From: Symmetrospora coprosmae
Taxonomy: Eukaryota; Basidiomycota; Cystobasidiomycetes; Symmetrosporaceae
Direction of reading: 5' to 3'
Length of the DNA: 64,000 nucleotides
NCBI GenBank assembly: GCA_008802785.1
Contig: VUYT01000053.1
Span: 1 to 64,000, forward strand
Made by a program: the position numbers and the translations under genes. Of the stretch, positions 1 through 64,000 are shown one piece after another (position 1 is the stretch's first letter; each line of letters begins with the position of its first letter). The notes under the pieces are model-generated. The model was not told the origin of the DNA. It made no database searches and saw nothing but the letters and a program-made list of their open reading frames with translations.

Positions 1-509
1 CCGTTGAACGTTACCGGGGCCGACTTTTGCCCCCTGTGCGCGGCCCCAATGCTGAAGGGTATGTCGAGAAAGGCGGAGGACGTCGACCACCGGGGGGGGG
101 GCGCCCCCCCCCCCCCCCCACCATTGCAATCGCGAGGCAGTCTAGATATTCGCAGCTAACACCGGCAATCGCAGCGGAACTGAATGGAACTGCAGAGTAC
201 GCGGACAGCCAGCTCACACCGCAGTATTACCTCGCGGAACTAGCCACAACGAGCGAGATCGAGGTTCTGGTCAGTCAGCGGGACTTCGAAGCGGCATTGT
301 CGGAACTTGTGCCGAGTGTTAGTGTGGCGGAAATGGAGCACTATCGTGTCGTACAGGTGAGCTCATGCTAGTATACGCGCCGGTGCGGACGAATAAAGCT
401 GACCTGTGTCTTTGCGGCGCAGCAAAAATTCAATCCTAGTTCGGCAGATAGCCCCGCGCCGAACGGTGTGCATCACAATAAGGGCAAAGGCAAAGCAAGA
501 GCCGATTGA
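1..509 (+). CDS. PEX6: PEX6-like peroxisomal AAA ATPase, C-terminal part
   Basis: Partial gene cut by the left edge. Exons 1-356 and 423-509; the intron 357-422 (GTGAGC...GCAG) joins in phase. The readable product has the family's C-terminal block: TPQYYLAELA, then a DF-x-AAL segment, ELVPSVS, EMEHY and a final QKF, followed by a short Lys/Gly tail. This matches the end of PEX6, the AAA ATPase that with PEX1 extracts the receptor PEX5 from the peroxisome membrane. The similarity holds only from about position 125. Upstream lies a G10/C16 homopolymer hairpin, and the residues before it do not resemble a PEX6 AAA module, so the first 120 bases may be an assembly edge. PEX6 is preferred over PEX1 because of the EMEHY-x-x-VQ-x-x-F ending. 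That choice rests on family memory. Confidence 0.75.
92..119. repeat. G10-CG-C16 homopolymer hairpin
   Basis: Ten G at 92-101, then CG, then sixteen C at 104-119: a perfect inverted repeat with almost no loop. It lies inside the open frame of the PEX6 fragment, where it would encode Gly/Arg/Pro. Such tracts are error-prone in sequencing and assembly. Confidence 0.9.
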
Positions 510-643
510 TGAGGGTGTAGTCACCAATGACGCTCACGTTGTGCAGTAGCAGCATCTGGTGTCGAAACGTAGCGAAGCAGCCCTTACAAAACAGGTGAGA
601 GCTGCACAATGTCGAGCCATAGACAAGCCGCACATACGGATAT

Positions 644-1791
644 TCATGACAGTCTCCCTTCGTTCGCTTGCCGTGCCTTCTCTGCCAGTTCCAAGGGAAA
701 AGCATCGTACCCGAAGTCTCCTCCCACCGAGTCCGGGTAGCGACTGCCTCGCCCACCGTCGCTCATGTACGTATCGCTATCAGTAGCAATGCTGAGATGG
801 GCAGGATCAGGTGGCTTCGCTTCCGTTTCGGTAGGGGAGCTCGGCCATAGCGAGATGCGAATGTCTCCGGAATCGATGCGACTCCCTTCCTCGTCATCGC
901 GGCGTCGAGCTAGGGTCGGTTGCCGTGATGGTCCGTCCAAAATGGCGCTCGACTTCCGGCTAAAAGCTGTGCGGATGGACACCATTGTGCGTCGATGAAG
1001 GGACCTCGGCGGTGCAGGCTGCGACGACATGTGGAGAACCGGGTCTTGCGGTACAGGTGCAGCCGACGGGATGGGAGGAAGAGGCGCCTCGACAGGCGCA
1101 GACACAGCTGCGAATTTTTGAGCAATCGGAGGTCCTGCACCTGCTACGATCCTAGGCGTATGTGGAACAGGTGCGGCTACCTCGCCCGGGGCAAAGAAGC
1201 GGCTCATCATCTTGCTTGGCGGAAGCAGGGCCGGCGCTGGCTTGCGAGGTATGAGGCGAGGCGACTGGCTGTCACTGTGCTGCAGTGATGGTGCTGTAGG
1301 AGCTTTGCCGGCAGGCGCAAGCCTGTTGAAAGCCTTGTCGTGGCTGTCTCGATAGATAGGGTTCGAGATCGGGAACCGCTTTGGCGTTCTACGCAGCCAC
1401 CGATCCAGATGACTCGATACCTCTGTTCGCCTGCGACGTCTCCGCACCAGAGTATAGGTAACGATGATGCCGAGCGCGATCAGCAGTCCGCATCCCGCTG
1501 CGACGCCAGCGATGACTCCCGTCTTCTGCGCAGAAACAGCGGTATCCCCTTCATCGTCCGCGGCGGCCGCGGCGGCAGCAGCAGCAGAGGCAGCAGCAGA
1601 GGCAGATGCAATAGCTGACGGTCTTGCAGTCGCTGGCAGCCTTGTCGATGAGTGAGGGAATGTGAAGGTGACGCCGCTCAGATAGGAAGTGGATGTGGAT
1701 GCTGGACCTAGGCGCGCAGTTCACGCCGGCTTAGCGACTTTTGCCTGTGCCAGGGCTGGTCGATACGGTACAGCCTACCTTGAGATGTCAT
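644..1791 (-). CDS. Single-pass membrane protein with a long cytosolic tail, unknown function
   Basis: Exons 1779-1791 and 644-1707, intron 1708-1778 (GTAGGC...CTAG), 358 aa. The short N-terminal part is Ser/Thr-rich and carries a poly-Ala run (about residues 47-60). A hydrophobic segment of about 22 residues (GVIAGVAAGCGLLIALGIIV) follows and is closed by six arginines, so the remaining 270 or so residues should be cytosolic. The tail is Pro/Ser-rich with no domain I recognise. This layout (Ser-rich outside, one TM, basic stop-transfer, disordered tail) is that of fungal wall-sensor or Mid2-like proteins, but no signal peptide is visible with this start. A hydrophobic LALLLLV stretch upstream near 1900 might be a missed signal exon, but a stop precedes it. 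It runs convergent with PEX6. Confidence 0.6.
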
Positions 1792-2363
1792 AGCAGCAAT
1801 AAGCGAGGTTGCCGGCCAGGCCGACGAAATGCTTGCGACAATGCAAGCTCTGAGTCGGCGCGTTGCTATGGACGCGATTCAGGCTCGACTAAGAGCAGGA
1901 GAGCCAGCTAGACGCATGGGACCCAGCGTCCAAAGGGACAGTCGTCGCGCGAGCATACCGATGAGCCCGCGATGTAAGCCTGAGAGCTTGAAAGGGATTG
2001 CCGATTGCAGCAGACGCGGTCCAGAGTCTCGAAGCATACGAGTACTCGTACTGGATAGCACCCGGGCATCGCAGTCAGCTGGAAAACTGCCTGCAGGCAC
2101 GAGCTTCCACTAGGCAGCCGTGATGGATGCTAATCAGGGCAACGGAGGCGACTCGCTGAGTGGTGGATGCAGCTCTGCGAGCAGGTGTCAGCGGTGAGGT
2201 CACGTCCATACTCGCCACGTGACCGTCGGAAAAGGTCCGTCGTTACGAGCTCGAGGAGGACCCTCTGCAGCGGAACTGCTCTTCTGGCACCTTTCAGCGT
2301 CCTCCTGAGCAGTTGCGACCAGGTTCAGGCACCCATAGAGCTTATACGGCACATCAGGACGAA
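1792..2363. other. Intergenic, divergent promoters
   Basis: Holds the 5' regions of the single-pass membrane protein (leftwards) and the amidohydrolase (rightwards). I see no convincing gene, RNA or repeat here. Confidence 0.6.
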
Positions 2364-4758
2364 ATGTCGGAGCTTCGAGCGCGCAAGACCGCACCACCTC
2401 GACCGTCTGAAGCCGACAAGAATGGCGAGGAAACAGCGGGGAGAGCCGATATGCCGGACACAGCACCTCAAGCAGCTTCGTCCGCAGCATCATCGCTCCC
2501 TCCACCTTCCCGCTCACCCTCTATCCGCGCTTTCGGCCGTGTTCTCCTGCCTTTGGCTCTGACCGCTATTGCCGCGCTCGTTATGAGCAAGCTCAACGGC
2601 AAGCAGTATCCTTTGCGGTACGCCGTATGCACGTACGACCAGTCCGTCTACGTCAACGCACACGAGCGGGTCGACTGCGTCGTTGTGAACCGGCAGTATG
2701 TTGAGCACACTGGCAGTCTCGCCGATGTGCGCGAACGGTACGGAGATCTCGACACTTTGGGCAGCATCTCGCCCTGGACGGCCAAGAAGCGCCAGAACCG
2801 CGCTCAGATCCCGATTCTGAGCTTGACGAGTGAAGATCAAGGGGGTGAAATCCCTGGCGAAGGGCAACGAGGCGGAGCTGGCCTCAAGATTTATTACGTC
2901 AACCGCGGACAGGCCGTCTACCCCGGTCTGACCGATGCGCACGGACATATCCTGGAGTACGGGCGATCCCTCACTCAAGTCAGCCTGCACGGTGCGGCAT
3001 CTATCGGAGAAGTTGTCAGCCGCATCGTGCACTTCATCGACAAGCTGCCTGCAGAGCACAAGAACGATCTCAACAGGATCATCGAGGGCAACGGCTTCGA
3101 TCAGACAAAGTACCCAGGGCAGCAATTTCCGACCGCTGCAGATCTGGATGTGCCGGAGCTAAAAGGAAGGAAGGTCTTCCTCGTGAGAGGTGTGTTTGGG
3201 GCCTCTGCTAGGAGGGCCGACTCGCCGCTGATGCGTCCCTTGGCTGCCACGGCTGCAGTCGACCTACACGCCTGCTGGGTCTCGCCGTCTCTCCTGCAGG
3301 ATGTTGAGCTGCCGGATCATATACCCGGCGGTATCATCCTCCGGGACGCCCAAGGCGAACCGACTGGTGTCTTCCTCGACACGGCTTACGAATGGATCAT
3401 GGCTCGACTGCCACGGCCGACCGACAAAGATCGTGCTGAGTACCTACACAATGCGGCGAACGCTCTTTTGGAGAAAGGCGTCACAGGCGTGCACGATGCC
3501 GCGGCCAGCCTCGAGGCAGTCGCATTTTACAAGAGGTGAGTCAGATCAGATCAAATACGCCCAACGCGATGATGCTGACGTTCTCTATGTGCATGTCGCA
3601 TTCCTGCCAGACTGGATGAACGCAATATGTTGCCAATCAAGATCTACGCAATGGTCGCTTGTCCCGTCCTGGACGAATATTGCGGGGACGATGTCGAGCG
3701 CTACGAGGGTCCTAAGCTCACCGTGCGAAGTGTCAAGCTCTTCCTAGACGGGGCGCTCGGGTCCTGGGGCGCAGCGATGCTGGAGCCATACGCTGGTAGG
3801 TTAGGTCGAGAGGTCGAGCTTGCAGCTCAGCCTCCAGTGCCGTACAATATGGGCTGAAGGGCTGCGTCTTACCGGAACCTCGCCCCGGCAGACAACCCAT
3901 CGGAGCGGGGCATTGCACGCATGTCCCTTGAAAAGACATATGAGCTTGCCTCGAGCTGGACCAAGAAAGGCTTCCAGGTCAACACGCACGCCATCGGTGA
4001 TGCTGCAAACCGGCTCGTTGTCGACGTGTACGAGCGCTTGCTGCAGGAGCGCGGTGAAGCCGACAACAAGCAGCTGCGATACCGCATTGAGCACGCACAG
4101 ATCCTCGTGCGTCCGCTGCCCCGCGCTGAATCCCTGGCGGACGCTGATGGCCGTCTGCAACACAGTCGAAAGAGTATATCGAGCGCGCTGGGAAGCTCGG
4201 TCTGATTGCGTCCGTCCAGCCGACGCACTGCACGTCCGACATGGGGTATGCCGAGTCGCGACTTGGGCCAGAGCGCGTTCTTGGAGCTTACGCATGGCAA
4301 TCGCTTCTAGGGTGAGCGCTCTAACGAGGTGAGCACGCCAGGCCTGCTGCAAGCTGACGGCGTGGCGTCTCTCACTGGCACGCGCGCGGTTTCCTCGTCT
4401 AAGCGCCGGCGCTCCTCTCGCGCTCGGCTCCGACTTCCCCGTCGAGTCGGTGAACCCGTTTTACGGGCTGCACAGCGCCGTCACGCGCCTGAACGCGACC
4501 AACGCCTCGCCGCACGGCCCGCGCGGCTGGTATCCGCAAGAGCAGCTGACGCGCGCACAAGCCTTCGAGGGGTTCACAAGCGCAGCTGCGTGGGCCGGGT
4601 TCCAGGAAGACAAGGTCGGGACGCTGAAGCGGGGCATGCGCGCCGACCTCATCGTTACCGACCGCGACTGGATGAGGGTCGTCGACGCCCGCAAGATCAG
4701 GGAGACGCAGGTCCTGGCTACCATCGTGGACGGACGTGTGGTGCACGGCAAGCTGTAG
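2364..4758 (+). CDS. Membrane-anchored amidohydrolase, YtcJ/Amidohydro_3 family
   Basis: Five exons: 2364-3535, 3611-3795, 3892-4106, 4166-4311, 4404-4758; 690 aa; all phases close. Residues 1-60 are Pro/Ser-rich and hydrophilic, then one hydrophobic segment (LLPLALTAIAALVM) suggests a signal anchor. The metal-dependent hydrolase core follows: DAHGH (metal-binding HxH), KLFLDGALGS with the lysine that is carboxylated in the family, HAIGD, RIEHAQIL and a GSDFPV near the end. These are the metal ligands of the YtcJ group, which hydrolyses C-N bonds in N-substituted amides and formamides; the substrate is unknown. The start at 2364 is the first in-frame ATG. The exon 5 acceptor reads TCTAAG, slightly unusual. 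The N-terminal anchor is not typical of bacterial YtcJ, so the enzyme may face the secretory lumen. Confidence 0.85.
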
Positions 4759-4880
4759 AGAGTGGTGCACGAACGCTGTTGCGGGCGCCTTCAGTGAGGG
4801 GGACAAGTGAACTACAACAACGACTCGGGACCTCAGGGGGATGCATGGGTATCAATGTGCCTCAATGTGGCGAACACCCC

Positions 4881-5943
4881 TTATGCATTGCGCGGGGTGT
4901 GCGACAAGCTGTCGTCGCTCGCAGCGTTCTCCAAGCGCGACCCGCCGTTAGACAGCCGAGGGATGGCCTTGTGCATGTCGCTGGCCGTTCTGTCGTAGTT
5001 GCCGAGTCGGTGATTGCGCACGTCGATGCCGAGCACGATGAGGAAGCTCGCGACTGGTATCTCGATAAGTGCGTGAACGCCGCCGTAGATAGCTTTGATG
5101 CCCTGGTTTCGTCGGAGGCAGGAGATGCGCGCATCAAGTGCGTCAGCTAAGATGTGACACGCGAGACTAACGGGAGCGGGTGGAGAGGCGCGCACCTGTG
5201 GCGCCCAAGTCCCAGGTATATTCCTACCGCAGTAGATGGGGCAGGCGATGGCGACGCTAAGCGACCATGTGAGGAGGAAGAGGAAGACGGCAATGAAGAG
5301 GCCGCGCAAGATGGCCCGGAACAGGCGCTTCAGGAGCTGCGCTGGCCGCACAGGCGACGGGCCGATGACGTCCTCGCTCTGCACGAGCAGATCCCATGCG
5401 CGGCGCTTGAGGCCGGTGAGCTGCGACAAGCGCTCGACGAGGGCGGGTGATGGGTTCCACAGACTCCGCCAGGGCAGGCGCTTGCCCAGCCGCGCGTCGA
5501 GCTCGAGGGTCGCATTGGGCACAATGTAGTTCAGTGCGCCCTGGATGAAGTTTGTCACTGCGAGATCGCCGGCGACTGTACGCGGACGGGTGTGCGACGA
5601 CGTCAGCAGTGCTTCGTACAGGCGCGTGCCGGAAGAGGAGCTCCTGGCTGGGGCGCACTTGTATTCGGGAAGGGGAAGAAGTTGATGTTGGACTGTGAGT
5701 GGTACATGGCATAGGCTGTGCATTCCGTGCAGGCCAGGGAGGCGAGGAGTTCAGCGCGATGTGCCTGTCTATGTGCGAGGGCGGTGGCGACTGACCGACG
5801 GCGAAGTTGATGCCAGCGCTGATGATGACGGCCGGGGCGATCTGGAGGACGACGAGGATGACATCTATGGAGTACCATAAGGTTTGCTGCTGCTGCTGCT
5901 GCTGCTGTGTTACCTCCCACTTACCCTTGGCCGGAGGAGCCAT
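4881..5943 (-). CDS. Multi-pass membrane protein of unknown function (possibly DUF2456-like)
   Basis: Exons 5796-5943, 5659-5715, 5196-5575 and 4881-5102, giving 268 aa. Features in order: a short start, an eight-glutamine run, a first hydrophobic stretch (residues about 22-50), a loop with FPFPNT, a block AGDLAVTNFIQG, a strongly hydrophobic LFIAVFLFLLTWSLSVAIA near residue 165, then IKAIYGGVHALIEIPVAS and a last membrane span. The pattern fits fungal four-TM proteins annotated as DUF2456; that name is from memory and unverified. The junctions are well supported because AYAMYHSQ, NTIAGDL and APQGIKAI all form across introns. Convergent with the amidohydrolase. Function unknown. Confidence 0.7.
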
Positions 5944-6104
5944 CTGCTCGCCGGGAGTTGGACTTGCTGTGCGGCCCTTCAGAGAGTCGAGCTTGGAGGG
6001 TATGCCACAGCTGCCAGACTGCCCGTGCTCGACTGCAATGCCTCTATCTATGCTGCGCTCTTCCTGCTAGCCTAGCTCTGTCTTCCTGTCAGTGGCCTTC
6101 TGCT

Positions 6105-6123
6105 AGAGAGAGAGAGAGAGAGA
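6105..6123. repeat. (AG)n microsatellite
   Basis: About nine AG units in the gap upstream of the TFB4-like gene. A GA tract in a fungal 5' region can be promoter DNA, but nothing else supports a role. Confidence 0.9.
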
Positions 6124-6234
6124 ACGCTCGGCTCCTCGTCATGGCCAGCTCGCTCTCCATTCACGCCCAACCGAGGAAGCGCGCATACGAGTACTTGTCT
6201 GGAGGGACAGGAAGATGCACAGAGGGGAAGCAGC

Positions 6235-8078
6235 ATGTCCTCGTCAGCAGCAGCAGCAGCAGCAGCAGCGGTGACCTCCGCACCGGGAGCGGCCGGAGAC
6301 GGGACAGTCGAAGCGGCAGACCTCCTCGTCGTCATTGTGCGTCTGCAAGCGAGCGACAGTACAACAGAATGGGATACCTAGACTGACGGAACGGATGCAC
6401 GCACGCACGCACGCACGCACGCCCTCCAGCTCGACACGAATCCCTTTGCGTGGCATGCCTCTGCTCAGCCCGATCTATCCGACAAGGACAACGTCGACAA
6501 CGACGACAATGCCCTCACGTTTGACCAGGCGCTCAAGAGCGTCCTCGTCCTCTCCAATGCTCACATGGCCATGAGGCACGAGAACCAGCTCGCCGTGTAC
6601 AGCGCAGGCATAGGCGAAAGGTGCGGGGAGACTACTAGAAAGGGACCGTCGGTGGTACCGCTAACGCCGCTTGTGGTCTCGCTGCTTCCAGCTCCCTCCT
6701 GTACTCCTCGTTCGACGCGCAACGCGCTCTTCTCGGAAACACTGCAATTGGCAAGGCTCCCGGTCTCGATGAGGACAGTGACGAAGACACGAACAGCGGC
6801 AATGCTGCAGGCGACACGGCAGGATCGGACTCAAACTCGTACCAGACCTTCAGGATTGTGGACGAGGGGATCGCAAAAGGTCTTCGCGAGAACATCAGGA
6901 GGCATGCGCAGCGGGAGGGAGGTTTTCAAGCTGGCTTGCAAGACAGTGCGCGCTGCAGACTTGCAACCCAAGTGCAAACCTCGGACTCCGAGCTGACGCT
7001 AGAGGCCCCGTCGACAGAGCCGGTCGCCTTCTCGAGCGCTCTTTCCAAGGCCCTATGTCGTCAGCCACTCTCTCATCTGCTGCGGTATCGACTTGCGACC
7101 GGGAGCTGACGCACGCTGAACAACGCATGCTACCCCTTCAGACATCAATCGCCTTTCTAAAGATGAGACGCTGGCCCCGTTCAAGGCTCGCATCCTCGTC
7201 ATCAGCGTCTCGGGGGAAACGTCTGTGCAGTACATTCCAATCATGAACTGCATCTTTGCCGCCCAGAAAGCGGTGCGTGCCTTTGGTGCCCTTTTGTCCG
7301 GCAGTCTCGTGCCAGCGTGCTGAGCGACAAGCATCGCTGCCCCGTCCTCTTTTCTTGCTGCGCCATGCTTTGACCCCGCGCACCCGCCAAACAGAGCATC
7401 CCGATCGACGTGTGCAAGCTCACGCAGGAACCGACCGTCTTCCTGCAACAGGCGTCGCACCTGACAAAAGCCTCGTACTACACGCTCGAGCGCCGCTCGG
7501 GCCTCCTCCAGTACCTCCTCATGGCCTTCCTGCCGGGCGCGGCCGCGCGCAAGTATCTGCACCTCCCCTCGCAGGAGCAGATTGACCTCCGCGCGGCGTG
7601 CTTCTGCCACAAGCGCATCACCGACATTGGCTACGTGTGCAGCGTCTGTCTGTCTAGTGCGTCTTTCGTGCAGCCAAGCCAGCCGCATGCCTTTTCCTTT
7701 CGTTCACAAGCGAGCCAAATGGCGAGACTGACCGCACATGCGCCCGTCTGTACAGTCTTCTGCTCGCCGATCCCAGTGTGCACAACCTGCCGCACACGCT
7801 TTCCCATCGCTAGCCTGCGCCGCCTTATGGGCTCGGGCGGAGCAGCCTTTGGCGGCGCAGGAGCAGGAGCAGGCTCGCCTGCCGCAACAGCCGGGCCTGG
7901 GACGGGAGGACGCAAGCGGAAAGTTCCGCCCGCAGGCGCAGCCGCAGCTGTAGGCCGCAACGGCAGTCCTGGACCTGGCACACCAGCAGGAACACCAAGA
8001 GCCAAACCGGCGGCAAGGACCCGGACTCCAGCCAACGGCGGGTCGAGCGCAAGTCGGCAGGGCACGCCCACTGCTTGA
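6235..8078 (+). CDS. TFB4: TFIIH core subunit TFB4 (p34)
   Basis: Six exons: 6235-6336, 6430-6620, 6692-7059, 7142-7272, 7395-7656, 7756-8078; 458 aa. The von Willebrand A-like fold opens with LLVVILDTNPFAW. The middle carries KARILVISVSGE and PIMNCIFAAQKA, then PIDVCKL and a Leu-rich YLLMAFLP. The C-terminal zinc module has the cysteine pattern CFCH...CSVCLSIFC...CTTC. TFB4 holds p44 (SSL1) in TFIIH for nucleotide-excision repair and Pol II initiation. It is longer than yeast or human p34 (just over 300 aa) because of a poly-Ala N-terminus, an acidic linker in exon 3 and a Gly/Ala/Pro tail of about 75 residues. The junction at 7059/7142 gives LCHINRL where LCYINRL is usual. The 64 residues of linker before it could hide an extra intron. 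Confidence 0.9.
6397..6422. repeat. (GCAC)n microsatellite in a TFB4 intron
   Basis: About six perfect GCAC units just before the acceptor of intron 1. They replace the usual pyrimidine tract of that intron. Confidence 0.9.
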
Positions 8079-8513
8079 AATGTGTGCTACCTACTACCTC
8101 ATATACCTGCACCGATTGAATGCATGTTGTTGTTGTTGCGAGGACTCCTGTGCAAAAGATGCAGTCATAGCTGCACTCGTGTCATCGTGAAAGGCTTGCT
8201 GGCGTGATCTAATGCTACAACAACCAAGGATACGTCGTTTTCGTCGCGATGCCTCTTCCTACACCCAATGGAATGCCATGACAAGACGGGAGGATGAGAG
8301 CTAACCAGTGAGAGTGGAAGGCCAGTCGTCAGGACAGCGCGAAGGCATGAGTATAGCAAGCGAGGAATGCAGGGAAGAGAGCGTGAGCAATGAGGGAGAG
8401 TGGAAATGCAGAATATACATGAGATGCTTCGCATCGCTGGCCGTCCTCTGCGCCGTGGGTCAGCGGGCGTTCTTCGAGGGCATTGCGCGCTCGCGGACGA
8501 CAGCCGGGTCTCG
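8079..8513. other. Intergenic, convergent 3' regions
   Basis: The 3' ends of TFB4 and CDC24 face each other. No gene or repeat recognised. Confidence 0.6.
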
Positions 8514-11500
8514 CTACTCCGCATAGATGACGAGCGAGTTGTTGCTCCCGCCCCCGCTCTTGAGCCAGTCAAAAGCCATGGCAACATCGTCGTCGGCCTT
8601 CATGACAATCTTGTCGCCGTCCTCGTCCTCGTATCGCAGCTTGACGCTGACAGCGTCCATGCCGGCCGAGCGGCTGCCCCCGCAGAGGTGGATCTTGCGC
8701 ACGACTTTCTCGGCCAGGTCGCGGTACGAGATGGACGACAGCGCGACAATGACAAACGTGTCTTCGCCATAGTTGACCTTGAGCTTCACGGCTGCCGAGG
8801 AGGGCGAGGGCGGCGGCTGCCCGTGGGCCTGCTGGGCAGGCGGCTGCGGCGTAGACGCACCGTTCTGTCGCGCGGCAGCACCCCGCGTCGCCGTGCTGTT
8901 GCTGAGCGGGTTCGAGATGGGCGACACGGGCGACGCGCACGGCTGTGACTGGCTCGAATCGCCGCTCGAGCGGTCCGTCCCCGTGCTGCTCGAGCTGAAC
9001 CGCTTCGGCGGGTTTGTCGTGGCCGAGCCGGTGGTCGACGCGATCGTGGCGGTCGACTGATTCGCCGGAGCCTTCCGGTTGATGAAGCCAGCTGGCCCGG
9101 TTGACGGGTGAGTCGTATGATTCAGAGGCAAAGGGGGCCGTTGTTGTTGCTGCTGCTGATAGCCCTGCAGATGGTGCGGGTGCACATTGTCTGTGGGATA
9201 CGGGCTCCACTGCGCGTTGGCGTGTGGACCAGCGCTGCCAGAGGTGTTGTCCATGCGGGATGCGGCCAACGCCTGTGCGGGGTTGAGCTGGTAGACGTTG
9301 GGACTACTCGCTGACCTTGAGCGCAACGGTGGCGGCGCTACGGGATGCGTCGCCATGCCCTGTGAGTTTTGCCGCAGCATCCGGAGCGGCTCGCCGTTCG
9401 GGCCGAGTCCAATCTCCTCCATCTGCTGTGGCAGGCTTTGCCCGCGCAGGCTCGTGACGGTCGAGTTGCTCGCCGTGCTTGTCGCCGAGGAGGAAGAAGT
9501 CGATGGCGGCATGGGCGGCCCACCCCACTCGTGCGACTGCTTGTGCCGGAGGGCGTTCCGGCTGGCCGAGTGCCGCAGCGATGGGTTGCCTTCCTGGGCA
9601 GCGCTGCCGCCTCCGCTCGTGCTGGACGATGACGAGGACTGCCGAGGCAGCGATGGGACCGCTGGTGGGTATCCTCCGTTCGGCGTCTGGCTCCTCCACT
9701 GATGAATGACCGCCGAGTTGGAATCCTCCGTCTGTGCTCTCGGTCTCCCGTTGTTGCTGCTACTGTTGGCAGGTCCTCCAGCGCTATCACGCTGATGGGT
9801 GCGCTCCTGCCTGATGCCCGCAGGCATAGACTGCGTGATGTTCCCACGTCGGCCAACAAGACCCGAGCTCCGGTCGCTGGTTAGGCTCGGCGTGGATCTG
9901 CCGGTCGAAGGCTCGTAATCGCCCACGTATCCTTCGTCGCCTTCGTCGTCGAACGTCCCGCCGTAGGGATTGCTCGAGGCGTAGCTTCCCAGACTAGCGC
10001 TCGAGCCGTTCGGTCCGCCGCCAAAGCCGAAGGCATGCCCTTCCGCCGAAGAATGCCCATGGTACTGATGCATGCCGTTCATACTGCCCATTGGCACCTC
10101 GAATTGCGGCGTGTTGGGGAATTGACTGTGCGGCGAAGCGAGACGCCGTGCTGACATCTGCCCTGCTGACCGTGACCGCCGTTGCTGGACAATGTCGTCC
10201 ACCGCCTTGTCCACCGCTTTCCGCCATTGAGCGAGCTGATCCGGCGTGCGGCATTTGATGCTGAACGCCTCGTCTGTCGAGTCGCCTCGCCAATTGATCT
10301 GCAGCAGGTAGTTGTCTATACACACGCGGGACGCAGGCCGTCAGAACCGCGTCTGAGTGTGCACGCACGACGCTGAACTGAACTTACTCGGCTTTGAGAT
10401 TGGCGTGATGCCGACGATGTTATTGATAAAGATGCGCCCTTTGAGCTGGAGCATTGGCTTCATTGGCTTGTTGCCACCGGGTGTGGTCGCTCCTCCTGAC
10501 TTGCGGATCATGGAGTTTGACTTGCTCATCTTGTTCTTGCCGGTCGGCGGCGCGTCCTTGCAGCAGAGGATGATCTTCTGGAAGAGGTACACAGCGTAGT
10601 CGCGTTTAACATCCGACTTGAGCACCTCGAAGGTGTCCTGGAGGAGCAGTTCGCCAAATGCCGCAATGTCGTGGCCCTCTGTTGTCGAGGACAGGGCGGT
10701 AGAGGCAGCGCATCAACACCCAGAGAGTGAAGTTGCAAAGGAGCCAGAGAGCCAAGACAGAAAAGGAGCACGGAGCTCATGATCAGTCAACTCCACGAAC
10801 ACTTAGACTTACTCCGGATGTAGATCTCGGGCTGTAACATACTCCAATCTTCTACCCGCGTCTTGAGCTCTTCGACGCACTGCCGATTATCCTGCTTCCG
10901 CGTTTCTTCATTGACCTTCTCGTTGATCCGCTTCGTACACTCGGTCCCTGACATGAGCTCGACGTAGAATGGCCAGGACGAGTCTGTCGCTTTCAGCAAA
11001 CTCTGTTCAATGCCGTAGCAGTATCAGCACTCCTGCAGCATCACAGCAAGCTGCAGAATGACAGCCAGCTCACATCCCACAACAGGTGGTATTTGAGCAG
11101 ACGCTGCACCGGCTTGATGTGAAACATAGTAAGCTCATTCGAGTCCAGAATGTGAGAGACCCGCTGCACCGTGCATACAAGGTGGTCAGCTCGCTATGTG
11201 ACGCTCTCTCCGACGATTCAGCCACATACCGATAGAGGGCTATTCTCTTGCCGCGCAAGTGTGGCAGCGAGATCGCTCGCTGCCAGGAAGTTGGCACAAT
11301 ACGGTTGATAGCACGAGAAGCCATCCTCCTATCATTGTGACAGGTTTCCGAGATCAGCAAGAGTCTGAGCTTCGAAGCCAGTCAGGCCGAGGATGGACGA
11401 ACCATTGTGGTGAATACAGATCCAAACCTCTGCTGTTCTGGAGGTAGTGAGGCATTCGCTTCTATGCCAATGAGGACCTTGCGAGCAAAGTCAACAATGG

Positions 11501-12867
11501 CGTTCAGGTTGAGAAAGAGGTTGTGAATGGTATCTTGGCTGACGATGCCATCCTCGGCGAGCTTGCGCTGGTAGTCCTGCAGCACCTCGAGGTCCTGCAC
11601 GTATTTGCGCTCGCTCTCGAGGATCTCGCGAACGACGCGGTCGCGGGGGTCCATCCCCGTCGTTCCTGACGTTGACACCTGGGGCGTGGCTTCCTCCTCT
11701 TCCTCGGGCAGAAGAAGGCCGCGCTCGTTCAGCAGGCGGACGAACTTGCTGACGGAGTGGATGACCTGGCAGCAAAATAGCGAGACAGCATCAGCTTCGA
11801 ATGCCACCTCAATACAGAGCAGTCGCGTAATGGGCGCGGGTCCATATGCCCACCTTTACGGTCCCGTTGGTATCGGGCGAATAAAGCTCTGTGATTCTGA
11901 ACATGTCGTCATCGTTCCAGCCAAGCTGCGTGTTGCATGCCATGATGAAGTGCGCCGCCGAGCGCTGGCACGCCTTGAAGTTTGTCGGTCCTGCATCCGG
12001 GTTGACGTCCAGGGGTTTCCCCTGGCCCAGGGCGTTCCAGAGGAAGCACAGGGACGAACCGAGGCGGAGCGTCTTGCATACGTGCGAGACGGGATCATTG
12101 GGCGTTGCTGCGGTGGTTGCGAGCAGCGGGTTGGGCAGCCCGGCCGTTGAAGGCGAAATGGGCGAGGTCAGACCGCCGGGGCTGTCGCCCGCGCCGTTGG
12201 CCCCGTCCTCTCCTGCGCCATTGCCGTTGCCGCTGCCGGTGCTGCTGGGCGCGTCGAGGTAGGCCTCTGCAAAGCCCGGGACGCGCCGCAGCTGCTTTCG
12301 CAGCGTCAGACAGGTCTGGTACAGTCCGTACGCGGCGTTGGCTGTGCGGTTGGCGATGGAGTTGGCTGCGACGGGGCTGTCGATGTTGTTGGTCGTCGTT
12401 GTCATCGTCGAGGAGGTCGCCGCCGCGCTCAATGAGGAGGACGACGCGGTCGTGTACGTCGACGCAGACGTGTAGCTCCTGTCGTGCATCGATGGACGGG
12501 CTTGGTGATTCGACGCTGGCCCTCCTGAACTCCGACTGCCAGAGCCTGACGACGAGGTCGGAGCGTCGCGGTCGCGCCCAAACGCGCTGGACGACGACGA
12601 CATTGCAGTCAAAGGGGAGGCCATGCCGGTACTCCCGCTCCAGCCAGACACGCCCGCAGCTCCAGCTATCCCTCCTCCTCCCAGTGACAGCGTCGGTCTG
12701 CTATTGCTGCTGCTGCTGCCCGGTCTGGTGCTGCTGCTGCTGCTGCTCGTGTAGTTGCGGTGGGGATGGTAGGGCTGAGGGGGAGGAGGAAGGAGGCCAC
12801 CTGCGCCCGGACCGGTGCTCGTGCTCGACGATGGCCCCGCTGCCGCCATCAGAGTGGTGGCCGTCAT
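8514..12867 (-). CDS. CDC24: CDC24, guanine-nucleotide exchange factor for Cdc42
   Basis: Seven exons: 11854-12867, 11403-11765, 11230-11328, 11074-11163, 10813-11002, 10388-10678, 8514-10315; 1282 aa. Order: a Ser-rich N-terminus (about 1-190), the CDC24 CH-like domain (about 195-355, with SSLCFLWNAL and FRITELYSPDTNGTVKV), the DH catalytic domain (about 375-560, opening REILESERKYVQDL and closing FHIKPVQRLLKY), a PH domain (about 585-725, ending QLAQWRKAVD), a long Ser/Gly/Gln-rich linker, and a C-terminal PB1 domain (last 90 residues, with KLRYEDEDGDKIVMK). This is the canonical layout of Cdc24, which loads Cdc42 with GTP at sites of polar growth; PB1 binds the scaffold Bem1. It is larger than the yeast protein because of the two disordered parts. 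The exon 2 donor is GTTCGT. Start at the first ATG after an upstream pyrimidine-rich leader. Confidence 0.95.
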
Positions 12868-13525
12868 CTTTCTTCTCTGTTGCACCACAAGCAGCAATCT
12901 CGTCTCGGCCTGTGTTTGTATACGAGGAGCAGTGGCTCCCAGCCGCTGTCCTGCCGCTGTCCTGTCCTGTCCTGTCCTGTGCAGTCCCCTTGTCCCCCCC
13001 CTCTGCGACTGTTTGGCTCGATCGCGTGCGAGGCGCGACCCTCTCGTGTACGCGCAGCAGAGCACAATCTCCCCTTCGGTGACGCTCAGCTTGTATATGA
13101 CTGTCGTGTGCGTATATAGCAACGGAGCACAACACTACTACTGTATCACTGTTTGCCGCATGCATGATCTCGAGACGGACCATCGTAGGAACTCGCCACC
13201 GCGCGCCTGCGATGCCCATGAAGTCTTTGTTCGCAGCGGCCCATTGTTGAAGAGCCCGCTTGCAAGTCCAGGCTCTCACGCTTCTCGACTCGAGAGCATG
13301 CAACGGCTCGGTCTTGTGCGAAGAATCGCTCATTAAGTACGGTGGAAATGGAGGCCTGGGCTACACACCGATATACAACGACGGAAACTCACACTGATGG
13401 ATGTTTACATCTGATACGGAGCGTCGGAGGACTCTGTCAGACGCGCAACGGGAGGCAGTGGTACATACAAGAGTTCACTTCGTCCTTGCAGACCGTCGAG
13501 GGAACGGCTGGCGCCTGAGCAGAGC
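12868..13525. other. CDC24 promoter and SPFH gene 3' region
   Basis: Upstream of CDC24 is a pentanucleotide run, CCTGT x4 at 12961-12980. The rest (to 13525) is the 3' side of the SPFH gene. No further gene seen. Confidence 0.6.
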
Positions 13526-15681
13526 TCATCGCCTGCGCTGTCCAGTGGCATCGCCCGCCTGCCCGCCCAGCAGGCCCAGCGATGCCGCTCCGACGATCCC
13601 TCCGGCGCTGAGCGCCTCAGAGGGCGCAAAGACGGTCCGGTCACCAAAAGCGCGCGTTCTCTCGACCTCGATGCGGCCGCGCGCCTGGCCCTGCGCGAAT
13701 TCGTTCGGGATGTCGGCGTCTGCCCGCGCCTTGATGCGCACCGCTTCGGCGTCGGCCTCTGCGCGCATCCGGATCGCAGTTGCCTCGGCCTGCGCTGCTA
13801 TCGTGACTGCCTCGGCCTGCGCTCGAGCGGCAGCGATGACATTCGAAGCGTCCGTCTCGGCAGTGGCCTGGATGACAGCATAGCAAAGTGTGAAAGCCCA
13901 TCAGCACGAGCCAGTCTATCGGGACCCATATAATAATAGCATTCGAAGCGCCACGCACCCGCTTCATCGAGTTCTGCAGCTCGAGGACTCGAGCATCTCC
14001 CTCCTGCTTCCTGCGTCGGTTCTGGTTCTCTCTGTCCAGATTGGCAGACTCGACTTGGGCTTCGAGCGCTCGGGTCTGCAATTACGATGTAGTCAGCAGT
14101 CAAGCGACGCACCTCAGAAGGCGTCAAGGGCAACACACCGTCAGCTCGTCCATCTTGCGGGCAATGTCGCCCTGGAGAGACAGAAAAACCATTGATGAGA
14201 TCAGCCCATCGATTTCAACATCGCATGCCCGTTTGCGGCTCAAGATGGTCTACCTTGAATTTGCGATCGATAATAGCAAGATCGTGAAGCAGAATGCCAT
14301 ACTCGGATGCGACAAGCTTGAGCTCATCCGTCGCCTGGCTCCGGACAGCCGAGACAAAGACGCTGTTGACGTCGTCCTCGTGGTGCGAATTCTCGGCGTG
14401 GTGGTCTCCAATAGTGTCCGGTGCGGCGTTGCGCGAGCGCGCCATGGCCGAGTAGTCGAGGTGGGCCAGGATCTGGGTGAGAATGGAGCGCGTCTTGTCC
14501 TGGAGCGAGTCGAACGGCGTCTCGTACCCGTGCTTGGCGAGCTCGAGCGGGTTGCGCAGCTCGTAGCGGAGATACATGCGCAGCCAGACGGGGACCTGGT
14601 CGCGCGTGTAGATGTTGTCGCACTCGAGCTCCTGCTGCACCTCGCCTCGTGTGAACAGGCCGCGGATCGTCACGCTCGCAGTCGTCAGGTAGTGCTGCCC
14701 CGCGGCGAGCTGGAAGAGCTCGTCCTTGCGCTGCAGAATAGCCACGTTGTTGGCGGGGATATCGAGGAAGGTCGCCGCGACGTAGCCGGCAGGGAGTCGG
14801 ACCGTCTGCGTGTGGCCCAGAATCTGGTTCGTGTACTTGTCGCGGACAGTGTCTGCGAGATGCGTCATATCAACCAGTCCGAGGGCTGAACGAGGGGCTG
14901 CGTCAGCTGAGGAGCAGAGGCGAGGAACAGATGGCGACTCACTTCGATAGGCTCCGGTCTGCGCGACAGCGACAAAGCCCCCATCGGCTACGACAAAGAC
15001 CCGGTTCTGGGGGTCCATGCAGACGGCGGCCTGATTCTGCGAGACCTGGATAATGCTGAGGCCGAACTTTGAGAGGCGCTCGTTAGGCTGGAGCAGGCGC
15101 CTGTTAGTGCTGGACTCCTCGAGCGGCGGGAAATTGTCCGAGAGGTTGAAAACGCCTTTCCAAGTGCACCCGATCCAGTTGCTGAAGGGCAGGCCTGGGT
15201 AGTTGCCCGGCTCGAGGAGGAGCTGCGGCTGCGAGCCGTACTCGTAGAGACCAAAGCTGCCCGGGTTGACCTCGCGTCCGATGATCTTGTGAGGCTTCTT
15301 GCCGCTTATGAGGGGCGTCATCCCCGCCTGGATGAGTTCGTCATTGAGCTCTTCGAGCGCCTGTCGGACGCCACCTTTCTTGCCTGCGGTGGGGACGCAA
15401 AAAGGACGCCTGACGGAGAGGTATGCGTCCGAGTCGACAAAGGGTAGGTCCTGTGCACTGCTGGCCGCCGCGGCGGACTCGAAGTGCGTCGAGAGGTAGG
15501 CGCTTCGGGAAGTCGCACCGGTAGGTCCATCGTCAGCGGGCTCCATGGAGCCTTTGCCGAATCGGCCCTTGCCCTTGGCTCCATTCGAGTGCGAGGCGTG
15601 CAGCGATGAGGTAGTGATGTGGTTGTCGTTCTGTCCGACAGCTGTAGCGCCATCGTATCCCCCAGCGCCGTTGTCGGACAT
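13526..15681 (-). CDS. SPFH/band-7 domain membrane-scaffold protein
   Basis: Five exons: 14943-15681, 14254-14885, 14139-14171, 13959-14075, 13526-13867; 620 aa. After a low-complexity N-terminus (about 85 residues) comes a long fungal-type region. The SPFH/band-7 core follows around residues 250-450 (TVRLPAGYVAATFLDIPANN, VWLRMYLRYEL, ELKLVASEYGILLHDLAIID). Next are an Arg/Glu/Ala-rich coiled coil (AQVESANLDRENQNRR, then repeated Ala/Glu) and a Gly-rich end. This is the stomatin/flotillin arrangement, in which the coiled coil drives ring-like oligomers at membranes. The 33-nt exon 3 and the 57-nt intron 1 are small but in phase. There is no clear transmembrane span, so attachment is probably peripheral. 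Partner unknown. Confidence 0.85.
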
Positions 15682-16285
15682 GGTTGCTGAGCTGCGGGAT
15701 GAGCGTGAAAGGAGATGCAACTTGGTTTGGGTCTGACTGGTAAGTGAGAAGAGGGAGAGCGAGGTTGGCAGAAAGAGAGAGGCGTGTGCCAAGAGAAGGG
15801 CAGCAGCAGGGAAAGACGTTCGGCACAGCTCGGACGTATTAAGAACAGGGAGATTGCCGAAGACGTCGAACCGCCGGTGGCGATGCTGGACGTCACGTGT
15901 GTCTGTTCGTGCCGGCAGGCACCCACCAGGACCCGCTTGATACGTGCTTGTGTAGGGGAAGGAGGGGTCACAGCATACATGTACACTTGCTTGTAGCACG
16001 ACCTTCACCGTGTTGCCCTGAGCTGACCCGATGCGATGCGTGCTTTCGTCCTGTACTGTTCTCTCGTCCGCCTCGCTCGCCCTTGCGTGTGCCCCCGCCC
16101 TGGCCCGCTCTGACGCACGAGGGTCTGGCCTGGGAGTGACCGGCTTGTCGTACACCGCCGCCTGACCGTTCGCACAGCAGAAGGAACAGAGGGAAGGCGT
16201 GGTTGCGCTGCTAGAAGGAACGTGCAAAAGACGTACCAGACGACTACGACTTGGGCGCTTGTAGGCGTCAGGAGCACAAGGCAGG
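15682..16285. other. Divergent promoter region
   Basis: Separates the starts of the SPFH gene and the Munc13-like gene. The frame upstream of 15681 stays open for several hundred bases on the minus strand, but it has low-quality composition and I treat it as leader, not coding. Confidence 0.5.
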
Positions 16286-19200
16286 ATGAGCCTGCGGTCA
16301 CAGCGGTCTGCGCGCTCGGCGGCATCGACGTCCCAGCAGCAGCTGCGGCACTCGCAGTATCTGCAGCGCCCCGTTACCGATGCAGAGGTGTACCAGTATG
16401 CGCTGCGTGTCGCCGTGCTGCAGCACGTCATTGCCAGCAGACCGCCTCCAGCACCAGCAGCAACGGCAGGGCCAGGGGCAAGCAAGGCTATCGCCAGCAG
16501 CGGCAACGATGGAGCAGCAGCTGCGCCGAAGAGGGACAGCCTGAGGCGTACAGTCACCGAGGCGGCGTCTTCGACGACGTCGAGCCTCTCGTGGACCTCG
16601 CTGTCCTTGGGAGACCTGTTCAGGAGCGGCGGGGGCAGCAGCAGCAGCAGCAGCGGGGGCAGCCCAAAGTACCCAGAGCGCTTTGTCAAGGCGCTCGAGC
16701 AGAAGATAGAGGCCATCTCGCGCGGGACAGATGCAGGGTACAGCGACATGCTGCTGCGCTACACGGTCGGAGCCTTCTACGGCAAGTTCAAGGACCCAAA
16801 GAATCTCCGGATGATCAAGGAGAACCGCAAGCTCGAGGACCTCCTCATGATGTTTATTGCGACGGCCTCAGAGGTCCTCCGCAAGCGATGTGCAGGGGAC
16901 GAGTGGAAGATGCGCCTCGAGCTCCAGGTGGAGAGCTTTGTGCGCATTCTCGAGGAGTGTCTGCGTCAGCGGGAGGTCAGGCACGTACCGCCGGAGCTCT
17001 TCGTAAAGCTCGAGAGCATGAAGACAAAGCTGTCTGCAAATCGACCACCTCCTCTTACGGCAGCCGCATCTGCCAGCCCTGATGCAGCTCCTGGCAGCGA
17101 AGGGAGACCACCACCACAGTCGCCGGGCTTTGCCACTCGCGAAGGCAACTCGAACCCCACCTCTGGTATCAACGGTTCCGCCAGCACAGTCAACGGACAG
17201 GCAGCCACCGCGTCCCGAGCCACCTTCCATCTCGCCGACATGCCCTCAGCCAGGCAGGTCGGCCTTCTGTTTGGCGTCGATGACGTACAACTACAGCGGG
17301 ACATCTCGGCTTTGCGGCAGATCTGCACCGAGAAGGCCGCCATGTCTGACCTCAAGCAATGCGTTAATCTCGTATCAATCAATGCGCACTTTCCCGGCTG
17401 TCGCGAGGACTTTGCGACAGAGGAGGCCTACAAGGAGTGGCGATCGAGGGAGCTTGGCGACTTGCAGAAAGCCATGATGGCCATGATCCAGCATTCGCCA
17501 GAGCTGGTGCACAGCTCAGATGATAGCGGTGCTCATGCCGGCACAGGGTCAGCGCCCGGCGGCTCCAGCAGCCGTCCGACTTCGGCTGTTGTGACAGAAG
17601 CAGGAGAGGCGTACGTGGGCAATCGGCTCTCGCAGCCCGCTGCAGGACGGACGCCCATTGCAGAACAGTTCGCTACCTCACTCAACCTCACTCCCACCGC
17701 GTCAAACGCGTCATCCGTGGACGACACTAACACGGGCTCAATCTCGAACGGCGGTTCATCGACGCCATTGACCGATGTCTCCAGCCCGCCTGATAGCGGA
17801 GCGGGCGGGTCTCTGTGCACGTACGTGCCCGCGCATGACGCAAGGGGTGCATACACTCGGCTCCTCGGCATCATGCTCTCGTTCGACCTTGAGGAAATGG
17901 CCAACCTGGATCCGAGCGAGGAGGTGCCTCTGCGCATCTTGTCTCGGCAGAACCTCGATTTGCTCAGCGAGTGTGTCCTGCGATGGCGTATAGGCCCTGC
18001 GCAGCGCTTTGTCAGCTTCTTTGCGGAGATGGGACGCAGGTACGCCGAGGGAGAAATGCCGGTCATTGAGTGTGTACTCGAGGCACTCGGTGACTTAGGA
18101 GGCGTAGACCGGGACCTACCGGCGAGCAAGTGGCCTGAAATCGATGTGAGTGTCTTGTCATAATCGCTTGCATTCAGCGGCGCATATCGACAGGGCGGGA
18201 CTGATCCTGACGTCTCCACCATCTACAACCCCGCTTGCCCGCCTGCAGCACCAGGCTTGTCTTCAGGCCACCTCCTCGCTCTTTGACGCCTTCCTCCGGT
18301 CTTTCTACGAAACTTACTCGGAGCAGCTTCCAGGTGATTCCGTTCCGCCCATAATTGATGCGCTGTCGTATCTTCGCGAGAACGCACTCTTCGACGAGGC
18401 AGTGCCAGCGCAAGACCTGAGCGAGCGGTATGAGCAGCTTCGGGACGGGATTCGGCGAGTCTCCGACTTCCTATACGCGCGGGAGCGGGATCAGCTTCTC
18501 GCCTCTACGCCGGAGGAGACGGTCGTCCCGCTGCTGGAGCTCCTCGGATGGATCAAGACGTCAGCGAAGCGCCTCGATCGGCATTATAAGGCGCCACTGC
18601 TTGGGGAAGTCGATGTGCCCCAGCTCTTCCTTGAGCGCGTCCCCGACTTATTCCTCCAGGATCTCTCTGCTCGCTTGCGCGCTCTCGAAGCGGCCAGACC
18701 GCTCAAGCCGCTCTACACCACCCCAAATGATCCTGATCGTGGCGAGGAAGACAAAGCTCCCATCTCTGACGGAGAGGTCAATGCTTTGTATACCGGAGTG
18801 AAGGAGTTGACGGAGATGCACCGTGCTTTCTGCCCAAAGTAGGTCATCGCTCGTCAGCAGGAGTGAGGCGTTGAGTGATGGCTGATCCCGTTGGACCTTT
18901 ATGATGCCCATTCATGCATTTTAGCACCCCGCTTTCAACGTCTGTCAACTCGCAGTTCGAGCCATACATATCGCGCTGGATCGCAGACACGGACAAGAAG
19001 ACACTCGGTTGGGTGCGCAGCGCCATCAACCTGGACGATGTGAGTATCAGTACTGTGTGAGTCAACCACTTTCGCTGACCGTCGCCGCCTCCATCCATGA
19101 CAGTTCAAGCCAGACGAGGAGCACGAGCACGACGGTGTCGGGGACGCCGAGAAGCACTCGTCGTCCATCGTCGACCTGATTGCATCATGTAAGGGCGCGG

Positions 19201-21514
19201 TACAATTCGTCACGGATCTCGACTGGCCGGACGAATACCAGAATGCTCTGTTCCTTACCAAGCTTTCATCAGTGAGTAAGGCTCATCTGCCGGTGCCGCC
19301 CCGCGAGTCACTCAGGCTGACTTGTGCACACTGCATCTACAGACCGTCAGCAAATCTATCGAGCAATACTGCATAGCGATAGAAGAGCTCTTCATGCGGG
19401 AAATGACACCAGCGAAGCGGGACAGCGGATCTGAGCGGGATGAGCGAACGTCTGCATGGCTCACACGGGCCAAGGCATTGTACCAAGAGAAGAAGCTCGA
19501 GGCATTTCCGTTCAAGCCTACTGTGAGTCGTTGCGGGTCGACCGCGTCCACGGCATCCGGCAGCGGTGGCCTGAGCTGAGCTGCTCTTGCTGTCCCAATG
19601 CGCCGCAACACAGTCATGCGTGAAGCTCAACAACATTCACGCGGCGCGCCAGCTGCTCGACAAGATGTACACCGCAATAGATGCGGATCGCGTTGCGAAT
19701 GTCGCACGGACAAGGGCACCGCCGCTGCCAGCTAAGCAAGTGGGCCAGCAACAACAGCTGTCCCGCAACCTCTTCACAATCAAGCTCGTCCTGGGCGAAG
19801 GGCTGGCGACTGCAGATGGTGTGTCGCGCGTGGATCCCTTCGTGACGCTGTCGGACGAGCGCGGCTTGCGCATCGCAAAGACACGGACACTGTACGAGAC
19901 AACCGAACCGCGCTGGGCGGAGACTTTTGACACATCGGTCGAGGGCAAGATGTGGATCGCGGCGACGGTGTGGAACCGCAATCTGGTCGATGAGCACGAG
20001 CTGCTGGGAAGGACCTATCTAGCACTGGACCCGAACGTGTATGGCGACTTTCTGCCGCACGATTTGTGGCAGGATCTGGATACAGTCGGCCGGCTGCTCC
20101 TTCGCGTCAGCATGGAGGGGGAGAAGGACGACATCCAGTTCTACTTTGGCAGAGCTTTTAGATCGTTGAAGCGCGCAGAGAACGACATGACTCGCATCAT
20201 CGTCGACAAGGTAAGACGGGCTCGCATCGCGTGGATAGGCTCCAGTACTGACTGGCACCTTTCTATCCAGATCTCCCCTTTCATCCGCGCATCCATCTCG
20301 CAAGCTTCGCTCAAGTCGCTCTTACGGAAGGGTGGTTTCAGCTATCTCACCAATCTAAACCTGGACAAGGCGTTCGACAAAGCAAAATTGGAGGGTCGCC
20401 TGGAAGGCGTGCGCAACCTCATGCGTACGAAGGATCCCAATGCCCCGGAGATCCCGCTGCCGCCTTCGCTGTTCAACGATCTACGATCCAGCACCAACAA
20501 ACCCTTACCCGCCCCGGCTGGAGAGGCGAGCAAGAAGCGTGCGCCTGGCCTGACGGACGCCGAGATTGAAGAGCCCCTCAGTCCGCTCCTCGACTATCTC
20601 GACCAGAGCTTGGAGACATTCCGGAAATATCTAAGCGAGAGTGCCTGGCAGGTTGTTATGACCAAGATCTGGAAGGAAGTTCTTAGCGTGACGGAGTCGC
20701 TCCTCGTGCCCGCCCTCTCGGATCAGCCGACCGAGATGAAGCCGCTCATGGATAAGGAGGTCGATATCGTCTTCAAGTGGCTCAAGGTGAGGGGAATGGC
20801 CGCAGCGCACACGCACGAGCTCCTGTCGCTGATCGATCGCTCGAGTCCCTGCTTGCCATCCTCTCAGTTCCTCACGAACTTCTTCTATGCCGACGGCGGT
20901 GGCGTACCCATCGAAGATCTGCGCAACCCACGCTACCGAGCAGTCATGATGATCCGACTGTACTACGACTGGTCAACTGACCAATTGATGGAAGAGTGTG
21001 TCCGCCTGACGAATCAGCAGCTCACGGCACCTGTAGCCTCGAAAGGCGTGGCGAGGAGCAAGTCCGTGTATCAGCAGAGGAATCTGGGTACGATACGCGA
21101 GCGCAAGAGGGAGAAGAACGAGGATGCTGATTCTGGAGCGGCAGAGATGGTCATGCGGATATTGCGGATGAGGTAGGCGCGATACGTCTGTCTTCAACGT
21201 AATGTCCGTTGCATTGACGCTGGCTGTGGGGGCGCTCCTTCCTTCATCTACACAGGCCCGGCGCACTTGACTTCCTACAGCAGCAGATGATCACGATGAA
21301 TCTCGTTCAAGAGAAGCAGTCTAAGCCGACGCGCTTGCTTGGCAGCATCCGAGGCCGAGGGAAGGGCAAGCGGGGCGGCGGAAGTGGGGGAAGCAACAGA
21401 TTGAGCGCGTCTGTGAATCGACTTCCGCCCATTCCATCGCCGGAACTGCCGCACCAATATCAGCAGCATCAGCAGCCCCTCGGCCCGTCTCAGCAACGAA
21501 GGCAATACCGATAG
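16286..21514 (+). CDS. Munc13-like protein with C2 and MHD/MUN domains
   Basis: Nine exons: 16286-18145, 18249-18838, 18925-19039, 19104-19271, 19343-19522, 19614-20210, 20271-20786, 20868-21172, 21256-21514; 1529 aa, phases all close. Residues about 100-240 form a conserved helical N-terminal block (PERFVKALEQKIEAISRGTD). MUN/MHD1-like helices follow at about 560-970. A C2 domain lies at about 1020-1110 (FTIKLVLGEGLA, VDPFVTLSD, ETTEPRWAETFD). An MHD2-like segment lies at about 1190-1330 (LDYLDQSLETFRKYLS), and the C-terminus is Gly/Gln-rich and basic. This is the fungal UNC-13 family that includes fission-yeast Ync13 and Git1, linked to exocytic vesicle tethering and, for Git1, cAMP signalling. 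Which of the two it matches cannot be told by eye. C2 Asp ligands are partly present (VDPF), so calcium binding is uncertain. Confidence 0.9.
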
Positions 21515-21716
21515 AAGCATCTTCTGCCTAAGTCTGGCCAATGTAGCATAGCCGCAACTGGAAGATCGAGGATATGTTGTCATGTAGACGTACGCGGCAC
21601 TTCTTTGCTCAGGCCTGCTCCCTCTCGTTTACTCGCGATTAGGCTCAGCCTCTAGAGTCTATGCTGGCACAACTTTCTGCTTCGCAACAGCCTTGGCGCA
21701 CAACGACTACACCTCT

Positions 21717-24700
21717 TTACAGCTCGTCCCTGGGGTGCTGCGCCGGAATAGTGGTTGTTGGCCGGGCTTCTGAGCTCTCTGACGAGATAGGGCGGCCGCT
21801 CGCGCTCTCGGCCGGTATGGTGGTGACCGAAGCAGTAGCGGTGCTGCTCTCAATGGTCGCAGAGACTGTAGTGCTCTTCTTCGGCTTGCGTGGCGGACGC
21901 TTGGCCTGCAAGACGCCGAGCTGCGACGCCAGCTCCTTCTTCCGCCGCGCAATCTCCGAGATGCGCAAGGCGGGGTCCTCATTTTTCTTGAGGGCGTCCT
22001 GGCGCTTCAGCGCATCAGTAAGCCACTTCTCGTGGCCTGACACAGCCGCTTCGAGCGTAGTGAGCTCCGTCTCGGTGTACTTGGACGGCTCCCCCAATGC
22101 CGTATCGTTCTCGAGCTGCTTGGTCGCTCCGACGAGGAAAGCCTGCGCAGTTATCATGCCGATCCGAAGCTCGGTCACTGCAGCAACCCGTCCTGCTGCT
22201 TCCGTTATGCGCGTCGTCGGGCCAGATGCAGCTCGCCTTTGCAACGCGAGGGAGATTTGTCAGCAGCGGGTCTATTATGCCTTACTGGGGGCAGACTTAC
22301 TCGAGTTCCGACTTGGCAGATTTGAGGTCTTTGGTAGGAGCCGTCTCGCCTTCGTCCCACAGCCAATCGCTGGCCTCTTCCAGCTTCTTGCGCAGGGAAA
22401 CTCGCTCAGACTCGGTCGAGGCTTCGACAAAGTCTGCTTGCTCGAGCGTATCCCGCAAGCGGTAAATGTACGCCTCGAGGCCATTCCTCGCTTCTTCACG
22501 ATTCTGTTTGCGAATCTCGGCCTGGTCCACGTCTCGAAGCCTGTGCGGCAGTGCAGTCAAGCGTGGACGAGTCAGCAACAACAAGGCATATTGAAGTCAT
22601 GCAAAGACTCACCGCTTGATAGCATTCTTCTTCTCCGTGCTGCTAAGCGGCTTCTGCACACTGGGAACGAGCTCAACCTTGAGCTTGATAGGGCTCGAAG
22701 GTCTGGCTGGTGCTGTTTGTGCTGCCTTCTCATCGTCTCCTTCACTGTCCTTCTCTTCGCTGTTGGCAGCATCGTCGTCCTTCTGGTCCTTGTCCTTGCT
22801 GCCGAAGAGGCCCTTCAGCCTGTCCTTGACCGACGCTCCCTCCTTGCTCTCCGGGTAGACAAGGCGCGCAGCGGAGAGATTCAGGAGACCAGAGTCGTCG
22901 AGACCGACAGTCACCTGTACGGTCGCGTTCGCCCTCTCTACATCGGTCAGATTGCCGTAGGCCTCCGTCAGACCGCTGATGTAGGCTGTGGCGAGTCCTG
23001 GCTGTTGATCCGCCAGAGTACTCTTGTAGCTGAAGGAAACAGGGAAGTCTTGAGTCTTCTTGAAGGTAAGAGTCTTCTGCACACCGTACTTTGAATGCGC
23101 CGGGAAGAGCGTCGATGTCAATGTTCGAGGCGCCGACGCGCCTGGATGATGAAGAGTGATGCGATGCGTGAGTCACGAGCCAGCTTGAGACTGCTCACCA
23201 CGCCACGTACCGTCCTTTCCTTGCGTTTCATAGCTCATCTCAACGGCATGCGAAGCCAGGCCAGTGAGCCTGATGTCTTTCGTCTTGAACTGCTTGCTTA
23301 GGCCAGCTCCGTACAGAGCCCCGCCCATAACGGCCGCCTCGTCTGCATTCAGGTTCTGCGCGATCTTGTCCTCGCCTACGACGGCCGTGACGGCGGCCCG
23401 CACCATGGGCACCCGCGATGTCCCGCCGACGAGAATGACCGAGTCGAGCTCGGCAACGGTCAAGTTGGCCGCTGCGAGTGCGTCGTGGATGGGTTGCGCG
23501 AATGCACTGCGGTACCCGGCCAAAGCGGCTTCAAAAGCCTCGCGACTGACGGATCCCCTGAAGTCGATATCTTCCGCGAGGCCCTCGATTCTGCTCGGAG
23601 CCTCCGGGTTGGCGCTCAGGACCTGCTTGACCCGAGCGGCCTCCTTCAGAAGCTTTGCCTGCGCCCGCCGGTTGTCGGCGAGCGGCGCTGCCAGCCTGGA
23701 CCCTTCCTTCTCGTTGAACTGCTTCTCTAGCATGTCCCGGATCTTTGAGTCCATGGCCACACCTCCGATGGTTCGATCGTACCCGACGCCTTTGACTTCG
23801 GCAGACGTGACGGTGCGGGTCGTCTTGCTGGACGGCGTGTCCTTGACCTCCAGGGTCTGGAAAGATACAATTGTCGAACGGATAGACCCAGCTCCGGCAT
23901 CGTAGAAGAGATGGTTCTCTGCCTTCTCGCCAGGGAAACTGCGGGTCATTGCGTAATTGATGGCGACTGTTGATTAGTAGGATGACAGGTCAGCTTGAGG
24001 TTGCGGCAGATACCCAAGTCCTCATGATCCGACGGCTCACCAGCTGAGCCATCCTCGAGGAGAGCGAGAGACTTCAGGCCAGCGAGCTCGACACCGTCGA
24101 GAATCGCTTGTCTCTCGGCCTGATTGAAGAAGGCAGGCACCTGTCGGATCCAAAGCAGGCAGCGTACGGCATGGGCTTTAGCGCATACCAGCGTGCATGC
24201 ACAAGGACTGGACACTTAACGCACGATGACCACCACGTCGAGGATGCTCTCTCCGCCAGCGGCAGCCTTTGCGAGCTTCTTGGCGTGGCTGAGCTGCATA
24301 GCGAGCGCTTCCTCCGGGTACCTGAGCATGCCAGCTGCGGCCTCGGAGGCCGTGTACACGACCTGCTGAGTGGCGGCATCGACTTGCAAAGGTGTGCGGT
24401 AGATTTCACTGTAGATCTGCGACTGCGTGTCCCTGTCTGAGTGGCCCAGAAGCAGCTTGACGCTGGGGTAGACCGAGTCCGGAAAGCGCGAGGCCTGCAG
24501 ACGTGGAATCGCGACGCGTAGTGGTGGTGGCCCAGGCACGGTCAATCGAGCAGAACGCGGCAGTCAAGCAGAAGGCAGCCGTGTGTGTGTCAGCGTTCCC
24601 TCGCATACGCAGTCCTCCTGCTGCTGCTTGCTGAGCCTCACCAGGTTTGCCGCATCACCGCCAATCCACCGGTCCTCTCTCTTCAGGGCGACGACGCTTT

Positions 24701-24952
24701 GGATCTTTCGCTTCGAGTCTCTGCCATCTCAACGGACACGATATATGACGGCAATATCAGCGAGAGGAGACCTGTAGCAGCAGCAGCAGCAGCAGTTCGC
24801 CCTTACGTGTTGAGGAGGACGTCAAAGGGAACACCGGGCTTTACGAGCGAGACTTTCATCCATTCAGTGCCATAGTCGATGGCGAGGATGCCGCCAGCAT
24901 AGGCCAGATGGAGCACGGACAGTGCCCCGAGGACGCATGTGTGCAGTCTCAT
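21717..24952 (-). CDS. LHS1: LHS1/HYOU1-type ER-lumenal Hsp70
   Basis: Eight exons: 24807-24952, 24642-24720, 24225-24494, 24041-24140, 23211-23966, 22613-23141, 22301-22540, 21717-22236; 879 aa. A signal peptide (MRLHTCVLGALSVLHLAYA) is followed by the actin-fold ATPase: AIDYGTEWMKVS, then VPAFFNQAER, NYAMTRSFP, DAGAGS, and VILVGGTSRVPMVR with NADEAAVMGGALYGAGLS. The second half has the extended acidic loop of the Hsp110/Grp170 class (KDKDQKDDDAANSEEKDSEG) and a helical C-terminus. The last residues are RDEL, an ER retrieval signal, which confirms the lumenal location. Lhs1 works as exchange factor for the ER Hsp70 Kar2/BiP and holds unfolded clients in protein import. Length equals that of yeast Lhs1. 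A CAG-type repeat sits in intron 1. Confidence 0.95.
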
Positions 24953-25404
24953 CCTAGACAGATGCTGCTCCTCCAGGCAGTTGCGAAGTTGTCCAGAGCT
25001 GAGGCTATCGAGAGAGAGAGAAGACAGCAGCCCAGCCAGGCACCCGTCTCAGACACGCGGCGACACGTCGACCCTCATGCGACTAATGGACTGACAGATC
25101 AACCATCGCATCGCAGCGCATGCAGGCATCTCCTGACGGCTTGCGTCTGCAGAGACTGCCTTTCTCCCTGACTCCCTTTCAATGGCTTTTCTAGGCGATG
25201 CGCCACGGACACATGAGACAACCGGCGGATCTCGAGGTGCACGAGATGCATAATGCAGCTCGCTGCCTTCACCCTGACAGACAGCCATCTGATATCTCAC
25301 CTCGGAATCGTCCTTCTACGCTTCAGAATCACACCCACGTTCTTTTCGAGATCGAGTCAACCTGGCGTTGCTCGCGCCGGCCGAGCTGGTCGCCGAGTGT
25401 CCGA
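24953..25404. other. Divergent promoter between LHS1 and lipase
   Basis: Shared 5' region of two secretory-pathway genes. No gene, RNA or obvious repeat; a small (GA)n run lies near 25011. Confidence 0.6.
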
Positions 25405-26492
25405 ATGCTCCAATACCAGCTCCACACCTGGGTCGTCCTTGTCCTGCTATATCGTCTGGCTCAATGTGCCCCTCTTTCCAGCGACACGCGCTATGACGAC
25501 CTCTTGGCACGCTCAGCCACCTCCGCCCTCTCGACCTCGTTAACTGCGTATTACGGCAGCAAAGGCCCTGGCAAGGGCCCATCCACTATCAATCTGAGCG
25601 ACGCACAGGTCCTCGAAGAGCTGCATCTGGACGCTGCAGCCCGCTATGCCCGCGCTGCTTACTGCGCTCAAGTCTCGGAGGGAGCCACCTGGACGTGCGG
25701 AACTGCCTGCGACGCGACCCCGGGGACTGAGGTCATCTGGACATTTGGCGACAACAAGCGGGTCCCATATGGTAGGTAATATGTTCGCTGGCCGTTGTTG
25801 GAGCATCACTGAACCACGAATCGCCTGCAGTCTATATTGCGTACTCGCCTTTGCTCGCTGCCATCGTCGTTGCCCATGCAGGCAGCAATTTCGACTCCAT
25901 ACACTCGTGGCTGACAGATTTCGACATCATGCCCGATGTGGCCGACACGGATCTCGACGATGGTCGCTCGACGGAGAGCAAGCCAGCCTACGTCCATTCT
26001 GGCTTTCACGAAGTATGGCTCGAGACAAAGAAAGACGTCCTGAGGCAGGTCAGGGCAGCTCTGAAGAAGCGACCGCAGGTGAAGACAGTCTTGTGCGTTG
26101 GACACTCCCTCGGGGGAGCCATCGCCCAGCTTGACGCGGTATATCTGCGCAACATGCTCAGCAAGAGGATCGCGATCGAGAACATCACCTTCGGCTGTCC
26201 CCGCGTCGGCAATGAGCGATGGGCGAACCAGGTCGACAGGGTGTTGGACACAAATCAGGTCCGCATCGTGTATGAGAACGACATCGTGCCGCGTTTGGCA
26301 CCCAGCAGCCTTGGGTTCAGACACCCGAGCAACGAAATCTGGCTGGACCAGCAAGCGAAGAAGGTGCGTCTGTGTCGAGGCCAGGAGAATCAGGACTGCT
26401 CGGCCGGCCTGAGCAGATTTCGCACATCGAGAAAGGCGCATTCTGGCCCATACTTTGGCGTCAGGATTGTTGGAGGCTTGTGCGCTGTATAG
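25405..26492 (+). CDS. Secreted class-3 lipase
   Basis: Exons 25405-25771 and 25831-26492 (intron GTAGGT...TGCAG), 342 aa. A typical signal peptide (WVVLVLLYRLAQCA) is followed by a pro-like region and the class-3 alpha/beta-hydrolase fold: Tyr/Ala-rich AARYARAAYC, HAGSNFDSIHSW, the nucleophile elbow GHSLGGA, FGCPRVGNE, the acid in NDIVPRL and the histidine in FRHPSNEIWL. So Ser, Asp and His are all present. Members cleave tri- and monoacylglycerols outside the cell; several in Ustilaginomycotina yeasts act on skin or leaf lipids. Cysteines near residues 104-110 and near the end fit disulfides of a secreted enzyme. The start is the only ATG giving the signal peptide. Divergent from LHS1. Confidence 0.9.
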
Positions 26493-26910
26493 GGATAGAC
26501 CATCAGGCGGACTACTAGCACGCGTAAGGCCATGCAAAAGCGCCAGGGCAGAGTGAGCATGTAGAGCAATCGAGTGGTTGCATGCTCGTCAAGGGACGGC
26601 AAAGAAGATAAGATACAGTATGAGACGGGCTACAACGGCGTCGGGCATCCAGCCTGTGCAGCCGAATGAGAACGATGAGACACCAGCAGACGCCCAGCCA
26701 TTCTGCACTAGAAAGGACTGGGCCGCTCTATACACCACCCCATCAAGCCCTTCCTGAGGGCGATGAACCGACCGATGCTATCGTGTGATGTGCCAGATAC
26801 TGCCAAGGGAACCAGAGAGATGAGAATGAAATGCTGTGCGAGTGCGCGTAACGAGAGGGGTTGGAGCCACGAAGGGATCCCTTTTGTGCAAAGTGCTCGA
26901 GAGGAAGCGC
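26493..26910. other. Convergent 3' region
   Basis: 3' ends of the lipase and of the small barrel protein. Nothing else recognised. Confidence 0.6.
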
Positions 26911-27405
26911 TCAAATGTACTCCCACGAAATGGGGAGCACGCCTGTGTCCTTGTTGCCGATGGACTCGAAGACCGCCTCGGAGAGGTCGATAGAGCCGTA
27001 CGAGCAGCCGGGGCACCTGGATGAAAGCGGAGACAATGAGCATCGCGTGCGTGTACAAGGATGGGACGGTAGTATAGCTTACATGTCCTGAACGGTAGCT
27101 GTGACGGTCTTGCCGTTGGAGGTGTTCTTGATCTGAACCTTCTTGCCGCAGATGCCCTGGCTGTATTGGCCGTGGTTCATGGCAACGATAAAGTCGCCGT
27201 CGCCGTGGTAGTTGCCGCAAGCGCCGGGGTTACCGTTCTGGTAGCTGTTGTGGTCGCGCATGTCAGCACGAGTGCGATTGGGAGCAGGAGGTGGAAAGCG
27301 AACGCACTAGTAGGTAGCACGGCCATTGTACCTCTTCTCGATGGAAGCACCGGCGGCGACGGAGGCGGCGGCAAGGGCAGTGAAGATGGCAGTGAAGGAG
27401 ACCAT
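26911..27405 (-). CDS. Small secreted double-psi beta-barrel (RlpA/expansin-like) protein
   Basis: Exons 27308-27405, 27083-27244, 26911-27016; 121 aa. A signal peptide (MVSFTAIFTALAAASVAAGA) precedes a possible Lys-Arg cleavage site (IEKR). The barrel starts with RATYYY-QNGNPGACG, continues with DGDFIVAMNHGQY, CGKKVQI, TATVQDMCPGC and ends GSIDLSEAVF. The DMCPGC-x5-IDLS signature with its aspartates is that of barwin/RlpA-like proteins common in basidiomycetes. They coat or loosen walls, and some are plant-interaction effectors or cysteine-protease inhibitors. Exon 2 starts after AACAG and exon 3 after CCAG, both in phase. The role here is inferred from family only. Confidence 0.88.
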
Positions 27406-28603
27406 GGTGAGGATTTGGTAGTGTGAGGTGAGAGTGTGTAGAGGATGGAGTGGATGTGGATTGGCTTGTGAGAAGAGGAAGGGAGGAGAGAGATGCAAAG
27501 CGGACTTTTGTAGTCCAGCAAGCATCAGCCCATTCAGATTCTTCAGCGCTCATCTCCGCAGAGCGACGTCCTCGTTTCGCCTGTTCTCCCTCTCTCATGT
27601 CACCCAGGGGCATTGACAGCTCGATAGATGGCTCATCCGCGCGGAAAGGGGACAGGCCTTGACGTCTTTTCTGCGCGAAGAGAGGCGTTGACTGAGGACG
27701 ATCATGGTGAAGTCCGCCTGGAGACGCTCAGAGAAGTCGACGGGTGACGTCCTCGGTCTGAGCTTCTTGTCCTTCTTTCCGAGCGAGCGGTCGACCCTTC
27801 GGACGTTGCCCGCTGCTTCTGCGGCTCATCATTCCTGGATCCCCAGGCAACGTGGAAAGAGGTCCTTGCGGGACCCAGCGAAGAGTCTCAGCGACGTCGG
27901 TCTTTCCTGTGAAGGAGGGCATGCATTCACTGTGCCCCTTTCGAGGAGAAGCCGTCTTTAGGGTGGGACACCCCCAAGCTGCGGGCCTGGTCGGAGGCTT
28001 TCGTCCGCCACCGAGGTGACCGCCCTCCATTTTCAGGGCACAACCCGTTTGACGCGGCTTCTTCCCACAGCGTCAGGCACGAGGACATTCGCCGCTCGAG
28101 AGAGACGGGAGAGCGTGCTATTAATGATGATCTGCGCAGCGTCATCAACGGAGCATGATGACGGAAGTGGATCGTCTCCGGCTGAAGGGGGAACAGGCCG
28201 GACGCGTAAGTTGGGGCTACAGAGCGGAACTCGAGCAACAGCACGAGCGCGCCTATGCACAACGCGTCTATGCACAACGAATGGACACACTACAGACTAT
28301 ATGCGGGAGAGAACGATTATGCACAGGAACAGAGAGTCCATAGATGGGTTCGTGTAGGAGGTCATTAGATAGAATGTTTGGTCGTTTTCTTGGGGAGCGA
28401 AGGCGAGTAAAGCTTAATGCGATCCACCCCATCCGCCGGGCAGGTGAGAACGGCTTGCTCCTAGTCTCTCGGGAGTGGAATTGAGAGTAGTCCCGCTGCC
28501 TTCGCGTTCGGAATGTATCGTCGAGAGCTTCCGGACGAGCCTGTACCGAAGGTCAGGAGTCAGTGCCGACGCGGGACTTTCAGCAGCTGCAGGCCGCGTC
28601 CTC
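27406..28603. other. 1.2-kb gap without a recognised gene
   Basis: Lies between the starts of the barrel gene and the 3' end of the orphan membrane protein. Short open frames on both strands have no start context, no domain and no splice logic. A 14-nt repeat, CTATGCACAACG-type, occurs twice near 28252-28280. It could hold a non-coding transcript or a long promoter. Confidence 0.5.
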
Positions 28604-30846
28604 TCACCTCCCGTCCGACATACGGATGTAAACAATGCTGCCGCTCGGATTTCGACGATGTTGCTGCTGGTTTGGCCGAGGCACAACTTGCCCAGAGGCA
28701 GTGAGCGCCCCTAACTCCTCGTCGTCGATGACGAGGGAGTCCTCATCGTACTCCTCATAGTCGCGGCGGAGCGCAAGATCCTCTTGCTGTTGCTGCTGAT
28801 GAAAAGCAGCTTGATTTGTGCGAGCGGGCCTGGGCGGCGATGTGTCGATATGTTCGGTAAAGACGGACAACGTCGCCGGCGTTGTCGGAGCCGGAGGGAG
28901 CGGCTTGGGCGACGTCACGGGCGCGCTAGAGCTGCCGGACTCCGCTCGATATGGTGCGTCGCCCACATTTGAATCGCCCGATTCTGTTCGATAGCGGGAG
29001 CGGCTTGGTATGCCATTGAAGAGTGCCTTGTAAGGCGACTGCGCCCGTGTATTCGGAGGCGAGGGGAAGCTCGCAGCAGTCGGAGGCAGGACACTATGCG
29101 GATCGTGCGCCCGCGGGTGAGGTACGGCAGGTTGATAGTCGGGATGAAGCGGGTTGTTGGCGAACGGCGACCCGTATGCGAAAGCGTTGGGATCCGGATC
29201 GAAGGCCACATTCTGCTGCAGCATCGGCGTGGATTGCTCTGCTGTAGCGTGCTCGGTTCCTATCTTGCTGGTAGCATCGGGCGACGGAGAGTACCACCAT
29301 GATTTGAGCAGAGCCACAGGATTCCAGCTGGCGCTACTGCTTCCGTCTGCAGTCTTATTTGCCAGTCGCGCTTCTTGCGCCTCGTCGGGGAGGATCCACT
29401 CATCCGCATCGTACTCTGGAGCATCGTAGCGTCCGGCTCCTTTCAGGCTTCCTGCTTTCTCGCCCTGCTCGAGCGATGCCTTGCTATAGATGCTTCCCGG
29501 GCGCTCCTTGACGCCAACGTAGGTGCCCGAAGAGCCAAAGAGCCAGCTCAAAGCGCCAGACACTGTTCCACCCCAAGACTGTGCTGAGCCCTCCCTTAGC
29601 TTCGACCGCTTCGCTGAGCCTTCGCCAGTTCCTGAAGCGCTGCGCTCGCCCTTCATGCGCCTCTCTGGCATGGCGGGGAGGAACTCTCGTTCGCTTCCGG
29701 CAATATACGCTGTGCGCGTAACCAAAGCAGTATCATTGAGGTCAACGATGGTGGCGGAATGCTTCTCGAGGAGTTGCTGTATGTAGCCGTCGGGGACGGC
29801 TTCGGGGTCGATTATGGAGGCGACAGAGAGCGAGCGGATGAACAACCGCAGGAGGTGCAGCCACCCTGTGCCGGCAATTAGGACGACGAGTAGGCGAACA
29901 GAGCCGGAAACAATCCATGGCATCTGGTCGCCGCCGTTCGCTGCAGATTGGTTTGGGCAGATTTTGGCTGCGTCGCCTAGAGCCCAAAGCAGGTCGACGC
30001 CCCACTCGCACCGCCAACGAACGCTCCGCCCCGGCACGTTTGAGCTACGCCATACCAGTATAAGCATGATGTTGATAATGCTGAGCGCCACCTGCAGGAC
30101 GAAGGCGAGGATGCCGAACAGGAAGACCGAGCGCGAGAGTCCGGTGGGACGGCGGGCGTAGCGGCAGAGGAGAAGTGCCAGGAGCAGTCCGGTAAAGCTG
30201 ACGAATCGCGTGGAGACGTTCGCTAACAAGAACCCGAAGCGCTGATGGTCCCGTTCGGGTGGCGTGCTAGCGGTTGCTGCGCCGAGCCGTATGAGCGAGA
30301 TGATGTCTCCGATGATCCTGCATGTCGAGCACGAGTTGTCAGCGGAACCCGAAGTGATTAGAGCGCTCATCAGAAGCTGGCTTCTCACATATATAGCGTT
30401 GCTCCCGCGACAACGAGGGTTGCCCCGCCTGCCAGTGCCGCATGCCTCCTTCGCCTCCTCCCTGACTTGGCTCCCCTCAGCCGTTTGAGTTCGTGCACCA
30501 AGCTAGCCCTGTCTGGCCCTGCAATGCCCGTATTGCGGCCAATGGGTATGACCTCGCGGTGGTCTCTCGGCAGGCTGGGATCTGCCAGCGAGTATCGATA
30601 CTGGGGCACCTTCTTGGACGCCTTGGCTCCTTCCTCTGCGGCTTCTTCATCTTCTTTGACTATGTCGTGGCCGTAATGCGGCTGCCCGTCGTTAGCGGCG
30701 ACGAGCAGAGTCGAGAAGGATGGGCCAGGATGCGGACTGTTGCCACCGCCGGGAGGAGACGCAGGAACGAACATGGTGCGCTCGCTACTCATCGATTCGC
30801 GCGGTGAGGCTGGACCAGGAGTGAGATCAGAGGCCACCGGAGGCAT
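28604..30846 (-). CDS. Orphan multi-pass membrane protein
   Basis: Exons 30389-30846 and 28604-30317 (intron GTGAGA...TGCAG), 723 aa. The N-terminal 125 residues are Pro/Ser-rich and acidic. A hydrophobic segment follows basic RRRRR (HAALAGGATLVVAGATLYM), then further spans at about residues 190-260 (FTGLLLALLLC; FLFGILAFVLQVALSIINIMLI) and near 310 (LLVVLIAG). The last 350 residues are disordered (Ser/Pro/Gln) and end in a short conserved-looking GSIVYIRMSDGR. I do not recognise the family. The open frame extends upstream of 30846 to an alternative ATG at 31011, which would add a segment reading FRPSPSYLAFQTID that looks coding, so the true start may be there. Confidence 0.6.
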
Positions 30847-31534
30847 GGTTCGTGCACCAAAGAGGTAGGCGTGCGTGTGCCTGAGTCGGTCGATGGTCTG
30901 GAAGGCCAGGTAGGAAGGAGAAGGGCGGAAGGTGCTGCCAGTGCCGTCCGGCTTGTCGGCAGAAGGAGGGACGACAGGAGGGGAGGAAGAGGAGACGAGT
31001 GTCGCCTTCATCTTGACGTCGCTGACGCCGCCGTCCGCTGTTTGCGTCTGGCACGACAGGAGTCCTGTTCCGAGAACCGGTCGAAAGCTCAACGGCCAGG
31101 CACGGGCCGGAGTGCGTCGTGCCTGAAAGGAGCCCACCGCACGGCAGGACGGAGGACTTGCAAGACCTCAAGAGCCTGATTCTCTCCACGAGCTCCTCTA
31201 GTACTGCTTCCTGTCGTACGGTAAGGGCCTGAGCAGATGAAGCTGCTCGCTTGCAGGACAGACGGGGAGTAGATGTTCACCGGGGTCACGTGTTTCAGCT
31301 CGATGGGACTCGGACTCGCTGCACTCGTTGTCCAGGCAATGTCATGTGGAGGCGTTGCTTACTCTCATCTACCCGCGTGCGCCAGTGCGGTCGTTCAGCC
31401 ATCAAGAGCGTTGACATCTATGAGGGTCGGAGGTGGAGGGTTTCCTTTCCCGTGTGAAAGGCCCGCTCGAAAGAAACGCAATGGGAGCGTCACTATCGCA
31501 ACCACAGTAGCATGACAGGAGTCCTGTATGACAT
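30847..31534. other. Gap between orphan membrane protein and BCP1
   Basis: The left part may be coding if the upstream ATG (31011) of the orphan gene is used. The remainder is the 3' side of BCP1. No other feature recognised. Confidence 0.5.
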
Positions 31535-32850
31535 CTACGCCGAGAACACCGTCTCTGCCTCCTGTACGACCGCCGCCATCTTGCTCCGCTCGACCAACGC
31601 GAGCCGTCCTCGCATCTCGACGCCAAAGTCCTCGTCGGGGCCCATCTGCCCTCGCACGGGTGCGTTGGTGAACTTGTACTCCGTCCACATGCCATCACCT
31701 GCGCTGTTCGCAAGTAGCTCATCCTCGAGGTGGTAGAGGAAGCTCTCGCTCGTATTCGGTTGCGGTGCACTCTGCGTTGGTGTAGCGCCTGCTGCAGGAA
31801 CCGCTCCGCCGTTGTTGCCCTTCTTCTTTTTCTTCTTTTGCTTTGATGCTGTTGCGTCAGGCTGCGAAGGTGCATCCATGTCCACGTCCTCATCGCCTGA
31901 GGAAGCGAGGAAGGTCTTGCTGATGAACAGGAGGTGCGTGAATGCAAAGTCACCGATCTGTCGGACGTGAGCGGATGAATACGAGGGAGAATATGTAAGA
32001 GGTGCAGCAGAATCTGACAAAGAACTAATCCCAACCCACCAAGCTGTCCAGCTCCTCGGTGAAGATCCGCAGAAGTGGCGGTACCACCTGGACGGGCATA
32101 TTGACGAGGCGTTCTGAAAATACCACGCCGACTTTGGTACTGCTCTCTCCTTGGGAACCTTCCTCAAGTAGCGCTTGTAACGCCGGGACACTGGCTGTCT
32201 TGCCGAGTAGGTAAGTGCGCAAAGAGGCGAGATGTGGCTTGTCCTGCATAGCCGTCAAGCAGGGTGTGACATCAGCGGTTGCTCGCGTGTGCCATCCGAA
32301 GTGCTCGCTGCAGTGTTGCGCACCCCTCTCCATGGCAATGCGCCAATGATTGCCAGAGGATCGCTCTCTTCCCCGTCCGACTTGATGCCCGTGCCGACCT
32401 CGACCTCCTGCTCGACCAGGTGATCTGCGAGTCCTGCAAGGTCGAGGTCTTTTGCATCGTGCGAGAATAGCTGCACCAGAAGGTTCTTGATGGCCAGGTA
32501 GTCCGTATCGATGAAGTTGAAAAAGTCCAGGTCAACATTCACAAAATCCTGTGCGTGTCCGGACGTTGCGCAATTGGGGATTCCGCATTGAGCTCGGGAC
32601 CTCCTTGCAGCAAGGACGTGCGCGCGCTTACCACATCCTCCTCGTCCTCGTCATCGTCCTCATCGTCCTCGTTCCCTTCCTCCTCGTCGGATGATGACGG
32701 CTGGTCGGCTTTGCGCTTCTTGGGACCTGTCGGGGCCTTGTTGGCGCTCTTCTTCGTCTTTGTCTTGGAGGGCTTTGTCAGAGGCTGCGCACTGTCTAGC
32801 TTGACTATCCGTGCTGATGGCGCCGATGCTGCTGCTGTTGCTGCTGACAT
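31535..32850 (-). CDS. BCP1: BCP1/BCCIP-like nuclear protein
   Basis: Exons 32632-32850, 32324-32548, 32040-32243, 31535-31957; 356 aa. After a basic then strongly acidic stretch (Glu/Asp-rich, about residues 48-72) come the family blocks DFVNVDLDFFNFIDTDYLAIKNLLVQLF, split here as NVDLDFF and IKNLLVQLF; then KPHLASLRTYLLGK, NMPVQVVPPLL, IGDFAFTHLLFISKTF, and near the end FHLEDE-like FLYHLEDE with DEDFGVEMRGRLAL. Bcp1 is the yeast homologue of human BCCIP. It chaperones ribosomal protein uL14 and is needed for nuclear export of Mss4. A Lys-rich insertion sits between FISKTF and the last block, making it longer than yeast Bcp1 (283 aa). The junction GALPWRG/DKPHL is less certain than the others. 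Confidence 0.9.
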
Positions 32851-33223
32851 GCTGTGAGTGCGGCTGGCTCGGGATGGCAGAAGTGCAAGCGGCGACCGCA
32901 GACCGCATCGTCACTCGGGCTCATCGCGGGTCAGGTCCGCCCGGCTTGCAGAAGATCAAACACATGCTCAGCAGGCTCTATAGCTATCATAGAGCTCACT
33001 GCGTAGCGCTTTCTCGGAATCCTCGCTCACGCTGCAATCGCTCGCAGCGAATGTTGCACGTGACGGAGCCGGACTCGAAAGTAGCCGGGACTCGGAGGGA
33101 GAGCTCTCTGCTTCAGCACCTCCAGCTCCTATAAGCCTTTCTCCACTTTTCGCTGCATCTCGTCTGTCGGCACGCTACTGCCTGAACTACTTCTCCGCGT
33201 ACCAGCCCGCTCTCCGGCCGATA
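32851..33223. other. Divergent promoter region
   Basis: 5' regions of BCP1 and the alpha/beta hydrolase. No other feature seen. Confidence 0.6.
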
Positions 33224-34852
33224 ATGCACAGTCTGTACGTCGCCCTGCTGATCCGCCGCCGCCCCAGCCTGGTCACACAGCTGATGCGCTTCCTGCAGCC
33301 TGGTCCCGGTCTACATCGCTGTGACCGCCAGCGTCTTTCTTACCAAGCTACCTTACTGGCTCCTCAAGTACTCCCTCTTTGTTCGTGACGGACAGCTCAA
33401 TGTGCTGCGCCAGCCTCGAAGCTCTTTTGACCACGTCAACCCGCATTCATAGCCATCAACTCGAGCGAAACCATCATGGACTCTGCCGCAGCAGCTCCTG
33501 GTTCTAGCGCTCCGGACCTGGCTCAGAACTGTCACTACCGTCGGCGGCACCCTGTCTCGCGACCCTGACGCCCCGCTCGTCCTGGCAGACACATTGAAGC
33601 ACTCGCACCCTGTCGAGCTGAAAGCTCTCCCTCGTGCATGGTTCCGAGGCATCATTGAGACGGCAGCGACCGATGTCGGCGGTCTCGACGAGGTGCTCAA
33701 GAATGGAACGGGCAAAGTCGGACCCCGCAGGATCCCAGCATACTGGTACTCTGGCACGAAAGCCGGCAAGACCGACGAGCTTGCCCCGCTCACCAACACC
33801 GACGATGACCTAGTCGTGTTGTACTTTCACGGTGGAGCGTACATCATCGGATCGGCACACGAGCAAGACTCGGCTTCGGCCATCTGCAGAGACTTTGTCG
33901 ATAAGACACCAGCCAGGCGTGTTCTCTCCGTCGACTATCGCCTCGCTGGTCTGGCGCCTTTCCCAGCTGCTCGTAAGGCGTGCCGCCGGCCCCTAAGGTC
34001 TCTCCGGCATAGCGCACTGACATATGCCTGGTCACATCCCCAGTCATTGACGCACTCACGGGATACCACTACCTGACCCAAGTGTGCAAGATCCCCGCCT
34101 CCCGCATTGTCTTTTCAGGCGACTCGGCAGGCGCCAATCTCGCCCTGGCGCTTATGCGCTACCTCCGAGATGAAGGTGCCAAGCTGCCTACGCCCCTCGA
34201 AATGCCGGCGGCATCAGTCCTCTTGAGCCCATGGTGCGACCTGTCAGAGTCACATCACGGCGTCGGGAAGTCTGGAGACATCAACGCCAACTCGGACTAC
34301 GTGGATGCGCACTTTGGCAATAAGGGAATCGAGGGTCTCCTCCGAGGTCACTCGCGAACGAGTGAGTCAGGACTAACTGACGATTGTAAGCCGGACCTCA
34401 ACACTGATCTCCCGTGGCGCGCTGCACCCGCCAGTGCGATACAATCCGTACATCAGTCCTGGATCCCGCTATAACACAGATCCCAAGTCATTCGAGGGCT
34501 TCCCGCCTTCCTTCATCCATGCCTGTGGAGGCGAGGCGATCTTGGATGACATTACCTTCCTTCGTGAGAAATTGGTCGAGTCGCTCGGCGAGAGCAAGAT
34601 CCACTTCGACGTTGCGGTGCGTGGTCTCCCCGCATCTGCTTGAAGCGGTCGGGGTCCTTGCTGATGACGGCCCGCATCCTCCCATCGACTGAGCAGCCAG
34701 ACGCGCCCCATGATGTTCTCCTCTTTGCAAAGTGGGGACCGACACGCGAAGCGTCCGTCGATCACATTAGAGATTGGCTCGCAAAGCAGTTCCCGCAGGC
34801 AGCAAAGTCAAAGACGTCCATGGGCGGTGGCAATGCAAAGAAGCGGGACTAA
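33224..34852 (+). CDS. Alpha/beta hydrolase, hormone-sensitive-lipase group
   Basis: Six exons: 33224-33234, 33299-33380, 33453-33972, 34044-34361, 34435-34616, 34694-34852; 423 aa. The first exon has only 11 coding bases and its GTACGT donor joins to give MHSLLVPVYIAV, a hydrophobic N-terminal segment running to FLTKLPYWLLKY. The catalytic parts are the oxyanion-hole YFHGGAYIIGS, the nucleophile elbow FSGDSAGANLALAL, ACGGEAILDD (region of the acid) and PHDVLLF with the histidine. HGG plus GDSAG defines the HSL branch of alpha/beta hydrolases; fungal members hydrolyse short esters or steryl esters (yeast Say1-like). The N-terminal anchor suggests an ER or lipid-droplet location. Substrate unknown. 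The last junction (GCG/CAG) has a weak acceptor (CTGAG). Confidence 0.85.
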
Positions 34853-35072
34853 TCGGAGATGGGATAAACTATGGAACAGAAGCTGCTTGATATTGGTATG
34901 TAGCTCGGCGGATGTACTATGATGTGAAGCGAATGCGCAGCGCGTTCTTGCGTGGTTGCACACTCGCCCTGTGCCTTTTTTTGCCACTGTCTTGGGCCGA
35001 ACCGCTCCCAATGTGCGTGGGTTTCCCAGAAGCCAACTACATCACCACTGGCTGGCCCCCTTTACGCGCCCA

Positions 35073-36259
35073 ATGTCTGTTCGTAGCGCTGTCGCTAGCA
35101 CATCGCGTGTCCTGCTCCGCGCAAGCAACAGAGCTGGCGCTCCTGCTAGCGCGGGCCTCGCCGTCGCAGCACCAGCTCGCCCGTCTCTCCTGCTCGGTCC
35201 CTGCACTTGCACTACCGGACGCTCAGAGCTGCGCCATGACAGCTTCGCAGGCAGTGCACGCCTGCTATCCCACACGAGCTCCGTCCGCGCTGGACAGTCC
35301 CGGTCGACCAAGGCTGGGCCACCCAGGGAGGTGCGAGATGAAGCCATCCGGCCCAAGTGGGTAAAGGTCGTCGTGCAGAACGAGGACGGGAGCAGAGGTC
35401 TCGGGCCGCTCGAACCTAGAGATGCGGTTCTCAGACGGATGGAGCGGTACGATACCTTTCTCTTGCAAGGTGCGTTTGATGGCTCCCCTGGCTGTCTTGC
35501 TCGGAGGATGCATTCATCGAAAGGCTGACACGCCGTCTGTCTATGCATCCTATGATCCTGACTGTGGCTCCTGGTTGCCACCCAGTCGACGAGCAGGACA
35601 TGACGGAAGAGGAGAAGGCCTATACGCGAGACCGGCGCGCCTGGTCCGTGGCCATCTGCAAGTACGTCAACAAGAAGGAGTCGTCCGACGCAGCTCGGGC
35701 CAAGCGGACGGCGCAGAAGGAAAAGAAGCGCCTGACTGCCGTCGACGAGAAGGAAGTGCAATTCACATGGGGCGTGGGCATTGCGGATCTCGAGCACAAG
35801 TTGGGGAAAGCAGCCGAGGTTCTCCAGGGCGGCGGGCGCGTTGGCATCGCCGTCAGCTCGCCAAAAGGCAGCAAGCCGCCGAGCACCGAGGAGAAGAACG
35901 CGTTCCTGGCCGCTGTCAAAGCACAGCTCTCAGAGGGCGGCAAGGCAAAGGAGTGGAAGGCGGACGAGTGGAGAGGCGCTCGGGCGTGCACAATCTACCT
36001 CCAGGGCGTCCGAGCGGCGCCCACATCCGACACACTTGCGAGCGAGAATGCTATCGCACAGACGGCAGGAGCGAAGACGGGCGCCGCAGCGGGTGGCTCT
36101 GACATTGCAGGAGGAGAAGCGGGGTCCGAGGCAGCTCTGGCAGAGTCGAAGAATGAGCGTCGGAGAAAGCGTGAACAGGAGCGTCTGGCGGAGAAGGAGG
36201 CCGAACTGCAGCAACGAATGCAGAGGAAGCGAGAGATTGAGCAAGCGGCACTTTTGTAG
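35073..36259 (+). CDS. Mitochondrial translation initiation factor IF3-like
   Basis: Exons 35073-35469 and 35586-36259, 356 aa. The N-terminus (SVRSAVASTSRVLLRASNRAG) is Arg/Ser/Ala-rich without acids, as in a mitochondrial presequence. After it comes RDEAIRPKWVKVVVQNEDG, GLGPLEPRDAVL and RMERYDTFLLQ, the IF3 N-domain pattern, then KLGKAAEVLQGGGRVGIAVS with alternating strands typical of the IF3 C-domain. A long charged Lys/Arg/Glu coiled-coil tail (ERRRKREQERLAEKEAEL) closes the protein. Mitochondrial IF3 (yeast Aim23) prevents subunit joining before start selection. The frame is open further upstream without ATG, so 35073 is the first usable start. Function is by pattern only; the sequence is diverged. 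Confidence 0.7.
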
Positions 36260-36437
36260 CGATATGAGTACGCCTGGCATATCTGCCCGACAGAGCCAAT
36301 GCATCGGACAGGCGTTGCAAGCTATCTGAGCCATTGCGGCGACTGCAGCTTTTGCACGCCCGTTCTCTAGTATTACGACAAGCTTCGGGATGCGAAGCGA
36401 TACCAATTCTGTTGAACCGCTGGGAAGCGGGTCCGGT

Positions 36438-37396
36438 TCATTCTTCTGGGTTCGCGAAAGGGTTCTCGATGGACTCGAAGCTGTGGGGACGGGAGGGACA
36501 GGCACACGAGGTAATAAAATCCGTCAGTTGCGCGTGCTTTGTGCGTCCGGCAGCGGAACAGCCCGGGCTTAGCGGGACACGGGCGTGAGCGACTCACCCA
36601 TCGACCGGGTTGATGACAACCAGCGAGGTGCCACGGATGACTGCGAGACCGACGTTCCTCTTTTGATTTGGCGTTATCGGCTGCAGCGTTGCTGGGTCTA
36701 AGCACAGCAGCAAGCATCGGGCAGAGGTGGGTTGTTCAGGATGCGGTCAGACAGGCTGAAATAGGGCATCCCGAGGCAGGACTGGGTTGAGAAGAGGCAG
36801 CACGCACCGCGGACGAGCTCCTCGACGTCATCGAGCACCAGGTTGAGCAGCTGATCCCATCCTTTCAGAGTCCCTTCGACTGGGCAGGCCGAAGCCGTGA
36901 AAGAAGCGCGAGAGCACAAGCAAGGCATCACGTCAGTCTCGCTTCGGCTAGCACCTCACGCCATAGCGTAGGCCAGGTTTCTGCAGCTCACCTTCTCGTC
37001 CACCGTTGAACTTGACTCGCACGCGCTTGTCGGCGTATCTGCAGCAGGGTGTCCAGCCCGAGCAAGGGATGTGCACGATGAGAACGTCAGCTCTTTGCTG
37101 CGTGACGGCCGGTCCAGACCGCAAACGGAGACGGAGAGGAGCGAAACAGCACAGCGCAGTACGGTGCGGTGCGGAACGCATGCACGACGCACTTTGAGAG
37201 ATCTAGGATGGCTTCGCGCTTGCGCTCTGGCTGGTCAGACTGCCCGTGTCCGCCCCGTCCACCGCGTCCACCACCTCGACCGCCACGGTCACCACCGCCG
37301 CCTCGCTGTCCTTGTCCCTGCTCAAGGCGCAGGCTATAGCGCGTCAGCTAAAGCACGGTGTCTCTTGCTTTGGGGAAAACGCACTCTGCCAGACAT
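36438..37396 (-). CDS. LSM7: U6 snRNA-associated Sm-like protein LSM7
   Basis: Six exons: 37385-37396, 37193-37317, 36992-37038, 36808-36879, 36598-36697, 36438-36480; 132 aa. An Arg/Gly-rich N-terminus (about 30 residues) leads into AILDLSKYADKRVRVKFNGG (Sm1), GTLKGWDQLLNLVLDD, and the Sm2 motif VIRGTSLVVINPVDG, with the C-terminal SIENPF seen in Lsm7. It belongs to the Lsm1-7 (mRNA decay) and Lsm2-8 (U6 snRNA) rings. Five introns cut a 132-codon gene. The first exon has 12 coding bases (ATGTCTGGCAGA); its acceptor choice, GAGCAG, is the least certain join. The RGG stretch is an addition relative to yeast. Confidence 0.92.
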
Positions 37397-37687
37397 GTCG
37401 ACGTGCTTGAGTGATGTGGGAAGAAAGCAGACGATGCAATGCGAGAGAGAGACAGTGACGGGCCTGACTGGCAGGAGACCTTGTGACGAGACCGCATTGC
37501 CCTCGAATCGACTACTATATTGCAAAGCATAGCAGCCATAACTCCCTTGCCAACAGGTCAGTATGCACAGGGGCATCATTGCGTTTATCAGCGAGCTAAG
37601 TTGACCATTCGCATTTCACGGTCGGCAGCGTCAAGCACCTGGCTACAGGCGATTCGTTCTACAAATTGGGAGCAAAGCACAATGCAT

Positions 37688-38651
37688 TTACTCGGCAGCC
37701 TCGAGCTGCGAAAGATAGGTCTATGAGCGTTGTACTTCTCGCGTGAAGCTCTCCCTGTGCGAGTCTTAGAAGGCAGCTCACCTCCTGCAGGAAAGTCTTT
37801 GCCTCGGGCGCATCGCTGGCTGCCAGGACCTGCGTGGGTGACAGTATAATGAGATGGTCAGGTGGAACACGGGAACCGTAATCGCAAACCGTGCGGATCC
37901 CTGGCCGGCGGTTCATCGAACCGGCGGTAAGGCAAAAGGCAGGGCCTCCACGCACCTCCTTGAGCTTCTCGACATACTTGAGCTTGGCCTCCTCCTGATC
38001 CATGCCCTTCTTGCCGTTCCATGCGTCCCTAAGTGAAGCGAGCCAGCACGAAAAGACAGAAGCTGTGGTCAGTCGGAGATCCGTAGTCGCAAGCAGGCCA
38101 CGTGGCGCTGAGGGGTCGACAGGCCCTCAACGCACCACTTTGCGCGGCCGGTGAAGTCCATCATTCCGGGTCGCGAGCCAGTGACATCGCCAAGGTTGGC
38201 TCTATAGGAGGGTCGAGCGCAAGAAAGAGGTGGATTGGGCATGCGGTCAGTGAATGAGCAATGACATCAGTGATGCCTCGACGCGGCCCTTGCCGGACTC
38301 ACTGCTTGAAGAGCGAGTAGAACTGCGTGCGACGAGACAGGGGAGGATGTGGTACAGGCATGACCAAGGTGTCAGTCTCCTCTGCCTCCTTGTGCGAGCG
38401 AGCTGTCTGAGGATGTGAGCGTATGGACCGGGCGGTCCTGCCTGCCCCGCCTCGCCTCGCCGTGCCTCACCTCGAGCTGCTCCTTCTGCGAGGGCTTGAT
38501 GGGTCCATCCTTGGTCTGGACGATGGCGACTGAATGAATAGGAGCGACTCATTAGCTGCAGGCCAGAGGCCGGATCCAGTCATGTGTGCCTGTCAAGACG
38601 AATCCCTTTCCCCCACGCACCGGCCTTGTCGAACTTGGCTTGAGCGGACAT
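37688..38651 (-). CDS. ACB1: Acyl-CoA-binding protein
   Basis: Seven exons: 38621-38651, 38471-38529, 38303-38322, 38136-38201, 37956-38028, 37782-37829, 37688-37705; 104 aa. It starts MSAQAKFDKA and carries the classical ACBP line: PIKPSQKEQLEFYSLFKQA, GDVTGSRPGMMDFTGRAKW, DAWNGKKGMDQEEAKLKYVE. Lys and Tyr residues that contact the CoA head group are present in YSLFKQ, AKWDAWNGKKG and YVEKL. ACBP carries long-chain acyl-CoA in the cytosol and feeds ceramide synthase and elongases. Six introns in 104 codons, with a 20-nt exon 3 and an 18-nt last exon, make it extremely intron-dense, but every phase closes. It is the only ACBP in the window; a ceramide synthase lies 14 kb to the right. Confidence 0.95.
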
Positions 38652-39378
38652 TGCGATTGTGCTGCGAGGCGGACGGTCGAGCTCGGCCGTCAGCTTGAGA
38701 GGCGAGTCAACCCTAGCGAGTATGTTGGCGACAGAGATGGCACTCACAGATGTGATGGAGCTGGTGTTGGACGTAGGATGGACGAGGTCGGAGGTGAACA
38801 AGCCGGGCCGGCGGAAGGGGATAGAGGGGTGGAGCTCCACGAGGATGGGGAGCGCAGAGTACTAGGCCACCTCTCCCCTTCTCCCCGTCATTGCACGCAT
38901 CGCTGCAGCCAGCACATATCACAAAAACAGACCTGCATTCAAAGGCGCACACCCGCTTTGCTTGCTTCTCTCTGTACACGGTCTTGCGCAGTCACCCACC
39001 GCCTGGGACCGGCCTGAGAGCGGCAGGGGAGGGGACATACAGTTGCTGTTGGGCAGCCACACCGACGACAGCCACAGCCAGAGCAACGCAAGCAGCGCAA
39101 GCATAACCGGGTGCAGCCATTCCCCTTGGCGCCAGGTGGACACGCCACGTCAGCGTCTGTCTTGTGCTCTGCTGGGGTTCCACCCTCGATAGCCCGCTTC
39201 GCTTCGGTAGTCGACCGCAGCCCACTTCGCCGTCCAAGTCGGGCGAGTAGACGCTCGCTCGTGTTTAATCGCCTTTGCGCACAGCCGTGAGTCTGGCTGT
39301 ATATGCGCTGCTATGCTTCGGGGGAGCCTCCTTCCTAGCACTGCTGATGGATGCGGCCCGCTCCATCTATTCCAGGCC
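38652..39378. other. Divergent promoter region
   Basis: 5' regions of ACB1 and the PH-domain gene. An alternative in-frame ATG for the latter lies at 39313. No RNA gene or repeat recognised. Confidence 0.6.
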
Positions 39379-41739
39379 ATGGCATCCACCGCCGCCGCCC
39401 AGGCGCCCCTTTCACCTCCGCCTCCAACAGCCGCCATGGCCAGCCTGGCTCTCGCTTCACCCGTCCCGTCAGCACCGGGTGCGCCCGCGAGCGCAGGACA
39501 GGTTCAAGCGCACCAGCCGCACGGCAACAACCTGCACTCTATCGTTGAAGCCGCCGCAGCCTCACTTGCCATGTCGCCACCGGACGGCTATACGACGCAC
39601 GAGGAGGACGCAGGCATGGTCAGCAGCACGGGAGAGGAGCAGGACATGCCGGACCACCGTACTCGGCAGCACGATCCAGAGAGCGACGAGAACGAGGAAC
39701 GGAGGGAGATTGGTGGCGGGATGCTGCGAGAGGTGGCAATCAAGAGCGGCTATCTCCTCAAGAAGGGCGAAAGGAGGAAGGTGAGCATTGCGCGGCGAGA
39801 TAGGCAAAGCCCGCCCTACAAGGCCTGGCGCAGGAGCCTGACGGCTCCTCCATTTGCCCCCTCAGAATTGGAAGAAGCGATACTTTGTGCTCCGTCCAGA
39901 CAGGCTCTGCTATTACAAGGACGACAGGGTGAGCCCTGTTGCGAGACCGAGACTGCTCGAATAGCGTGCAGCCATGCTGATCAATCCAATGTGCGCACCC
40001 ACAGGAATACCAAGTTCTGCGACACATCAGCGTGGCCGATGTGCACGCGTGCGCCCAGATCGAAGTGAAGAAGCACGACAACTCCTTTGGCATTGTAACG
40101 GCCCGCCGGACATACTACGTCCGCGCAGACACGCGCAAAGATGCGGACGAATGGGTGCTGAAAATAAACCGAGCACGCAAGGAGCAGGACGCCCGAGTCC
40201 GGGCTGAGCAGGAGGCACAGGCGGGACAGCAGCAGCAGCAGCATCTGGCTGTGGCCGGTGGGGCGGACAACGGCGCAGAAGGAGAGGACACCACGCCGCT
40301 GGGGACGCACGCGGCACCCTCGCCTGCGAATGCTAGCGTGGCGGACTTGCCGAATGAGCCGGGTCAGTCTCTCCAAGCTGGTGCAATGCCCATCCCTATC
40401 CGATCTGGATCCAATGCCAACACCGGCGCCGCACCCGCGGGCATCGTGTCACCTGCATCGGATTCGGGCGCATTTCTGTCTACTTCGGCAGGCAGCAGTC
40501 ACTCCCAAGGTCTGCCTGCGCGCAATGGCGTTCAGATCCCAGGATCCGGCACAAGCATGGGCAGCAGTACGAGCGCCAGCAACAATGCCAATCTCGGCTA
40601 TCTCTCGTCTTCCTGGGCCTCCAGCTCGTCCGAGCAATATCCGTCGAGCAGCGACCGGTTGGCATCAGCAGGTCTGCCGGACACGAGCTTCTCGCGCGCC
40701 TCCACAGTCAGAGGGGGGTATACCGGACATGGGCAGGCAGTGCCTGGCGCAGTCGCCAACACCAGTAGTGCGGGAAGCCGTGCGCCAGTCACTATGATGG
40801 GCTGGCCGGGCACCGGTGGTCTTGTCGATGCGGAGGGTGGCCTGGTGGACGATCCTCGCTCTGGCACGTCACGGCCTCAGCTGCCTGCACATCAGCGCAC
40901 CCTGAGCGCACATAACGGAGCAGGCAGCGGGATGCTGTCGTCCAGCGACGAAGAGGGTGATGTCCCGCTCTCGCCTGGCGGGCAGCTCGAGGCAAATGAG
41001 TTCTACTCGCCAGGCCTGTCGGAGCGCGATGCCCCTCTCTCCGGACAAGGACCTGCCACGCACGTCCAGCCTTCATCATCTCAACAACAGCAGCAGCATG
41101 CAAAGAAGCCGTCCTTTGTCGGCGCAAATCCGCATCGGGTGGTCCTGGCCGGCTACCTGATGAAGCAGGGCAGCAAGCGCAAGACGTGGCGGAAGCGGTG
41201 GTTCACGCTTTACGGGGACAAGCTAGTCTACACCCGTTCGCACATGGTGAGCGTGCCTGCATTGTCGGTCGAATCACACGTGCAAGAGCTGACCGTACTG
41301 TTGTACGGCATTGCAGGACCGCAAAGTACACCGCGAGATCCGGCTCGACTCGATTCTTGACGCTCTGGAATGCTCACCCAAGGCATCACGGACGCTTCAT
41401 TTCCCCAAAATGCCCGGTGTGCCTCTATCACCTGGGGGCAACTCGCAGAGCTTTGCCAGCACTTCTGGCGCGGGTGCAGCAGGCGGGTCGTCTGCCGGTG
41501 GTTTGGAAGCGTCGCCTCAGCCGTCTCTCCCGCACGGGTCAGCTTTCAGCGAGGCAGAGGACGGCAGCGGTAGCGCGCGAGAGGCGACGCAGAGCAACTG
41601 TTTCAAGATCATCACGCCGAGTCGGGGCTACGTAGTCTGCGCGCCGAGCGAGGAGGAGGAGATCAAGTGGCTCTCAGCGCTCCGTGTGCTCATTGACGCG
41701 CTAAGGCTGGAGAAGCACCCAGAGACCGCGGAAGCATGA
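39379..41739 (+). CDS. Tandem PH-domain protein
   Basis: Exons 39379-39780, 39866-39928, 40005-41246, 41317-41739; 709 aa. PH domain 1 lies at about 117-215 (KSGYLLKKGERRKNWKKRYFVL split over two introns, ending DADEWVLKINRA). A Ser/Gly/Gln-rich linker of about 310 residues follows. PH domain 2 starts near 535 (LAGYLMKQGSKRKTWRKRW) and ends EIKWLSALRVLI, with a Ser/Gly loop of about 80 residues inside it. Both domains have the basic K-x-(K/R)-x-R pattern in the first loop that binds phosphoinositides. The arrangement resembles fungal TAPP-like/Opy1-type adaptors at the plasma membrane; yeast Opy1 also has two PH domains and senses PI(4,5)P2. The start at 39379 has a strong Kozak context (GCCATGG); an alternative is 39313. 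Confidence 0.85.
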
Positions 41740-42019
41740 TTTTTGCTGCATTTGTTCTGGCTTGCGACAAATGGCCGCGACAGATGTTCGTTGTACTTGT
41801 GCTGTTCATTCGCAATTTGACCATGTCGTGCGGGCTCGAGGTGCGACTCAGCTTTTCGTCGACCCCTGCCAGACCCGGGTTGCGCTATGGACGGTGCATT
41901 GCCTGCGCGTACGACATACTTGCCTGCCTTTCGAGGACGCATTTCCAGAGAAACAGCACAGATCGAAGCGAACTCCCGCTGACGTCGCCGCCCGGTTCCG
42001 TCCCGAGTGTTTGGGCACC

Positions 42020-45000
42020 ATGACCAGCAAGCTGCAGTGCCCGCCCTGACGGCCTGACGCTCGCTGCGTCTGCGTTGTGGCACACTGCTGCGCGATCTCC
42101 TTCTACTTAGCGGGCTCAGCGAGAGCCGCGGCAGCTCGCTTCAGACAAACATCTTGGACCGCTGCTCAAGCTATCGACACCCCCCTCTTACTCGAGTACT
42201 CGCGACTGTGCGCGCTGGATTGGATGTCGAACCGATCGAGGACAGGTTGAAGCACCTTCAGCAGAGAGCTCAGAGAATCATGGTGCGCACACGCATGCTT
42301 CGACCTGGACCGTTCGCGGGTCTCTGTCTATGCTGACCCTGGTCCGCCGGTCACGCTTCGCGTCTACATCCCCTCCATCTTGCACGGCACGCAGGCTACG
42401 GCGTTGAAGTCAGAAGACAAGTACGCCCGCTCGCTTGCTCGCAACCCACTCTCGAGCGGCAATGGACTGCGCTGATTACGCTGGTACATCTCTCGACTTG
42501 CGCCTTCCGCACAGATTGGAGCTCCTCCGGCGCGACGTCGAAGAAGGGCGGCGCAAGGAGCAGATGGCGTACGTCGCGTCACTGATCGCTTGCTCCGACA
42601 GCGCTGAGCTGATCAGCTCGTGCGCCTCCACAGACTCGCCCTTGGGCGCAGACAGCGCCAGCCTGAGCTGACCGTCGCCCTGATGCAGCAGAAGAAGAAG
42701 CTCGCGCTCGAGCACGAGCGAGCACGCCTCACGCAGCTGTACGAGCGGCAGCTGGCGGCCGAGCAACACTCGCTGCAGGAGCGTCTGCTACGCGAGCTCG
42801 AGATCCGTGACGCTCAGATGCGTGCGGCCGATCCGACGTTCGCAGCGCACCGGTACAGCAGCCTCGGTAGCAGCGCAAAGGGCAAGATGAAGGACTTTAT
42901 CTCGAAGGAGATGCGCCTGAACTTCAAGTGCGTGACGACGGACGAAGGTGAATCCAAGTCTGCTTTTGCAAACGCATGATACAGCGCTCGGGAGCTGAAC
43001 TGACCATCTTGCGAGTCCTAGTCCCGGGCTTCCATGTGCAGAAGATCCTGGGCTCTGTCAATGGCTCGCATCTGTGAGTATGTCTGTTCGTGGCAGAGTA
43101 GGGCGTCAGCTGAGCGCCGCTGAAACAGACACGAGCCCCCGGAGGAGGAAGCGGGTCTCGATACTGAACATGCCGTTATCAACAAGATCGACCGCACACA
43201 TGCCACCGATGCGCTCATGGAGGCTGCCTTGCGGCGAGGTGCCAATGCCGTCGTTGCGTTGCGCTTTGACACCGCGCCTGTCGGCATCTTCAGCGAGGTG
43301 CATGCGTACGGCACAGCTGTCGTCATTGGGCAGGGCAAGGGCGGTGGAAAAGGCAGCGGAGAAGGCAAAGAAGGCGGCGGCGAGAGCAAGAAGAAGAACG
43401 ATGTCAGTGGCCTCTAGGGGTTCGTAAGGGCTCGTGCGTGCAGAGCCTGGGCTGAAACGCGACGTTCCAGGAGGACCCTGTCGAGATCCTCAAGCGAGCG
43501 CTTCTGGGCGAAACTGGGAAGAAAGGCGGCAAGAACCCGCCTAAGAAGGTAGACGACTCTGTGGTCTGAAGCAAGGTTTCCGAGAGCTGACCCCGCGAAT
43601 GACCTTTCGCATGCGATCGATCCCTCTCAGGATGACGACGAGATCACCTTCGGCCACATCCAGGCCGTCATGGGGCTGCTGCAGAGCAAGGGCAACCCCA
43701 ATGGCGGCGGCGGTGGCAGTGGCTGGGGCAACAATCCCAATGGGGGCGGCGGTTGGGGCAACAACGGTGGAGGAAACGGCGGCTGGGGAGGCAGCGGCGG
43801 CGGCGAGGCTGGCTGGGGCGACTCGTACGGAGGCGGCGATGCCTGGGGCTCTGGACCAGCTGGCGGAGGCAACTCGTCCGGCTGGGGCAATGACAGTACA
43901 GGCGCGGGCGGCTGGGGCGGCAGCGGCGGCGGCAACAACGACTCGTGGGGTGCATCTGGTGGAAACTCTGGTGGAGGTGGGTGGGGCAACGATGCTCCTG
44001 CCTCGAACTGGGGCGGCAACAGCAACAACAACAATGCATCATCATCATCGGGCTGGGGCAACGATTCCGGGAGCGGCGGCAATAACAGCAATGGCGGAGG
44101 AGGCGCATGGGGCCCCACAAATGACGCTTGGGGCACATCATCCTCAAATGTGAACAACAACAGCGGAGATGCATGGGCCGCTCCTTCGCAGAATCAGGAT
44201 TCGAACAATTCTGGCTGGGGCGCATCAAGCAACAACGGCGGTAATGACGCATGGGGCGCCAGCGGCAGCGGTAGTCAGCAGCAAGGCGGTAGGGGCGATG
44301 CCTGGGGCGCGTCTGCCAATAACAACGATGGCTGGGGCGTCGGCGGCTCTGCCCAAGGTTCCGGTGGTAACAATACGGGCTGGGGCAATTCGCCTGCAGC
44401 TAATCATGGCGGAGGTAATGGCGACGGATGGACCAACAATGCTGGTAACGCTACGCAGGGTTGGGGCAACAATGAATGTAACCAAGGCTGGGCTGCCAAC
44501 GCAGGCCCAGGCAATGGGAACGGCAGCAATTCTGGCTGGGGCGGCAGCGGCCCCGGTAAAACGCCCAACGGCGGCTGGAACAGCAACAACGGGAACGGCA
44601 ACACCGGTTGGAACGGACCCTCGAACTCGGGCTACAACAGCGGCTGGGGCAACGGAGGCAACAACCCCAATAACGGCGTCTCTGGCGGTGGCAATGGGTG
44701 GGGATTTCGTCCTCCTCCTCCTTCATGGTTCCGGCGTGGTCCATTCTACCAAACTGGTTACTGGTGGGGACAACGTAATAACTTTCGCAATGCTGGGCCT
44801 CCAAACTATTACAGAAACGGCTGGGGCAATCAAGGCGGCGGCGGCGGCGGTGGTAACGGCAATAATTGGGGCCCTGGAAGCGGCGGCGGCGGCGGCTGGA
44901 ACAGCGGCAACGGCAACTGGAACGGATATGGGCCCGGGCCTGGTCCTGGCAACTGGAACGGTGGACCGCCACCTTGGCAGAACGGTCGAGTGAGTCGCAG

Positions 45001-45243
45001 CTCGCCTTCTGACGAGAGTTGCTCTGGCTGATTTCGCTCCATCCCTCTTCCGCGCTGACACAGAGAGGAGGAGGCCCGAATGACTGGAACACTCCGAACA
45101 TGATGCCTGGTGGAGGTCCCGAGATCGGGCAGCTCTTCGCTCTGCTCGCGCAGATGGGCTCAAACAGGAACGGCGGGAATGGCAGTGGCCGACCCCCGCA
45201 AAGCTCGCCGGAGCCTCTTTTTGGCTTTGAAGGTGGGAAGTGA
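42020..45243 (+). CDS. UPF0145/YbjQ-domain protein with coiled coil and Gly/Trp-rich tail
   Basis: Ten exons: 42020-42036, 42111-42282, 42395-42420, 42515-42568, 42652-42947, 43022-43073, 43129-43402, 43471-43548, 43631-44989, 45064-45243; 835 aa with all phases closing. Residues about 45-170 are a charged coiled coil (LKHLQQRAQ..., KKKLALEHERARLTQLYERQ). The YbjQ-like domain follows at about 180-290: VPGFHVQKILGSVNG, then RRGANAVVALRFDTA and EVHAYGTAVVI, the hallmark ending of UPF0145. Then come a Lys/Gly linker, DDDEITFGHIQAVMGLLQ, and about 430 residues of Gly/Asn/Ser with over 30 tryptophans, mostly as GW or WG. The end is a short conserved-looking IGQLFALLAQM. YbjQ domains form pentamers of uncertain role; the animal C2CD5 also carries a YbjQ-like domain. 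The start and first two junctions are the least certain. Confidence 0.72.
43690..44986 (+). repeat. Gly/Trp/Asn low-complexity coding repeat
   Basis: Degenerate coding repeat built on GGCTGGGGC (Gly-Trp-Gly), spaced 10-25 residues apart and separated by Gly, Asn and Ser. Codons vary between units, so the repeat is old at DNA level and kept at protein level. It forms most of exon 9 of the YbjQ-domain gene. Confidence 0.9.
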
Positions 45244-45532
45244 TCAGCGGAATGCTACTGTACATGTGTCTCGTTATGATCCGTGATGATGTCCTGTTAT
45301 GACTGTGCGTAGAGAGCATGATGCATCGCCGAAGAGCGACCTCGCCCCGAAACCCCGGGTCTCCCGCTTTCACGTGAATCTTGCTCTTCGGTGGCGTTTC
45401 AAAGGGGTAACAGCCCCGAGTAGTAGCCGGTCAAGTCGAGTGGAGGCCGGAGTAGTCGCAGCTCAGCTCTCACACCAACTCTACAGACACCTCTCGAGCT
45501 CGCACACACATACAAGAAGGATATCACACACA

Positions 45533-46560
45533 ATGTACGGCAAGGCGGGACATACTCGTGGGGGGAGTGTGGGGTGGTGCTGACGCAGTCCGGGCCCCGC
45601 AGGCCTCTCGCCAAAGAGTCCCACCCCAGCTCGAAGGTCTTCGACCTGATTGCAGACAGCCTCACCAAGGTCGGCCTGGACGGCTAACAGATTGCGCTTG
45701 TGCGTCAGGTAGGCTGACGCGATGTACCCGCAGATGAGTGCCAGCGAGAAGAAGGACACCCTCAAGAAGGTGAGGTCGCGACCGGCATGATCGGGACTCC
45801 AGGAGAGAGCTGCAGCTCCATTGCGGAAAGGGCGACGCACAGATCATCAAGCTGACTAGTGGTGCTGCTTGATGCTTTCCCTTACGAATGAAAAAGGTGA
45901 ACGGCATTTTCGAGATGCGAATCACGAACGCCCAGGGACAGGCCGAGTCGTGGATCATCGACATGAAGAAGGTGTGGAGACAAAGCAGCTCATAGCCTGC
46001 GCAAATCCGATAAGTGATGAGTCTCACTCCGCTCCCATCTGCTGACACCGCTCGCGTTGTTGCCCCGCTGTGGTTACTGGCACTTGCGCCACCCGGTACC
46101 GCCCACAGGAGGGTAAGGTCATCAAGGTCGACAGCACCACGCCAAAGATCAAGCCCGACGTCACCATCAACTTGACGGACGATGTCTTTCAGCAGCTCTC
46201 GGACGGTAAGCTCAACGGCCAGAAGATGAGTTCTACAGTCCTATCCAGAGCGTTTCCAGCCGGCTGGCGGCAGGCTCTCTGAACACGCTTGCTGACTTCA
46301 TCTGGCCCCGCTCCATCCGTTCGCGCTCTTCACGCCTTCATGAGCGGAAAGCTCAAGGTCAAGGGCAATATCATGCTCGCTACGAAGGTAAGAAACTTCT
46401 GTGCCTGTATGAGCCCCGCAAGCCAGCTGACTGAATGGCGCACTCACTCCGACTTTCAGCTCGATACAGTCCTCAAGGTGGGTCAGACTGGTAGCGGGCT
46501 CCACGTACAGACTGAAGCTAAGCGGTCTCTCGCTTGCAGAATGCGCAAAGCAAGCTTTAG
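45533..46560 (+). CDS. Peroxisomal SCP2-domain lipid-transfer protein
   Basis: Eight exons: 45533-45534, 45603-45669, 45734-45769, 45897-45971, 46109-46225, 46334-46387, 46460-46477, 46540-46560; 129 aa, phases close. The start codon is split: AT before intron 1, G after it, giving MPLAKESHPSSKVFDLIADSL. The SCP2 fold is clear: VNGIFEMRIT, SWIIDMKKEGKV, KPDVTINLTDD, QLSDGKLNGQKAFMSGKLKVKGN, MLATKLDTVL. The last three residues are SKL, a PTS1 peroxisome import signal. SCP2 domains bind acyl-CoAs and sterols for beta-oxidation. The join of KLNGQK to AFMSGK uses an intron that begins AT and ends AC (46226-46333); no AG exists in the usable interval. Seven introns in 129 codons. With PEX6 it is the second peroxisomal gene in the window. 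Confidence 0.93.
46226..46333 (+). other. AT-AC intron (U2-type look) in the SCP2 gene
   Basis: Exon ends CAGAAG; the intron starts ATGAGT, has CTTGCTGAC at about 46288-46296, and ends CTCTTCAC before exon GCCTTC. From 46274 to 46333 there is no AG, and the acceptors before that lead into a stop, so no GT-AG reading restores SCP2. The donor resembles GTGAGT with its first base changed, unlike the U12 ATATCC form. Confidence 0.8.
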
Positions 46561-46645
46561 AGGGGGTTGCACATCTGCGCATTCTGCATTGTCTGCCGCT
46601 GCGGCAACTGTCTGTTGTTACATGCTACAGCGAAGCGAGCCATCC

Positions 46646-49262
46646 TCATTCTACTTGCAGAGCTCTAAGCTTCTGCTGCAATTTCTTCGCATAGTCCGAA
46701 TCCTGTTGGCGTGCGACGGTGCTCATCAGGCTGTGCAAGAGACGGCGCTGAAGGTTCGCAAGCGTCATGTGACTCACGGCTGTCTTGTCCGCCAGCGCCC
46801 GGTTGAGGTACACCTCGGCCAGCGCCAGATCTCCGAGGACTCTCCCCTGCCCTGCTGAGAGGTGGTACTCGCCCATCTCATAGGCAGCAAGGAGGGCATA
46901 GACCTCGACGTACTCGTTGGAGGGCAGCTCCATAGCGACGGCAGTCTCGATCAGGCGAGACCAGTACAGGGCCGCTTGTTCGAAGAGCTGCATCGAGTGT
47001 GACTGGTCACCTAGCTTGCGCAGATTCGAGATGTCGTCAGGCTCGGCGAAAAGCTGCGCTCGCTTGTAGCATTTGAGCACTTCGTGTGGTCTGTTGCGGG
47101 GAAAATATTGCGTCAGGAAGAGGTGCTTTTGGCAGGCTTAGCCGCGCAAACTCACTTGGCGAGGCGAGCGTAGCATTGACCCAATGCCTGCCACATTCGC
47201 GAGTCAAAGGGCCTGCAGTAATCGACAAGTACTTCAGCACGACGGATCCCACTCGCTGCTGTCTGAAATGGGGGCTCACCGGAGTGCAGTCGCCCGCTGA
47301 AAGTATCGCAGCGAATAGGTCTGCATGCCTAGCAGCTCGTATGCCTGTCCGAGGCCGTACCACGCGCGATAGTCCTTGCTATTGACGTCTGCAGATGCGC
47401 CACTCTACGGTCAATGACAATCCAACAGGCAGTACCGCCCCATTCTTCGTACTCACCGCAAGCGCGCCGGTAACTCTCGATAGCCGCGTGCGTATTTGAC
47501 ATCTCGACGTACTCGTGACCCATAAGCGTCCAGGCTGCCAGGTAATGCCGATCCAGCTTGATGGCGCGACGGAAGAGCGCGACTGCCTTCGCATGCTCTC
47601 CTCGGATGGAGTAGTAGTTGCCTATTGGCGAGAGTGATGTCAGACATGGCCAATGGTGATGAGCTGCGCCCGTTGAGCTGGGCACTCACCCATCAAACAG
47701 CAGGTTTCCGGCCGGTTCCGATCGATGGCCGCATAGCGCTGCGCGACCTGCGACAGCTTGCCTCGCTTGCCCATAACGTAAAGTATGTTACTGTACGTGT
47801 CGAGATCCTCGAAGCGCATCGGATGCACCTCGGCGATCTCATCGAAGAGGCGCTCTGCAGCTTCGAACTCTGTGCGTAGCGCATCAGATAAACGCACGAG
47901 AGATCAGCATCCGGACTGTTCAGACTGCAGATGCACTCGAATGCACCTCGAAGGTGATAGTGAACGAGAGCTTGCTGCGAATGTAGGTGTACGCTGTTCG
48001 GGAAGCGCTCTGCCAGCTGATCGATGCTGTGTCTGAGGTCCTCCGACGCGCGGTGCACCTCGAGCGTTGCGTGTATGTTGAACATCTGGGCCATGCACGA
48101 CTCGGGCAATTGGGGTATCAAGGCAATGAGCTGATTTGTGGACAAATGGCAGCGATAAGCACAGTGCGTCAGCCAGCTGAGTCGATACGACCCAAGGGTC
48201 TGCGGCCATCTACCCACTTCCTCCTCCCCGTCCAGCACTTCAGCCAGTCGCGTCCACACCGACCAGTTGTACGGAAAGATAGTGACGGACTGCACCAGAT
48301 GGACGATGGCTTCTTCGCGCTTGCCCAGGTCATAGAGGACGAGCCCTTTCCTTTAGATACAGTCAGCAGTCTCAGTCTCTGCACATCCGGACCTCGGCTT
48401 GGATGACAGCCACGTACAAGTATATCAGAAAGGGATCATCGCGCGCATCGAGCTGGCCGGAGAGCTCGAGCAGTGCCGTGGTATGAGCAGGGTCGAATGT
48501 GGCTGGTGGGCGGCCGTCCGAGTCTGTCCCCGTAACGCGGGTTGGATCAGATGAAGCTGTCGGGTACACGGCAGAGGCGGGGGAGCGGCTCACCAGCAGG
48601 CTTGACTGCGAGTGCAGACATCTCCGACGAAATGCCCTGTGCGCAATCACGCAACCCATGTCAGCTGAAGTGGCGAGGGCGTTCTAGGGGAGGTGGATGC
48701 ATGCGCACCAGGTATCGCGCATACAGGCAGACCCAGCGGGTCTTTGCATCGGCATTCTTGTCGAACAGCGAGGCGCAGCGCTTGTATTCCCGCGAGTCGA
48801 GGTAGGCCTTGGCCAGCAGGTGCTTGTCCGTTGACGTCGAGTCCGAGCTGAGCTGGAAGGCTGATGGAGTGGGTCAGGCTAGGTCGGCATTGGTGCTTCG
48901 CGTCGTCCCATTGCAGCGGGCAGGGCAGTCCGCTCACGCGTTGGCGCGGTTCCAGCAGTAGCGCTGCTTGTCCCCGTCATCTGGGCATCTTGGTCTTCTG
49001 ACGCGGCTGAAGCAGCGCGGTCAGGCTCGGGCAGGCCGTGCAGCAACTCGACCAGCCTGCGTGGACGCCAAACCGAATGCCGTGTAGCAGGATCTCACTG
49101 GTCAATGAGCTGGACGCATGCTGGTTGTGCTGCCTGTCCTCCCGCTCCTCACCATCGCGTCGCGTTCACAAGACCGCGCTCTGCCAATTCACGTGTTGCG
49201 GCTCTCAGGGTTGAGGCCAGGACGCGAGGATGCTCATGAGCAGCGAAAGATACACCAGCCAT
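46646..49262 (-). CDS. CDC23: Anaphase-promoting complex subunit CDC23/APC8
   Basis: Twelve exons: 49153-49262, 48938-49056, 48709-48860, 48594-48636, 48418-48523, 48218-48350, 47947-48130, 47690-47869, 47457-47621, 47280-47388, 47156-47212, 46646-47090; 600 aa. The N-terminal block ([21 protein letters not shown]) is that of Cdc23. TPR arrays follow, with [85 protein letters not shown] and [12 protein letters not shown], the conserved Cdc23/Cdc16/Cdc27 TPR lines. Cdc23 is a scaffold TPR dimer of the APC/C, the ubiquitin ligase that starts anaphase. Length is close to yeast Cdc23 (626). The join after exon 4 could instead use a nearer acceptor, adding ten residues, but that intron would be only 37 nt. 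Confidence 0.93.
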
Positions 49263-49698
49263 GGCCCAATCTGGTCTGCTGGTTGTGGTGCGCTAAGTGT
49301 CGAGATCAGGGCTCAGTCAGCTGGTCGGGCATCGGCAGAGGACAATAGCGTCGACAGGATGCAGAGAGGCAGCGGAATGACATCCTTTCGGTTTCGAACA
49401 CGATAAGGAGCTACCATACGCTACCATACAAAGCTGTCATGTGGCTCGCAAGAGCTCGTACAGCCCAGGGATGCGGCTCGCTTTGTTGCAGTCATCGCAG
49501 TGCTTCTGGCGCGTATCGCCCGCGTCTCGAAAAAGGCGGGCCTTGCCGCGATCTAAGTGCAGCTGGCCTGTCGTGCGGTGCTAGGGCATGATCCTGATTG
49601 CGCAGGGGGTGTGCATCACGTCTGACGCTGGTAGCAGCGGATGTGATGCGTCGCCTTTGATAAGTAGGTGAGGTGCGGCCAGCGTGGCTAGCTTTCGC
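49263..49698. other. CDC23 promoter and 3' region of the next gene
   Basis: No gene recognised; contains a direct ACGCTACCAT-type duplication near 49412-49428. Confidence 0.55.
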
Positions 49699-50525
49699 CT
49701 AGCCGCACTCGGCTCGCAACGCTGCCGCGAGGAAACGGCACATGTCAAATCAGTAAGAGTACGCTGCTAGGGCCAGGCGCTTGACGTACATTGTTCTCGA
49801 GTGACAGTTGCTGCCGCTAGAGCTAGAGCGGGTGCCTGCAGTGTGTTGGTCTGGGCGAGTCCACCACAGTCCTCCAGGGTCAGCCCGCGCTGAAGCATGG
49901 CTGCCACAGCAGGCGCAAGACGCACCTTAAGCCCAACGACTAGCCCTTGGAGCCATTCAAACTCGGCTTCGACCTGTGTTTCCCCATCCCTGCCTTGTCC
50001 GCCTTGTCCACTGCCCTCGTCATCTTCGCCACTTGCAAGACCGCTGTGGGTCAGCTTCCCACAGCAGCGCAGGGCGAGGTCGATTGTCTCTATCGTCTCA
50101 TTCTCGTCTCGCTTCTTGTCGGCCGTCAGGTGTGCCTCCTGCTGTGACCACGCTCGCAGAGCTGCAAGACTGCGGTCGAGCGCTTCTCGGTAGTGACGCC
50201 GCCGGTATAGCCAGTGCAGGCGAGGGAGGATGTCCGGTAGGCTGACGTTCCCAGGGTGAGGTGTACCGGAAGACGCGCTGTCTCTGAATTGGAACGGTCC
50301 CTCGTGCTTTGGCTTGTACCCGGCTGATGCGGCTTCTGCTTCGAGGACACGCTGCTGGCGGGCCGTCAGCTTTGGCGGCGCTTCTTCCCCGCCGGCGTTG
50401 CCATCATCGAGATTCAGGAGGAAGTCGTCCAGGAAGGCGGCCTGTGCTGCATCGATATCCGTGTCTGGTGTGGGCATCTGAGGCGAGGAGTATAGTAGGG
50501 AGGAAGGTGAAAGCGGCGGCGCCAT
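49699..50525 (-). CDS. Unrecognised helical protein
   Basis: Exons 49790-50525 and 49699-49721; 252 aa. The strong GTACGT donor near the end joins a 23-nt last exon (LRAECG). The N-terminal third is acidic (AAFLDDFLLNLDDG) and has a glutamine-rich helix (LTARQQRVLEAEAASAGY). Next comes LPDILPRLHWLYRRRHYREALDRSLAALRAW, a TPR-like helix pair quoted here as HWLYRRRHYREAL. A Gly/Gln insertion follows, then more amphipathic helices and an Ala-rich end. No catalytic motif is visible and I do not know the family. An alternative ATG lies at 50477. It shares a 194-bp divergent promoter with GLE2, so joint expression is possible. Confidence 0.6.
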
Positions 50526-50719
50526 CCTCCTCCCTCTCCGTCGCGTGCCACGGAGACCGATAGAGAGACCCAGGGCAGCCACTGTCACTGCCTCTCTGCT
50601 CCACCCCGCGCACATCGCATACACATAATCATCTTCGATATCACAGCAGGCAGCACCCTCTGCGGATATTGCAGTGCCGCGCTGTCGTAACCACAGAGCT
50701 GCCCTAGCGTCCAGACGCA

Positions 50720-52273
50720 ATGTCGTTCTTCGGAGCAAAGCCCGCAGTCAAGCCTGCAGTCAATGAGGCCATTGCCAACGATGTCGAGGTGCCCAACGCG
50801 CCCTCAGACAGCATATCGGCCATGGCATTCTCGCCGACCGCCGACTACCTGGCTGTAGCATCGTGGGACAACCAGGTCCGCGTCTACGAGGTCGGACAGG
50901 CCGTCACGGGCAAGGCAGCCTACTCGCACGAAGCGCCCGCACTGGACGTGTGCTGGAGCATGGACGGCACAAAGGTGCTCAGCGGAGGCGCAGACAATGC
51001 CGCGAGAATGTACGACGTCCAGACAGGGCAGTCGAGCCAGGTCGCCCAGCATCAAGCGCCCATCCGGTGCACGAGATGGATAGACCTGCAGAGTGGATTG
51101 CTGGCGACGGGTAGCTGGGACAAGACCATCAAGGTGGGTCCACCTGCATGAGAATCTGTCAGCCCATCGTCATGGCTGGCAGCTTTCCTGGCGCTAGCTG
51201 CAGGATCTAATGCAAGCCCGCTGTCTTTGTGCCCTTAACCCGGAACTGCACGCCTCCCTAGTACTGGGATTTGCGGACGCCGAATGCCGTCGCAAGTGTC
51301 AACTTGGAAGAGCGATGCTATGCTATGGACGTGTGCGGGAATCTACTCGTGGCGGGGACGGCCGAGCGCAAGATCCAGATCTACAACCTGCAAAACCCGA
51401 CAGTCCAGCACGGTCCGACGGTTGACAGCCCGCTTAAGTTCCAGACGAGGAGCATCTCGTGCTTCCCTGATCAGACAGGGTATGCTATAGGCAGCATCGA
51501 GGGACGTGTTGCAATCCAGTGAGTCCATCGATCAGCCTTCCGGCTATACGTACGCAAGCGAGGGTGAATCAGGACGCGGCTGAGCACAACGATGTCCTCC
51601 TTCATAACAACAGATACGTCGACGAAGCGCGAGCCAAGACGTGAGTTGGCTGGCTGCACGATCTGCTACAATGAGGAACCCGGCAGAGACTGACGACCCT
51701 GACTCGACGCCCCCCTAGGGAGAACTTCTCCTTCAAATGCCACCGCATGAATGAGCCAAAGGCTGGACAGCCACGAGACGACTTGAAAGCGCAACTCTTC
51801 TCTGTCAACGCCATCTCGTTTCACCCTGTGCACGGCACCTTCTCTACAGCAGGCTCGGACGGGACGATCAGCTTCTGGGACAAGACGAATAAAACGCGAT
51901 TGAAGAGTGAGTTGGAGTCATCCGTACCGCTGTATAGATCATGGCTGATCGTAACCGGCCGATGCACGCGCACAGCATTCGACCTCAAGCCTACGGACCC
52001 AAAGGCAAACCAGGCGTCACCAGTCACAGCGACCGCCTTCAACCAGGTCAACGGCTGCAACATCTTTGCGTATGCCGTGTCGTACGATTGGGCCCATGGC
52101 TACAAGGGCAACTTCCAGGGCCACCCGAACAAGATTTCGCTGCACGCGCTAAAGGTTGGTTGGCTAGTGGCTTCTGGGCGGGAATCACGGTGCTGACGTC
52201 TCTATCGCTGGCTTCCTTATCTCCGCTTCTTCATCTCCAGGATGACGAAATCAAAAAGAGGCCCAAGTCATAG
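50720..52273 (+). CDS. GLE2: GLE2/RAE1 mRNA export factor, WD40
   Basis: Exons 50720-51133, 51262-51518, 51614-51640, 51719-51906, 51976-52154, 52241-52273; 365 aa. A seven-blade WD40 propeller: DSISAMAFSPTADYLAVASWDNQVRVYE, quoted in part as LAVASWDNQVRVY; VLSGGADNAARMYD; LLATGSWDKTIKYWDLRTP; YAIGSIEGRVAIQYVDE, where the split FKCH motif follows; GTFSTAGSDGTISFWDK. ENFSFKCHR and the KKRPK-like tail are characteristic of Rae1/Gle2. The protein binds the GLEBS motif of a nucleoporin (Nup98/Nup116) and serves mRNA export, and in some fungi mitosis. Length equals the family standard. The 27-nt exon 3 and a GTTGGT donor before the last exon are in phase. Confidence 0.95.
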
Positions 52274-52626
52274 GTGTCTCAGCCTGTGCGGGATTCCGGT
52301 GGCCTGGTCGAGCGGGAGAGGGAGCAGCTCTGTTGTCGTGGTGTGACCGGATGTTGTAGCATAGCGTAGGGTCCTCATGCAGGCAATGTCATGCAATGCG
52401 TTACTTGAACCTCCGTCTGGCTGACTGGCAGGGTCCGAGACCGACATGAACAAGACGGGATGCGTCGCGTCAGGCCCACGCGCACCGGGCTCTGCGTCTT
52501 TGCTCTCTTCCTTCCCCCTGGCCAGTGGGGTACACCATTCGACAGCACCCGCGACTACGGCGAACGCGGTGATCCCTCTGCAGGGCTAGGCATCTCTGCG
52601 GCCTGGTATTTGCCCAGCTCCCAGCG
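52274..52626. other. GLE2 3' region and ceramide synthase promoter
   Basis: No gene or repeat recognised. Confidence 0.6.
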
Positions 52627-54164
52627 ATGAGCGCCGCCATCAAGACGCTCCGGCGTGACCTGTCCGGGTTCCGGTGGATGCTTGAGCCAGGTCCGGGCAA
52701 GAGCTGGGGGATAGCGACACATGGGCACGCATTGCACTACGAGCTGACATTGTCCCCGCCATACTGCTACCTGGGCAGCCTCCTCGCTCCGGCTCATGCT
52801 CGTCATTGGCGCCGCCTGGGCCGCCGTGCAGCTCGTCTCGCCGGAAAACAACCCCATCACTCCCTTCATCTTCCTCTCGCATCCGCACACTCGCCTCCCA
52901 AAGGTAGACGAGGTGCAAAAGTACGGCAAGGGCTGGAAGGATGTCGCCTTCCTCAGCTTCTACGTCATCTTCTTCAGCTTCCTGCGGCAGTCGGTCGTGC
53001 TCTACATCGTCAAGCCGCTCGCTGCAATGGGAGGCATCAAGCGTGGGCGAAAGACGGAGCGCTTCACGGAGCAGGGCTACTCGCTCTTCTACTGGGGCCT
53101 GGCGAGCATGGCTGGTCTCGTAAGCTTCGGCCCCCCTCGATGCATGCATGCAGGGAGGCTCTGGCTTTCGCCGGCAATGCCACTAACTCATGCTCAATCC
53201 CTACGCGCCCGCCCACCTGCAGTGGGTCATGTCGAGCCAGCCAACTTGGTGGTACAAGACAGAACAGTTCTGGCTCAGCTATCCGCAGACCCGGATGCGA
53301 GGCGACCTCAAGGCGTACTACCTCCTCCAGTTCTCTTACTGGCTTCAGCAGCTTCTCGTCATGGTTCTTGGAGTAGAAGCACCACGAAGCGACTACTATG
53401 AGCTTGTCGCTCACGTGAGGCAGCTATCTCCCAGACTGTCCTCTTTCTCGCTCAGCTGACTTGATCATCGATCCTTCGCAATCGCAGCACCTCGTCACAC
53501 TCTGGCTCATCGGATGGAGCTACCTGATGGAACAGACTTGTGAGTGCGAGCTTGACTCAGCGTATAGATCTTTGTCGGGAGAACCCTGACACCTTTCCCT
53601 CACTGTCGCCCCGCGGCGCAGACATCGGGACTGCCGTATTCTTCAGCATGGATATCGCGGACGTCTTCCTTGCTGCCTCCAAGCTGCTCAACTATCTCGG
53701 CTTGCAGCGCACATCCGAGTGCACGTTCGCCATGCTCCTGGTAGTCTGGGCCTACTTCCGGATCTGGCAGAATCTGCGCATGCTCCGCTCCGTCTGGTAC
53801 GATTACGGCACGCTTTCGCCGCCCGCTCACCGCGTCTTCAAGCTATTCTCAGGTCCACACGGCTTAGCACCTTGGGTCAGGCTGTGCGAATTTGCATCTA
53901 TCGCCCTACTCTTGGTGCTCAATGTCTTCTGGTATGCACTGATGTGGAAGATCGTGCTTCGGTGAGTTCGCGCTACTCTGTCGAGACGCAGTGTTGTGGT
54001 ATTGAGGCTGATAGCTGCCACTGTCGCCATATCTGCCGACCTTTAGTATGCTCTCCGGGACGAACGCGTCTGATGTCCGGGAAGCAGACGACGACGCGGA
54101 AGAAGAGGTGCCGGCTGCGGTGGCAGCCACGGGTCTCAGGACAGAGGACAAGAAGGAGAAGTAA
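52627..54164 (+). CDS. LAG1: Ceramide synthase (LAG1/LAC1, TLC domain)
   Basis: Exons 52627-52690, 52779-53119, 53223-53414, 53488-53539, 53622-53961, 54047-54164; 368 aa. Multiple membrane spans; the TLC/Lag1p core runs from about residue 75 to 320 with KDVAFLSFYVIFFSFLRQ, SSQPTWWYKTEQFWLSYPQ, AYYLLQFSYWLQQ, the two-histidine AHHLVTLWLIG and the DIADVFLAASKLLNYL line. The HH pair and following aspartates form the acyltransferase site. The enzyme joins a fatty acyl-CoA to a sphingoid base in the ER. The C-terminal tail is acidic then lysine-rich (KKEK), as in fungal Lag1. A near copy with identical exon lengths follows directly (54744-56266). The donor of exon 1 is GTCCGG. Confidence 0.95.
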
Positions 54165-54743
54165 TGGTGCTCTCCACTGGGCCGCCTGCTGTTGATATAC
54201 CGCAATAGACTTGCTGAGTGCAGCAATCGTGCCGCTGATGCAACGCGACGAACGGAATCGAGGCAGGACGATCGCGAGATGCTTCTAGTGCGCAGCTCTT
54301 TGCGGCCATTGCCAATCCTGCCAAGCGGTTCACGACACCTGGGAGCAGCCGGCCAAGAGACACGTACCTTGCCCCTTATGCAGCAGGCTGAAGCAAGTCA
54401 TAGGCTCTTAATGCCGCCATGAGTGAGGTCTTCGGTAGCGTCGTCAAGCGGGTCGTGGAGAAGCTCTGTTGTCCGCCATGGTACCCGTGCATGGTGAAGC
54501 ACAGTATTATATCCTAGATTTCGTGCAATGCTCTGCCCTTTATCGCTTCCACCGCCCGCCGGCCGAGCTTTGGCCGAATGTCGCGCCGAATCGCGCGTGT
54601 CCGAGGGATGCCCTTTGCTTCCTGAGTATTCCATTCTGTCCGAGAACTGGACTGGGCTCGCCTTTGGCGCAAAGAAGTGATAGCATCTTCGCAGTCAGTT
54701 CAAAATCTCCTGTAGCGTGTCGTTTCCTGATCAATCAGGAGTC
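54165..54743. other. Spacer between the two ceramide synthase copies
   Basis: No gene seen. It separates the tandem copies and shows no clear similarity to the region upstream of copy 1, so the duplicated unit is mainly the transcribed part. Confidence 0.5.
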
Positions 54744-56266
54744 ATGAGCGCCCTCATCAAGACGCTCCGACACGACTTGTCTGGGTTCCGATGGATGCTT
54801 GAGCCAGGTACGGCTAACAGCATGAACGGCAGCTTCGACCCCGCAGATTGACACTGCATCTGCTCTGCTGCAAATATCGCTGCTTGATAGCATCTTCCCT
54901 CCGACTCATGCTCCTCGTCGGCATCCTATGGGCCGCTGTGCAGGTTGTCTCGCCTGATGACAACCTCTTTCACACCTTTCATCTTCCTCTCACATCCACT
55001 GAAGCGCTTGCCGGGGACGGATGAGGTGCAAAAATCCAGCAAGGGATTGAAGGATGTAGTCTTCTTGAGCTTCTACATCATCTTCTTCAGCGCCCTTCGC
55101 CAGGCGGTCGTTCTCTACTTCGCTAAGTCACTGGCTGCAATCGGAGGCATCAAGAGCGGCGTCACGACGACTCGCTTCACTGGGCAATGCTACTCGCTCA
55201 ATATTGGGGCCTGGCAAGCATAGCTGGTCTCGTAAGTGCCTTGTGCGTAACTGTGCCACCTGAGAGGAGTCACCATCGCACACGCGCACACACCGCCCGA
55301 TCCGACTCCGCCGCCTTTCGTGTGCTGAAGCTCCTCTCTACAGTGGGTGATGTCGAGCCAACCGACATGGTGGTATGAGACAGAGCAGTTCTGGCTCAGC
55401 TACCCGCAAGATCGGATCCGAGGCGATCTCAAGGCATATTACCTGCTGCAGTTGTCCTTCTGGCTGCAGCAGCTTCTCTTCATGGTTCTCGGGATGGAGA
55501 TACCGCGGAGTGACTATTATGAGCTCGTCGCGCATGTGAGGCGGGTTCTTGGAATACTACTTTGGGCTTTGAGCCAGCTCGCTAACAGACCGCTCGCACG
55601 CTCTGCATGCCAGCACATCGTCACGCTCTGGCTTATTGGAACGAGCTACACAATGGACCTGGCATATGAGGCCTATCCGTACCCTTTGCCCCTGTGGGAA
55701 GCAATTTAACGCCCCTTCATCGCCATCCATGCAGACATTGGGACTGCCGTGTTCTTCAGCATGGATATCGCGGATGTCGTCTTTGCGGCCTCCAAGCTGC
55801 TCAACTATCTCGAGCTGCAACGCACGTCCGAGTGCACGTTTGTCGTGCTCCTGGTTGTGTGGGCGTATTTTCGGATCTGGCAGAACCTGCGCATGCTCCG
55901 CTCCGTCTGGTTTGACTATGACCCGCTCACGCCGCCGGCTCACCGCCTATTCAATCTGATTGCGGGTCCGCTGGGCCTGGCACCCTGGATGAAGCCGATC
56001 ATGTTTGCGTCCATCGCCCTGCTTTTGGCGCTCAACATCTTCTGGTATGCGCTGATGTGGAAGATCGTGCTCCGGTGAGTCCGAGTACTCGATCTATTGG
56101 CAACGGCGCTGATCAAATCCGATCTCGGGCTTGCTTGCCTCTGTTTAGCATGTTGAACGGCACGAACGCGTCCGATACCCGCGGAGCAGACGGTGATGCG
56201 GAAGAACAGGCGCCGCTCGTAGCGGCTACGTCGGTCTTGGGAGTAGAGCCAAGAAAGGAGAAGTAG
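54744..56266 (+). pseudogene. Tandem copy of ceramide synthase, decaying
   Basis: All six exons of the neighbouring ceramide synthase are found, each with the same length (64, 341, 192, 52, 340 and 118 nt): 54744-54807, 54891-55231, 55344-55535, 55614-55665, 55735-56074, 56149-56266. Most codons still encode the same residues, including WWYETEQFWLSYPQ and MDIADVVFAASKLLNYLE. Three lesions are visible. One extra base near 54960-54975 and one missing base near 55197-55206 leave about 240 nt of exon 2 out of frame, with a stop at 55022. The donor after exon 4 reads ATGAGG instead of GTGAGG (55666). Only the introns have diverged strongly. This fits a duplicate kept under selection for some time, then recently lost; assembly error in exon 2 cannot be excluded. 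Confidence 0.8.
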
Positions 56267-56522
56267 AAGTCAAGTAGACACTTCTAGTCAGTCAGAAGTG
56301 CTCTTCAGTCAGTTGTATAAGGCCGTTCATCGCATGACGACTGCTCCGCTGGTAGCTGGTCCTGCCACCAGGGCTTGCAAAGGCATAGAGATCACAACAA
56401 GTCCGAAAGGGGTCTAACGGATGGTCGGGCACTGATACACATGCGAACCGAGACCCGGCAAGTACGGCCTCGCTTCCTCCGCTGCGATGGACCGGGGTCC
56501 GATTGCGGGACAGCGTTCTTCT

Positions 56523-57456
56523 TCAGCTCCGGCTGCCGAGTCTCGACAAGGTATCTTCGCTGCTCTCCTGCTCCTCCACGGAGTCGCTCTGGCTGATGGC
56601 GCGTAACACACTCTTCTTGCTCGATTCCTGCATCTCGCCGGCGAGAATGAGCTCGTCTAGCATCTGTTTGGGTGCATCGACCAGTCAGCCAGTGCCGTGC
56701 AGCGGCGTTGGGACCGGTTGAAAGTGCTGAGCTCCTCACACTGTACGCTTTCTGAAAGTTGAAGATGCTGCGATAGTGATTGGAGGCACCTCGCGTCAGC
56801 TCTGATATGCCTGAGGCCAGAACCAGCCGAGGCGTGGTATATGGACGTACAGGTCTAGCTCGCATACCTGGAGTGGACAGACGGTCAGCACGACTTCGTT
56901 CGGTAATGCGAGCGAGTATACCTTCTGTGTGAACGCTGCCCGACTCACATTGCCAAAGTACTTGTCCAACAGCTCGACGTAGCGGTGGATGATCTCAAGC
57001 GCCACGAGCTCGTTATCTGCCGCTCCAATGCCTGTCACGAAGAACAGCGAGGCGTATCTCCGGTATACAACCTTGGTGTCTGCGTGTGTGTGTGTGCAAG
57101 AAGATTGCGCCTGTGAGCCTGTGCCAGTGATCATTCGCTCACAGCCGGGCACGCGACGCAGCCCGTCTCGACCGTGGCGGCGAGCCCAGCGTGCAACTCA
57201 ACGACCCACCTTTGTACTCGAGGAAGTTGCACATGCGCGTTCTCCGCGCCAACACGAGCTGCGTCACATCCTTGACGACCTTTGCCTTCTGCTTTGCTGC
57301 GAGCGTCGTGAACCACTTCGCGAGGCGGACCTTGCCCTGCCGCGAGACGAGCAGGACGTAGCTGATCTAGAGGTCGACAGCGGTGAGGCAGCATCAGCTT
57401 GCGATTACAGTCCGCCACGGACATGCTGCCTGATCCGCTGCTGCACTCACAGGCAT
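56523..57456 (-). CDS. APS1: AP-1 clathrin adaptor sigma subunit
   Basis: Six exons: 57451-57456, 57210-57366, 56949-57079, 56851-56867, 56740-56767, 56523-56663; 159 aa. The first coding exon is only ATGCCT. The protein reads [87 protein letters not shown], shown here in parts, then [15 protein letters not shown]. These are the longin-fold lines of small sigma adaptins, and RRTRMCNF with [10 protein letters not shown] points to sigma-1 rather than sigma-2 or -3. AP-1 sorts cargo between trans-Golgi and endosomes. Micro-exons of 17 and 28 nt are needed to give VCELDLIFNFQ. The Ser/Glu-rich tail is a fungal extension. A (GT)n tract sits in intron 2. Confidence 0.95.
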
Positions 57457-57775
57457 CTTTTCGGAGCGCGAGGTTGGTGAGGAGAGGTTGAGGGCAAGAG
57501 CACGGTGTGATCGCCACAATCCGCCAGGCACGAGCGTAGCGCACAGCCGGCCATCCATGCGTGCGTGCTTTGTGCGAGAGCAGCACCAAAGTGGAGTCAC
57601 AGCTCAGACAGGCCCCTCCTAGTAGTCTCACTCGCGAGACGCGCAATGCGGCAACGACGGTGCAAGCTTAGACTCCAATCTTCTACATACTAAACTACAC
57701 CCTCCTACCATGGGCCTTATGCATCTGGACATCAACACTCCAAGACTGCACAGCAGCGAGCGCTAGCAGCGGTGC
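57457..57775. other. APS1 promoter and 3' region of the pyruvyl transferase gene
   Basis: No other gene or repeat recognised. Confidence 0.6.
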
Positions 57776-59366
57776 TCAAGCCGTCCGCTTCTCCTCGTCG
57801 TCTGCCGAGCTATCGGTGACAACTGGCTCGAACGGCAGCGTCTTGCGCTGAACAGTCCGGCCGTTGGCGAAAAACGACTCGGCCATGCTCTTCGCTTCCT
57901 CCGCAGACAGTGCGACCTTGGTGAGCTTGCACGTCTGCGTCCAGGTGTTGCGATACTTGCTGAGCTTGCCGACGTTGTTGTCGATGAGGATGGAAGGGAT
58001 CCCAAGCAGAATAGACAGAATGTGCCCGTGGAGGCGATCCATGATGACGAGCTCTCCCTGCCGCAGGAAGTTGTATCCAATCATCGTGCGCTTGTATGCC
58101 TGGCCGAGCACAACGTCAAAGCCATCGCATATGGTCAGCTTGGATAGCCTCTGCGAACCTCGACCAGATCGCCTGGCGAAACTTCCACTTACAAGAACGT
58201 TGAAATCCTTGGGCAGCGGCTTCGCGAGCCAGTAGTTGGAGGAAGCCCAGTCTCCCTGAATGATGGAAACGCCATCGGGCTTGGCAGCAGTCGTATTCCA
58301 GTGGTGGCCTTCGATATCCTCTCGAGCGAAAACGAGCAGGTCGTGCGATGGAGTGACACTCCTCCTGATGTCGCTCTGATCTCCCATCATGAACGCCATG
58401 TCAGGCGACAGGTGAACGGGTACGCCTTTCGAACCAAAGTGCTCTTGGGCGAGCTCCAGGCTTGGCTGGTCCCGCACGTAGAGCTGCAGATCAGGGTGGC
58501 CCGATAGGACCTCTGCCGTCTCGGGAATGCGGTCGGGCTTGCCAAAGTGAATGGACTGCGGCATGAAGCGGACTGGAATATCGTGGAACCACTTGACAGC
58601 GTTGAGGTGCGCCGTCATCTGCACAGGATAGAGGTCGCCAAAGTTGCCTCCGCCATGCATGATGACGACGAGATCCGGATACTCTCTCGCCAGGCGGCGG
58701 ACGCGAGCCTGGTCAACGTTGTTGTTTGTAGCGTAGACGACCTGCGAAGGTGTCGTGCTCAGCAGCGCACCCGCACAGACGAGATCCGAGGGGCGACTTA
58801 CCTTGACACCGAGGGAGGCTAGCAGAATCTGTTCGCCAACCCAGATGGCACTGTCGCCCTTGTTCATGTGATCTGGGAAGGCGAGCATGACGGCGTGGTT
58901 GTGTCCCTCGAGTGCCTTGCGCCAGAGGTCCTTGATGACGACTTGCTGCGCGTCAATGACTTCGCGACACCCTTCATCGCTCCTGCGAGGGGGACGATTC
59001 ACTGGGTCAGTCGCGCTCTGAAGCACCTGCCTTCAATGATGCCATAAGCTCTAATTCCATTACGCACCACGTTACGCTCTCGTCAATTGCGGAAGAGGAG
59101 GCGAAAGGGTTGGCAAGGCTGAATGAGCCTGCAGGGGCAGCCTCATCGCGTGGCCAGAAGAGGCCAAAGAGAATGAGCAGCGAGACAGCAGTGAGGCCGA
59201 CTGTCCACGATAGTGATAACCTTCCGTCTTGTCAGCTCCCGTCGACCAGTCATCCTGTCGGGATTCTTTGCGCGAACTGACAGAACTTGACGCGCTTCGC
59301 ATTGCGCTGCAGAAAGCTTTCCTCCGGGCCCGAGGACGTTCCTTGGTCGCTCAGACTGAGGTACAT
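57776..59366 (-). CDS. Polysaccharide pyruvyl transferase (Pvg1-like)
   Basis: Exons 59282-59366, 59068-59227, 58802-58982, 58193-58741, 57776-58138; 445 aa. A short cytosolic start and one transmembrane span (WTVGLTAVSLLILFGLFW) give a type-II Golgi layout. The pyruvyl-transferase fold follows: MLAFPDHMNKGDSAIWVGEQ, VVIMHGGGNFGDLYP, FMPQSIHF, the Asp/His-rich middle and IMDRLHGHILSILLGIPSILIDN. GGGNFGD and DRLHGHI are the family's signature. Fission-yeast Pvg1 adds pyruvate ketals to galactose on N-glycans, giving a negative surface charge; bacterial CsaB does the same on cell-wall polymers. The last intron (58139-58192, 54 nt) is a multiple of three, so read-through would also be open. Neighbours to the right are a nucleotide-sugar transporter and a glycosyltransferase. 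Confidence 0.88.
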
Positions 59367-60285
59367 GGTTACTTGAAGGATTAATGAGCTGTAGCAGCTG
59401 ATGCAGATGGGCCTGCTGAGCCTTGTATACTGTCGCGCGGCGAGCGAGATGAGCGAGTGTGGGTGTGCGCTGTGTGCTGTGTGCTGAACACGGAGAAGGG
59501 TGGCTTTTACGAGTGAATGGGTAAGGAAACGAGGTAGCGTGATAACGGAAGAAGGAAGGGCGAGGAGCTGGCTGGCTTGCCCAGCAGCGGTTATTGGAGC
59601 GCTCGCCATCATGCCACGCGTGCTCTGCGCTCGACGCGACTTTCGCCACTGACACCGAGAAAGGCATGCCGTCACGGAAGTGGGGATCACTCCTGCTGCT
59701 TAGCCTGCTTAGTAACATGACTTCAGCCCTGCTTATAGTCCCCGGGCCCTTGGGAGTGTGCAGCGTTTTCGGGTGACGATGCCTCTGTGCTCAAAGAGCG
59801 TGCCTCTCCAGCACCCTCCACCTCCGCCGTCGCCTGCTTTGCCCTGAGTCGCGTTTCCGATCGGGCCCAAACAAGACGGAAAGACGCGTTCCCTCAGAGT
59901 GGCGGAAAGAACGTCTGCGGGATGCCGGCCTGTCCTTCGCAGCAGAGGAGCCGCTGTTGGACGTCGTCTCGCTTCGTATCCAGCTTTCCATCAAGAGTTG
60001 GTCAGTCCCAGCAGCTTCATCTGCACACCCACGCTTGCCTAGCACATCTGTACCCACACCCACACTCCTTGCGACTGGCTTTCCCCCTTGGCCTCCGACA
60101 ACGCCTACCCCGAGCAAGGCCCATCGACTTGCACTCTCAGTCAGGACCGTCCAGCTCTCCCGATCCTTGCTCGGCCACGCCCGACCTCCTGGTACTAGCG
60201 ACGACCACACATCTGCGGGCGCCTACTCTTCCTGTCCAACCTTGACCTCCGGGATTCCGAGGACCCTTTCGCACAGCACACCAGC
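59367..60285. other. 0.9-kb divergent region
   Basis: 5' regions of the pyruvyl transferase and the nucleotide-sugar transporter. Open frames here lack start context and domains. A long shared regulatory region or untranslated leader is likely. Confidence 0.5.
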
Positions 60286-61749
60286 ATGGCCGTCTCCTCC
60301 GGTACATCGGATGCAGCAAGCAGGCTAGCGACCATTAAGCTATGCGCAACTCTGGCTTCTCAGGCCACTGTCGCAGCTCTCGTAAGCCGTTCAACCATAG
60401 CAGATGGCCAGGCATCGACGCCGAAAGCACGTGCTAATCACTACCACTTGCACCAATGAACAGGTCACCATCGCCAACAAGCGGGTTCTCAATGAGCGTG
60501 CCGCCCCCAGCACCCTCCTCTTCCTTCAGCAAATCGTCATCCTCCTTGGCTTCGAGTTCACCTCGCTGATCTTCGGCAGCAGGGCCGACCGCCTGCCGTG
60601 GTCGGCGAAGAAGCAGCTCGTCATTGCAACGATACCGCTAGCAGTGCTCAACTGTCTCGCCCTCGTCTTGAAGACAATCTGTCTGCAGGTGTGCCTGCGC
60701 CTTGCTCTACTGAACCGCCTATCGCAGCACGGAGAAGCTGACAGAGGATACACCGCTCTTCGCCCGCACAGCACGTCCCCGCAGCCATCTACCAGATTGT
60801 GCGAGGCCTCCTCATCCCCTTCACAGTTCTCCTCAGCTTCATCATCTTGTCCAACAAGCCTGGACTCGTCTCAGCGGGAGGTCTTGCCATCATTATGACC
60901 GGTTTCTTCCTCAGCTGCTCGCCATCTGCCTTGACCTCGGCCTCGGTATTTGGCATGGCGATGGGAGTGGTCTCGTCTGCGGCTACCGCGCTATATATTG
61001 TCGTCATGAAGGTCATCACTGCGCGAAAGTCGTGGAAGGATACGGCCGGCAACATATCTACGTTCAACATCGCCTACGTAAGTCAGAAGCCAGCTCAATT
61101 CGACAGATAAGCACGTCCGACTGACTCGCCACTACAATGCACAGTACAACACCCTCGTTACGGGAGCGGCGCTAGGCCTTGTAGCCATCTTTACAGAGGG
61201 ATCTGATCTGGTCGAGGTGCTCTTTGAAGAGAGCTGGTACCAGAACGGCTTCTTGATCGGAGTCCTGGGCTCAGTAGGTCGAGATCATGGACCTTCCATG
61301 CTCCTTCTCCGCTGTCTGCACCGTCGACAGCGCTTACTGAAATAATCCTCTTTCTCGCTAACCAGGGAGTTCTTTCGGGACTTTTGGCCGTTCTCACCAT
61401 CGCACAAGTCAAGCTAACGTCGCCAACTGCCCACATGGTATCTGCATCGGTGCGCGGCAGTCTGCAGTCTGGCCTCGCCCTTGTCGCCTTCCCCGCCGAA
61501 GCAAAAGCCTTCACCCTCACGGCGTTGCTCAGCACTATCCTGATCGTGGCTGGCGGAGGATGCTTCGCCATCGGCGAAAGCTTGAAAGCTCGCGCAGCCA
61601 AGGCGCAGTCGACTTTCGCACTCTCTACCAACGACGTAGCAATGGAAGAGAAGGAGCAGAGGCCATCGCGATCGTCCTCAGAGGCGCTGCTGTTCGACTC
61701 TTCTGTGGAAGAGGACTCGATGGAGTTCCGAGATAGCGAGAAGGTGTAA
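60286..61749 (+). CDS. Nucleotide-sugar transporter, SLC35C/TPT family
   Basis: Exons 60286-60381, 60464-60688, 60772-61077, 61145-61273, 61366-61749; 379 aa. Around ten hydrophobic spans; TPT-family lines are VTIANKRVLN, STLLFLQQIVILLGFEF, AAIYQIVRGLLIPFTVLLS, IIMTGFFLS, GVVSSAATALYIVVMKV, and LTSPTAHMVSASVRGSLQSGLALVAF. The NKRVLN start and the SPTAHMVSASVRG end resemble SLC35C1/GDP-fucose-like and related Golgi transporters. They exchange a nucleotide sugar for the nucleoside monophosphate. Which sugar is moved cannot be told from sequence alone. The cytosolic tail is Ser/Glu-rich and ends without a di-lysine signal. It lies divergent from the pyruvyl transferase across a 0.9-kb region. 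Confidence 0.85.
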
Positions 61750-62100
61750 CAGGGCTCATGACTCAATCAAGTCTGTTGTTTACTGTACGATGACGCTTGA
61801 AGTGCATAGAGGTAACGGCGTTGACATCTGTGCCCAGACAATCGGTCTCTACCGGCCCCGCCCCTTGCGCCCATGCCTCCTCGCCAGACACTGGCAGTAT
61901 CGACACTCGCGACATCGCGTGAAGCGTGCCGAAGAAGAAGTCGGACTGCCTTGCTCGTGTCTAAGCTTTCATATTACAGACAACAAGGACAAACGGAACT
62001 ACATGGACACTGAGACGGCACAACATGCATGCTTGCTGCTCGATACGACATCCACAGACACCTACTGCATGCTACTGATACGCGCTGAACAGCCACGCGA
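61750..62100. other. Convergent 3' region
   Basis: 3' ends of the transporter and the GT92-like gene. Nothing else recognised. Confidence 0.6.
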
Positions 62101-64000
62101 CTATGACGAATCGAGAGGCACTGCACGCAGTGACGCTCCTTGTCGTCCCGCGTCTTCCAATCCATTACTCCGTCTCTTGCTGTGCAGGCTCTCGAAGCCA
62201 GCTACGATCGCATCGCGCTCATCCCATATGTCGTTCAGGTAGGTGACCAGAGGCTTTGTGACGGGAACAGCCTCTTTGAAAGCAGGCTTGGACCGGAAAG
62301 AGAATCGATTGTGGATGAACCGTGGGACTCCCGGTCCACCTTTGTCGTAGCTGACCTTCATCTTCGCCAAGCCGGCACGGAAGGTGTCCGCCCAGTGTAT
62401 CCACGCATCCTGCACAGCGTGCAGTCTGTGTATGCCTTTGGTAGCCATCACCCAAGGTTCCAAAGCAGGAGGCTTCAAGTGCGACATAGTCGCGAGCTGC
62501 GGCATGGGCGTTTGTCGACCTCCTGCTTCGATGAGAGGCTCGCCGTTGGCATATGTATCGTGGATGTTGACGCTCGCAATTCTACGGTCGAGTCCCGCAA
62601 AGAAGTCTGGTATCGAGGTGGCCAGCTTGTCGTCGATGTGCTCCGGCACATACCATTCGTCGATATCATTGACAGCAATCCACTCTGTGGGCGAGGTGTG
62701 CCGGGCCCGAGCCAGGCAGTCCATGTACCAAACGATCTACATCGTATAGAGGGAGCGGTGGTTTCGGAAAGGCAGGCCGGAGAAGAGGACGACCCCAGGA
62801 GTCAGCTTGGAGCCTAGTATTGCTGTGTGCGACGCAAGACGCACCTGATCCGCGTACGTTCCATTCTGGTAGTAAGCATGTGTCTGCCAGGTGGTTGGGC
62901 TGAGCGGCGGGGCAACACCAAGTGTATCGTGTGTACCGAGTCGCCCGTTCCAGACCTGAATCCAGTCGGACAGGTTGAATGCGCCTGCTTCTCGCTCGTA
63001 CCAGTGAACGGTCTGGAATCCGACTCGAGCGTGGTGAAGACGCCATTCGACAAGCTGAAGCATGTCGATATCACCGAACAAGGGCGACACGCAGATGCCT
63101 AGGGTGGGTCGTGGCTCCGGCACAATGGTCGGCAGAAGTCTGACCTCGTGCTCGACTTTCTGCCCATCGCGGAGGTGGAATTCGAGCGAGATAGCCTCTA
63201 GATCGGCGGCGGGAAGATTGGGCGGAAGGTTGCAGCGGAAGAGATTCGTCTGAGGTCCGGCTTTTCGCTCGACGACACGCAAAGGCGTGACCACCTCCCC
63301 AAAACGGCAGACCTGTCCAGAGAAGATGCTCTGGGGTCGCGACGGGAAAACTTGCCATTTCTTCTCTTCCGTTGAGGCTTCATCTGACTCGGGACGAATA
63401 TATGGAGTCGGAGCCTCAGTACCGATCACTCGATAAGTCCTTTGCGTGACTGCGCACAGACAGTCATTGGCTCTGTACGCCTCACCTTCGATGAAAGCCA
63501 AAATCTCTAGAAATGGAGTTTGTTTGCCGGTGAATCGCGTCTTCTGCGTCATCACGTTTGCGTGAAGGATCGAAAACCGATAGCCATTGTACGGGGCAGG
63601 CAGGACATTCGTAGTGAAGCTTGAATCGCCGTACGCGACTCTCGAGTAGGCTTCAGTCGAGTCTGAGAGTGCTCGCTGGGCCACGCCCGACATGCCAAAA
63701 GCGACAGCCAGCATCGCGAGCGCGAGGAGGACGCCTGTGATCACGTAGGTGCGCGAGGTCACAGTTGGCCGGCGTTTATACGATGGATCGATCGTAGCCA
63801 TGGCGTGGTCTGTGGCGGTTCCGCTGACGGCCTCGTACTCGTGGTGCTGATTTTCAGAGTCGCCCAAAATGCTCCGCAAGCGGCCTCGTAGCCACGCGGC
63901 GACGCGACCGCTCTCGTTTCGGAGTCTTTCATGATCCCTTCGTGTGCTGTTGTACAGAGCCCACGCAGCATCCTTGTCGTCGGGAAACGGCGACCCGCAT
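62101..64000 (-). CDS. GT92-type glycosyltransferase, 5' end outside the window
   Basis: Two visible exons: 62845 to beyond 64000, and 62101-62736 (intron GTGCGT...TGTAG). The frame is open to the right edge with coding-like residues (DDKDAAWALYNSTRR), so the start lies outside. A transmembrane segment (TYVITGVLLALAMLAVAFGM) lies about 85 residues in, followed by a stem and the catalytic domain: LGICVSPLFGD, LVEWRLHHARVGFQTVHWYE, IVWYMDCLARARH, and WIAVNDIDEWYVP with its DID (DxD-like) metal site, then PGVPRFIHNRF near the end. This is the DUF23/GT92 pattern; in animals these enzymes add beta-1,4-galactose to N-glycan core fucose. A type-II Golgi location is likely. Its role with the neighbouring pyruvyl transferase is inference. 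Confidence 0.82.

Follow-up and report, generated by a model that had tools for sequence, protein, structure and literature searches.

How coding exon 5 of the SCP2 (sterol carrier) gene is joined to exon 6 is the question that this locus raises, because the boundary between them resists any conventional GT-AG solution. We analysed a stretch of 64,000 nucleotides (the window), which contains an intact SCP2 gene at positions 45533-46560 of the plus strand, with eight coding exons. In our gene model, the coding sequence spliced from these exons comprises 390 nt, including the stop codon, and specifies 129 amino acids. The spliced product matches the Pfam SCP2 family (PF02036) with 89.3 bits over residues 26-123 (cut-off 21.3), a match that spans the exon 5/exon 6 junction and bears out the SCP2 identity given in the initial annotation.

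Six of the seven introns carry GT-AG ends, and all features lie on the plus strand. The coding part of exon 1 (45533-45534) consists of the two bases AT of the start codon, which is interrupted by the 68 nt intron 1 (45535-45602, GTACGG...CAG) and completed by the G at 45603, the first base of exon 2 (45603-45669). Joined in this way, the protein begins with MPLAKES, to be compared with MPLARES in P0001, its nearest relative. Intron 2 (45670-45733, GTCGGC...CAG) has a weak donor that scores 0.10 outside positions +1 and +2 (GTCGGC at 45670-45675) against a median of 3.0, with its GT kept. It is followed by exon 3 (45734-45769), intron 3 (45770-45896, GTGAGG...AAG), exon 4 (45897-45971), intron 4 (45972-46108, GTGTGG...CAG) and exon 5 (46109-46225), which ends in phase 0 with KLNGQK. 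Exon 6 (46334-46387) starts with AFMSGKLK, and the gene is completed by intron 6 (46388-46459, GTAAGA...CAG), exon 7 (46460-46477), intron 7 (46478-46539, GTGGGT...CAG) and exon 8 with the stop codon (46540-46560). The exons were taken from the gene model, to which the junction enumeration described below added support for exon 5 and the Pfam match of the product for exon 8; exon 6 was set by the enumeration.

The edges of intron 5 (46226-46333, 108 nt) read CAGAAG/ATGAGT (46220-46231) and TTCAC/GCCTTCATG (46333/46334), so that the last codon of exon 5 is AAG at 46223-46225 (K) and the first codon of exon 6 is GCC at 46334 (A). We enumerated all cuts with donors at 46115-46299 and acceptors that follow the donor by 30 nt or more and lie no further than 46387, allowing any dinucleotides and keeping the outer exon borders 46109 and 46387 constant. 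Among the 5811 cuts that keep the frame and are free of stops, a single one yields the conserved ...KLNGQKAFMSGK... (QK/AFM), namely that with AT at 46226 and AC at 46333. None of the 40 frame-keeping, stop-free cuts of canonical type in this enumeration (21 GT-AG and 19 GC-AG) retains AFM. For comparison, we aligned 22 SCP2 relatives, hand-picked from 120 listed among 246: the junction reads QKAFM in 20, QKGFM in one (P0016) and QRLFM in one (P0088), and none of the 22 has an insertion at this position. The two closest proteins among the matches listed, P0001 (source jgi, 83% identity) and P0002 (source merc, 77%), are continuous across it.

The single solution in the enumeration, together with this alignment, upholds the claim of the initial annotation that joining KLNGQK to AFMSGK requires an intron beginning with ATGAGT and ending with CAC, and its claim that no GT-AG intron can work there holds in that all 21 frame-keeping GT-AG cuts drop AFM. 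Inspection of the sequence also bore out that 46274-46333 has no AG and that the last preceding AG (46272-46273) runs into a TGA at 46280-46282 in the frame of exon 6. The probability of the four terminal letters of intron 5, given its composition, is 0.002. A twintron built on GT-AG introns was considered and rejected: it needs an AG, or at least a G, right before GCC, where there is a C and no AG across 46274-46333.

To describe the splice signals, we trained a gene model on two pieces of this genome, the window and 200 kb of its contig C1; the training sequence thus contains the window. The model consists of a coding-frame model, matrices for donor, acceptor and branch site, and length distributions, and it makes no use of homology. 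It returned 438 introns in 120 genes, of which 382 introns belong to the 85 genes with a score of 15 or more, and the matrices and comparisons are based on 310 GT-AG introns whose neighbouring exons measure 45 nt or more. Among these, the most frequent donor is GTGAGT, in 69, the most frequent branch hexamer is GCTGAC, in 94, and CAG is the end in 272 of the 310.

Against this background, both internal signals of intron 5 stand at the maximum of their matrices, in agreement with the initial annotation, which had described the donor as GTGAGT-like with its first G changed and the branch site as U2-like. The donor AAG/..GAGT scores 5.81 outside +1/+2, a value that no canonical intron attains (0/310), and the branch site TGCTGAC has a score reached by 25 of the 310. 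Its GCTGAC hexamer lies at 46291-46296 and places the branch A at 46295, at a distance of 38 nt from the last intron base (canonical median 24, 5-95% range 15 to 39.6), and the length of 108 nt falls inside the canonical 5-95% range as well. Downstream of the branch site, no AG occurs before the 3′ end and no AC precedes the terminal one; in canonical introns an AG occurs in this interval in 76 of 310 cases and an AC in 237. When the letters of intron 5 were shuffled, an equally good donor score at +3 to +6 arose at a frequency of 0.0028 (20,000 shuffles) and an equally good branch score at 0.002 (first 4,000 shuffles).

Restricted to GT-AG and GC-AG introns, the gene model breaks SCP2 in two precisely at intron 5: one half ends with the TGA at 46282, the next starts with the ATG at 46340, and each scores 13.4. 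Once an AT-AC class was added, the model chose 46226-46333 with a gain of 13.7, the top-ranked AT-AC site. With the same AT donor, it gave an AT-GC end at 46324 a value of 14.2, an AT-CA end 13.1 and an AT-CC end 13.0. Because AT-GC at 46324 outscores AT-AC, the model by itself locates the donor and not the 3′ end, and the AT-GC, AT-CA and AT-CC ends are excluded solely by the protein alignment.

The initial annotation had also proposed a search for other AT-AC introns. In the 264 kb formed by the window and the 200 kb of C1, the model gave two AT-AC hits: intron 5 of SCP2, with 13.7, and one with 7.7 at C1:5183-5353. A further 16 hits came from 19 other end-pairs; six overlap SCP2 intron 5, five of them using its donor, and the ten elsewhere reach up to 10.7. 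Because other end-pairs reach such values, the hit at C1:5183-5353 lies within their range and was not credited as a second AT-AC intron. No further convincing AT-AC intron was thus found in the 200 kb of C1 by a scan with a sensitivity of about 44%: only introns with a gain of 6.9 or more can register as hits, and 169 of the 382 predicted introns reach this value (121 of the 278 on C1). At this power, the scan shows only that AT-AC introns are not common in the 264 kb.

The enumeration, the protein alignment and the genome-trained splice model all uphold the U2-type AT-AC intron first proposed for SCP2. We consider it likely, with a probability of roughly 0.88, that 46226-46333 is a real AT-AC spliceosomal intron removed by the major (U2-dependent) spliceosome. 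The alternative that survives best, though improbable, is an error of sequencing or assembly that conceals a true intron GTGAGT...CAG. A single assembly stands behind the sequence, AAG/GTGAGT would make an ideal donor, and no acceptor is more frequent than CAG among the canonical introns. Such an error, however, demands two independent substitutions at exactly both terminal positions, which moreover would have produced the one well-known alternative pairing; the surrounding exons are intact and in frame. The initial annotation had likewise argued that two non-canonical ends speak against a single sequencing error.

Marginally less probable still is a recent splice-site change in the strain, by which the RNA would be retained or cryptically spliced and SCP2 impaired. 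Retention of intron 5 meets the TGA at 46280-46282, and a GT-AG cut at 46252-46344 preserves a long protein in which AFMS is replaced by MSSTVLSRA. The remainder of SCP2 is nevertheless intact, with its conserved residues present, and a single change of the first G to A would leave a 3′ AG, whereas the intron ends in AC. The donor context and branch site at their maxima also speak against such a change.

The ends AT-AC are typical of U12 introns, so removal of intron 5 by the minor spliceosome had to be weighed; we regard it as very unlikely. U12-type introns have the donor consensus ATATCCTT and the branch consensus TTCCTTAAC. The donor of intron 5 matches the former at three of eight positions and is not U12-like, and its best match to the latter is six of nine, which would put the branch A as far as 50 nt upstream of the intron end; its predicted branch site is a perfect match to the U2 branch motif of the genome itself. 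Elsewhere the U12-type motifs are stated as ATATCC and CCTTAAC (PMC3033335, in the part consulted).

Two U2 genes, which contain GUAGUA, and a U6 gene, which contains ACAGAGA, are present in the genome, whereas U6atac, U12, U11 and U4atac gave no match in it. Nor was there a match in the genome to PDCD7, which we take to be a U11/U12 protein family. The search for U11 and U12 that the initial annotation had suggested thus came out negative, but its models were silent in all 14 control genomes, as were the PDCD7 family and likewise the U2 and U6 models. The Rfam U1 model found no U1 gene in this genome, although U2 and U6 were detected; its U1 may be divergent from the Rfam model. Because U1 was also missed, the negative result for U11 is weak, and because none of the 14 control genomes was matched and U1 was missed, we grade the absence of the minor (U12-class) spliceosome from this genome as likely and not higher. 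The two U2 genes (C75:428760-428946, minus strand, and C75:425984-426152, plus strand) are separated by about 2.6 kb and point in opposite directions; they are similar over most of their alignment and divergent at the 3′ end.

The literature on fungi bears on both sides. In the parts consulted, one survey finds that neither Ascomycota nor Basidiomycota have convincing minor introns (PMC10639083), and another reports the loss of minor introns in Basidiomycota (PMC2846911). In favour of a minor spliceosome, U12-spliceosome RNA genes were found in one fungus, Cutaneotrichosporon oleaginosum (PMC7072748, in part), a basidiomycete of another subphylum, and U4atac was noted in the rust Phakopsora pachyrhizi, where it was taken as a possible remnant (PMC2846911, same part).

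That the AT donor is used with another non-AG 3′ end, such as the GC at 46324, is barely credible in spite of its higher model score, as three residues (ALH) would be inserted between K and A where none of the 22 aligned relatives has any, and it is for this reason that the alignment sets the 3′ end at 46333.

As a U2-type AT-AC intron, intron 5 belongs to a known kind. U2-dependent AT-AC introns are said to form a divergent AT-AC subclass (Wu and Krainer, 1997; Dietrich and colleagues, 1997) and reportedly need the major-class snRNAs (Wu and Krainer, 1997). Intron 5 resembles them in its AT-AC ends, U2-type donor and U2-type branch site, and appears to differ from them in nothing basic; it lies in a basidiomycete gene, and its donor context and branch site could not score higher for its genome. 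With U12-type AT-AC introns it shares the terminal dinucleotides and neither the ATATCCTT donor nor the TTCCTTAAC branch. Most likely, judging from these signals, it is a member of the U2-dependent subclass, a rare but already known one that has been described even in the absence of U12. The description of such introns as very rare in the initial annotation agrees with a share of 0.019% for AT-AC among annotated fungal splice pairs (PMC7072748, in part), although the kind as such is not new. A few AT-AC introns could be expected in a genome with thousands of introns.

Three published cases invite comparison, each as given in the part of the source consulted. In Caenorhabditis elegans, which seemingly is without U11, U12 and U4atac and so shares AT-AC introns in the absence of a known minor spliceosome, 59 AT-AC introns were identified, of which at least 42 are suspected to be real and are probably U2-processed; that set came from an automated procedure with inspection of alignments, whereas the SCP2 intron was recognised from protein conservation and splice signals (PMC3033335). 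In a GFP reporter in Arabidopsis, as in SCP2, only removal of a U2-type AT-AC intron yields a translatable mRNA; there the AT-AC intron encloses a competing GT-AG intron and accounts for only about 17.5% of wild-type transcripts, and the authors suggest that AT-AC may be the weaker set of sites, a caution for the SCP2 intron too, although in SCP2 no GT-AG alternative preserves the protein (PMC5473141). In the basidiomycete rust P. pachyrhizi, two introns listed as 'other AT-AC', not classed as U12-type, stand beside 571 U2 introns (561 GT-AG and 10 GC-AG), a likeness by class alone (PMC2846911). In the open-access literature we found no earlier report of a basidiomycete SCP2 gene with an AT-AC intron.

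A plausible course of splicing can be sketched from these signals. U1, and then U6, would pair with the strong donor despite the A at +1, and U2 would pair with the strong branch site GCTGAC. The first AC downstream of the branch site would serve as the 3′ end, AG being absent. Because the first and last bases of an intron interact in the second step of splicing, as is known from yeast and mammals, the A in first position could be accepted jointly with the C in last position. The strong donor and branch site presumably offset the poor termini of an intron that probably derives from a GT-AG intron through changes at both ends. A scan of IMG/VR for DNA of relatives at the intron 5 site gave 16 pattern matches, none of which was confirmed.

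The intron adds a clean case to the rare and already known AT-AC class: an intron with A first and C last, an optimal donor context and an optimal branch site, apparently handled by the major spliceosome, in a phylum where none of the minor introns considered in a large survey proved convincing. The case is consistent with the view that poor termini can be paid for by strong pairing at the donor and branch site, and it opens this view to testing. A further-reaching possibility, which we find doubtful though not negligible, is that the major spliceosome, as the only one of this lineage, tolerates AT-AC ends wherever donor and branch site are near-perfect, in which case the SCP2 intron would be an evolved, compensated state and not a passing mutation. 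If so, a scattered set of AT-AC introns would have been missed by gene predictors in this lineage. In practical terms, a gene finder confined to GT-AG introns cuts SCP2 into two genes.

The initial annotation had pointed to smuts as relatives, a term that probably does not apply if ustilaginomycetes are meant. The closest organism-named SCP2 proteins among the matches listed are from Rhodosporidiobolus lusitaniae and Sporobolomyces salmonicolor (69% identity each). For the neighbouring Cdc23/APC8 gene, the two best matches by E-value are from Mixia osmundae (48%) and a partial protein of Cystobasidium minutum (64% over 58% of the query), followed in third place by Botryobasidium (42%). Because the named nearest SCP2 relatives and the top two for Cdc23 are Pucciniomycotina (looked up for three of the four species), the fungus probably, as far as protein similarity tells, belongs to that group. 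The Cdc23/APC8 gene itself (46646-48980, minus strand, 11 predicted introns) lies tail to tail with SCP2, and the stop codons of the two genes are 85 bases apart.
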